Assembly (NCBI GenBank): GCA_020833345.1
Contig: JAJHQM010000005.1
Span: 1 to 45,704 of the forward strand
DNA: 45,704 bases
Reading direction: 5' to 3'
DNA from: Ignisphaera sp.
Lineage (GTDB): Archaea; Thermoproteota; Thermoprotei_A; Sulfolobales; Ignisphaeraceae
Under the pieces are notes generated by a model, which ran no database searches, had not been told where the DNA came from, and saw nothing but the letters and a program-made list of their open reading frames with translations. Within the stretch, counting starts at the first letter, position 1. The number at the start of each line of letters is the position of its first letter. The position numbers were made by a program, and so were the translations under genes. Below are positions 1 to 45,704 of the stretch, piece after piece.

Positions 1-245
1 CCTCCTGCAGAAGTTTCATATACATTTGGAGAGAGCAAGGTCAAAAGAAAGTTGTAGCTAAAGTTAAGAGTCTTGAAGAGTTACTACATTTGAAAACCGT
101 GGCTGAGGGTTTAAACATTAACACAGCCTTAATAGCTGATGCAGGTCTAACAGAACTTCCCCCTGGAACCATAACAGCTTTAGGTCTTGGTCCCGCTCCT
201 TCACATATTTTAGATAAAATAACAGGTCACTTACCTTTACTGTAA
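1..245 (+). CDS. pth2: Peptidyl-tRNA hydrolase Pth2, C-terminal part (5' truncated by window)
   Basis: Read directly: ...WREQGQKKVVAKVKSLEELLHLKTVAEGLNINTALIADAGLTELPPGTITALGLGPAPSHILDKITGHLPLL*; typical Pth2 C-terminus. Confidence 0.93.
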   Translation, partial: SCRSFIYIWREQGQKKVVAKVKSLEELLHLKTVAEGLNINTALIADAGLTELPPGTITALGLGPAPSHILDKITGHLPLL

Positions 246-262
246 CTTTAAAGTGACTTAAA

Positions 263-1462
263 ATGAGCACTATATCAAATTATCTGTTAGATATTTTGTT
301 AGGGCTATATACATATACATATCCTATACCACTATCAAATAAAAGAATAGATTTTGGCCTGCGAGTACCTAGACCACAAGGCTTTATAGTTAGTGAAGTT
401 ATTAACGGTATCTGTGCTGAAGACCTCTATGAGCATCTCGCAAGAAGTGCCGCTCAAGAGCATTTACATAATACATACTGTACTTTCATAGTCAGGAAGA
501 TTAATATTGATACCCTAACCTTAGCTCAACAAATGCGTGCAAAACTCCGTTGTAAATCCTTTTACATTATAGGATTGAAAGAGGCCCGTGCGATAACGTA
601 TCAAGCTGTTATTCTTGCTGGGTGTAAAAAAATTGAAAGCAGATTCTCTATAGGTAATGAAGAGGCTTGGGCAGACGCCATTCTATGGTTTTGCTCAACT
701 GAAGTGCCTAAACTAATTCATAATGCTAATAGATTCCATATAACAATAATATTTGAGAGCTACTATGTATTACCACATTTAAAAACAAGGCTTGAGCTAC
801 TTAATACGTATAGTTGGTACATGCTGAATTTCTTTGGCTATCAGCGATTTGGAAGTAGGAGACCTATTACACATATACTAGGCAAGAACTTGCTTATGGA
901 AGATTTTCAGGAATTTTTAAATGTGTTATGCCATCCCACACTTGCTTTTAAAAGTTATACCACATTAGAGTATGCACTATGTAAAAACAGTAGCGATAAC
1001 TTAGAACAGCTTCTCACATCTGTTGTTAAGCATTCTGCATATAGAAAAATTTTTGAATTGTATATTAATGCATATCAATCTTATCTATTCAATAAATTGC
1101 TTTCATTAATTTGGTTAAACCTTTTGAATTCCTTCTCCATCACTGATGCTCTAAAGAAATTGAAAAGCGATTATAGATACTTACCTATTCCAGGACATTC
1201 AACAAAAGTAAATGGTATAGTAGCTAAGCTTCTAGATGAAATACTAACATTGGAGGGAATTAATATAAACTCCTTCTGTATAAAGTGGCTCAAGAACAGC
1301 TGCTTTCAAGGTGACTACAGGGAATCTCTTATGCAAGTTTCTGAAGTAAACTATATTATGGAGAAGGACAAGCTAAGGATTTCATTCTTACTACAACCAG
1401 GATCTTATGCAACAGTGGTACTTAGAGAGCTTTTATGTTGCAACCCTCTACTGTACACATAA
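263..1462 (+). CDS. truD: tRNA pseudouridine synthase D (TruD family)
   Basis: NFFGYQRFGSRRPITHILGKNLL and YINAYQSYLFNKLLS match TruD motifs; directly downstream of pth2. Confidence 0.88.
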   Translation: MSTISNYLLDILLGLYTYTYPIPLSNKRIDFGLRVPRPQGFIVSEVINGICAEDLYEHLARSAAQEHLHNTYCTFIVRKINIDTLTLAQQMRAKLRCKSFYIIGLKEARAITYQAVILAGCKKIESRFSIGNEEAWADAILWFCSTEVPKLIHNANRFHITIIFESYYVLPHLKTRLELLNTYSWYMLNFFGYQRFGSRRPITHILGKNLLMEDFQEFLNVLCHPTLAFKSYTTLEYALCKNSSDNLEQLLTSVVKHSAYRKIFELYINAYQSYLFNKLLSLIWLNLLNSFSITDALKKLKSDYRYLPIPGHSTKVNGIVAKLLDEILTLEGININSFCIKWLKNSCFQGDYRESLMQVSEVNYIMEKDKLRISFLLQPGSYATVVLRELLCCNPLLYT

Positions 1463-1545
1463 TTTCTTTTCCACTTAAACTTCATAACAATTTTATATCC
1501 ATGCTGAAACATCGTTCTCATAATGAGTATTAGACAGATTTTAAA

Positions 1546-2853
1546 CTAAGGTATAAGCCTCTTCTTATCTCTTGGAAATAGTGTAACCTCTTTTACACTA
1601 GTCCTTCCTGTAAGCATTAGCAGTAACCTTGCGTAACCCATACCCCAACCAGCGTGAGGTGGCATGCCATAGTCAAACCACTTAATGAAGTAACTAAAGC
1701 TATCAATATTTAACCCCCGCTCATTTAGAGCCTTAACTAATTGCTCTTTTGTATGTATTCTTGAACTTCCAGAAGCTAATTCTATGTGCTTCCACACAAG
1801 ATCAAAGCTCTCACTGTATGTAGGGTCATCTTCTTTAGGCTTTGTATAGAAAGCTCTTATTTTGGTCGGGAATTCTGTAATGAAATACAAAGGTGTGTTT
1901 AGCACCTCATTCAGGAGACGTAAATGAACTGCTGAAAGATCTTCTCCTGCCTCTACTTTAACACCTCTCTCCATTAACATCCTTACAGCATCAACGTATT
2001 TTACCCTAGGTAAGGGCAATGACATCTCTGGAGGAGTATAATTTAATGCCTTTAGATCCTCTTCATTCTCTTGCTTTACAGCTTTTATAACTTCATATAC
2101 TACTTCTTCAAGAATTCTCATAACGTCTTCGTAATTCATGAATGCTGCCTCAATGTCAATACTTACAAATTCTGCTAAATGATATGGAGTATCGCTTTCC
2201 TCAGCTCTCCAAGCAGGGCCTATTTCAAAGACTCTTTCTAGGGATGCAGCTAAGAGCTCCTTATAAAGTTGTGGACTCTGTGCTAAGAAAGCCTCTTTAC
2301 CAAAGTATATGACTGGAAAAAGATTTGCTCCGCCTTCTGTAGCTGTAGCGATGATCTTAGGTGTAAAAACTTCTACAAAACCTTTTTGCCTTAGAACTTC
2401 TCTAATCACCTTGAGAGCTGTATCGCCAATCCTCACTATAGCAACCATTTCGCGCCGTCTTAAATCCATGACTCTCTCCCTCAATCTTGTGTCTATGTCT
2501 GCAGGCACCTTCCCCGCCACATCTAGAGGTAAAGGCTTGCTAGCTAAGTTAAGTATCTTAATTTCTGTAGGTACAACCTCAGCACCACCAGGAGCCCTAG
2601 AATCCTCTTTAATTATACCCTTAACTTGAATAACAGATTCTAGCGTCAGTGCGTCAACTATTTCAAGAATATCTTTAGGCGCTGAATGCCTAGATATAGT
2701 TACCTGTACAAAGCCACTTCCATCTCTTACAATAATGAATTTCTTACCTCCTAAGTCCCTTATCTGATGAACCCAGCCAGCTATTATAACTGTTTTTCCG
2801 TGTAATGCTTTACCAATTTCCTTGCACATTATAGTTTTGTATCGCGTCTCCAT
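1546..2853 (-). CDS. aspS: Aspartyl-tRNA synthetase (archaeal type)
   Basis: Class II motifs; GWVHQIRDLGGKKFIIVRDGSG OB fold; GMGYARLLLMLTGRTSVKEVTLFPRDKKRL C-terminus. Confidence 0.96.
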   Translation of the reverse strand: METRYKTIMCKEIGKALHGKTVIIAGWVHQIRDLGGKKFIIVRDGSGFVQVTISRHSAPKDILEIVDALTLESVIQVKGIIKEDSRAPGGAEVVPTEIKILNLASKPLPLDVAGKVPADIDTRLRERVMDLRRREMVAIVRIGDTALKVIREVLRQKGFVEVFTPKIIATATEGGANLFPVIYFGKEAFLAQSPQLYKELLAASLERVFEIGPAWRAEESDTPYHLAEFVSIDIEAAFMNYEDVMRILEEVVYEVIKAVKQENEEDLKALNYTPPEMSLPLPRVKYVDAVRMLMERGVKVEAGEDLSAVHLRLLNEVLNTPLYFITEFPTKIRAFYTKPKEDDPTYSESFDLVWKHIELASGSSRIHTKEQLVKALNERGLNIDSFSYFIKWFDYGMPPHAGWGMGYARLLLMLTGRTSVKEVTLFPRDKKRLIP

Positions 2854-2933
2854 TCAACTCACTCACAATACATTAAACAAATTAAGATGTTAGCTTAAAG
2901 CTTTTATAGCTAAAACACGTCATGATAACATAT

Positions 2934-2992
2934 AAGTGATGAACTACGCAGGCCTATTAGATAAACGATGATGGGACCCCTTTAGCTGATCA
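2934..2992 (+). ncRNA. Box C/D sRNA candidate
   Basis: C box GTGATGA (2936-2942), degenerate D' CTAT (2954-2957), C' ATGATGG (2968-2974), 11-nt guide GACCCCTTTAG, D box CTGA (2986-2989); TATA-like cttttatagc ~25-30 nt upstream. Confidence 0.6.
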
Positions 2993-3057
2993 AGTTAAAA
3001 TCTTATCAAGACTTTTTAGCCAGCTACATAAAAGGAGTCATAAGAACTAAAGTTAGT

Positions 3058-3130
<73 letters not shown>

Positions 3131-3229
3131 CCAAAATACCTTTTTCATATCTTTCAATACTTTTGCTAGCCTCCACATATATATTATCTTAAAGTAATAG
3201 TTTCTGTATGTACAGCAAGGTTTAACTAT

Positions 3230-3733
3230 ATGAAGGTATTAGATAAGAAGAGAATTCTACTAATCATAGCTAAGTTGATTCAGGATTTAGATTTAGCGAA
3301 ATTGTACAATAAAAACTCCATGGGTTTTAAGGTAATTGTTCAAAAATTGGGTTACCTGGTTCAAAAAGTGGGAGGCATAGATTTCGATCTTAAATTTGAA
3401 TGGCTTTCGAGAGGTCCTTACTCTAGGAGCTTACAAAACTATTACCATGTAATACTTCACTACATTTCAAATTACCCTAATGACTTCTTTTTAAATGAAG
3501 CAGAGAACTTAGCTCTAAATAGAGTGAAAAACTTTCTAAATATTATTAGAGTTACATTAGGAAAGCTTGATATAGAGGTTATTGAGGCTGTAGCAAGTTT
3601 AATTATGTTATGTACTGATGTTTATCCTACTCCTGAGAATCCTATTGATGAACTGCTAAAGAGGAAAAGGCTTTCTAAGGAGATAGCCTTAAAGATATTT
3701 GAAATAGTTAAGATGTATGGAGTTTGTACATGA
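3230..3733 (+). CDS. Hypothetical protein, possibly SocA/Panacea-like fold
   Basis: ORF 167 aa; VIVQKLGYLVQKVGGIDFDLKFEWLSRGPYSRSL resembles the QKLxYL...GPYSxxL signature of Panacea/DUF4065 proteins (weak). Confidence 0.6.
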   Translation: MKVLDKKRILLIIAKLIQDLDLAKLYNKNSMGFKVIVQKLGYLVQKVGGIDFDLKFEWLSRGPYSRSLQNYYHVILHYISNYPNDFFLNEAENLALNRVKNFLNIIRVTLGKLDIEVIEAVASLIMLCTDVYPTPENPIDELLKRKRLSKEIALKIFEIVKMYGVCT

Positions 3734-3801
3734 GCTCCTCATATAAATTTACATAGCAGTTAAGCAATAGAAACTTTTGCAGAGTACGCAAAAGTGATGT
3801 C

Positions 3802-5109
3802 ATGTTGCCATACAAGCACAAGAATAAATTAATTAGCAAAGCCGGTATCAAAAGGATATATGATGAAGTTCACGGATATATAGACTTGTCAGATGTAGAG
3901 TTGCAAATCATTGAAACACCATATTTTCAGAGGCTTAGATTTGTAAAACAACTAGCCGTAGCATGGTATGTATATCCAGGAGCTACGCATACAAGATTTA
4001 GCCATAGCCTAGGAGTTGCGCATTTAATGGGCCTTATAGCAGAAAACTTGGCTAATCAAGGCTACATACATTCTTATGAAGATGTGCAAATTCTTCGCCT
4101 TGCAGCACTACTTCACGACATAGGGCACACACCATTTAGCCATGCCATTGAACCTGTATATAGAAATACCATTGGTATAGGTCACGAGGAGATCTCCAGA
4201 TTAATAATATTAAATAGTAGCATAAGAGACGTCCTGAATTACTTTGGGTATGACCCTAAGACTATTACTGCCATAATTGAAGGTAGACACAGAGAGCCTT
4301 TATATAATCAGCTTCTATCTAGCGATCTTGATGTAGATCGCATGGATTATCTCATAAGAGATGCCCTTCACACTGGTGTTACCTATGGTATCATAGATTT
4401 GCATAGAATAATATCTACACTTGTTATAGATGGAGATGGAAATTTGGCTATACTAGACAAAGGCGTTGATGCTTTAGAGAACTTTTACTTGGCAAGATTA
4501 CACATGTATCGAGCAGTCTATTATCACAAGACTGTTGTAGGTTATGAGACACTGCTTGGAAGAATCTATGAAATGCTATGTCAACATTATAGCGATGCCC
4601 TCTTGCCAAAGACAGTAAATGACATAAGAAGATTAATAACTGAAGGTAGTATAGCGCTATGGCATGACGACTGGCTTACAGGTTACTTAGTAAATCTCTA
4701 TAGAGACTCCTCAACACCGCAAAAAATAAGGGAACTAACAGAAGCTTTCCTATTTAGAAAAGGTTATAAAGTGTTACTAGATATGTCAAAATTCAGTGAT
4801 CAACCTTTAGATGTAGAAGAGGATAAGGATGTGGACCATATAAAATCTTTAGCGAAAGACCTTGAAGGTAATTTGAGCTCCCATGAACTAGCCCTATTCA
4901 TAGATGACATAAGGATTGTCGAGGAAGATCCCCATGTAACTCCGAAAGTAATTATAGGAGGTAAACAATCTGTAATGCTCACTAACATCGAGGGCAGTAT
5001 TATTTTACGATTACCTAGAAGATATCATGTAAAGCGCTTGTATGTGCTTTCTAAGGTTTGGGAAAAAGCGTTAAATATTGTTCGAGACAAGGTTTCCTCA
5101 AATGCTTAA
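3802..5109 (+). CDS. HD-domain phosphohydrolase (dNTPase-like)
   Basis: THTRFSHSLGVAHLM...LLHDIGHTPFSHAIE...HEE...DLDVDRMDYLIRDA HD-superfamily motifs. Confidence 0.93.
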   Translation: MLPYKHKNKLISKAGIKRIYDEVHGYIDLSDVELQIIETPYFQRLRFVKQLAVAWYVYPGATHTRFSHSLGVAHLMGLIAENLANQGYIHSYEDVQILRLAALLHDIGHTPFSHAIEPVYRNTIGIGHEEISRLIILNSSIRDVLNYFGYDPKTITAIIEGRHREPLYNQLLSSDLDVDRMDYLIRDALHTGVTYGIIDLHRIISTLVIDGDGNLAILDKGVDALENFYLARLHMYRAVYYHKTVVGYETLLGRIYEMLCQHYSDALLPKTVNDIRRLITEGSIALWHDDWLTGYLVNLYRDSSTPQKIRELTEAFLFRKGYKVLLDMSKFSDQPLDVEEDKDVDHIKSLAKDLEGNLSSHELALFIDDIRIVEEDPHVTPKVIIGGKQSVMLTNIEGSIILRLPRRYHVKRLYVLSKVWEKALNIVRDKVSSNA

Positions 5110-5953
5110 ACTAATAGGTCTTGGGCTCTCAATAGATTCCTTACCATTGGGGAATTTAAAGAAAATCCTTTCATGTAATGAAGTAATTATAGATAGTTAT
5201 ACAAGCATTTGGTTCCCAAATATTCATCTCATAGAATCTCTATTGATGCAATTAGGTAAAAAGGTATGGATAGCCTCGAGAGACCATCTTGAAGGAAGCG
5301 AAGTAAAGAATATTATTGATAAATCCCTAGGTAAAGATGTGTGTATACTTGTTAGCGGTGATCCACTTATTGCAACAACTCATAGCTCTATAATTACTGA
5401 AGCCCTAACAAAACATGTTGAAGTAGAGGTCGTGCCTGCTGTATCCATTTTTAATGCCGCAATTTCTTTATCATGCTTACAGGCATACCGATTTGGCAAG
5501 ATGGCAACCATCGTAAGCCCTAAGAATGGCATTGTATATGAATATCCATTTGAGGTAATAAAAATGAATCGCCTTCAAAATATGCATACACTTCTCCTCC
5601 TAGAAATTGATGTAGAGAAAAACTATTACATGAAGCCCAACGAAGCTATAAAAATGCTACTAGAAATTCAAGAAAGAAAAACAGAAAAGATAATTTCATT
5701 GAAAGACACAATAATAATTTTAGGTGATGTAATGAGTTGCAAACAAAAGGTATGGATAATGTCAGTTGAGGCTGCACTTCGAGCTGAAAATGAGTTTCAA
5801 TACAACAATCTATACACTATAATAATACCATCAGATAAGCTTCACCCTGTAGAGAAGGAATGCTTAGATCTAATTAAAACCGGCAACATGAGGTATCTAT
5901 GTACAGCTAGTGAAGAGGACTTAAAGAGAATTGCACAAGTGCTCCACACTTAA
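5102..5953 (+). CDS. dphB: Diphthine synthase
   Basis: MLKLIGLGLSIDSLP..., VSGDPLIATTHSSI, VEVVPAVSIFNAA..., SAM-dependent DphB motifs; likely ATG at 5102 overlaps the upstream stop. Confidence 0.93.
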   Translation: MLKLIGLGLSIDSLPLGNLKKILSCNEVIIDSYTSIWFPNIHLIESLLMQLGKKVWIASRDHLEGSEVKNIIDKSLGKDVCILVSGDPLIATTHSSIITEALTKHVEVEVVPAVSIFNAAISLSCLQAYRFGKMATIVSPKNGIVYEYPFEVIKMNRLQNMHTLLLLEIDVEKNYYMKPNEAIKMLLEIQERKTEKIISLKDTIIILGDVMSCKQKVWIMSVEAALRAENEFQYNNLYTIIIPSDKLHPVEKECLDLIKTGNMRYLCTASEEDLKRIAQVLHT

Positions 5954-5964
5954 TGAAGTAAAAA

Positions 5965-5978
5965 CACTTATATACTAA
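5965..5978 (+). promoter_or_regulatory. TATA-type promoter of tRNA-Thr
   Basis: acacttatatacta, ~25 nt upstream of the mature tRNA 5' end. Confidence 0.55.
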
Positions 5979-5998
5979 TAGTCATAGTATCTCTCAGA

Positions 5999-6072
5999 GC
6001 CGCGGTAGCTCAGCCTGGTGGAGCGCCGCCCTGGTAAGGCGGAGGTCCCGGGTTCGAATCCCGGCCGCGGCT
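5999..6072 (+). tRNA. tRNA-Thr(GGT)
   Basis: GCCGCGG...CCGCC CTGGTAA GGCGG...CCGCGGC T cloverleaf. Confidence 0.95.
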
Positions 6073-6166
6073 TTTAAATTCAATACTTTCAATAAATTCT
6101 ATAGAAGCTTTATAATATATCTTTTTCATTGGTAAAATAAATGCTGAATGTCATTAAAATGTTACG

Positions 6167-6736
6167 TTATATTTTTAAGCCTAAGGATCTTAATCTTTCA
6201 CATATGTAATAGGCGTCTTCTGCAAACGCTTCTACAGCCTTCTTTAACTTATTCTTATCTATTTTAATATTGTTTCTTTCAATTAACTCTAATGCAAAAG
6301 AGATCTTGCTTAAATCTTGGCTAGATCCTCTTCTAGCCTTTAAAACAATCCAGCATTCTTTTGAAATACATCTTATCTTGCTTCCTTCAACATTGTATTC
6401 CTGTTGACATATATCTATTATTTCCTGAGGTATGTAAAAATCCATGATATTCTCGTACAGCTCTACAGTAATATCTATATTGTTTACAGTAATTGTCACT
6501 GATGGTGTTCCCAGTTCTGTTGCACCTGTGCTCCAACCTTTTTCCTCTGCTAAAGCAATTATTCTACTGCTCTCCATTAATGGGCTCAATGAGGTTACAA
6601 AGAGATCCAGATCCCCTTCAAAAAACTTATTACCTAGCTCTATATTTAAGCATGTATCACCTATTAATATTCCCTCTATTCCTTCCTTAGCCATAACCTC
6701 AAGTGCCTTAACAATATGCTTTAGTGTGTATTGCAT
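6167..6736 (-). CDS. Nucleotidyltransferase-fold protein, uncharacterised
   Basis: MAKEGIEGILIGDTCLNIELGNKFFEGDLDLFVTSL (GD[LI]DL-type motif). Confidence 0.6.
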   Translation of the reverse strand: MQYTLKHIVKALEVMAKEGIEGILIGDTCLNIELGNKFFEGDLDLFVTSLSPLMESSRIIALAEEKGWSTGATELGTPSVTITVNNIDITVELYENIMDFYIPQEIIDICQQEYNVEGSKIRCISKECWIVLKARRGSSQDLSKISFALELIERNNIKIDKNKLKKAVEAFAEDAYYICERLRSLGLKI

Positions 6737-6751
6737 AATACTCCCACAAAC

Positions 6752-6919
6752 TTACTTCTTCATAGCTACCTGCTTCTTCTTAGGTCTTAGATTTGTGCTT
6801 CTACACCTCCTACACCTTGTGGCGGTAGGAGGATTTAATGCCCCACACTTGCGACAAACTTTCCTATTTAAAATTCTAGCTTCTACTATTTTCATAAGTT
6901 CTGGGTCTGTTATAGGCAT
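6752..6919 (-). CDS. rpl40e: 50S ribosomal protein L40e
   Basis: Absent from the ORF track (55 aa); read by hand: [55 protein letters not shown]. Confidence 0.96.
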
Positions 6920-7032
6920 TTTACATACCTACCTTCTCATTCTCATTTTGCATAAATTATAAAATGTTTTAAACTTATAAGCTAAATGTCAGGCAAATAT
7001 GTGTAGATCAAGATCTCAATATCTATAGAAGG

Positions 7033-7557
7033 TTGAGAGAAGCGATGAAGATACCGCTCGACACTATTTGTGTCAGAAGTGGTGTGCTATGTCCTCGATG
7101 TCGCAAGCTTATTGATAATGGTTTTTATACGCTTCGCGAAGTAGAAATAATGAAGAACCTTCTAGAATTAGAAGAGCATGATCCTAACTTCAAGTTTCTT
7201 AAGGATTCAACATACGTGAAAAGCTATGAAACCAACTCAATGATTTTAATAGTACTGGAAATGGGTAACGATGTTCCTCAAGCAGCTCTTGTAAAGCTTG
7301 GACGCATACTATCTACAAAGATGAATACAAAAATTCGCGTAATAAAGAAATCTGATCCCAAAAATATCATAGTACAGGTAGTAGCACCTGCAAGAGTTCA
7401 AGGAATAAATAGTGTATGGACTCCTGATGGAGATGTACAACATATTATAAGGATTTCCAAGTATGACGCAAGGTTGCTTCCAGCAGGAGTCAATGAATTA
7501 GAACACCTGCTCTCAATGATTTTCAATGAGAATTACAAAATAAAAATAACGCAATAA
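7033..7557 (+). CDS. NusA-like KH-domain protein (archaeal)
   Basis: MKIPLDTICVRSGVLCPRCRKLIDNG...; KH-like NTKIRVIKKSDPKNIIVQVVAPARVQGINSVWTPDG. Confidence 0.78.
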   Translation: MREAMKIPLDTICVRSGVLCPRCRKLIDNGFYTLREVEIMKNLLELEEHDPNFKFLKDSTYVKSYETNSMILIVLEMGNDVPQAALVKLGRILSTKMNTKIRVIKKSDPKNIIVQVVAPARVQGINSVWTPDGDVQHIIRISKYDARLLPAGVNELEHLLSMIFNENYKIKITQ

Positions 7558-7577
7558 AACAATGAAATTAAAATTAG

Positions 7578-7651
7578 TGGGCCCGCGGGGATTTGAACCC
7601 CGGACCTCCGCCTTGTGAGGGCGGCGTCCTACCAGACTAGACGACGGGCCC
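7578..7651 (-). tRNA. tRNA-Val(CAC)
   Basis: Reverse complement GGGCCCGTCGTCTAGTCTGGTAGGACGCCGCCCTCACAAGGCGGAGGTCCGGGGTTCAAATCCCCGCGGGCCCA. Confidence 0.96.
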
Positions 7652-7915
7652 ATACTTACCTTAATTAGTACTAATTTAGGCTTTAAGTATTTTCATCGTT
7701 GACTGTTGTGCTGCTAAACTACATCACTCTAAATAAAAAGTATGTCTGTAATTTTTAAATACTAATACTTAAAGCATGTATCATTCCAGGAGTATAAGGG
7801 CTGTAAATTGAGTCAAGGCAATTAAAGATTTCCTTAGAGCAATTTCTTGTAAGCACTTCTAATATAGATACTTGTGAGAATGTTTGGGTTCTGAGCTTTG
7901 TTCATATTTCATAGC

Positions 7916-8180
7916 TTAATTGAGAAAGCTATCAAGGCTCAACACTACTCCAAGGCCCTCATCCACATTGGGAAGTCCTTCGTCCAACCTCAATTCATCA
8001 TTCTTAGAGTGTGCCAGTACTTGTCAATTAATAAGTTTTTGTGGTGTAGGCATGAGGAAAAGCATGTACTTACAACTGTCTGTAAGTATTGAAGAGCAAC
8101 TAGAACCTACGATGGCTGTTGTTTTTAAAGATGCTATGAGGCAGAAAGATGTAAGTGAAATTCGGTATGAGAAGCTCTAA
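7916..8180. pseudogene. Possible decayed coding region (gene remnants)
   Basis: Short coding-like pieces on both strands (minus-strand VLAHSKNDELRLDEGLPNVDEGLGVVLSLDSFLN; plus-strand MRKSMYLQLSVSIEEQLEPTMAVVFKDAMRQKDVSEIRYEKL) in a ~650-bp region without an intact recognisable gene. Confidence 0.25.
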
Positions 8181-8306
8181 GATAACTAGACTAAGCTATA
8201 TACAATAGTAGTAGAGAAATCTCTAAAGAAGAGCTCAGTTATATAAGTATTAAAACTAAATGTACAATATAGATATAGACTGCCGCTTGCGAGGTAGGAA
8301 TAAAGA

Positions 8307-8888
8307 TTGGTTTCAGTAAAGATTTTTATATATACTAAATCTGAAGACCTTCCTGATGCTTGTACAGCTGAAAAACTGATAAGGCATGGTCTTGCTGAGA
8401 GAATTTCTAGGTATAATGACATTCCTCCATGTTCGATAGTTCTAAACCCCATGGCTTTAACATATTTGAAGCACTCTGATAGAACCTACATAGAGAGATG
8501 TGGTCTTACCGCGTTGGACGTGTCATGGAAGCGAGGTATTAATGAACTTAAAAGAATTACACGTGGTTATCAAAGAGTATTACCAATTCTAATAGCGACA
8601 AATAATGTAAACTATGGAAGACCATTTAAATTGAGCACTGCTGAAGCTTTAATAGCTGCTTTCATGATAACGGGATTTTATGAAATTGCTTTAAAAATAG
8701 CATACCTCTTTAAATGGGGACCAACATTTATTCAACTGAATAGTGAGCGCTTAAAGCTTTACTCACAAGCAAAGTCGGATGAAGAGATGGAGCAAATACA
8801 GCTTAAGTTATTTGGTCTAAATTATCATAAGGACACAAAATTGTTACCTCTTCTTCACAAAATTGTTGAAAGTGATGAAGTATATTAA
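8307..8888 (+). CDS. tsr3: 16S rRNA aminocarboxypropyltransferase Tsr3 (DUF367)
   Basis: CTAEKLIRHGLAERI...LNPMALTYLKHSDR...GLTALDVSW...RVLPILIATNNVNYGRPFKLSTAEALIAAFMITGF. Confidence 0.93.
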   Translation: MVSVKIFIYTKSEDLPDACTAEKLIRHGLAERISRYNDIPPCSIVLNPMALTYLKHSDRTYIERCGLTALDVSWKRGINELKRITRGYQRVLPILIATNNVNYGRPFKLSTAEALIAAFMITGFYEIALKIAYLFKWGPTFIQLNSERLKLYSQAKSDEEMEQIQLKLFGLNYHKDTKLLPLLHKIVESDEVY

Positions 8889-9018
8889 GTTGTCTTAGCA
8901 ATTCAGTTTAGCATTGCTTAAGTTCATAACTTACATAAATTTTGTAGTGTATATAGCATATATGATTATAAAACTTATATACGCATTACATCACAAGTTA
9001 ATTTATCTGTGATGTAAA

Positions 9019-9267
9019 GTGCCTAAAGCATTTGTATTAATCAATACAGAAATAGGTGCTGAAGAAGAGGTATTGAAGCAGATTAGAAACCTTGAAGAGG
9101 TTAAGGAAGCTTACATGGTATATGGAATATACGATCTTTTTGTAGAAGTAGAAGCTGAAGACCTTGAAAAACTTAAGGATATAATCTCTTCAAAAATTAG
9201 AAGGTTAGCAAAAGTTAAATCAACTATAACCATGATTGTTGTTTCTTCTACTTCGAGTCCTATATAA
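9019..9267 (+). CDS. Lrp/AsnC ligand-binding (RAM) domain protein, stand-alone
   Basis: MPKAFVLINTEIGAEEEVLKQIRNLEEVKEAYMVYGIYDLFVEVEAEDLEKLKDII; no HTH. Confidence 0.9.
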   Translation: MPKAFVLINTEIGAEEEVLKQIRNLEEVKEAYMVYGIYDLFVEVEAEDLEKLKDIISSKIRRLAKVKSTITMIVVSSTSSPI

Positions 9268-9295
9268 ATCTTTGCTAAATCATATAGATGATATT

Positions 9296-10699
9296 ATGGA
9301 TGCCACTAATTTATGTCATATCAGTATAGGACTTGATGACTTTGATGCACTTAAGTACGGCTGTACAACACATTTAGCGACATATATTCTCAATGAATTA
9401 CGAAAAAAGTTAAATAGCAATATTGCTTTACTTGACTATCCAAATCTTGTACGATTAAACCCTTCAATACCATGGAAAACACGTGGAAATGGTGCTATTG
9501 CCTTAAGAATGGGAGTTTCGTGTAGCTATGCTTCAGATCTTCAGGAATTGTTACAGGTAATAGAAGAGCTTGCTGAAAGATACATTAACGTATTTCTAAA
9601 TGAATTCAATATTAAATTACCTGACTTTGAACCTGGTCTTGTAATAGCCCCACACCCTTTACCTGAAGACTTTACGTGGTTATACGAATACGCATTGACA
9701 GATATTGTAATATTAGATCAAGACCTTATTTCGAAACTTATAAAGAAGGGCTTTGTATTTTCTCAAAAGTACAGAAAACGCGGTATAGTGGGGGCACTTG
9801 CAGCAATAATGTGGTCATGTAGAGCACGTGATTATACTTTTGAGCTCTTGACATACAGATCTAAGAGAATGTATGGAAAGAGTAGATGTATTGATGAAGA
9901 AAGTGTAAAGGTGTTTGATAACTTAACTAAGGGGGAGAGTTTTAATAACTATGATTATAATGAGGGTAGAACCCTAATAATTCCACATGGTGCAGACCCT
10001 ATACTATACGGTGTTCGAGGAGAGAAACCTGAAGTTGTTAAAAAGGCATTAAGTATTATAAAAGTTTGTGAACCTTTAGTAGGCTGGACTGTATTTAGAA
10101 CCAATCAAGCTACTGATGACCATGCTGTATATAGAGCTATTGAGGAATTGCGTCCATATAGGACATGTAGAACAAGAGGATTTGTAGCTTCTAAGCCTGT
10201 TATTATAAAAGGTGGTTCTGTAGTGATTAAGATATTTGATGCTACAGGAGAGATTTACCTAGCCTTCTTTAAACCTTCTAAACTGGTTAATGTGGCTTCA
10301 GCTCTTGAAATAGGTGATTATATTGAGGTACAAGGACAAGTGAAAATGTGGAGCAATAAGCAAATAATCCATGTTGAGAAGGTCATTATATTAAGAGCTA
10401 GTAATGTATATAAATGTAAATCCTTAAGATGTCCAATCTGTGGAAATAGAATGGAGAAGAAGGGTGTGGGAAAGGGTTATAAATGTGAAAAATGCAATAC
10501 TGTGATACTTAATCCGGAACTTGCATGTGTAAAGCTCTTTCGAAATGTTACTCATAAGCTCTTCCTACCACCACCCCATTCTCAAAAGCATTTATTAAAG
10601 CCCATTGATAGATATGGAAAAGAAAAGAACATTTACAATTGCAAACTATTACCAATAGATGCTGCAACTAGAATTTTAGAACCCCTTGAGTTCCTGTAG
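9296..10699 (+). CDS. tiaS: tRNA(Ile2) 2-agmatinylcytidine synthetase
   Basis: HISIGLDDFDALKYGCTTHLATYI, NPSIPWKTRGNGA, OB fold and zinc ribbon CPICGN...CEKC; start probably ATG 9296. Confidence 0.93.
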   Translation: MDATNLCHISIGLDDFDALKYGCTTHLATYILNELRKKLNSNIALLDYPNLVRLNPSIPWKTRGNGAIALRMGVSCSYASDLQELLQVIEELAERYINVFLNEFNIKLPDFEPGLVIAPHPLPEDFTWLYEYALTDIVILDQDLISKLIKKGFVFSQKYRKRGIVGALAAIMWSCRARDYTFELLTYRSKRMYGKSRCIDEESVKVFDNLTKGESFNNYDYNEGRTLIIPHGADPILYGVRGEKPEVVKKALSIIKVCEPLVGWTVFRTNQATDDHAVYRAIEELRPYRTCRTRGFVASKPVIIKGGSVVIKIFDATGEIYLAFFKPSKLVNVASALEIGDYIEVQGQVKMWSNKQIIHVEKVIILRASNVYKCKSLRCPICGNRMEKKGVGKGYKCEKCNTVILNPELACVKLFRNVTHKLFLPPPHSQKHLLKPIDRYGKEKNIYNCKLLPIDAATRILEPLEFL

Positions 10700-10976
10700 A
10701 ACCCACTTTTGTTCCACTATTACTCGAACCCCTTGACTTCTTGTGCAATATCTGCTAATAGCAAAGTTATATCATAACCTATGGAATATGAATAACTTGC
10801 AACTAAAGTTGCTACTAAATTTTAAATTAATTGAAACATTATACAAACCAACAGTATAACAAAGTTTATCTTAAAGTAAAGATAGACTTCAAATGAAACA
10901 GAGGGGGTCTAGTCCAATATCCAATATATTTCATATATTTTTCTTAGTATTACTAACCCCGTTGCTTCCTGTGGAA
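10679..10976 (+). repeat. Degenerate ~23-bp direct repeat, 3 copies (10679-10701, 10726-10748, 10954-10976)
   Basis: gaaccccttgagttcctgtagaa / gaaccccttgacttcttgtgcaa / taaccccgttgcttcctgtggaa. Confidence 0.45.
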
Positions 10977-11022
10977 AACTCATAAAATACCTTCAGACTT
11001 TATTGCTTAGATACAGAATATT

Positions 11023-11342
11023 GGCCCCTGGCTCGCGGTAACCCACTTTCTGTACTTAGGCTACATTAGGCTAAGCGGTTTTAACCTCCTCACGTAGCCT
11101 TCATTGGAGGTTGCCTTACTCCCCAGAGGTTGGCCGTTTCACTGCAACTGCAAGTCTCGTCAGCGGATTAACTACCCCCTAGTTACCTAGGGGGTCTTAC
11201 CACCTCATCCTCATTAACTTGCAGACATGTCGTTTCTGTGCCAGAGCCTAGGGCATTACCCTAGCCCCTTGCGGGGCTCTGGGCTACGCGGAGGGTGGTG
11301 TTTCCTCGGAGCATTCCCGTGGTAGCCCGCGAGCCAAGGGCC
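11023..11342 (-). ncRNA. rnpB: RNase P RNA
   Basis: Minus strand GGCCCTTGGCTCGCGG...CCGAGGAAACACCACC... (CR-I-like) ...ACAGAAAGTGGGTTACCGCGAGCCAGGGGCC (CR-V-like); ends form a 16-bp P1 helix. Confidence 0.92.
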
Positions 11343-11383
11343 TAAAGTGAATAATATGAGTTAGAGCTAATTAATTTATTGTA

Positions 11384-11560
11384 CTATATTGGCGGCGGGA
11401 ACAACTTCATAAGAATTATGGCTAGCAATGGCGTAGCTATTGAGAGTATGAGTATTAAGTATGGGTTTAATTTTATCTGTTCTTCAACCTCTTCATAAAA
11501 TCTGACAAGGCCTACATAACTTGTAAGTCCTGGACTTGTTCTTCTCCTTCGTGAGGACAT
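11384..11560 (-). CDS. secG: Preprotein translocase Sec61 beta subunit (archaeal SecG)
   Basis: MSSRRRRTSPGLTSYVGLVRFYEEVEEQIKLNPYLILILSIATPLLAIILMKLFPP. Confidence 0.92.
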   Translation of the reverse strand: MSSRRRRTSPGLTSYVGLVRFYEEVEEQIKLNPYLILILSIATPLLAIILMKLFPPPI

Positions 11561-11773
11561 TATTAGTCTCACACTTGTAAAGCAGTCTTCATATACTAAG
11601 CTAATAAGCTATTGTTCTATAATGCCATGTATCAGCAGTATTTAAGTATTGAATTACGCAATCTCTGAGTACAGGTATGCAACATTAAGATGTAAAGTGA
11701 AGCTTTAAGGTGGAGTGTTATTGATTTATGTACGGAAGACAACCTAAGCAGGTTTAAGGATTATGATAAGCTT

Positions 11774-12097
11774 TTGGAGGCCCTAAAGAACAGGAGATTT
11801 ATCATTATTGTTGATACTGAAACATCTCTTGTCTTATATGTATTTAAAGGTGTTGATAAAGATTATCTTGTATCTCCATGTAAAATGTGTACCTGTAGTG
11901 ATTTTGTAATCAACTTTCTATGGGGTAAGAGGAAGCATCCTTGCTATCATGTAATAGGATTTTACATAGCACTAAAAGAGCAAAAATTTGTTAAAATTGC
12001 ATTGAGTCACGAAGAGGTAAAGGAGGTAGTATTTGAAATTGTTTTTCAAGGCTTCTCTAAGCTTTTAAGAAAAGCCCTTTCTAGACAGATGTCTTGA
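11774..12097 (+). CDS. SWIM zinc-finger protein
   Basis: CKMCTCSDFVINFLWGKRKHPCYHVIGF fits CxCx(n)CxH. Confidence 0.72.
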   Translation: MEALKNRRFIIIVDTETSLVLYVFKGVDKDYLVSPCKMCTCSDFVINFLWGKRKHPCYHVIGFYIALKEQKFVKIALSHEEVKEVVFEIVFQGFSKLLRKALSRQMS

Positions 12098-12155
12098 AGC
12101 TATATTAACCTCTTTATAACAATACCTCCTAAACATCATAGATTGGGTTAACTGC

Positions 12156-12908
12156 ATGAAATATCGAGGAATGGTTTATAGATTAATAGAGAAAGAGTTG
12201 AGTTCAGACTCAAAGCTTCACTTTACATTAATAGACCCAGAAAAAGTGACAAACTTAGAGTGGTTATCTAAGGTATTGAAGAAGGTTGTAGATGCAGGTA
12301 CTGACGCCATTTTAATAGGGGGCAGTCTACAAGTTTTTATTGATGATGTTGAAAGAATAGTTGCACTTATAGAGGAATTTGACAAACCATCAATACTCTT
12401 TCCAGGGAATTTAACAGGCTTAGCTAGGAATGCTGATGCTATACTATTCATATCCTTACTTAACTCTGATAATCCATACTATATAATTGGTGCCCATGTA
12501 ATAGCAGCACCCTTAATAAAGAGAATTGGTCTTGAAGTTTTGCCCACAGGTTACATTGTTGTAGGTAATTGGGACACCTCTGTAAGCATAATAGGCAGGG
12601 CAAGGCCCATACCTTATGATAAACCCGGCATAGGTGTGGCATATGCTCTTGCTGCAAAGTTCTTAGGAATGAAGTTTGTGTATTTAGAAGCAGGGTCTGG
12701 AGCATTACAACCTGTACCCCAAACTTTTGTTAAAGCAGTTAAAAAAGCCGTTGAAGACACCATCCTCATTGTTGGTGGGGGTATAAGATCTTCTGAAAAA
12801 GCTGCAGAGATTGCAAATGCTGGTGCAGACATAATAGTTACGGGTACTATTGTTGAGGAGAAGCTTGATGAGGCTGTGAAGATAATTGAAGCTGTGAAAC
12901 GAAAGTAA
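12156..12908 (+). CDS. Geranylgeranylglyceryl phosphate synthase
   Basis: LHFTLIDPEK...DAILIGGSLQV...PSILFPGN...ADAILFISLLNS; IVGGGIRSSEKA. Confidence 0.95.
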   Translation: MKYRGMVYRLIEKELSSDSKLHFTLIDPEKVTNLEWLSKVLKKVVDAGTDAILIGGSLQVFIDDVERIVALIEEFDKPSILFPGNLTGLARNADAILFISLLNSDNPYYIIGAHVIAAPLIKRIGLEVLPTGYIVVGNWDTSVSIIGRARPIPYDKPGIGVAYALAAKFLGMKFVYLEAGSGALQPVPQTFVKAVKKAVEDTILIVGGGIRSSEKAAEIANAGADIIVTGTIVEEKLDEAVKIIEAVKRK

Positions 12909-12917
12909 CTTAATACA

Positions 12918-13964
12918 TCAAGAGGAAAAAATTTTCCTAATATTTTCTACATAAGGCGGTGTTACAATACCTTTTTCAGTTATTATGGCAGTCACTAAAT
13001 CTGGAGGAGTTATATCAAATGCAGGGTTAAGGACTTCTACGTCTTCAACTGTTATTAAAACTCTATTCAAAATACGCCTAACTTCATCTGGACTCCTTTC
13101 CTCAATTTTAACATCGTTAAGCGTAGACCTTATGTCTATAGTGGACGTTGGAGCTGCAACGTAGAATGGTATGTTATGCTTTTTTGCAGCTATAGCTATA
13201 GTATAGGTGCCTATCTTATTTATGACATGACCGTCTAAAAGGATTCTATCAGCACCAACAATAACCTTGTTTACCAGCCCTTTATACATTACATAGCCCA
13301 CCATGTTATCAGTTATCAAGGCTACAGGTATGCCTTCTTTCTTTAATTCCCACACAGTAAGCCTTGCACCTTGCAGTACGGGTCTGGTCTCTGTTGCTAT
13401 CACTTTTATCCTTTTGCCCTTATACCAAGCAACTCTTATTACAGCAAGTGCTGTTCCAAAAGCGGCTGTAGCAAGAGCACCTGCATTACAATGAGTAAGT
13501 ATGGTATCTCCATCTTCTATAAATCTTTCTCCTACTTCCCCTATCTTAATATTAGTCTCTATATCTTCTCTATAAATCTTCAAAGCCTCTTCAATAACAG
13601 CTCTTTTAAAACCCTCAGTATCAATATAATGTTGCAATACGGCTCTTTTAATTCTCTCAAGAGCCCAGAAAAGATTATATGCCGTAGGTCTTGTCTTACT
13701 AAGTCTCTCTATAGCCTTTAATGCTATGGATCTTAACTCACTTATGTTCTTTTTATTAGCATTCAAAATTGTTGTTGCAACAGCCAGTGCCGCAGCAACG
13801 CCAATTGCAGGAGCACCGCGTATTTCCATATTTTCTATAGCTTCTGCAATTCGTTCATAGTTATCGCTTTCTTCATACACCTCATGGTGTGGTAAGAGAT
13901 TTGTATTAAGCCATCTCACTCTTCCATTTACCCACTCCACAGCCTTAACAATTAAGGGGTACAC
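12918..13964 (-). CDS. mtnA: S-methyl-5-thioribose-1-phosphate isomerase / aIF2B-like
   Basis: IRGAPAIGVAAALAVA, ILTHCNAGALATAAFGTALAVI, ETRPVLQGARLTVWEL, IVGADRILLDGHVINKIGTY. Confidence 0.92.
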   Translation of the reverse strand: MYPLIVKAVEWVNGRVRWLNTNLLPHHEVYEESDNYERIAEAIENMEIRGAPAIGVAAALAVATTILNANKKNISELRSIALKAIERLSKTRPTAYNLFWALERIKRAVLQHYIDTEGFKRAVIEEALKIYREDIETNIKIGEVGERFIEDGDTILTHCNAGALATAAFGTALAVIRVAWYKGKRIKVIATETRPVLQGARLTVWELKKEGIPVALITDNMVGYVMYKGLVNKVIVGADRILLDGHVINKIGTYTIAIAAKKHNIPFYVAAPTSTIDIRSTLNDVKIEERSPDEVRRILNRVLITVEDVEVLNPAFDITPPDLVTAIITEKGIVTPPYVENIRKIFSS

Positions 13965-14047
13965 TGATGTGCACCAAAATTAATAGTATTAATAACCTTA
14001 ATATTGTAGCTTAATAAGGAATTTTAAAAATTTAGTGATGTGCTAGG

Positions 14048-14554
14048 ATGTCTCTCAAGAGCAAAGTTAAGCTTAAGCTATTTAAAGACGGTAAAATAGT
14101 TGTAGCTAGCTTATCTAAGGAATTTCAAGAAATTTTGAGAGAAGGAGAGCAGGTAGATTCAGTGCTTGCATTATCTCTGGTCTTTAATAACATTGCCAAA
14201 GTGGAAGATGAGGATGGCATAGAGGTAAGTTTAATGCAGTTAATTGAAAAACTTCAACTCAGCCTAGGTAATTCAACTTTTTTAGTTGTAATGGATTTAG
14301 TGAAGCGGGGAAGAAAGGTGATGTTGGGCATTACAAAAAATGAACTGATTTTGCTAAGTGAAAAAGCTGTGATACATGTGCTTGACGAAGATGCAGATAT
14401 AAGTGTAGAAGAGCTCTATAATATGGTTGACAATGCTGTTAAGCAGGGCTACAGATTTATTGTAGCTATTGTAGATATGCATGGAGATGTGACATACTAT
14501 GAAGTTACTAAAGCAAGTTTTCCAAGAATTGAAAGAAGCGGTGAATTCATTTGA
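14048..14554 (+). CDS. Putative structural (non-catalytic) subunit of tRNA-splicing endonuclease
   Basis: C-terminal GYRFIVAIVDMHGDVTYYEVTKASFPR resembles the EndA C-terminal (F/A)VVDxxGDVTYYEV segment; catalytic Tyr/His/Lys motifs not seen; overlaps hisS. Confidence 0.55.
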   Translation: MSLKSKVKLKLFKDGKIVVASLSKEFQEILREGEQVDSVLALSLVFNNIAKVEDEDGIEVSLMQLIEKLQLSLGNSTFLVVMDLVKRGRKVMLGITKNELILLSEKAVIHVLDEDADISVEELYNMVDNAVKQGYRFIVAIVDMHGDVTYYEVTKASFPRIERSGEFI

Positions 14555-15843
14555 GGGAAATGCTTGAGCCTATACGCGGCTTTAAGGATTATGTGCCGCC
14601 TGAAAGCGAGGTCTTAACATGGATTTGCGATAATTTTAAGGAGGTTGCCAGGCTCTTTGGGTATAGGGAAGTTAAAACTCCTACAATTGAAAATTTCAAA
14701 TTGTTTGCTTTAAAATCAGGTGAAGAAATACGGAACTCTATGTATGTGTTTATTGATAAGGGAGGTAGGGAAGTTGCATTGAGACCTGAAGTTACGCCAA
14801 GTGTTATAAGGCTTTATTTGAGGGAATTGAAAGCATATCCTAAGCCATTGAGGCTTTTCTATGTAGCTAATGTGTTTAGGTATGATGAGCCTCAGTATGG
14901 AAGATATAGGGAATTTACTCAAGCTGGAGTAGAGGTTTTGGGTGGTAGCAGTGTACATTATGATGTTGAACTAATAGAGTTGTTAGAAGAGTTTTACTCA
15001 AGGATTGGTCTTGATAAACGTGTATATAAAGTGAACAACGTTGCGATATTTAGAAAACTGGCTATGATGGCAGGACTTAGTAATGAGGAAATAGAGAAAC
15101 TGCTGCATTTAATTGACAAAGAGCTTTTTGATGAAGCGGCAAAAGTGTTTGAAGCTAAGGGGCGTCTGGAATACAGCAATGCAGTAAAGGCCCTGGCTTC
15201 TATAAGAAGCGACTCAAACACCTTGAGCGAGGTAGAGACCATTTTAAAAGATATTGATGCGTATCAAAATGTTGAAGAAGATCTGGAAACCCTTGTGAAG
15301 TATTTAGATATTCTAAAAAGTATGGGTGTTAATGTAATATGGGATCCCTCTTTTGCTAGAGGCATAGCCTACTATACTGGAATAATATTTGAGGTTCAAG
15401 TGCCCGGAATGACTATAAGTATAGCTGGTGGGGGTAGGTATGACAATCTTTCAGTAGTTTATGGTGGTGAGGAACTGAGCTCTACAGGTTTTGCCATAGG
15501 TGTTGAAAGAACAATGTTAGCACTTCAATACTTAAGCAAGGATTTAAGGCTTGCTGTCCATAGGCCAGCAATACTCTTTTTACTGCTCGATGAAACCCTC
15601 AGAAAAATGAAGTCTATTAATGATGCTGTAAAGAAGCTTAGAAATAAGGGTTTTAGGGTGCAAATAGAGACAACATTATCGAGCAGGATGAGCAAGTGGT
15701 TAGAATATGCCTCTAAATTAGACTTCGACTATGTCATAATAATTGGTTCAAAGGAGCTTGAGAAAGGAGTAGCGATTTTGAGAAATTTGAAGAAATGGAG
15801 TCAGGTGGAGATTCCTATTGATAAATTAGGTGATAGTTTATGA
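14551..15843 (+). CDS. hisS: Histidyl-tRNA synthetase
   Basis: GFKDYVPPES..., ALRPEVTPSVIRLYL, RYDEPQYGRYREFTQAGVEVLG, GIAYYTGIIFEV, GGGRYDNL. Confidence 0.96.
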   Translation: MREMLEPIRGFKDYVPPESEVLTWICDNFKEVARLFGYREVKTPTIENFKLFALKSGEEIRNSMYVFIDKGGREVALRPEVTPSVIRLYLRELKAYPKPLRLFYVANVFRYDEPQYGRYREFTQAGVEVLGGSSVHYDVELIELLEEFYSRIGLDKRVYKVNNVAIFRKLAMMAGLSNEEIEKLLHLIDKELFDEAAKVFEAKGRLEYSNAVKALASIRSDSNTLSEVETILKDIDAYQNVEEDLETLVKYLDILKSMGVNVIWDPSFARGIAYYTGIIFEVQVPGMTISIAGGGRYDNLSVVYGGEELSSTGFAIGVERTMLALQYLSKDLRLAVHRPAILFLLLDETLRKMKSINDAVKKLRNKGFRVQIETTLSSRMSKWLEYASKLDFDYVIIIGSKELEKGVAILRNLKKWSQVEIPIDKLGDSL

Positions 15844-16787
15844 TGTCTTACACGGAAACCGATCAGGAGGTAGAGGACGTTTTTCTCTCAAGAGATATGA
15901 AGGTAAACGATTTAATAGAGCTTTACAGCAAGATACATGGATTTATGTCAGCACACCTTTATGAGGCTATAGAAATAGTTAAGGAAATGAGGGATAAATG
16001 CGATACTAGGATTCTATCCTTTACAGGAAATATTATTGCTACAGGTATTAGGGGGATCATAGCACAGTTACTGAGGGAGAAAATTTTTAATATAGTCATG
16101 ACAACGTGTGGTGCTATAGATCATGACATTGCTAAGAGTTTTGGTGGAAGGTATTTAAAAGGTGTTTTTGAGGCTGATGATGTTGAGCTACATAAGAAAA
16201 AAATACACAGATTAGGTAATGTATTCATACCTATTGATGACTATGGCCCACTTATAGAGAGAACTGTTCATAGAATTCTTAGGGAACTTGTGAGTAGGGA
16301 TGCTTCTAAGATTTACAGCATTAGAGAAATTTTATATGAAATTGGAAAGAGAATTAGTGATGAGAAATCAATTCTCAAAAGTGCAGCAGAAGCTGCTATA
16401 CCGATATATGTTCCAGGTTTTTTGGATGGGGCTTTCGGAACAGCTCTGCTGACTTTTTCACAGTTTAATAGGATTCTTATTGATGTTTTTAAGGATGAGA
16501 AGGAACTAGCTGATGTAGTATTTCATTCAAAATGTATTGGAGCTCTGATAATTGGGGGCGGGATAAGCAAACATCATACTCTTTGGTGGGCGCAATTCCA
16601 CGGAGGTTTAGACTACGCCATTTATATAACCACAGCTGTTGAATGGGATGGATCTTTAAGTGGTGCTAGGCCCAAGGAAGCTATCACATGGAGTAAAATT
16701 AAGGAAAAAGCAAAAAGTGTTATAGTATATGCTGACGCCACTCTTGTTCTACCGATAATAGCCTATGCAGCTATATACCAGAGGTAA
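15840..16787 (+). CDS. dys: Deoxyhypusine synthase
   Basis: SFTGNIIATGIRGIIAQL, VMTTCGAIDHDIAKSFG, GGGISKHHTLWWAQFHGGLDYAIYITTAVEWDGSLSGA. Confidence 0.95.
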   Translation: MMSYTETDQEVEDVFLSRDMKVNDLIELYSKIHGFMSAHLYEAIEIVKEMRDKCDTRILSFTGNIIATGIRGIIAQLLREKIFNIVMTTCGAIDHDIAKSFGGRYLKGVFEADDVELHKKKIHRLGNVFIPIDDYGPLIERTVHRILRELVSRDASKIYSIREILYEIGKRISDEKSILKSAAEAAIPIYVPGFLDGAFGTALLTFSQFNRILIDVFKDEKELADVVFHSKCIGALIIGGGISKHHTLWWAQFHGGLDYAIYITTAVEWDGSLSGARPKEAITWSKIKEKAKSVIVYADATLVLPIIAYAAIYQR

Positions 16788-16880
16788 TATTCTCAATTCA
16801 GTATCAATTTGTGTTAAATATTATTGCTTATATTTTCCTCCATGGGTAACACTATTAACAGGTGGAGGCGCTGATTTATA

Positions 16881-18464
16881 ATGAGTATAGCAGAGAAATT
16901 TAGGAGCATAAGTCCATCAGAGTTTTTCTACCGAAATAAGGAGATAGCTGGATTTGCAAATCCTGCAAGGGCATTATATCAATCAGTCCGAGAACTTGTT
17001 GAAAACGCTTTAGACGCAACAGATGCTCATGGTATTCTACCAGACATCTCAATAGCTATAGAAAGGGATTACCATAAGCCAAACGTTTATAGAATTGCAG
17101 TAAAGGATAATGGTATTGGAGTGCCGGAAAACTATATTCCAGATGCATTTGGAAAGGTTTTATACAGTTCTAAGTATGTTTTAAGACAAACAAGAGGGCT
17201 TTTTGGACTTGGAGCAAAGATGGTGATACTATATGGTCAAATAACTGTAGGAGAACCTGCAGAAATAACCTCAGCTACAATCAATTCAAAGAATATTTAT
17301 ATGTACAAACTGCAGATAGACATCAGAGAGAACAAACCTATAATAATTGAAAGAATGTTATGGCCAAATAAAACGGGTTGGCATGGAACTATAGTAAGGG
17401 TTGCTATAGAGGGGGACTGGGGTAAGGCGAAGCAAAAGGTGCTTGAATACATTAGGAGAACGGCTATAGTTACACCTTATGCTAACATAATTTTAAAGAC
17501 ACCTGACGGCGAAATAAAGGTCTATAAGAGGGCGACAGACAAAATACCTCCCCCACCAAGAGAAACAAAACCTCATCCACATGGTGTAGACATAGAGATG
17601 CTTAAGACAATGATAAGTGAAACAAAAGCGCAGGCTCTTGTTGAATTTTTAGCTGAGGAGTTTCAAGGTGTTGGTAAAGTAATTGCTGAGAGGTTTATTA
17701 AAACCTACGGATTTGATCCAAATGCAAATCCTAAGGCTTTAAGCAAAGATGATTTAGAAAGACTTGTAAAGGCATTGAGGGAGTTCGACGAGTTTAGGAA
17801 ACCTCGTGCGGATCACTTATCTCCATTAGGTGCAGAACTCATCAAAATAGGTCTAAATACTATACTCAAGCCTGAATTTGTTGATGCTATTACAAGAAAA
17901 CCTGTAGTTTATGAAGGACATCCACTTATAGTTGAAGTTGGTGTTGCCTATGGGGGTGCCATAGAACCTTTAGAGGAACCACAACTACTAAGATTTGCAA
18001 ACAAAATTCCACTACTATATGATGAGAAGACTGATGTTGCTTGGAAAGTGGTTTCAGAAAATATTGATTGGAGTTACTATGGGCTATCCTTTCCTGCACC
18101 AATAGCTATACTCGTACATATATGTGGTACTAAAATACCGTATAAAGGACTTGGTAAGGAGAGTATAGCAGAGGTTCCAGTGATAGAAAAAGAGATTGAG
18201 GAGGGAGTCAGAGCTGTTGCAAGATCTTTAAAGCTATATCTCACAAGAAAGCGAAAAGAAGAAGAGGCTCTGAGGAAGGCTATTACAATCATTAAGTACA
18301 TACCTGAGGTTGCAAATGCGATGACAATATTTGTAAAAACAAATCCAGAGCATATTGATAAAGAGTTTTTGGAGTTAAAATTGTTTGAGCTCGTTAAGTC
18401 AAAATTTAGCGATGCTGTAAGAAACATCTCATCGCTGAAGGATATCGCAATACCTGTTGAGTGA
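16881..18464 (+). CDS. top6B: DNA topoisomerase VI subunit B
   Basis: GHKL ATPase: RELVENALDATDAHG, DNGIGVP, GKVLYSSKYVLRQTRGLFGLGAKM. Confidence 0.97.
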   Translation: MSIAEKFRSISPSEFFYRNKEIAGFANPARALYQSVRELVENALDATDAHGILPDISIAIERDYHKPNVYRIAVKDNGIGVPENYIPDAFGKVLYSSKYVLRQTRGLFGLGAKMVILYGQITVGEPAEITSATINSKNIYMYKLQIDIRENKPIIIERMLWPNKTGWHGTIVRVAIEGDWGKAKQKVLEYIRRTAIVTPYANIILKTPDGEIKVYKRATDKIPPPPRETKPHPHGVDIEMLKTMISETKAQALVEFLAEEFQGVGKVIAERFIKTYGFDPNANPKALSKDDLERLVKALREFDEFRKPRADHLSPLGAELIKIGLNTILKPEFVDAITRKPVVYEGHPLIVEVGVAYGGAIEPLEEPQLLRFANKIPLLYDEKTDVAWKVVSENIDWSYYGLSFPAPIAILVHICGTKIPYKGLGKESIAEVPVIEKEIEEGVRAVARSLKLYLTRKRKEEEALRKAITIIKYIPEVANAMTIFVKTNPEHIDKEFLELKLFELVKSKFSDAVRNISSLKDIAIPVE

Positions 18465-19653
18465 AGGGGTGCAAGGTGTGAGTGAAGGACATGTAAGAAA
18501 ACTTGTGTCATCTGTAGACATTAGGGCTAGAATTAAGGCATGTGAAAAGCTTGCTGAAGCCTTTGGTAAAGTAGTTAAAAGCGTTCTGGTAGGTGAAGAA
18601 CCGCGACTGATAATACCAAAGAGAACTCTATCGAATACTATATATGATAAGGAAAGAGGGTTGCTACTCCTCGGACCTTCAACATTTGAAAGGAACTTTC
18701 TTGATGTTAGAGAATCCAAGAAATTTATGCAAACTTTGCTCATGGCTAAGATAATATATGAAGCTCTCATGAACAATGAATATCCAACAATAAGAGACCT
18801 TTTTTACAGAGGTAAGCATAGCATCAGGTATAGGGATCATAAGGGAAGAATTGAGGAAGAGAATACTTGGGATGAGCAGAAAGAAAGCGATGCTGTGCTT
18901 AGAGATATAGAGGTCTATGTTAATTTGCTTAGAGAAGAAATGCTTATCTTAAGCAAGGAAAAAGGAAAGGTAGTAGGCGACATGAGAATAAAGTCTGGCG
19001 ATGACATAATAGATCTGAGTAAGATGGGTCACGGTGCATATGCTATAGAGCCTACACCAGATCTTATAGAATTCATAGATGTAAATGCAGAATTTGTTTT
19101 AGTTGTTGAAAAAGACGCTGTTTTTCAACAGTTACATAGAGCAGGTTTCTGGAGAAAGTATAAAGCTATTCTTATTACAAGTGCAGGTCAACCTGATAGA
19201 GCTACAAGAAGATTTGTGAGAAGGCTTAATGAAGAGCTAAGGCTACCTATATACATACTCACAGATGCCGATCCCTACGGATGGTATATATATAGTGTGT
19301 TTAAGATAGGCTCTATAACATTATCTTATGAAAGTGAAAGACTTGCTACGCCAAAGGCAAAATTTCTAGGAGTTAGCATGACAGACATATTTGGTGATGA
19401 AAAGAAAAAGCCTTATCTTTCAGAAACAGAGAGAAGAAACTTCATAATAAGAGCAAAGAAGGCCGATATTAAGCGTGCCCAGGAACTGCTAAATTATGAG
19501 TGGTTTAAAACAGAGAAATGGGTTAAGGAAATAAATGTGTTCCTTGCTAAGCAAAGCAAGTTAGAAATAGAAGCATTGACAGGAAAAGGCCTATACTTCT
19601 TGACGGATACATATATACCCACAAAAATTCAAACTCAAGACTTCATAGAGTAG
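18457..19653 (+). CDS. top6A: DNA topoisomerase VI subunit A (Spo11 homolog)
   Basis: TIRDLFYRGKHSI (catalytic Tyr), VEKDAVFQQL, LTDADPYGWYIYSVFKIGS Toprim. Confidence 0.97.
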   Translation: MSEGVQGVSEGHVRKLVSSVDIRARIKACEKLAEAFGKVVKSVLVGEEPRLIIPKRTLSNTIYDKERGLLLLGPSTFERNFLDVRESKKFMQTLLMAKIIYEALMNNEYPTIRDLFYRGKHSIRYRDHKGRIEEENTWDEQKESDAVLRDIEVYVNLLREEMLILSKEKGKVVGDMRIKSGDDIIDLSKMGHGAYAIEPTPDLIEFIDVNAEFVLVVEKDAVFQQLHRAGFWRKYKAILITSAGQPDRATRRFVRRLNEELRLPIYILTDADPYGWYIYSVFKIGSITLSYESERLATPKAKFLGVSMTDIFGDEKKKPYLSETERRNFIIRAKKADIKRAQELLNYEWFKTEKWVKEINVFLAKQSKLEIEALTGKGLYFLTDTYIPTKIQTQDFIE

Positions 19654-19710
19654 TTAAGATTATGATGCAATAAAGATTTTAAGCGGAAACAAAGTAGTAT
19701 AGCTTTAGAT

Positions 19711-19794
19711 GCCGCCGTAGCTCAGCTGGGAGAGCGCCCGGCTGAAGAGAGTTCAGACACCGGGAAGTCGGGGGTTCAAGTCCCCCCGGCGGCA
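19711..19794 (+). tRNA. tRNA-Phe(GAA) with 11-nt intron
   Basis: GCCGCCG...CCCGG[CTGAAG-AGAGTTCAGAC-A]CCGGG...CGGCGGC A; anticodon GAA pairs with intron TTC. Confidence 0.93.
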
Positions 19795-19866
19795 CTTCTT
19801 ATCAGTTATCTATGTGGCGATAACCTTATTACTCTTATAATTACATAATAAGTAGTGACTGTGAAA

Positions 19867-19970
19867 GCCGGGGTGGCCGAGCGGTCTAAGGCGTCGGGCT
19901 GCAGCGGGTTCCGGCTCCTTGCCGCCTGTCGAGACCCGATAACTCCCGGGTTCGAATCCCGGCCCCGGCT
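19867..19970 (+). tRNA. tRNA-Cys(GCA) with ~29-nt intron; 3' CCA encoded
   Basis: GCCGGGG...TCGGG CTGCAG-(cgggttccggctccttgccgcctgtcgag)-A CCCGA...CCCCGGC T CCA. Confidence 0.88.
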
Positions 19971-20080
19971 CCAAAAACATAATTCTAATTATATACATTC
20001 ACATTAATTGTATTATACCGTAATTAGTAATACGAAGGTTCTTTACGAAAGCTTTTTGAAATAAAGCTTATAATACTCAC

Positions 20081-20090
20081 ATATATAAAT
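20081..20090 (+). promoter_or_regulatory. TATA box of tRNA-Val(GAC)
   Basis: atatataaat ~25 nt upstream of 20106. Confidence 0.5.
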
Positions 20091-20105
20091 TTAAAATAGG
20101 TTACA

Positions 20106-20179
20106 GGGCCCGTCGTCTAGTCTGGTAGGACGCCGCCCTGACGAGGCGGAGGTCCGGGGTTCAAATCCCCGCGGGCCCA
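20106..20179 (+). tRNA. tRNA-Val(GAC)
   Basis: GGGCCCGTCGTCTAGTCTGGTAGGACGCCGCCCTGACGAGGCGGAGGTCCGGGGTTCAAATCCCCGCGGGCCCA. Confidence 0.96.
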
Positions 20180-20450
20180 CTTAAGAGTGCAATATTGTGA
20201 GGAGTCTTTCTTCACAGTTTCTCAAAAACAACTAAATCGTAAGTCCTGACATGATGATAGAGCTGTAAATTATCATTGGTGTCATAATGCTGTCATGAGA
20301 TTGTTTAGTTGCTTAGAATGTTATGCTTTTATATGCGTGGGTTTTAGAATTTTTTAGCTTCGGTTCTTATAATTTGTCTTTATTAGTGAAGATAACATTA
20401 TCTCTAACTTTAAAGGCTCTTTAATATTCAGATATTAGTAGGTGTTCATT

Positions 20451-21131
20451 ATGGATGTATGCGAAAAGCTATGGAAATACATTGCGAATTTTAATGAGAG
20501 TATGAAGAGTCTTAAGATTTTGGATAGTGGTGCTAAAAAACTCGTTGATATAGCCTTGGCATACTACAATGATTCTCGCTACTACCTTGAGAAAGGTGAT
20601 TGTGTAACAGGACTCATAACGATATCTTATGCTGAAGGCATTTTAGATGCTCTTCGAAATCTTGGATTAATCGAGTGGAATTGGGTTAAAGCAGAGGAAG
20701 TGAAAGTATTTGCTGCAGGGTCCTTTGACATTATCCATCCTGGTCATATAGAATTTCTTAAATGGGCTTCCTCCTTAGGTAATAAGCTTTATGTGATAGT
20801 GTCTAAAGATTCAAACTATACACGTATAAAAGGATTTGAACCGATTTTTAAAGAACTTGATAGAGCTTGTATTGTTGGAGCCATACGTTATGTTTATAAA
20901 GTGTTCATAGGTTCTGAAGATTTTTTAAAACCTATTGAAGAGCTTAAGCCCGATATCATTGCGCTAGGCCCTGATCAAATAGGTGTGGAAGAATTGAGGA
21001 AGCTTCTAAGAGATAGAGGAATAAGTGCAGAGGTTATTAAAATGGGTAGCAGAGTTTTGAATTACTCGTCATCTAGTATAAAAGAAAGGATTTGCAGAAC
21101 CTGGTGTAAAAATAAGAATTACGTGCAATAG
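20451..21131 (+). CDS. DUF357-like N-terminal domain fused to a cytidylyltransferase (RibL-like)
   Basis: N-term helical ALAYYNDSRYYLEKGDCVTGLITISYAEGILDALRNLG (DUF357-like); then VKVFAAGSFDIIHPGHIEFLKWA and YSSSSIKERI. Confidence 0.85.
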   Translation: MDVCEKLWKYIANFNESMKSLKILDSGAKKLVDIALAYYNDSRYYLEKGDCVTGLITISYAEGILDALRNLGLIEWNWVKAEEVKVFAAGSFDIIHPGHIEFLKWASSLGNKLYVIVSKDSNYTRIKGFEPIFKELDRACIVGAIRYVYKVFIGSEDFLKPIEELKPDIIALGPDQIGVEELRKLLRDRGISAEVIKMGSRVLNYSSSSIKERICRTWCKNKNYVQ

Positions 21132-21446
21132 TATATAGTCAAGACAATGATTCCAGCAAATATTTATTTGCAAGGCAATAATAGGGTTCAGGAGAACTAT
21201 GATAAGCTTAAATATGATGTTAAAACACGAAATGCCCTGGAATATCATTCTCACATAGATAACCTATCTCATCAATTAAGCAGGTTCTAATAAAGCAAAG
21301 GAACTTGTGACTGAGCATTTTGATAGCATGTTTTTACTTTACTTATGATACTACATGTACGACTTTGATTTACCTATAGCTAAACCATTAATTATTTATG
21401 AAAAATTATAGATATTAAGCACAGAGCTATTACTTTATTCACATTA

Positions 21447-23378
21447 TTAAATGTTATAGGCAAGGGTGTAGGAATCAAGTAAATTAGGTACTAGTACTAT
21501 AGCGTCTCCTATCCCTAGATACCTCTTCTTTCTTTCAATTTCGCGAGATAAATTTAAAATAGCGTTTTTCTCTCCGTGAACAAGCACTATTTTTGATGGT
21601 TTTGGTTGCATATGTTTAATGTAATCTAATAATTGCGTCTTGTCCGAATGTCCTGAAAAACCTTCTATTGAGTAAACCTCCATTTTTATTCTAATTATCT
21701 CTACTTTACCTTTTTCATTTACAAAGGCGATTTCTCGAGCTCCATCTCTTATTCTCCTTCCCAAAGTTCCCTCAACCTGGTAATTTACAAATACCATTGC
21801 ATTATTTGGATTTGGAGCCATTAATTTGAAGTACTCTACGGCAGGGCCGCCTGTAAGCATACCGGAAGTTGCAATTATTATTGCGGGCTCTGAGCTTTCA
21901 ACTATTTCTGTTCTAGGTTCTCTCCCCTCTACCCTAATAAAGGTCTCGAAATCAAATGGATTTTCATCATTCTTAAGTCTTTTTCCTAACTCTTTTGACA
22001 GCAATTCTGGGTAAGAAGTATGTATTGCTGTAACCTCATGTATCATGCCCTCAATATAAACACTCATTTTTGGTAATCTACCCTGTCTCATTGCATCAGC
22101 TAGTATTACCATAATTTCTTGCGCTCTTCCAACACTTAGTGTAGGTATGAGTACCTTCCCTCTTCTATTATAAGTATCGAGGATTATTTTAAGTAACTGA
22201 TTTTCTGCTTCTTCTCTCTTAGGCTGCTCTGTTGCTCCATAAGTGCTTTCCATTATAAGTGTGTCTACTCTCGGAAATTCATAATCTGCTCTATCAAGAA
22301 GCCTCGTTTTTCCAAACTTCACATCTCCTGTGTATACAATGTTGTGAAATCCGTTGCCTATATGTAAATGAACAATTGCAGAACCAAGTATATGTCCTGC
22401 GTTGTACAGTGTAAGCCTAATGTCAGGAGCTATGTCTGTAACAACATTATACTTTAGTGTTATTGTATGTAAGAGCATTTTTTCAACATCAGCTAATGTG
22501 AATGGAGGCTCCGAACCCTCTCTTTCAGCAATCTCTAGGAAATCCTTTAATAAAAGCGTTGTAAGGTCTCTCGTTGCTTCAGTCATGTATACAGCTCCCT
22601 TAAAGCCGTATTTAAAAAGATATGGCACAAGCCCTGCGTGATCTAGGTGTGCGTGTGTTACAATAACTGCATCTAAATCTTCAGGATCTATGCCAAGCAG
22701 GTCTATTCTTGGAAAGGCATTGGAAAGTAATCCCCTACCAGGATTGAGGCCAAAATCTAATAACAGTTTTGATTCGGCAGTTTCGACCAGTATAGCAGAT
22801 CTCCCAACTTCTTGTGCTGCCCCAAGAAAAGTAACCCTGGTGAAATTATTACCATTCTTAGCCAAGAGCACATCTCTATGAATAGCCTCTCCCAAGCTCC
22901 TTAAGAACCTAAGCCTGTAGTCACTATTTGCTAAGTAGCCATGAATTATTTCTTCAAAGATTTTCGATCTCATCGGAGGAGCTCTAATTACTTTAGGCCT
23001 CCAACCTGTATGTACAAGAATTTGCTTAGCTTTTGCTTCAATGATTTGAGGATTTTTTGCTTTTATAACTACTTCTCCTAATACTTCATCAAATTCAATA
23101 CTTTCTACACCAGCTTCTGGGGGCACCAAGTTTTTAAGGTATTCTCTGACTTCTTTTTCAGGCTTCCTAATTGAGGGATCCGTTCTTATAACTATCCTTT
23201 TCTTTATTAATTTAGCTATATGGGAAGCTATATCTCCTTGATCAAGTAAAAACTGAGGATTTCTAACATAAACAGCTATTTCAGGTCCTTCAAACTCTAA
23301 TCTAGTCAGCTGTGCTGTAGGAGGTAGCAGCTTTATTATTACAGATCTTATATAAGATAGGTCTATGTTGAAGCTCAT
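21447..23378 (-). CDS. KH-domain/beta-CASP ribonuclease aCPSF1 (transcription termination factor FttA)
   Basis: Two N-terminal KH regions; THAHLDHAG, GHILGSA, YTGDVKFGKTRLLDRA, SGHSDKTQLLDYI. Confidence 0.96.
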   Translation of the reverse strand: MSFNIDLSYIRSVIIKLLPPTAQLTRLEFEGPEIAVYVRNPQFLLDQGDIASHIAKLIKKRIVIRTDPSIRKPEKEVREYLKNLVPPEAGVESIEFDEVLGEVVIKAKNPQIIEAKAKQILVHTGWRPKVIRAPPMRSKIFEEIIHGYLANSDYRLRFLRSLGEAIHRDVLLAKNGNNFTRVTFLGAAQEVGRSAILVETAESKLLLDFGLNPGRGLLSNAFPRIDLLGIDPEDLDAVIVTHAHLDHAGLVPYLFKYGFKGAVYMTEATRDLTTLLLKDFLEIAEREGSEPPFTLADVEKMLLHTITLKYNVVTDIAPDIRLTLYNAGHILGSAIVHLHIGNGFHNIVYTGDVKFGKTRLLDRADYEFPRVDTLIMESTYGATEQPKREEAENQLLKIILDTYNRRGKVLIPTLSVGRAQEIMVILADAMRQGRLPKMSVYIEGMIHEVTAIHTSYPELLSKELGKRLKNDENPFDFETFIRVEGREPRTEIVESSEPAIIIATSGMLTGGPAVEYFKLMAPNPNNAMVFVNYQVEGTLGRRIRDGAREIAFVNEKGKVEIIRIKMEVYSIEGFSGHSDKTQLLDYIKHMQPKPSKIVLVHGEKNAILNLSREIERKKRYLGIGDAIVLVPNLLDSYTLAYNI

Positions 23379-24043
23379 GATGATGTCCTGCTAAGGAATT
23401 TCTTAATCTCCTCTACTGTAAATGTATATTCTCGGTAGAAATCCTTTCCTATAGTTACAACATCAACACCTATACCTCCAGTAAAAATATCTCTAGCAAT
23501 AGCTGATGCTATAGCTTTAACAGCTAATTTTATGGAGTTTTCTATACTTAAATCAGGCTTGTATTCAGCTTCTATAATTCCTATTGCAGTAGGTGAACCT
23601 GAACCTGTTGCTGCAATGTTTTCTTCTGTTACATCTCCATAAGGTTCTATGACAAATATTTTTGGGCCTTCATAGTGATCATAACCTCCTAAGATTAGCT
23701 GGACAATGAATGGAAAGTACTTATATTCATTTAGAACTAGACCTAAAAGAGATGCCATGCCTCTTAAGGACATGGGCCTGCCATTGAGTATTTGATAGTA
23801 GTGAGCTTCAGCTCTTATGAAATCAGCAAGTGCTTGTGCATCTGCTACAAGCCCTGCAATAGTCATAGCGATGCGTTCATTGACCTTAACGATCTTTTTA
23901 ACATTTTTATGCGCTATGTAGATACCTGATGTTGCCTTCTTATCTGAAGCTAACACAACATAATCTTTAAATACTATACCTATTGTAGTGGTACCTCTGT
24001 AGGCTTTCTCTAGTATCTTTGTTTCAAATTCTAAATACTTCAT
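23375..24043 (-). CDS. psmB: Proteasome beta subunit
   Basis: YRG|TTTIGIVFKDYVVLASDKKATSG: propeptide, catalytic Thr1, Lys33. Confidence 0.95.
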   Translation of the reverse strand: MKYLEFETKILEKAYRGTTTIGIVFKDYVVLASDKKATSGIYIAHKNVKKIVKVNERIAMTIAGLVADAQALADFIRAEAHYYQILNGRPMSLRGMASLLGLVLNEYKYFPFIVQLILGGYDHYEGPKIFVIEPYGDVTEENIAATGSGSPTAIGIIEAEYKPDLSIENSIKLAVKAIASAIARDIFTGGIGVDVVTIGKDFYREYTFTVEEIKKFLSRTSS

Positions 24044-24480
24044 GATTATAGCCCTTAATGTTAGAAAGTAAAAGCAATCTCATTTTAGATTTGTTTTGAG
24101 GAGCTTAATAAATTTGAATGCGCTGACATCATTCTAAATTTGGTAAGGTTAATTAACCGAATATGTGTAAAGCCAGCTCTTTGTCTTGAAGCATTTACAA
24201 TACTTTGTATTTGATTATACAGACATGCCTGGATGAGCATTCAAGAGCGCACTTCAAATAAGCATAGTTAAGTTACTATTACGTCTTCAGTCAAGCATAA
24301 CCTCTTAGTCAAACTTCCTAAAAGCGTCATTTAATTACTATCAGTTTTAAGAGTAAAAGTGCTTAACACGTTTTAATTCAAGGTTGTTGCTTACGGGCTT
24401 TCGGTTACTAAGCAGTAGAAGGTAACTAAGGTACCTTAGCACATTACTCTTAGATAAAGAAATTGGTTCTCGGTAGCTTA

Positions 24481-24490
24481 ACTTATATAC
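24481..24490 (+). promoter_or_regulatory. TATA-type promoter of egsA
   Basis: acttatatac ~35 nt upstream of the TTG start. Confidence 0.5.
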
Positions 24491-24524
24491 GGGTTTAGTC
24501 TCCATAAACTGATAGGTGTAGTAT

Positions 24525-25586
24525 TTGTTCTACCCTCATGAAATAACTTTGCCAAAGAAAGTTATTGTGGGTCTAGAGCTGTTAGAAAAAGTAGGGCTGT
24601 ACATAAAAGCCATTGATGCGATGATTAGCAAAGCCATTATTGTATCTGGTGCCAGTGAAACAGCAGCATATGCTAAGCTTGTTTCTGACGCCCTTCAGCA
24701 ATGCCATATAGAAACATGGACAGTACCCATATCCTCATCTACAATGAGCGAAGTGGAAAAGACTATCAACATTGCTAAGGATGTTGCAGCTAATGTAATT
24801 ATAGGTGTTGGGGGTGGAAAGGCTATAGACGTAGCTAAGTATTCTTCTTATATGCTCTCTAAACCTTTTATTAGTGTTCCCACTTCGCCTTCTCATGATG
24901 GAATTGCATCACCTTTTGCCTCTATAAAAGATGTGGGCAAGGTGACCTCTGTAAAAGCATCTACACCAATACTCATAATAGCAGATGTAGCTGTAATGGC
25001 AAGAGCTCCTAGAAGAAATATTGTATCTGGTTGTGGGGATTTATTAGGGAAGTTCTCAGCTGTTTTAGACTGGAAACTAGCACACAAATTGAGGGGCGAG
25101 TATTACGGAGATTATGCAGCATCCCTTTCACTTCTCTCAGCACAGCATATAGTCAAATATAGCTCTATGTTCAAGACAAAACAAATACCTACAGGAGCAG
25201 TCAGAATATTGGTAGAAGCTTTGATAAGCAGTGGTATTGCCATGGCTATAGCAAATTCTACGAGACCTGCTAGTGGTTCTGAGCATTTAATAGCGCATGC
25301 AATAGATTTGGTAGCGGGTTACCCGGCTTTGCATGGTGAAGAGGTTGGAATAGGAGCCATAATAGCGCTGTATCTTCATGGAAAAAATTGGCGTAAAATA
25401 AAAGGTGTACTTGGTGAAATGGGAGCTCCAACAAAAATAACACAGATTAATGTTTCTAAAGAGCAAATGGTAAAAGCGCTCACAATAGCGCATAGCATAA
25501 GGCCAGAGAGATACACGATATTAGGTGAGAAAGGGTTTAGTGAAGAAGCAGCGGAAAGGTTGATAGAGGTACTGGAATTAGCATGA
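24525..25586 (+). CDS. egsA: sn-glycerol-1-phosphate dehydrogenase
   Basis: VIIGVGGGKAIDVAKYSSYMLSKPFISVPTSPSHDGIASPFASI; GSEHLIAHAIDL; LHGEEVGIG. Confidence 0.95.
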   Translation: MFYPHEITLPKKVIVGLELLEKVGLYIKAIDAMISKAIIVSGASETAAYAKLVSDALQQCHIETWTVPISSSTMSEVEKTINIAKDVAANVIIGVGGGKAIDVAKYSSYMLSKPFISVPTSPSHDGIASPFASIKDVGKVTSVKASTPILIIADVAVMARAPRRNIVSGCGDLLGKFSAVLDWKLAHKLRGEYYGDYAASLSLLSAQHIVKYSSMFKTKQIPTGAVRILVEALISSGIAMAIANSTRPASGSEHLIAHAIDLVAGYPALHGEEVGIGAIIALYLHGKNWRKIKGVLGEMGAPTKITQINVSKEQMVKALTIAHSIRPERYTILGEKGFSEEAAERLIEVLELA

Positions 25587-25616
25587 AAACTTGCTGAGTG
25601 TATTTGTTATTAAGTT

Positions 25617-25669
25617 ATTCAGTTCAGGCCGGCAACATCATAACTCAGCACGGAGAAAAATCATCATTT
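25617..25669 (-). ncRNA. Box C/D sRNA
   Basis: Minus: ATGATGA-TTTTTCTCCGTG-CTGA-GTT-ATGATGT-TGCCGGCCTGAA-CTGA; complete C/D'/C'/D with 12-nt guides, directly after the FKBP stop codon. Confidence 0.88.
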
Positions 25670-25671
25670 TA

Positions 25672-26373
25672 TCACTTTGACATTCTCTCAAACCTTTCTA
25701 TATATGTTACAGTATCATATTTCCCAATGTATTTATATATTTCTTCGGCTACGATGGCTTTAACTAATTGCAAATCTCTGTCGAGTAAGATTTCCTTGGG
25801 CATCTCTATTGTAACACTATTGCTATTTTGATCTATGAATACCTTAAATCTGTCTATAGGTATCCTCCTGTATCTCCTATGAAGTAGGTACTTTATCTTT
25901 TCAGCGTCATCATCTAAAATCTTAACCACTTTGTATCTACATACAAAAGTCTTTCCAGCAAGTGGATGATTAAAATCTATTAGTACCCTACCTCCAGTAA
26001 TAGCTTTTACAACGCCTACCTGTCCTCCAACTTCAACTGTTTTACCAACCTCAGGCACAACATTGTTCCTAAGAAGCTCTCTAATACTGAGTATTTTTAC
26101 CTTAGAAGGATCTCTCATTCCATAAGCTTTTTCCGGGGGTATTTCGATTTCATATTCTTTTCCAGCTTCAGCAAAATTCTCAACATGTTCTTCAAGACCC
26201 CGTATAATTCTATTTTCACCGACAATAATGAGTAAGGGTTCATATATTTTATCAGCTTCCCATTTATTCTCTTTCTTGGCAATATCCTCTACTGTTGTAT
26301 CTATCAGCTCACCTGTATCCTTACTTCTCATAACATAATCTATCAATACAAAGCTATTTTTTTGTATAGCCAT
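25672..26373 (-). CDS. FKBP-type peptidyl-prolyl isomerase (SlyD-like)
   Basis: GLEEHVENFAEAGKEYEIEIPPEKAYGMRDPSKV; GGRVLIDFNHPLAGKTF. Confidence 0.94.
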   Translation of the reverse strand: MAIQKNSFVLIDYVMRSKDTGELIDTTVEDIAKKENKWEADKIYEPLLIIVGENRIIRGLEEHVENFAEAGKEYEIEIPPEKAYGMRDPSKVKILSIRELLRNNVVPEVGKTVEVGGQVGVVKAITGGRVLIDFNHPLAGKTFVCRYKVVKILDDDAEKIKYLLHRRYRRIPIDRFKVFIDQNSNSVTIEMPKEILLDRDLQLVKAIVAEEIYKYIGKYDTVTYIERFERMSK

Positions 26374-26514
26374 TTCTCAACCACCTTTAACATGATATAA
26401 GCTTTATGAAAAAGGTAAAAAAGTTAATATAGGCTACTTTAGACCTTTAAAGTACTGTGTGATAATAATTATAAAACTATTCTACTTTTAACGGAATGTC
26501 TTACGTGGTATCAT

Positions 26515-27081
26515 ATGAGTTATGAAACCGAAATTAAGTTAAGAATTAGCAATGCTGATTATATTGAGAAGAAATTGAAAGAGCTTGGCGCAGAGCTTGA
26601 TAATATTATTGAGGAAGAGGATTACTATATAGACCTAACACCCTGTGTTGATATGAAACGCAATGATATAGCTTTAAGGATCAGAAAATCGAAAAGCCTC
26701 ACGAAAGGTGATATAGTAGAGGAAGTTACATTCAAGGGCAAGAGATTATCAGAATTCCCCAAGGTTAGAAAAGAAATCACTGTAAACATAAGTAATGCAG
26801 AAAAAATGTTAGAAATATTTCGTGAACTTGGTTTCAGAAACGTATATACGGTTCATAAGATTAGAAAGGTGTACATATTAAGTAATTCAAAGGTGTTTTT
26901 AGATTATGTAGAGGAGTTGGGGTACTTTATAGAGATAGAGCTGTTGAAACCCATGGACTTAGCTACTTTAAAGAACGAGCTTGCAAGGCTTTTTACAGCA
27001 CTTAATGTTAGTGAAAGGCATATTGAGAGAAAGACTTATCTTGAGCTATTATTAGAAAAGAGAGGCATTATTTTCTCTTAG
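26515..27081 (+). CDS. CYTH-domain protein (class IV adenylate cyclase/triphosphatase family)
   Basis: MSYETEIKLRI...; DIALRIRKSK; EVTFKGKRL; KVFLDYVEELGYFIEIE. Confidence 0.92.
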   Translation: MSYETEIKLRISNADYIEKKLKELGAELDNIIEEEDYYIDLTPCVDMKRNDIALRIRKSKSLTKGDIVEEVTFKGKRLSEFPKVRKEITVNISNAEKMLEIFRELGFRNVYTVHKIRKVYILSNSKVFLDYVEELGYFIEIELLKPMDLATLKNELARLFTALNVSERHIERKTYLELLLEKRGIIFS

Positions 27082-27356
27082 GTAATCTAATAATATTTTC
27101 TCATTTCTGTTTTATTGGAATTGCTTTAAAGTTTTAAGCAAGAATGATTACGATACGATTTAACTATGAAGTCCAGTCTACAGAGTTTAATAATAATAGC
27201 ATCTATAATTGCATTACTTAAAATTTACCAGATATTCTAGGGCTTTTAGCCTTTTCAAATGTCTTGCTTAGAAGGGTTTAATTATGCCAATTAGAGAATG
27301 AGGTAAATTTAAGAATAGAGTGCGCTATAAGGTTATTTTAATTAAGTATTAGCTAT

Positions 27357-27890
27357 TCAGTCTTTACCTACAATTTCTTTAAGTCTTTCAATACCCTTTA
27401 TCTCGTCTATGAATTTCGCTACTGATGGAGGCACTAATTCTCGCCATTTTTCATCTCCCATAAGCATTAGTGTTCTTATTTTTGTAGAGCTATAATTCTC
27501 CCTATTGTATGGAGGGGGTATGAGTACTTCATAACCTGCTTCTTTAAATAATCTCACTACAAGAGGGTTTCTAGCTATTCCATATGTAAATGGAGGTACA
27601 TACATGGCCACATACTTAACCCATACAACATTCATAAGAATGTCAGGTACGGGTATTATATACACTCTAGAAAGGTCTAATCCAGCGTCTTTTAAAGCCT
27701 CTTTAATCATCACAACTCTTTCCCCTGCTGTAAAAGGATTGGCAATGGTATGACTTTCCTGAGCAGTTCCAATAACTATTATTATTTCATCAACTTTTTC
27801 TAAAGACCATTTGATTACGTTTACATGTCCCCAGTGAATAGGTTGAAATCTACCTGGATAAACACCTCTTATAACCATATTTCTGAGCAC
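27357..27890 (-). CDS. nadM: Nicotinamide-nucleotide adenylyltransferase
   Basis: [41 protein letters not shown]. Confidence 0.94.
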
Positions 27891-27948
27891 CCATAGCTAT
27901 TAGCAAAAACTAATATATTATAGTATATAAAGTTATTGTGAGGCGTGT

Positions 27949-29010
27949 TTGAAAGTGATTATAATTGATGGAAGTTTTGGTGAAGGAGGGGGTCAGATAC
28001 TTAGAACAGCAATAGGCCTAGCAACAGTATTAGGTAAACCTGTTAAGGTTGTAAATATAAGGGCTAAAAGAAGGAACCCAGGGTTACAACCGCAGCATTT
28101 GATGGCTGTAAGAGCTCTTGCTAAGTTATCTAATGCCAGGGTAGAAGGTGATAGGATAGGCTCTATGGAGTTAATTTTTGAACCTGGCAGGCCTAGGGGA
28201 GGAAGTTATGTATTTGATGTAGGAACAGCAGGTAGTGTTACACTTGTATTACAAGCACTAACTCCAGCATTACCATTTTTAGATAGGGATATAATGATAG
28301 AGCTTAGAGGTGGTACTGATGTTCCTTGGAGCCCACCAGTAGATTACATAAGGTTTGTGTTCATACCTATAGTAAAAAAGTTTGGATTAAACGTGGAATT
28401 GGAGTTGATTAGGAGAGGGCATTATCCAAGAGGTGGAGGTATTATTAGAATTCATGCAAGTCCTTCTACTAGGCTAAGAGCTGTAGAGATTGTCGAAAGA
28501 GGGGGGCTAAGGAGGATTGGAGGTAGATCACATTGTGTTAAATTACCCAAGCATGTTGCTGAAAGGCAAGCTAATGCTGCTAAGGAAATTTTGAAAGACA
28601 TTGGGGTACCAGTGCATATAGATCTTGAATTTTATGACCCTAGATCAGACCCTCATTGGGGTCCTGGAAGCGGTATTGTTCTTTATGCAGAGTTTAGTAA
28701 TAGCGTTATAGGTGCTGATGCTCTTGGAGAAAAGGGAAAGCCTGCTGAAGCTGTTGGAAGAGAAGCTGCTCAAAAGCTCTTACAAGAAATAGAGAGTGGT
28801 GCTGCTGTAGATAGCCATATGGGAGACATGATTGTGACTTTAGCTTGCTTAGCAGAAAATGTGACGAGATATACTACATCTAAATTGACTTTGCACACCG
28901 AAACAGTGTTAAGGATTGCTAAAGAGCTTACTGGTTGCGATTACAGAATTACACCTATGCAATCCATGTATCTAATAGAGATTAAAGGTATTGGTTTTAG
29001 GGTTACTTAA
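27949..29010 (+). CDS. rtcA: RNA 3'-terminal phosphate cyclase
   Basis: [44 protein letters not shown]. Confidence 0.96.
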
Positions 29011-29188
29011 TTCTAACTCTATTGTACTTCTTATTTTGCCAGCTGTATCTTCTCACCTTACTAGATCGACCAAAACCGCAAGCAGCGCAGTATCCTTTTG
29101 ATACATTAAATGACACTCTTCCACATCTCCTGCACTTAATATGTGTGACTTTTTTACTTCTTTTACCCATTGAGGGCGTTCCTTTCAC
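29003..29188 (-). CDS. rpl37e: 50S ribosomal protein L37e
   Basis: [50 protein letters not shown]. Confidence 0.96.
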
Positions 29189-29200
29189 ATTATGACACCT

Positions 29201-29434
29201 TTACATGGGTGATATTACAACAATGTTTTCTCCTCTAATTAGTACTGTGCCTAGCTTTCTCCATTCACCATTACTCATTTCTTCCTCAGCGTTATCAAGC
29301 ACTATGTTTAGGTGTAAGTCGTAGCTCTTTAACTTTCCTCTAATGGATTTGCCTCCCCGAAGCTTTATTAAAACCATTTGACCAACGCTTTCCGCCAAGA
29401 TCTTATGTGCGGTATCAGGAACTTGATTACTCAT
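29201..29434 (-). CDS. LSm/Sm-like archaeal protein
   Basis: AESVGQMVLIKLRGGKSIRGKLKSYDLHLNIVLDNAEE...LIRGENIVVISP. Confidence 0.93.
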   Translation of the reverse strand: MSNQVPDTAHKILAESVGQMVLIKLRGGKSIRGKLKSYDLHLNIVLDNAEEEMSNGEWRKLGTVLIRGENIVVISPM

Positions 29435-29523
29435 AACCCTATCCTCGGGCAAGATAGCTTTACTAAGGTAGGGTTATAAGCTTTTACACTACTCATCATG
29501 AGTATTAGTAGTTGGTGCTTAAT

Positions 29524-30033
29524 ATGATCTTGGGGATTATGAGTGATAGCCATGATAATTTAGAGGCTCTCTTAAAAGCTTTAGAGATCTTTAGAAAGTA
29601 TGGTGTTGAAGTAATAATTCATCTTGGTGATATAATTTCGCCATTTACATTTATGAGGCTACTTGAATATCCTGGGAGAATAATAGTAGTATTGGGTAAT
29701 AATGACGGAGATGCGGTTTTGCTTAAAGAACTCGCAGTAAAAGCTGGGGCAATACTTAAAAAAGATGCTTATGCAACTGAAATAGGTGGGAGGAGGATAT
29801 TCCTAATGCATGGATTTGCTGATCCTGAGTTAACAAAGACAGTAGCACATGCACTTGGAGCTTCAGGAAAATTTGATATAATTCTCTATGGACACACACA
29901 TAAATCAGAAGCAATACAAATAGGTAAAACTATAGTACTAAACCCTGGTGAAGTTTGTGGGTACATAACGGGAAAACGATCTATAGCCATTTTAAACACG
30001 GTTTCATTAGAGTATAAGGTTACAGAATTTTGA
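29524..30033 (+). CDS. YfcE/MJ0936-type metallophosphodiesterase
   Basis: MSDSHDN, HLGDI, VLGNNDGD, MHGF, YGHTHKS, NPGEVCG. Confidence 0.93.
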   Translation: MILGIMSDSHDNLEALLKALEIFRKYGVEVIIHLGDIISPFTFMRLLEYPGRIIVVLGNNDGDAVLLKELAVKAGAILKKDAYATEIGGRRIFLMHGFADPELTKTVAHALGASGKFDIILYGHTHKSEAIQIGKTIVLNPGEVCGYITGKRSIAILNTVSLEYKVTEF

Positions 30034-30081
30034 TATAGAGTTTTTAGCCCTAAGAAAATAAAACTTTCACGTGTAACAGGT

Positions 30082-30174
30082 GGCCGCGGTAGCTCAGCCT
30101 GGTTAGAGCGCGGGACTGTGGGGCTAGGGGGTGCAGAGATCCCGAGGTCCCGGGTTCGAATCCCGGCCGCGGCC
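30082..30174 (+). tRNA. tRNA-His(GTG) with ~17-nt intron; G-1 encoded
   Basis: G GCCGCGG...CGGGA CTGTGG-(ggctagggggtgcagag)-A TCCCG...CCGCGGC C; anticodon region pairs with intron TGCAG. Confidence 0.92.
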
Positions 30175-30210
30175 CTTAAAATAAAGTCGTATTGTTATGG
30201 GTTGACTCAT

Positions 30211-30411
30211 ATGGTCAATTATAAGAAGTATAAAGAAGCTCTAGAAAGAATGGGTTTAAAGCAACTAGATGTATATCGATATAAGGATAAAGACGTTGTA
30301 AGAGCTATAAGGACCCAAGATAGCAAAGTTTTTTTGATAGAGCTTCCAAAGCACAGAGAGGAAATGAGTATGGAAGAATTTGCAAGCTTCATTAAGACAA
30401 AAATTAAGTAA
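30211..30411 (+). CDS. Small hypothetical protein (66 aa)
   Basis: MVNYKKYKEALERMGLKQLDVYRYKDKDVVRAIRTQDSKVFLIELPKHREEMSMEEFASFIKTKIK; the longer ORF in the track starts inside the tRNA and is excluded. Confidence 0.72.
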   Translation: MVNYKKYKEALERMGLKQLDVYRYKDKDVVRAIRTQDSKVFLIELPKHREEMSMEEFASFIKTKIK

Positions 30412-30419
30412 GAACACTG

Positions 30420-30566
30420 TTAATCGTCTAATGCATAATATAGCACCATATTCTCAGAACTCATTAACTGATGCAAATAGTATCTTGTGCCCCGCCTAAC
30501 CGATCTCTCCACATTTCCATAACCCTTTAGCGGGTCTTTCAGAGAGACGTGAGGTAGCGGGGCCAT
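30420..30566 (-). CDS. Small hypothetical protein (48 aa)
   Basis: MAPLPHVSLKDPLKGYGNVERSVRRGTRYYLHQLMSSENMVLYYALDD; TATA-like cttattatac upstream of the ATG at 30566. Confidence 0.5.
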   Translation of the reverse strand: MAPLPHVSLKDPLKGYGNVERSVRRGTRYYLHQLMSSENMVLYYALDD

Positions 30567-30720
30567 AGGTGGTAAAATCAAATTAGTATAATAAGTTTTC
30601 TGTACATTATAACTACCAAAGTCTTTCAAAGCTGAAATACAGTGAATGTAAATAAAATAGTAACTCAGATACAATAGCTACAAAGGGACTCTACTCCAAA
30701 TTGGTGGGGCCGATATTTGG

Positions 30721-30794
30721 TAGCGGGGGGTGGATTTGAACCACCGACCTCGGGGTTATGAGCCCCGCGGGCTACCAGGCTGCCCTACCCCGCT
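30721..30794 (-). tRNA. tRNA-Met(CAT), likely initiator; 3' CCA encoded
   Basis: AGCGGGG...CGGGG CTCATAA CCCCG...CCCCGCT A CCA; A1-U72 and GGG/CCC anticodon-stem signature. Confidence 0.95.
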
Positions 30795-30856
30795 AATTTA
30801 CGGCCCCATTATTTAGTATTTATATCTGTAAGCTTAAAAACATTTTTGTTGTTGCT

Positions 30857-31495
30857 CTATGAGGGTATGGGTATCATGCTATTCAATAACTTCTTTATTT
30901 CTGTCAGCCTTGGCCTTAGTTCTTTTATTCTTGTCTTTAGTATCTTTGTAAGTCTCTGAATATGTACCCTGCTAACGTTGGTTTTCTGAGCTATTTCATT
31001 CAAATCTGCTTCACCATAAATCAAGAGATTTTTTATTAGAAGGGCTATTGCTACTTTACTTCTAAATGTTCTTGAAGATAAAATTGCATCTTCATCTAGC
31101 ATCTCCATAATTTTCCTAATAACATAATCATTTTTTACTATTCTCATTAACTCATCATCGCCTACATGCTTGTATATTCTAGCTTTACCACCACTCAATA
31201 CAATCTTAATAGCATCTATATTTACATTTACATTCTTTCTACATCTTCTCATAAAAATCTCATATTTGTTAACCTCCTTTAAGTATTCATAGAGTCTTTG
31301 TGTATAGCTATGAGTTTTCTTAAACTTAATAGCATTTTTTACACTTTTTACAGCATATTTCGTAGATTCACATGCTATTCCTATGAATTGCTCTATAAAT
31401 ATTGTATCAATTATTGTACCGCACTTTCCACACACTGCATACCCCCTTTCAAAATCATACACTATATCTATTGAACTACAGTATGGGCACTTCAT
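30857..31495 (-). CDS. TFIIB-like protein: zinc ribbon plus C-terminal HTH, truncated relative to TFB
   Basis: CPYCSSIDIVYDFERGYAVCGKCGTIID ribbon; NEIAQKTNVSRVHIQRLTKILKTRI HTH; 212 aa. Confidence 0.75.
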   Translation of the reverse strand: MKCPYCSSIDIVYDFERGYAVCGKCGTIIDTIFIEQFIGIACESTKYAVKSVKNAIKFKKTHSYTQRLYEYLKEVNKYEIFMRRCRKNVNVNIDAIKIVLSGGKARIYKHVGDDELMRIVKNDYVIRKIMEMLDEDAILSSRTFRSKVAIALLIKNLLIYGEADLNEIAQKTNVSRVHIQRLTKILKTRIKELRPRLTEIKKLLNSMIPIPS

Positions 31496-31602
31496 ACTAC
31501 AACACCACGTTTAACAGAAAGAGACGGAAACTATATAAGATGGTATGTAAGAATCTATTCATACTCACTGAGAGTAGACAGAAACTATTCGTAAATTATG
31601 AA

Positions 31603-31656
31603 AATCAGGATTCATATGCCTCATCATATAGCAGATCGAGATCCTTCATCATCTGC
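31603..31656 (-). ncRNA. Box C/D sRNA
   Basis: Minus: ATGATGA-AGGATCTCGAT-CTGC-TAT-ATGATGA-GGCATATGAATC-CTGA; guides of 11 and 12 nt; D' degenerate. Confidence 0.87.
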
Positions 31657-31723
31657 CGAATCCTTATGTAGACAACTACTTAAAAATTTTAGTAGCTATA
31701 GCTCTAGAATAGGTGTGATAAGC

Positions 31724-32485
31724 TTGAGCATCTCATTTACTATACAACCAAAAGTAATGTTTTCTTATCCAAGTGCAAAAGACTTCGTAGACGTCTTAAA
31801 AACGCTCTCTGAAATTGTTGAAGAAGTTTTATTTGTAGTATCTCCAAAGGGTTTAAGTGTTAAGGCTTTAGATCCTAGTAGAGTTGCAATGATGTTCATA
31901 ACGATACCTGCGGAAGCATTTCAAGAATTCAAAGCAGAAGATGAGTTAAAAATAGGTCTAGCTGTAGGGAACTTATCTAAAATTTTGAAGAACCTAAAGA
32001 AAGGAGACAAAATAACAATGGGTGCTGATGAGGCAGCCATAGAGATACTTATTGAGGGGACATCTATCAGAAGATATAAGTTTAGGAATATAGAGGTTGT
32101 AAGTGAGGAGGTACCTGAGCTATCTCCACAATATGATGTAGAGGCCTCCGCACTTTCAACAGCACTTAGAACGATTATTTCAGAGCTATCATCAATGACT
32201 AGTACTATAGGGATAACAGCCTTTAAAGATTCTCTACTATTTGTTGATCTGGATACTAAGAAAAGCAGCTATAGATTAGCCACAACTACGGGTAATTTAA
32301 TAACACTAAGTGTGAAGAAAGAAAATGTTACGGCAGCCTACGATAGTGAGTATTTATCAAAAGTGCTTAGCATCTTACATCTTGGTAACATAGTTGACAT
32401 AAAATACGGTTCTGAAGCGCCTCTTTACTTATCAACAGAGTTTTCTGGTGGAAGGGCTGAATACTATTTAGCAGCAAAAATTTAA
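31724..32485 (+). CDS. pcn: DNA polymerase sliding clamp PCNA
   Basis: VMFSYPSAKDFVDVLKTLSEIVEEVLFVVSPKGLSVKALDPSRVAMMFI; TTG 31724 or ATG 31757 is a more likely start than 31598. Confidence 0.94.
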   Translation: MSISFTIQPKVMFSYPSAKDFVDVLKTLSEIVEEVLFVVSPKGLSVKALDPSRVAMMFITIPAEAFQEFKAEDELKIGLAVGNLSKILKNLKKGDKITMGADEAAIEILIEGTSIRRYKFRNIEVVSEEVPELSPQYDVEASALSTALRTIISELSSMTSTIGITAFKDSLLFVDLDTKKSSYRLATTTGNLITLSVKKENVTAAYDSEYLSKVLSILHLGNIVDIKYGSEAPLYLSTEFSGGRAEYYLAAKI

Positions 32486-33621
32486 GATTTTCTATTTTTA
32501 GTAATTTTATAAGGATATTGAAGGGGGTTTTTGATTCCACAAGCATATCTACACATATTTAAAACCTTCATAGTATCACAATTATAAGTCGTATACTTCT
32601 TTTTAGACCCTCTCAAACCTTGTAAATGCTCAATCTGATATTTTGTGATCTTTTCATTAAAATCAGGGCTGTACTTGAATAATTCAATTATAACTTCTTG
32701 GGCCAAGCCTAGATTTATAAGAAAAGTTGCTAATGCAAATCTCTGATGATGAGAAAGATTTTCGCCCTTCATTAGCGCTTCAATGATGCTGTTTATGCAA
32801 GGCGGGAATAGTTTCTTAGATATGTTATAGAGATCATTTACACTTTTTATACCTTCTAACGTCTCCTTCAAACTCTCCGTAGAGAGCATTGTAGAAGCAT
32901 TCCCTGATATAGCAAAATGTTCTATTTTCTCCAGTCCAAGTATTTTTTTAAAATCCTCTAAGACTTGTACAAAATCCTTAATGTTCATTAAAAATGTGCA
33001 TTGTGATGAAAACTGGTGTAACTTTGATGTGAGCAAATTTTTTAGATACTCCATTAAAAGTCTAGCAATTCTCAATTTACTATCTATATACACATAACCT
33101 TCTAGAATTGGAAGTGAGATGAGTTTCCAGGGTTCTTCAGTAAGCAAAGGTTTAGCGATTTTGAGATAGTCAGTGAGGGCAATTTTATAGTTATAGCACA
33201 CCTTCATAATGAATTGTTTTCTATTCTTTACTGTAATGTACATAGTTTCTAAGAAACACCTTTCAGAAAAGTGCAATTGCATATCTAAAGCTCTTGCGTA
33301 CTCCACTATATAGGCATCATTGTATTCTATAAGGTCATATAATAATGTTGTAGAGAGCTTGTGTATAAGCTTGTTTACAATGTTTGTATATTGCTTAAGC
33401 AGTGAAAGTGATAAAAGTAATGCTATGATAGGCTTATCATCGGCTTTCCTTAAGATTTCTACTGAAGAATTTTCATTTAGTTCCATAATTTTCTGTGCTA
33501 TAAATACAGCTTCTTTACTAGAATGCACAAAGAGTTCAGCATCTCCTATAAAGAAATCTTTGATAATATCTTCACAGGAATTAGTATTTAAGAGAGACCG
33601 TACGATACTAAGGATTGTCAT
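32482..33621 (-). CDS. priL: DNA primase large subunit PriL
   Basis: C-terminal Fe-S Cys pattern: LFPPCINSI...LSHHQRFALATFLINLG...YNCDTMKVLNMCRYACGIKNPLQYPY. Confidence 0.9.
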   Translation of the reverse strand: MTILSIVRSLLNTNSCEDIIKDFFIGDAELFVHSSKEAVFIAQKIMELNENSSVEILRKADDKPIIALLLSLSLLKQYTNIVNKLIHKLSTTLLYDLIEYNDAYIVEYARALDMQLHFSERCFLETMYITVKNRKQFIMKVCYNYKIALTDYLKIAKPLLTEEPWKLISLPILEGYVYIDSKLRIARLLMEYLKNLLTSKLHQFSSQCTFLMNIKDFVQVLEDFKKILGLEKIEHFAISGNASTMLSTESLKETLEGIKSVNDLYNISKKLFPPCINSIIEALMKGENLSHHQRFALATFLINLGLAQEVIIELFKYSPDFNEKITKYQIEHLQGLRGSKKKYTTYNCDTMKVLNMCRYACGIKNPLQYPYKITKNRKS

Positions 33622-34096
33622 GATTTCTTAACCTCAATTCTATACAAGCCTTTATATCATGTTGCCCTAGTTGACTACAACACGTGTATATAACCTTTAT
33701 AATCTGGTTAATCTGTGCAGAGACCTTACCAAAATTTTTTACATATATGCACAGTAAGTCAGGATTGCTTTGTCCTCTTTTTACTTCTAAAACTAGTAAT
33801 GGATTAGTTGGAGGATCTGGAAGAGAATCAAGAGGTTTTTCTCTACCCATGTAAATCCACTTAAGTTTTCCATTAATTGCCTTAAGCTTATACCAGTATC
33901 TGCCAAAGTAGTAATAGATCTTTTTTGAATCACTTAGACTGTTCTTTACAACAATATGTAAAGGTTTTAAATAAACACCATATCCCTTAATCATGCTATT
34001 ATAATTATAAAGCTGCTGTCTATAATAATCAAGAAGAGAGTCTATTAGCAACTTCATGCAGTAACTGCTTAAGCATAGTTCATTTTTTGAAGACAA
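33608..34096 (-). CDS. Uncharacterised protein overlapping priL
   Basis: ORF 162 aa, contains KKIYYYFGRYWYKLKAINGKLKWIYMGREKP; stop overlaps the priL start by 14 nt. Confidence 0.7.
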   Translation of the reverse strand: MSSKNELCLSSYCMKLLIDSLLDYYRQQLYNYNSMIKGYGVYLKPLHIVVKNSLSDSKKIYYYFGRYWYKLKAINGKLKWIYMGREKPLDSLPDPPTNPLLVLEVKRGQSNPDLLCIYVKNFGKVSAQINQIIKVIYTCCSQLGQHDIKACIELRLRNHDNP

Positions 34097-34298
34097 GGAA
34101 TATCACACTGTTACATAGATTCGCATTGTAGTACAATATTAATGTTATTGAATAGATATTAATATGATGCAAGTCATATTGTGCGTACACGAATACTCAA
34201 TGTTCTCATTAATTCCTCTTAACCTTAACTTATAGTGCTATTCCTTTGAATTACATCTACTACACTGTAAGTTTTCATTTATGTTAAAATTAACAACA

Positions 34299-35429
34299 TT
34301 ATTTTAACTCTAATTCCTCTATTAGCCCACGTACTTTTTTCACCTTCTCTTCACCAATATTTAAATGTAATGAATTGTCAACAACAATTTCTCCATCAAT
34401 TATCACTACTTTGACATTGTAAAATGCATTGCTCAAAGCTTTTAGAACACTGTATTCAGAGATAGGTATAGGTCCATATGGAGGATCCTTAAAGCTCATC
34501 ACAACTATATCACTTCGCGTGCCTTCAATAATGGAATATGCACCAATTTTGTTATTCAATGGATTAAAATGAGATAGCATATACGTAGGTACATATATGT
34601 CATGCTTCTCTAAACTATGAAGTATTGGCAAAAGTTTTTTAGGATTAAGTAGAGAAACATCTAAAGAAGCAAATCCGCAAGGTGGTTTCCAAGAAGTATA
34701 CGTAGTATATAAACAGGAAGTGGGGGGTTCATGTAAGTCTAATAGTATTAAGTTTCGAATATTTGCAAGCCCATTGCGACATTTGTTATATATTTCTGCA
34801 GGAACATAAATGTAAATATTCATTTTATTTACAGCATTGGTTAGTTCATGTGAAAACTTATGCAATGCTTCATCATTATCTATGAACAGTCCTAACGAGA
34901 TTAAACCTCTACTTAATGCCTCTGCATCTTTAATGCTTCTTGAAATAGTTTTTGTAATGCTTTCAAGTTCTTGCATAGAGGATAGAGAGGATAATGGTAA
35001 TACAATTCTAAGCCTAGTCCATGCCTCAGAAGCCGCTGAAGCTAGTATACTAATTACCTTCTCCTCAGAATGTGTAATTAGGGAGATGACTGATGTAACA
35101 CCATTACATGTAAGTGAGGCTAGGGCAACTTCTACTAAAGCCTCAAGTTCCAATTTAGATAACTTTGTTAAAAGACTTACAGATCTTCTTGAATCTTTAT
35201 CGAATTGAAATAAATATTCAAGGATGTTACCTATACCTACTACAAAGCCAGGTAATGCAACAGCAAACTTCTCATTTATGACATATTCAGCAAATTCAAA
35301 CTCTGGTGGAGGCAATCCCTCATTATATGCTATAATGATACCACGATCTATATAAATGTAACCGCTTTGGATAAATGGCTTTTGTTTATTCATTGCAATA
35401 ATGCTTGTACCTTCAATAAGAATTTTCAT
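34299..35429 (-). CDS. Amidohydrolase-superfamily protein, apparently catalytically inactive
   Basis: Composite-domain pattern MKILIEGTSII...SGYIYIDRGIIIAYNEG...VALPGFVVGIGN...IIEGTRSDIVVMSF...VKVVIIDGEIVVDN, lacking HxH. Confidence 0.78.
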   Translation of the reverse strand: MKILIEGTSIIAMNKQKPFIQSGYIYIDRGIIIAYNEGLPPPEFEFAEYVINEKFAVALPGFVVGIGNILEYLFQFDKDSRRSVSLLTKLSKLELEALVEVALASLTCNGVTSVISLITHSEEKVISILASAASEAWTRLRIVLPLSSLSSMQELESITKTISRSIKDAEALSRGLISLGLFIDNDEALHKFSHELTNAVNKMNIYIYVPAEIYNKCRNGLANIRNLILLDLHEPPTSCLYTTYTSWKPPCGFASLDVSLLNPKKLLPILHSLEKHDIYVPTYMLSHFNPLNNKIGAYSIIEGTRSDIVVMSFKDPPYGPIPISEYSVLKALSNAFYNVKVVIIDGEIVVDNSLHLNIGEEKVKKVRGLIEELELK

Positions 35430-35505
35430 GTTTTCACATAACCCTCACTGTGTTATTTGAAACAGTATTAATAAGTAGTTAAAAGGAATCATGCGCTGCT
35501 TTAAA

Positions 35506-35531
35506 TTGTGATATAATATATACCATCACAA
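35506..35531 (-). promoter_or_regulatory. Inverted repeat enclosing a TATA-like element upstream of the 34299-35429 gene
   Basis: TTGTGAT-ataatatatacc-ATCACAA, perfect 7-bp arms. Confidence 0.35.
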
Positions 35532-35558
35532 CGTCGAACCACTTTAGGATTCTCATTA

Positions 35559-36713
35559 CTATGTCTTTTTCTTTTCATGTTTCGTTTTAGGTCTTTCCAT
35601 GGCTATTATTCTTACACCTATGCCCAGGAGTTTTCTCATTACAGCATCTAAAAATCTTACATAGGCACCTCTTTGCCCTACAGCAGCTCCTATAACGTCT
35701 TCATAAATTTTCAGTTGAAGATTAGGACCTGCGAAGTCTACTTCTTCAATATGTTTCCAAATCCATGCAGTTGGGTGCAAGGCTCTAACAAGTTCTTTGA
35801 AATCTAAGTTCAATTCTACTGCCCTCAGTCTTTTACTTAGTTCTTTTTCAGCAGCGTTTATTCTCTCACCACCCTTCCCAACAACCCTTCCTAAATGTCC
35901 TTGCTTAGCTATTACAAGTGCATCAGGAACATGTTCAGACGAAATCTCAAAATCCTGTTTATATTTTATTACATCAACTACTGTCACAATATCTGCATCA
36001 GGAGCTTTTGTTTTAACAATATCGTAAATTTTCTTTTCTTCATCACTCATTGTCCTAGAGCGCAGTTTGTATTCTAGTAGAAATCTTAGTCCTCTCTTTG
36101 CACCCTCTCTTACAATATCTTTAATTCCTAGATCTACTACACGCGATTTTTCTTCACTCAATAGAACCTCTCTAATAAGTGCAGCAGGATCGCCTTGAAC
36201 CTCTCTTAATGCTTGAAAAATTGGGTCTCCAGCTACAATTAGCCTGCTATTCTGTCCCACTCTTACAATGGCCTCTATGATTGTTTCAGGCTTCATTAAC
36301 TGAATATCGTCTATGAATACAACAGCATTATCAAATGTTCTTCCCCTTAAATAGTGAGGATCTGCTATAACAACCTTATTACCAAGTAAGTTTTCTAACT
36401 GATTCCATTCAATAATGCCTGCTAAAACATCTTGCATATAATTTTTAGTTGCCTCAAAGAATGCTGTAGGTGCCTTAGCAATGGTTATCTCTTCGCCTGT
36501 TGTTATATCGACCACGGGCTTTATTATGACAAACCTCTTATATTCGCTTGCTAATATGCAGTGAACACCATACGCTAAGCTGAATAGTGATTTACCTGTA
36601 CCTGTTGGTCCAAAAAATCCCAGTACTTCATAGTTCTTATCCGTTAAGGCTTTATACATTTCTTCTTGGCCAGGTGTAAGAGGTTTTATCTTTCCTAGTA
36701 TATCGCTACTCAT
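35559..36713 (-). CDS. PhoH-like ATPase with C-terminal KH domains
   Basis: GFFGPTGTGKSLFSLAYG, IIKPVVDITTGEEI, NAVVFIDDIQLMKPETI; KH: VIAKQGHLGRVVGKGGERINAAEKEL. Confidence 0.93.
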   Translation of the reverse strand: MSSDILGKIKPLTPGQEEMYKALTDKNYEVLGFFGPTGTGKSLFSLAYGVHCILASEYKRFVIIKPVVDITTGEEITIAKAPTAFFEATKNYMQDVLAGIIEWNQLENLLGNKVVIADPHYLRGRTFDNAVVFIDDIQLMKPETIIEAIVRVGQNSRLIVAGDPIFQALREVQGDPAALIREVLLSEEKSRVVDLGIKDIVREGAKRGLRFLLEYKLRSRTMSDEEKKIYDIVKTKAPDADIVTVVDVIKYKQDFEISSEHVPDALVIAKQGHLGRVVGKGGERINAAEKELSKRLRAVELNLDFKELVRALHPTAWIWKHIEEVDFAGPNLQLKIYEDVIGAAVGQRGAYVRFLDAVMRKLLGIGVRIIAMERPKTKHEKKKT

Positions 36714-36739
36714 ATTTGCAACCCCCTACAGCTTTGCTC

Positions 36740-37336
36740 TTAAATATCAGCATCTCTTAAAAACTTAAATAACTTTTCTAATCTAGCTTTACCTTCATAT
36801 AACATCTTGTTTGCTAGGTTTACAATAAGTTCAAGATCTTTTATAATAACCTTCTCACCATCCTTTAGTAGAAACGGCACCCATATACCACTTACAACCT
36901 CTATAACTATACCTCCATTACTAATGGATATAATACCGCTATGCTTAAACCCTGCATTCCTGACTATTGTCAATAGTTTTATTGCAGTATCAAGATTCAG
37001 TGCATTAAAGTGTATTATAGGACCACTTACAATAAGCCAGAGTTTATATAGTGTTTTCTGATTAAGAATGCTTAAAACATCCTCTAATGTAACAGGGCTA
37101 TGCTTTTTAAACACAATGCTAGTTTCTTCTCTTAGCCAAGGATATAGAGCATCTACTATAACTATTCTACCACTACAAGAACTTGTAGTGAAGATATTTT
37201 TCTTTGTGAACACAAGCTCTATGAGCTCTTTTATATCTGCATCAACATAACCTATTTCAATATCTTCCAGAAATCTATTATATGCCTCTTCTCTCTTATT
37301 TTTCCAAAGCCTTTCATCAACTTTATTTACAGTCAT
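36740..37336 (-). CDS. taw3: tRNA wybutosine-synthesis methyltransferase TYW3/Taw3
   Basis: FTTSSCSGRIVIVD, GFKHSGIISI, VVSGIWVPF. Confidence 0.93.
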   Translation of the reverse strand: MTVNKVDERLWKNKREEAYNRFLEDIEIGYVDADIKELIELVFTKKNIFTTSSCSGRIVIVDALYPWLREETSIVFKKHSPVTLEDVLSILNQKTLYKLWLIVSGPIIHFNALNLDTAIKLLTIVRNAGFKHSGIISISNGGIVIEVVSGIWVPFLLKDGEKVIIKDLELIVNLANKMLYEGKARLEKLFKFLRDADI

Positions 37337-37369
37337 TTGAACCCCTTATGAAGAAATAGAAGATGTTAT

Positions 37370-39325
37370 TTACGTTTTCATATCTTTCAAAAAAGATTCC
37401 AACTCTTCTTTAACAACCTTAGCAACAATTTTTCCATCAATACGGCCTCGAACTTCATTCATAATCTTACCCATTATGAATTGAAAAGCTTTATCACCTC
37501 TTTTCTTAACTTCATCAGCAAATGCAGTTATTTTAGACCTTACGAGTTCTCGTAACTCACTTACGTCAATGGTTTTCTGAGATTTAATTTGGAATACAGC
37601 CTCCTCTACTGATAACTGTGGATTTCTATAAACTGTTTCTACAATTACTAGCAAATCATCTTTACTTACATCACCTAGGCTTTTTATTACAGAGGCTATC
37701 TTGTGAAATGTAGCATCACTAAGTAAATCTATGTCTATGCCGTTTTTCTTAAGTTCGCCATAAAGTGATGTAAATAGCATTGCAAGGATCTTCGGGTTTA
37801 CACCATATGAGCCTACTAACTGTTCAAAGAGTGTCATGTATTCACTATAAACAAGTTGCTTTGCAAGCTCAAAGCTCAGATTGTACACCTTAATGAAGTA
37901 ACTTACCTTTTCCTCTACAGTTGGCGGAACCAGGTTTTTAGCCTCTTCAATAAGTTCACTGGTTACCCTTATAGGAGGAATGTCCGTCTCGGGATACATT
38001 CTCGCAGCACCTGGTTGAGGTCTCATATACCGAGTTGTGCCATCGTCGTTCGCTGCTCTAGTTTCCTTTGGTATCCCTATTATAGCCATCGCACATCTAT
38101 CCCTAACCACTTCAAGGGCTCGCTTTGCCTTCTCTGGCCTGTCCACAACTATGATAAATGCATCTGAATTCTTTATTTCAAGGGCTGAGCGCAATTCTTT
38201 AATATCACTCTCATTAATTCCGTAACCAGGTAGCTCATCACTATGAACAATGCCTTTTACGCCTGCCCATTGCCTTGCATAATCCGCTAATTCAGTTCCA
38301 AATCTTCTATTGGTTTGCAGCTCTACACCTAAAATACCATCAAATTTTGGCGCCTTTATAGCATACGCCTTACCACCCTCCTTAATAGCATTCAATATAA
38401 ATCTACTAGAGCTCTTAATTAATATGTCCGTAACATCAATTATAGGCTGTGTCTTCATCTCTTCAACAGAAGCTCCTCGCTCAATAAGCAAGTCTCTTAT
38501 CATTATTAAACCTATGAGTCTTCTAACTTCTTCTTCTATAACTTTTGGTATTAATTCTAATTTTTGAATGCCCTTGATCTCTATCTTTGGACTTCCACTG
38601 ATAGAGAGATTTAAGTCTTGTCTTATAGTTCCAATGCCACGCTTGGCTTTTCCAGTGAATCTGAGCATTAAACCAATTTTTTCAGCAATTCTCCTTGCCT
38701 GAACAGGAGTTGTAATATCGGGAGCTGTTGAGATTTCAATTAATGGAATGCCCAGCCTGTCAAGACTATATGTTACGGAAGTAACATCCTCACTAATTTT
38801 TCTAGCAGCATCCTCTTCTATAGCAATGCTCTGTACCCTTACATCTCCATTTTCGTCAGCTATATGACCTCCTAATGCTACAATAGCTGTTCGCTGAAAT
38901 CCTGTGGTATTAGAACCATCTATTACTATTTTTCTCATTACGTGTACTTCATCGACTATGAAAGAATCTATGGCTAAAGCAATGGCAAGCGCGGTTATGA
39001 GGGCTTCTTTATTAAGTGGATGAGGAGGCTCTTCGTCAAGCTCAACTAGGCAGGAAGCAGTTGGAGGTAATAAGTATTTAAATACTCGTTGCCTTTGAAA
39101 CTCAAATGCTGCTGCAGTATCCACTTCTCCAAGTTCACTTTTCGTTGCTCGTAAAAACCTCTCATAAGGAATTAAATGAGATAAGGTACTGTCACTTACA
39201 AGAGATACAGGGCAGTTGCAGAAAAGCTTAGCTCTTGTATTTAACTGTTGGTGAATCTCTAATCCTACTTTCAATCCAATATCCTTGTAATCTATGTTCT
39301 TAGGCACAGTTATAGCGGCTTTCAT
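37370..39325 (-). CDS. gatE: Glu-tRNA(Gln) amidotransferase subunit E
   Basis: VGLEIHQQLNTRAKLFCNCP, VELDEEPPHPLN, RYMRPQPGAARMYPETDIPP, YqeY-like tail. Confidence 0.97.
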   Translation of the reverse strand: MKAAITVPKNIDYKDIGLKVGLEIHQQLNTRAKLFCNCPVSLVSDSTLSHLIPYERFLRATKSELGEVDTAAAFEFQRQRVFKYLLPPTASCLVELDEEPPHPLNKEALITALAIALAIDSFIVDEVHVMRKIVIDGSNTTGFQRTAIVALGGHIADENGDVRVQSIAIEEDAARKISEDVTSVTYSLDRLGIPLIEISTAPDITTPVQARRIAEKIGLMLRFTGKAKRGIGTIRQDLNLSISGSPKIEIKGIQKLELIPKVIEEEVRRLIGLIMIRDLLIERGASVEEMKTQPIIDVTDILIKSSSRFILNAIKEGGKAYAIKAPKFDGILGVELQTNRRFGTELADYARQWAGVKGIVHSDELPGYGINESDIKELRSALEIKNSDAFIIVVDRPEKAKRALEVVRDRCAMAIIGIPKETRAANDDGTTRYMRPQPGAARMYPETDIPPIRVTSELIEEAKNLVPPTVEEKVSYFIKVYNLSFELAKQLVYSEYMTLFEQLVGSYGVNPKILAMLFTSLYGELKKNGIDIDLLSDATFHKIASVIKSLGDVSKDDLLVIVETVYRNPQLSVEEAVFQIKSQKTIDVSELRELVRSKITAFADEVKKRGDKAFQFIMGKIMNEVRGRIDGKIVAKVVKEELESFLKDMKT

Positions 39326-39522
39326 ATAGCATCACATTCAAATAAATAATAATTTAAAGTGCAAAATAATTTTAGATATCTTGCAACTTGCTATGAGAAA
39401 CCGTATGAGCTAATGATAATAGACTTAGAGACAGATTTAGACATTTCTCCATGTTTTCGAGAAAAACTTTGTATAATACACGAAGATGATGTACGTAGAT
39501 CTGTATTCACATTAATTATGCT

Positions 39523-39738
39523 TTAAGATGCTGAGGAGCTTTGCGATTTGGCTTTTCTGGGCACTGATGAAGGCGGAACTACTGTAGGTACTGGAAGCCC
39601 TTGGGCCTTTCTTTGTCTAATCCAGTGCTCACGCCTATTCCTCACTCTAGGCACGAGATTCCTCTTTGGTTTAGAAGGTACTTTAGGAGTCTGACTTCTA
39701 ACTTTTCCGGCCTTTGTTAATGAACCATGCGAAGGCAT
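39523..39738 (-). CDS. rps30e: 30S ribosomal protein S30e
   Basis: [41 protein letters not shown]. Confidence 0.94.
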
Positions 39739-39865
39739 GCTGTAACACCTTACATAACTATGTAAGATTTCGTATCACAATTCTCTGGTCTGTGGAGTCT
39801 TATAAAGTTTTTTCTCGCATACAATTTTAAGAACTAAATAGTCTTTCTTGCAACTTTACAATTAA

Positions 39866-39877
39866 CTTATATATCTC
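39866..39877 (+). promoter_or_regulatory. TATA-type promoter of the nop5-flpA operon
   Basis: acttatatatct ~40 nt upstream of the nop5 start. Confidence 0.5.
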
Positions 39878-39912
39878 TCTATAAGATATGATATCTGCTG
39901 ATGAGGTGAAAA

Positions 39913-41139
39913 GTGATGAGTGAGAGAATATATATTGTAGATACTCCAATAGGAATTTTCGCTGTTCAGGAATCAGGTGAAATAATTGATCGAGCACTTT
40001 ATCCAAAAGATCTAGGTAAAGTTGTGGAAGAGCTTTTATTACTTAGTGAGAGCAAAGAATGTAGTGCATTACTTCAATTGTTAGAATCCTTAAAGAACAA
40101 GTTGAGTATAGGTAATGTGGTATTAGTATTTGAGGATTCAGAACTATCAAGAAGAGTAAGTGAAAGGGGCTTTAATGCGACAGCTGAAGCTGGCAACAAT
40201 GTAGCTAAAAAAATACGTAAAGAATTACCACAGTTAATAGTTAAGTTGGGATTTTTTGGATCTGAGGATGAATATAAAGAGTTTGTTCATGCAATTTCGC
40301 TAGAGCTTACTAGGAGAAAGCTCAGAAAGTTTGCCCAAAAAAGAGACTTGCTTGCAGTACAAGCAATCAGGGCTATAGATGATATAGATAAAACGTTAAA
40401 CCTCCTTGTGGCAAGGCTAAGGGAATGGTACAGCATTCATTTTCCAGAATTAGATGACCTTGCTAAAGAACATGAAGAGTACATACGAGTTGTAGCAAAT
40501 TTAGGATTTAGAGATAACATATCATTTGAAATACTCTCGAAGTTAGGTTTTAGTGAGGGAAGAGCTAAGAGAATAGCGGAGGTAGCTAGGAAGAGTATAG
40601 GAGCAGAGCTTTCTGAAATGGATTTATCCATGATACAGACTGTTGCAAACATATGGCTTGAATTACTTGAGCTAAGACGAAAGCTTACAGATTACATAGC
40701 ACAGGTTATGAAAGAAGTAGCACCAAACGTAACGGCGCTTGTAGGACCATTATTAGGTGCAAGGCTTTTAAGTCTTGCAGGTAGCTTAGAAGAGCTTGCA
40801 AAGCTGCCTGCAAGTACAGTTCAAGTTCTTGGTGCGGAGAAGGCACTTTTTAGAGCCTTAAGAACAGGTGGAAAGCCGCCAAAACATGGTGTTATATTTC
40901 AGTTTCCAGAGATCAGAAAAGCACCAAAATGGCAGAGAGGTAAGATTGCTAGGGCATTAGCAACAAAGCTAAGTATAGCAGCACGAATAGATTACTTCAC
41001 AGGTAGATATGTGGGTGATGAGCTTAAGAAAAAGTTGATTGAGAGAATAGAGGAGATAAAGAAGCTTTATCCAAAACCACTAAAGAAAGAAGTGAAAAGA
41101 GAAGAAAAGGTTAAGCGTGGAAGGGAGAGAAAACAATAA
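39913..41139 (+). CDS. nop5: C/D sRNP core protein Nop5 (Nop56/58)
   Basis: LREWYSIHFPEL, VGPLLGARLLSLAGSLEELAKLPASTVQVLGAEKALFRALRTGGKPPKHGVIFQ. Confidence 0.97.
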   Translation: MMSERIYIVDTPIGIFAVQESGEIIDRALYPKDLGKVVEELLLLSESKECSALLQLLESLKNKLSIGNVVLVFEDSELSRRVSERGFNATAEAGNNVAKKIRKELPQLIVKLGFFGSEDEYKEFVHAISLELTRRKLRKFAQKRDLLAVQAIRAIDDIDKTLNLLVARLREWYSIHFPELDDLAKEHEEYIRVVANLGFRDNISFEILSKLGFSEGRAKRIAEVARKSIGAELSEMDLSMIQTVANIWLELLELRRKLTDYIAQVMKEVAPNVTALVGPLLGARLLSLAGSLEELAKLPASTVQVLGAEKALFRALRTGGKPPKHGVIFQFPEIRKAPKWQRGKIARALATKLSIAARIDYFTGRYVGDELKKKLIERIEEIKKLYPKPLKKEVKREEKVKRGRERKQ

Positions 41140-41172
41140 AAATTTAAGTTCTGATTGTAACATAATATTACG

Positions 41173-41892
41173 GTGTATCGCAAAATGTCATACTTATTAC
41201 CGGTAAACATATATGAACACCACAAGTATCGCAATGTGTATATTGTAGAACTTGAGGATGGCAGTACTAGGCTTGCAACAAAGAATCTAGTACCTGGTAA
41301 GAGGGTGTATGGGGAACATTTATTTAAGTGGAAAGATGAAGAATTCAGGGAATGGAATGCATATAGAAGTAAATTAGCAGCCGCTCTCATAAAAGGTTTA
41401 AAGGAGTTGCCCGTAAGTGAGGGGCAAAAAATTCTGTACTTAGGTGCAGGTTCTGGCACTACGGTGAGTCATGTATCTGATTTAATAGGGCGAAGAGGTA
41501 CTATATATGCTGTAGAATTTGCTCCACGAGTGATGAGAGAACTCATTGTGGTAGCTGATGATAGACCTAACATCATACCAATATTAGAAGATGCTAGGTT
41601 TCCAACTAGGTATAGAATAATGCTAGAGGAGGTCGAAGGCTTGTATGCAGACATAGCGCAACCTGAGCAGGCCAGTATTGTCGCAGATAATGCAGACATG
41701 TTCTTAAAGAATGGAGGCTGGCTCCTATTAGCAATAAAGGCAAGGAGTATAGATGTTACGGCAGAGCCTAGTGAAGTTTATAAAAGAGAGATAGACACAC
41801 TAATTAGGAGAGGATTTGAAATAGTAGATGTTGTACATTTAGAACCTTTTGACAAAGACCATGCAATGGTTTACGCAAGGTTTAGAAAGTAA
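41173..41892 (+). CDS. flpA: Fibrillarin (rRNA/tRNA 2'-O-methyltransferase)
   Basis: ILYLGAGSGTTVSHVSDLIGRRGTIYAVEFAPRVMREL; IAQPEQASIVADNADMFLKNGGWLLLAIKARSIDVT. Confidence 0.97.
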   Translation: MYRKMSYLLPVNIYEHHKYRNVYIVELEDGSTRLATKNLVPGKRVYGEHLFKWKDEEFREWNAYRSKLAAALIKGLKELPVSEGQKILYLGAGSGTTVSHVSDLIGRRGTIYAVEFAPRVMRELIVVADDRPNIIPILEDARFPTRYRIMLEEVEGLYADIAQPEQASIVADNADMFLKNGGWLLLAIKARSIDVTAEPSEVYKREIDTLIRRGFEIVDVVHLEPFDKDHAMVYARFRK

Positions 41893-41978
41893 TTTCATCA
41901 AAACATAACATTTTTAACTCCCCTAATTTTAATAATAAAAAGGAAGCTGTATATATAAAGTTCAGCAGGTCATTTTCT

Positions 41979-42983
41979 GTGACAAACAAATATTATAACA
42001 TGTATGAGAGATTGAATCAAGAGCTTTTAAATGAACTAGCTAGAGGTAAAGATATCAAGGTACTACATAATGTGACATATCCTCCTGATAGAAGAGCCTT
42101 AGACTATGTTGTAGAGTATGAAAGTAAGAAGGCGTTAATAAAGTTTTCTAAAGCAATATCGTCAAGAAGCAAAATATATCAAGAACTTAAAAGACTATCA
42201 GAAGAACTTGAAGTTAACTCTCTCATAGTGGCAGACAAGTTTAACGATAGAGAGCTACTGTATGACATTGTATACATTAGAAATCGCATAGGCATTATAT
42301 CAAGAATTACATTAAGACATTATATTAGCAACGGAAAGGTGTTTATATATGAATATAATGGGATGTTTTATGTAAAAATAGATGGCAAGAGGTTGAAAGC
42401 CTTGAGGGAAAGAAAGGGGTATAGAATACATGAACTAGCTAGCATGACAGGAATTACCGCAAAGACTCTAAGGGAATATGAGGAGGGGAACATTGATATG
42501 AGCATAGAGAAGGCATACAGATTTCTAGAGGTTTTAGGAAAAGAATTTGAAGGTGTGGTGAAAGAGGTCGATATATTTAATGATAGAATTATTCATAAAG
42601 GTAAAGAGCATAAAGCTTTGATGCATGAGAAGGTGTACAGAAAAATTAGTGTTGATCAACGCTATAAAATTATTGAGAAGTTTAAGAAATATGGTCTAGA
42701 CGTAACTATATACAGCGCTATCCCCTCAGACGCTATTTTAAGTAGTGCTCAGTCAAGGTTTTTCATATCTTATTTAGGGAGGGACTTAAGAAGTGAAGAG
42801 ATAGAGGTGAAATGTCGGGAAAACTATTTACTTGCGAAGACATTTGAAGGAAAGCCTGTGATTATAGTTGAAGAGGATGTAAATAGATATGCTCTGAGAG
42901 TTGCTGAAGAATATGGAATTACCAAAAAAGTTACTGATGTGGAGGAGTTGGCAAAAGAAATCATCAAGGAAAATAGGAGGTAG
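41979..42983 (+). CDS. Putative HTH-type transcriptional regulator (archaeal XRE family)
   Basis: LKALRERKGYRIHELASMTGITAKTLREYEEGNIDMSIEKAYRFLEVLG; N-terminal nuclease-like region. Confidence 0.85.
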   Translation: MTNKYYNMYERLNQELLNELARGKDIKVLHNVTYPPDRRALDYVVEYESKKALIKFSKAISSRSKIYQELKRLSEELEVNSLIVADKFNDRELLYDIVYIRNRIGIISRITLRHYISNGKVFIYEYNGMFYVKIDGKRLKALRERKGYRIHELASMTGITAKTLREYEEGNIDMSIEKAYRFLEVLGKEFEGVVKEVDIFNDRIIHKGKEHKALMHEKVYRKISVDQRYKIIEKFKKYGLDVTIYSAIPSDAILSSAQSRFFISYLGRDLRSEEIEVKCRENYLLAKTFEGKPVIIVEEDVNRYALRVAEEYGITKKVTDVEELAKEIIKENRR

Positions 42984-42986
42984 CAA

Positions 42987-43565
42987 ATGATAGCTTTAGC
43001 AATAACAGGAGAACCTGGAGTGGGTAAGACAACATTATTAATGAGAATAATAGAATTTATAAAATCCGAGGGCATATATGTCTACGGATTTTACTGTCCT
43101 GAAGTCAGAGAGATGGGGAGAAGAATAGGCTTTAAAATAGTTAATATAGCTACAGGAGCACAGGGATGGCTTGCCATAATTCTTGAGAAAGCAGCAGAAT
43201 TAGGCTATGGCGTACGTTACATGAAGAGGCTTGGTAAGTACGTCATAATAGAAAATGAAGCAGAAAGAATAGGAAAAGAATCGTTAATGCGGCAACAGGA
43301 AGGAGTCTTAGCAATAGATGAAATAGGCCCTATGGAATTATCAATAGAGGGGTTGCGTAAAGCTATTATTCAAGCCCTCTATGAAGCTACAAATATTTTA
43401 GTCGTTCTCCATAGAAATATGAGGGATCCGGATATCATTAATGCATTGAATAAGAAAGGTGTTCAAATATTCAGGTTAACTAAATTAAATAGAAACAAAA
43501 TTTATGAAGAAGTTTTAAATAATGTAAGAAATGAAATAGCAAAAGCATTTAAAGTAAGACCTTAA
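42987..43565 (+). CDS. Nucleoside-triphosphatase THEP1 family
   Basis: ITGEPGVGKTTLLMRI; LAIDEIGPMELSIEGLRKAI; VVLHRNM. Confidence 0.92.
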   Translation: MIALAITGEPGVGKTTLLMRIIEFIKSEGIYVYGFYCPEVREMGRRIGFKIVNIATGAQGWLAIILEKAAELGYGVRYMKRLGKYVIIENEAERIGKESLMRQQEGVLAIDEIGPMELSIEGLRKAIIQALYEATNILVVLHRNMRDPDIINALNKKGVQIFRLTKLNRNKIYEEVLNNVRNEIAKAFKVRP

Positions 43566-43686
43566 AATAACTATGTAATTACTCAAAATACTACATCAAT
43601 TCTTATACAAATCGCTATTTATCCTAAAGTTTTATCTGGGAGCTAGCTATTAACGTAAAGGAAAAAGTATAATAAAATTCTTTGAG

Positions 43687-44928
43687 TTGTGTCTTCCCAT
43701 GGAAACTCTATGTCCACGTGGCTTTAGTCTAGTAATTGAGGGTTTGGCAAGGTTTTGTGCTCCAGATGAGAGTTTGTATAGAAGACCTAATGGTGTTTAC
43801 GAGCCTTCATTGGCACCTGTATTTTATAATCCTGAAATGGTTGAGAATAGGGATGTAACAATGGTTACATTAAAAACTTTTTTAGTCTCATGGAGTAAAG
43901 AATTTACATTCTTAGACCCTATGGCCGCTACAGGAGTCAGGGGCATTAGGTTTATTTTAGAAGTGGCAAAGGGAAGCTCCAAGAGCGTAAATGTATATAT
44001 GGGTGATATATCTCCTACAGCTGTAGAGTTGATGAAACATAATTTAAAAATTAGTAATGCGAGTTCCTTATCTAATGTATATGTTCAAATAAGTTTAATG
44101 GATGCTAATGAATACATGTACTATCTAAAAAGGTTGGGAATAACTCTTAATTACATTGACATAGATCCATTTGGGGCGCCTCTGTACTACATCCATGCTG
44201 CACTACAGTCCATATGCAATGGAGGTATGTTAGGGATTACTGCAACGGATGTTGCAGTACTTGAGGGAAAGTATCCTAATACTCTACTTAGAAGATATAG
44301 TGTAAAGGGTTTAAAAAGCCTCATATCGAAGGAGGTGGCAGTAAGATCATTGCTATCGTTTGCCATGAGGTCTGCAGCAGCTTATGATAAGTATATAAAA
44401 CCTCTTCTTTCTTATCATATAAAGCATTATGTTAGGGTTTTTGTTAAAGTTTTTACTGGAGCTACAAAGGCAAGTGTGTATCTAAATAAGTGTATTGGTA
44501 AAATGCAGCACTGCCTTAACTGTGGTTTCAGCTATTTCGAAGAATTGAATAATGCAGCAAAAGAAGCGAAATGTCCATTATGTGGAGAATCAATGATTGT
44601 CATAGGCCCACTATGGATATGTGACTTAATTGATTATGAGTATGTTAAGAAGACATTGAATATTGTAAGTGAAATGCCATGGCTATCAAAATCTTCAATA
44701 AATTTGCTTACAATGCTAAGTAATACAAATACCTCAGTTCCCACAATTAGATTAACATATATAGCTAAGAGACTCAAATTAAATGTACCACCAAGAGACA
44801 TAGTAATAGAATGTATAAGGAGCTATGAGTATGACGCAACTTTAAGTATGTATTACCATGATGGAATTAATACAAATGCACCAGCTGATATAATAGTACA
44901 ATGTGTTTCTAAAGATCACAGATTTTAG
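43687..44928 (+). CDS. trm1: tRNA (guanine26-N2)-dimethyltransferase
   Basis: FYNPEMVENRDVTMV, FLDPMAATGVRGIRFI, NYIDIDPFGAPLYYI, GITATDVAVLEGKYPN, CxxC ribbon. Confidence 0.95.
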   Translation: MCLPMETLCPRGFSLVIEGLARFCAPDESLYRRPNGVYEPSLAPVFYNPEMVENRDVTMVTLKTFLVSWSKEFTFLDPMAATGVRGIRFILEVAKGSSKSVNVYMGDISPTAVELMKHNLKISNASSLSNVYVQISLMDANEYMYYLKRLGITLNYIDIDPFGAPLYYIHAALQSICNGGMLGITATDVAVLEGKYPNTLLRRYSVKGLKSLISKEVAVRSLLSFAMRSAAAYDKYIKPLLSYHIKHYVRVFVKVFTGATKASVYLNKCIGKMQHCLNCGFSYFEELNNAAKEAKCPLCGESMIVIGPLWICDLIDYEYVKKTLNIVSEMPWLSKSSINLLTMLSNTNTSVPTIRLTYIAKRLKLNVPPRDIVIECIRSYEYDATLSMYYHDGINTNAPADIIVQCVSKDHRF

Positions 44929-44936
44929 GTTTTACT

Positions 44937-45353
44937 TTACATATTATATGAACTACTGGGAGACTTTAAAGTCTTTGAAATTAAGTATCGGGTTAAAACG
45001 CTACATCTACTTGGGTTATGCAATTTACTAGTGCCACAAATAGCTATATACTTACATGTTAAGCACGGAATATTGATTATATCATCTAAGGATATTTTTA
45101 TTAGCTCACCTTTTGTTAACTCTTTCAATACAGCTTGTAAAAAATACGAAGTTTTTCCATTGCTTGATACCCTTAACCTTCTTACTAAGTTCATTTTAAT
45201 AAGCTTCTTTACTATGTGCTGAAGCTCTCTTGGCCTAATGTTCTTTAACTCTTGTATTTCTTTCAACTTCCTCTGCATGATTCCTCCACTATTTTCAGTC
45301 TCTCTTTTTATAACCTCATATACGATTTTCTCTACATCACTAAGATTACTCAT
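44937..45353 (-). CDS. Winged-helix Fe-S protein, TFE-beta/RPC34 homolog
   Basis: wHTH then CLTCKYIAICGTSKLHNPSRC (four-Cys cluster motif). Confidence 0.75.
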   Translation of the reverse strand: MSNLSDVEKIVYEVIKRETENSGGIMQRKLKEIQELKNIRPRELQHIVKKLIKMNLVRRLRVSSNGKTSYFLQAVLKELTKGELIKISLDDIINIPCLTCKYIAICGTSKLHNPSRCSVLTRYLISKTLKSPSSSYNM

Positions 45354-45487
45354 TGAGATTCTAACTCACCAAATCCGTTGTACATGCACCGATACTGAAC
45401 ACATATATATTAAATGTCTAGCCAAATTAATAAATATTATAACTTATTCAATGCATAATGCCATGGTTAAAAGCCAAACTCATTACA

Positions 45488-45704
45488 ATGCTTAACTTTA
45501 GAGTGCACCATATTTCAAAATCTATAAGTATATTATGGAAAACAGTAGAAACTAGTAAGAGGAATAAGGGTGTCAGATCCGTTTTAGGAAGGCTAACTGC
45601 TAGAATAGACAAATACAATTATAAACTGGGCTTAGAGACAATGGCATTAATGGTGAAGCCACATAAAGGCTATGAAGCTAAGTTAAGATTATTAGCACCT
45701 AGAG
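45488..45704 (+). CDS. Hypothetical protein, 3' truncated by window
   Basis: Open frame MLNFRVHHISKSISILWKTVETSKRNKGVRSVLGRLTARIDKYNYKLGLETMALMVKPHKGYEAKLRLLAPR... Confidence 0.6.
   Translation, partial: MLNFRVHHISKSISILWKTVETSKRNKGVRSVLGRLTARIDKYNYKLGLETMALMVKPHKGYEAKLRLLAPR

Follow-up and report, generated by a model that had tools for sequence, protein, structure and literature searches.

A conserved box C/D sRNA behind an FKBP gene of Ignisphaera with a predicted methylation target in 23S rRNA

Introduction

The closest described counterparts of the RNA reported here are the archaeal dual-guide box C/D sRNAs (Dennis et al. 2015, PMC4644070; Breuer et al. 2021, PMC7994747), with which it shares the box order C, D', C', D and guides of 12 nt. 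For most archaeal C/D sRNAs, processing out of a longer transcript has been reported, and TATA-like motifs for only ~20% of their genes (PMC7994747). About one quarter of these genes overlap the 3' end of an ORF, with the stop codon lying in box C in nearly half of those cases, and a box C that overlaps or abuts the upstream stop codon is a documented habit (PMC7994747). The guides themselves have been reported to evolve at an accelerated rate (PMC7994747), and empty or defective D' guides have been described (PMC4644070).

Here we describe a locus within a 45,704-nt stretch of DNA from Ignisphaera sp. (hereafter the window), which very probably encodes a box C/D methylation-guide sRNA of ~50-60 nt, with a D guide directed to the G of 23S rRNA that aligns with E. 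coli position 2034, a D' guide that makes a further contact or is drifting, and a likely origin in the FKBP transcript, at its 3' end. That the RNA is transcribed, processed, assembled into a complex and active in methylation is what we infer for this system. The sRNA is a new representative of a well-known family, many members of which likewise sit behind protein genes; nothing fundamental sets it apart from the known dual-guide sRNAs, although its own D' guide has no clear target, and it leaves the picture of how C/D guide RNAs work unchanged. What the Ignisphaera lineage gains is a guide RNA that is conserved and has a clear predicted 23S target, together with a small natural series in which one sRNA and the same protein gene lie one ahead of the other, overlap, or have been separated by departure of the sRNA. 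Such a series is useful for studying the movement of guide RNAs and their use of transcripts that belong to other genes.

Results and Discussion

Architecture of the locus

Direct reading of the minus strand after the TGA stop codon of the FKBP gene gives TAAA, ATGATGA, TTTTTCTCCGTG, CTGA, GTT, ATGATGT, TGCCGGCCTGAA and CTGA, the dual-guide arrangement claimed in the original prediction. The core of the sRNA, from box C to box D, occupies 25619..25667 (-), as indicated by this reading, a motif scan, simulations and orthologues, and the mature RNA probably extends a few nt beyond the core at either side. In 5' to 3' order on the minus strand, box C (ATGATGA, 25661..25667), whose TGATG is invariant in an alignment of eight species, is followed by the 12-nt D' guide TTTTTCTCCGTG (25649..25660), box D' (CTGA, 25645..25648), a GTT spacer (25642..25644), box C' (ATGATGT, 25635..25641, also placed by the alignment), the 12-nt D guide TGCCGGCCTGAA (25623..25634) and box D (CTGA, 25619..25622). 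These elements correspond to the ordered C (RUGAUGA), D', C' and D (CUGA) boxes that characterize archaeal box C/D sRNAs, with guides in the range of ~10-14 nt.

When the window was scanned with a regular expression for the C-D'-C'-D order, this locus was the sole match, and a slightly stricter pattern matched once in the window and in none of 400 second-order Markov versions of it. A loose motif match at 8353-8398 (+), whose guide is 8 nt long and whose C and C' boxes are poor, is probably due to chance. A search of the window with Rfam at gathering thresholds returned RNase P RNA and tRNAs only, with no match to a C/D family; Rfam is limited to curated families, and a match to it is not a defining trait of C/D sRNAs. 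The predicted single-strand fold of the free sRNA was no more stable than those of shuffled sequences, using a program that does not model k-turn motifs.

Conservation within the family

Of the 18 genomes of the family, 15 carry an orthologue of the sRNA. Relatives with public names include Ignisphaera sp. RSNS13 and I. aggregans SZUA-1435. Eight copies, all with the D-guide core GGCCTG, are linked to the FKBP gene (our own genome, G002, G004, G010, G013, G014, G015 and G017), and the remaining seven lie away from it (G001, G003, G005, G006, G008, G009 and G012; E 2.7e-12 to 1.5e-8). Since the sequence-only search model was built from the eight linked copies and the seven unlinked ones were absent from it, detection of the latter is not circular. 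Across the alignment of eight species GGCCTG and box D are invariant; in G014 and G015 box D' and the D'/C' half are degenerate.

The model search found no orthologue in G007, G011 or G016, the assemblies of the last two being incomplete. The best match in G007, a near-complete genome of the same genus, lies at G007:C1:413011-413070 and is C/D-like with other guides, suggesting that the site served by the D guide may be unmodified in this organism or served by another RNA. In other families of the order the model gave only weak matches, none with an E better than 6e-4, which is what unrelated C/D boxes would be expected to give. When the C' box, the D-guide core and the D box were combined in a pattern of their own, a single genome outside the family matched it.

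The D guide and its predicted target in 23S rRNA

A scan of 16S and 23S rRNA for targets showed perfect pairing between the 23S sequence CAGGCCGGCA and the guide at positions 3-12 upstream of box D, with 10 uninterrupted bp in the N+5 register characteristic of archaeal C/D sRNAs. The original prediction had called for complementarity of at least 9 nt to a stable RNA, which this pairing provides, and its 12-nt D target, TTCAGGCCGGCA, is present as CACAGGCCGGCA, so that 10 of the 12 nt hold and the full 12 do not. The whole assembly contains the target 10-mer at two places, antisense to the sRNA and in the 23S gene; the match in stable RNA is thus unique in the assembly. The stretch GTGCACAGGCCGGCATCCCCCCGTAGGGAGAGAAGACC is common to our own 23S rRNA and that of six relatives of the same genus. 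In our own assembly the 16S gene and the 5' part of the 23S gene were not found, and the sequence beside the 23S match reads N.

From the N+5 rule and alignment to E. coli, the predicted Gm is the equivalent of position 2034. The D guide would most likely pair with CAGGCCGGCA and direct 2'-O-methylation of this G. Because the 15 guides share descent and are not independent trials, the relevant control is a ranking of this site against all others, to which the same guides are exposed, and for this ranking we took every in-register site in the 16S and 23S rRNA of the same-genus relative G003. The 2034-equivalent site ranked first of ~4,570 rRNA sites for the D guides of 13 of the 15 species, and it was first in the aggregate by a wide margin (-302.9 versus -255.9 for the runner-up). 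In the close relatives G002 and G004, where the D guide is one base longer, the site ranked 13th and 7th, respectively. No relevant report of a modification at G2034 came up in a search of the literature, and neither 2034 nor 2054 is mentioned in the text of PMC4644070.

The D' guide

For the D' guide, the intact target that had been predicted, CACGGAGAAAAA, was not found in the rRNA examined, and the candidates are partial: 23S positions 2054 and 2022 (E. coli numbering) and a site in 16S rRNA. Position 2054 led the aggregate over all 15 species narrowly (-149.3 versus -147.0, one mismatch allowed), but in the genus-only aggregate other sites were ahead of it and no site won. Position 2022 was the best D' site for G003 and the third for G009, and the 16S site fits those D' guides that contain CGCTCC. 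With these sites in competition and others leading within the genus, we claim no D' target; D' complementarity is expected of dual guides and is not required of an archaeal C/D sRNA.

Slightly short of an even chance, in our estimate, is the alternative that the D half alone guides methylation, with the D' half left as an orphan or limited to a weak, chaperone-like contact with rRNA. The D' guides vary by species, no site wins within the genus, box D' is degenerate in two of the linked copies, and empty or defective D' guides have precedent (PMC4644070). Nevertheless, most species share a D' core, TTC.CTCC, and 2054 does top the all-species aggregate, if narrowly. In the reading that we prefer, the D' guide would either contact nearby rRNA, with 23S 2054 as the best candidate over all species and 2022 as the alternative, or drift; the sequence comparisons describe a guide that appears to be drifting between species.

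Linkage to the FKBP gene and origin of the transcript

The gene ahead of the sRNA (25672..26373, -) encodes a 233-aa peptidyl-prolyl cis-trans isomerase with Pfam matches to FKBP26_IF (3e-12), FKBP26_C (8.6e-12) and FKBP_C (6.9e-07), so that an FKBP26-type annotation fits it better than the name slyD used in the original prediction. Its TGA stop lies at 25674-25672 and box C begins at 25667, which places the sRNA immediately downstream, as had been noted, with a gap of 4 nt where 2-5 nt had been given. On the other side, a convergent gene of the iron-containing alcohol dehydrogenase family (glycerol-1-phosphate dehydrogenase-like; 24525..25586, +) has its stop 32 nt from box D.

The FKBP gene was found in nearly all relatives searched, and the position of its stop codon relative to the sRNA shifts among them. 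A gap separates the two in G010, G014 and G015. The TGA stop falls inside box C in G002 and G017, and in G004 the first base of box C is the last base of the TAG stop. In G013 (locus G013:C123:122-183) the FKBP frame stays open across box C, the D' guide and box D' and reaches its stop inside box C', which means that C-terminal residues of the protein are encoded by sRNA sequence. These four copies, in which the stop codon meets box C or box C', resemble the C/D sRNA genes that overlap ORF 3' ends (Tripp et al. 2017, as cited in PMC7994747), from which the locus in the window, with its stop 4 nt before box C and no overlap, differs. Since both overlap with ORF 3' ends and processing from longer transcripts have been reported (PMC7994747), the genomic context of the sRNA is an ordinary one. 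Among the relocated copies, that of G006 overlaps the 3' end of another gene, whose stop falls in box D', and that of G005 sits after the same gene, which by eye looks like a diphthine synthase gene. The FKBP tree was poorly resolved and required four changes of linkage label; an ancestral FKBP linkage followed by several relocations would be a plausible history. A further idea is that the FKBP 3' end might serve as an inherited dock for the sRNA, along which the boundary between codon and guide slides and through which the supply of the guide would depend on how a protein-folding gene is expressed. Stops found before box C, in box C or, with the D' guide serving as FKBP codons, in box C' (G013) are what suggest this idea, which we regard as doubtful.

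By analogy with the processing of other archaeal C/D sRNAs, release of the sRNA from the 3' end of the FKBP mRNA is plausible. The best upstream TATA-like score in the window is unremarkable, being equalled by 9% of the 8-mers in the locus, and the scores of most FKBP-linked copies are likewise unremarkable, whereas TATA-like sequences that score better, among the top 2% of the 8-mers of their loci, precede the relocated copies of G001, G003, G008 and G009. Although the test is crude, this difference mildly favors a transcript-derived sRNA where the FKBP linkage is kept.

The same guide RNA could instead be made from a promoter of its own within the 3'-terminal part of the FKBP coding sequence, independently of the FKBP mRNA. 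The sequence ACATATATAG, ~31 nt ahead of box C, is an A/T-rich stretch, and the better sequences at the four relocated copies suggest that the RNA can probably be expressed alone. However, that stretch doubles as code for conserved residues (TYIE or IYIE), and given the ordinary score in the window and the small fraction of archaeal C/D sRNA genes with TATA-like motifs, we consider a separate promoter unlikely. We take it as most likely that the sRNA matures from the FKBP transcript, at its 3' end, with bound proteins shielding the RNA from trimming.

Finally, although UGA stop codons do look like parts of C and D boxes, a functionless chance run of such motifs in a 3' UTR is extremely improbable, since conservation across the family, with several of the 15 copies unlinked from the FKBP gene, makes a chance origin untenable, and the register-exact, assembly-unique complementarity to 23S rRNA and the absence of the stricter pattern from all simulated windows speak against it as well. 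The box C/D identity proposed originally is thus supported by architecture, family-wide conservation and the 10-bp in-register match to 23S rRNA.

Protein partners and other genes in the window

As in organisms with known archaeal dual-guide C/D sRNAs, genes for the protein partners are present, and both are within the window. The gene for Nop5, the scaffold of the C/D complex, was recognized by its Nop domain part (40375..41052, +; PF01798, E 3.3e-76), and that for fibrillarin, the 2'-O-methyltransferase, by PF01269 (41212..41886, +; E 3.7e-103). The two genes adjoin each other (40375-41886, +), ~15 kb from the sRNA.

Other genes were observed in the window. An archaeal RNase P RNA gene lies at 11027-11338 (-) (Rfam RF00373, 169.7 bits). 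A tRNA at 19867-19970 (+) was called by Rfam and not by ARAGORN, and its length of 104 nt suggests an intron-containing tRNA gene. At 21447-24043 (-), a proteasome subunit gene is followed by one that encodes the transcription termination factor FttA, with KH, beta-lactamase and beta-CASP domains, and the two overlap by a few bases (23375-23378).
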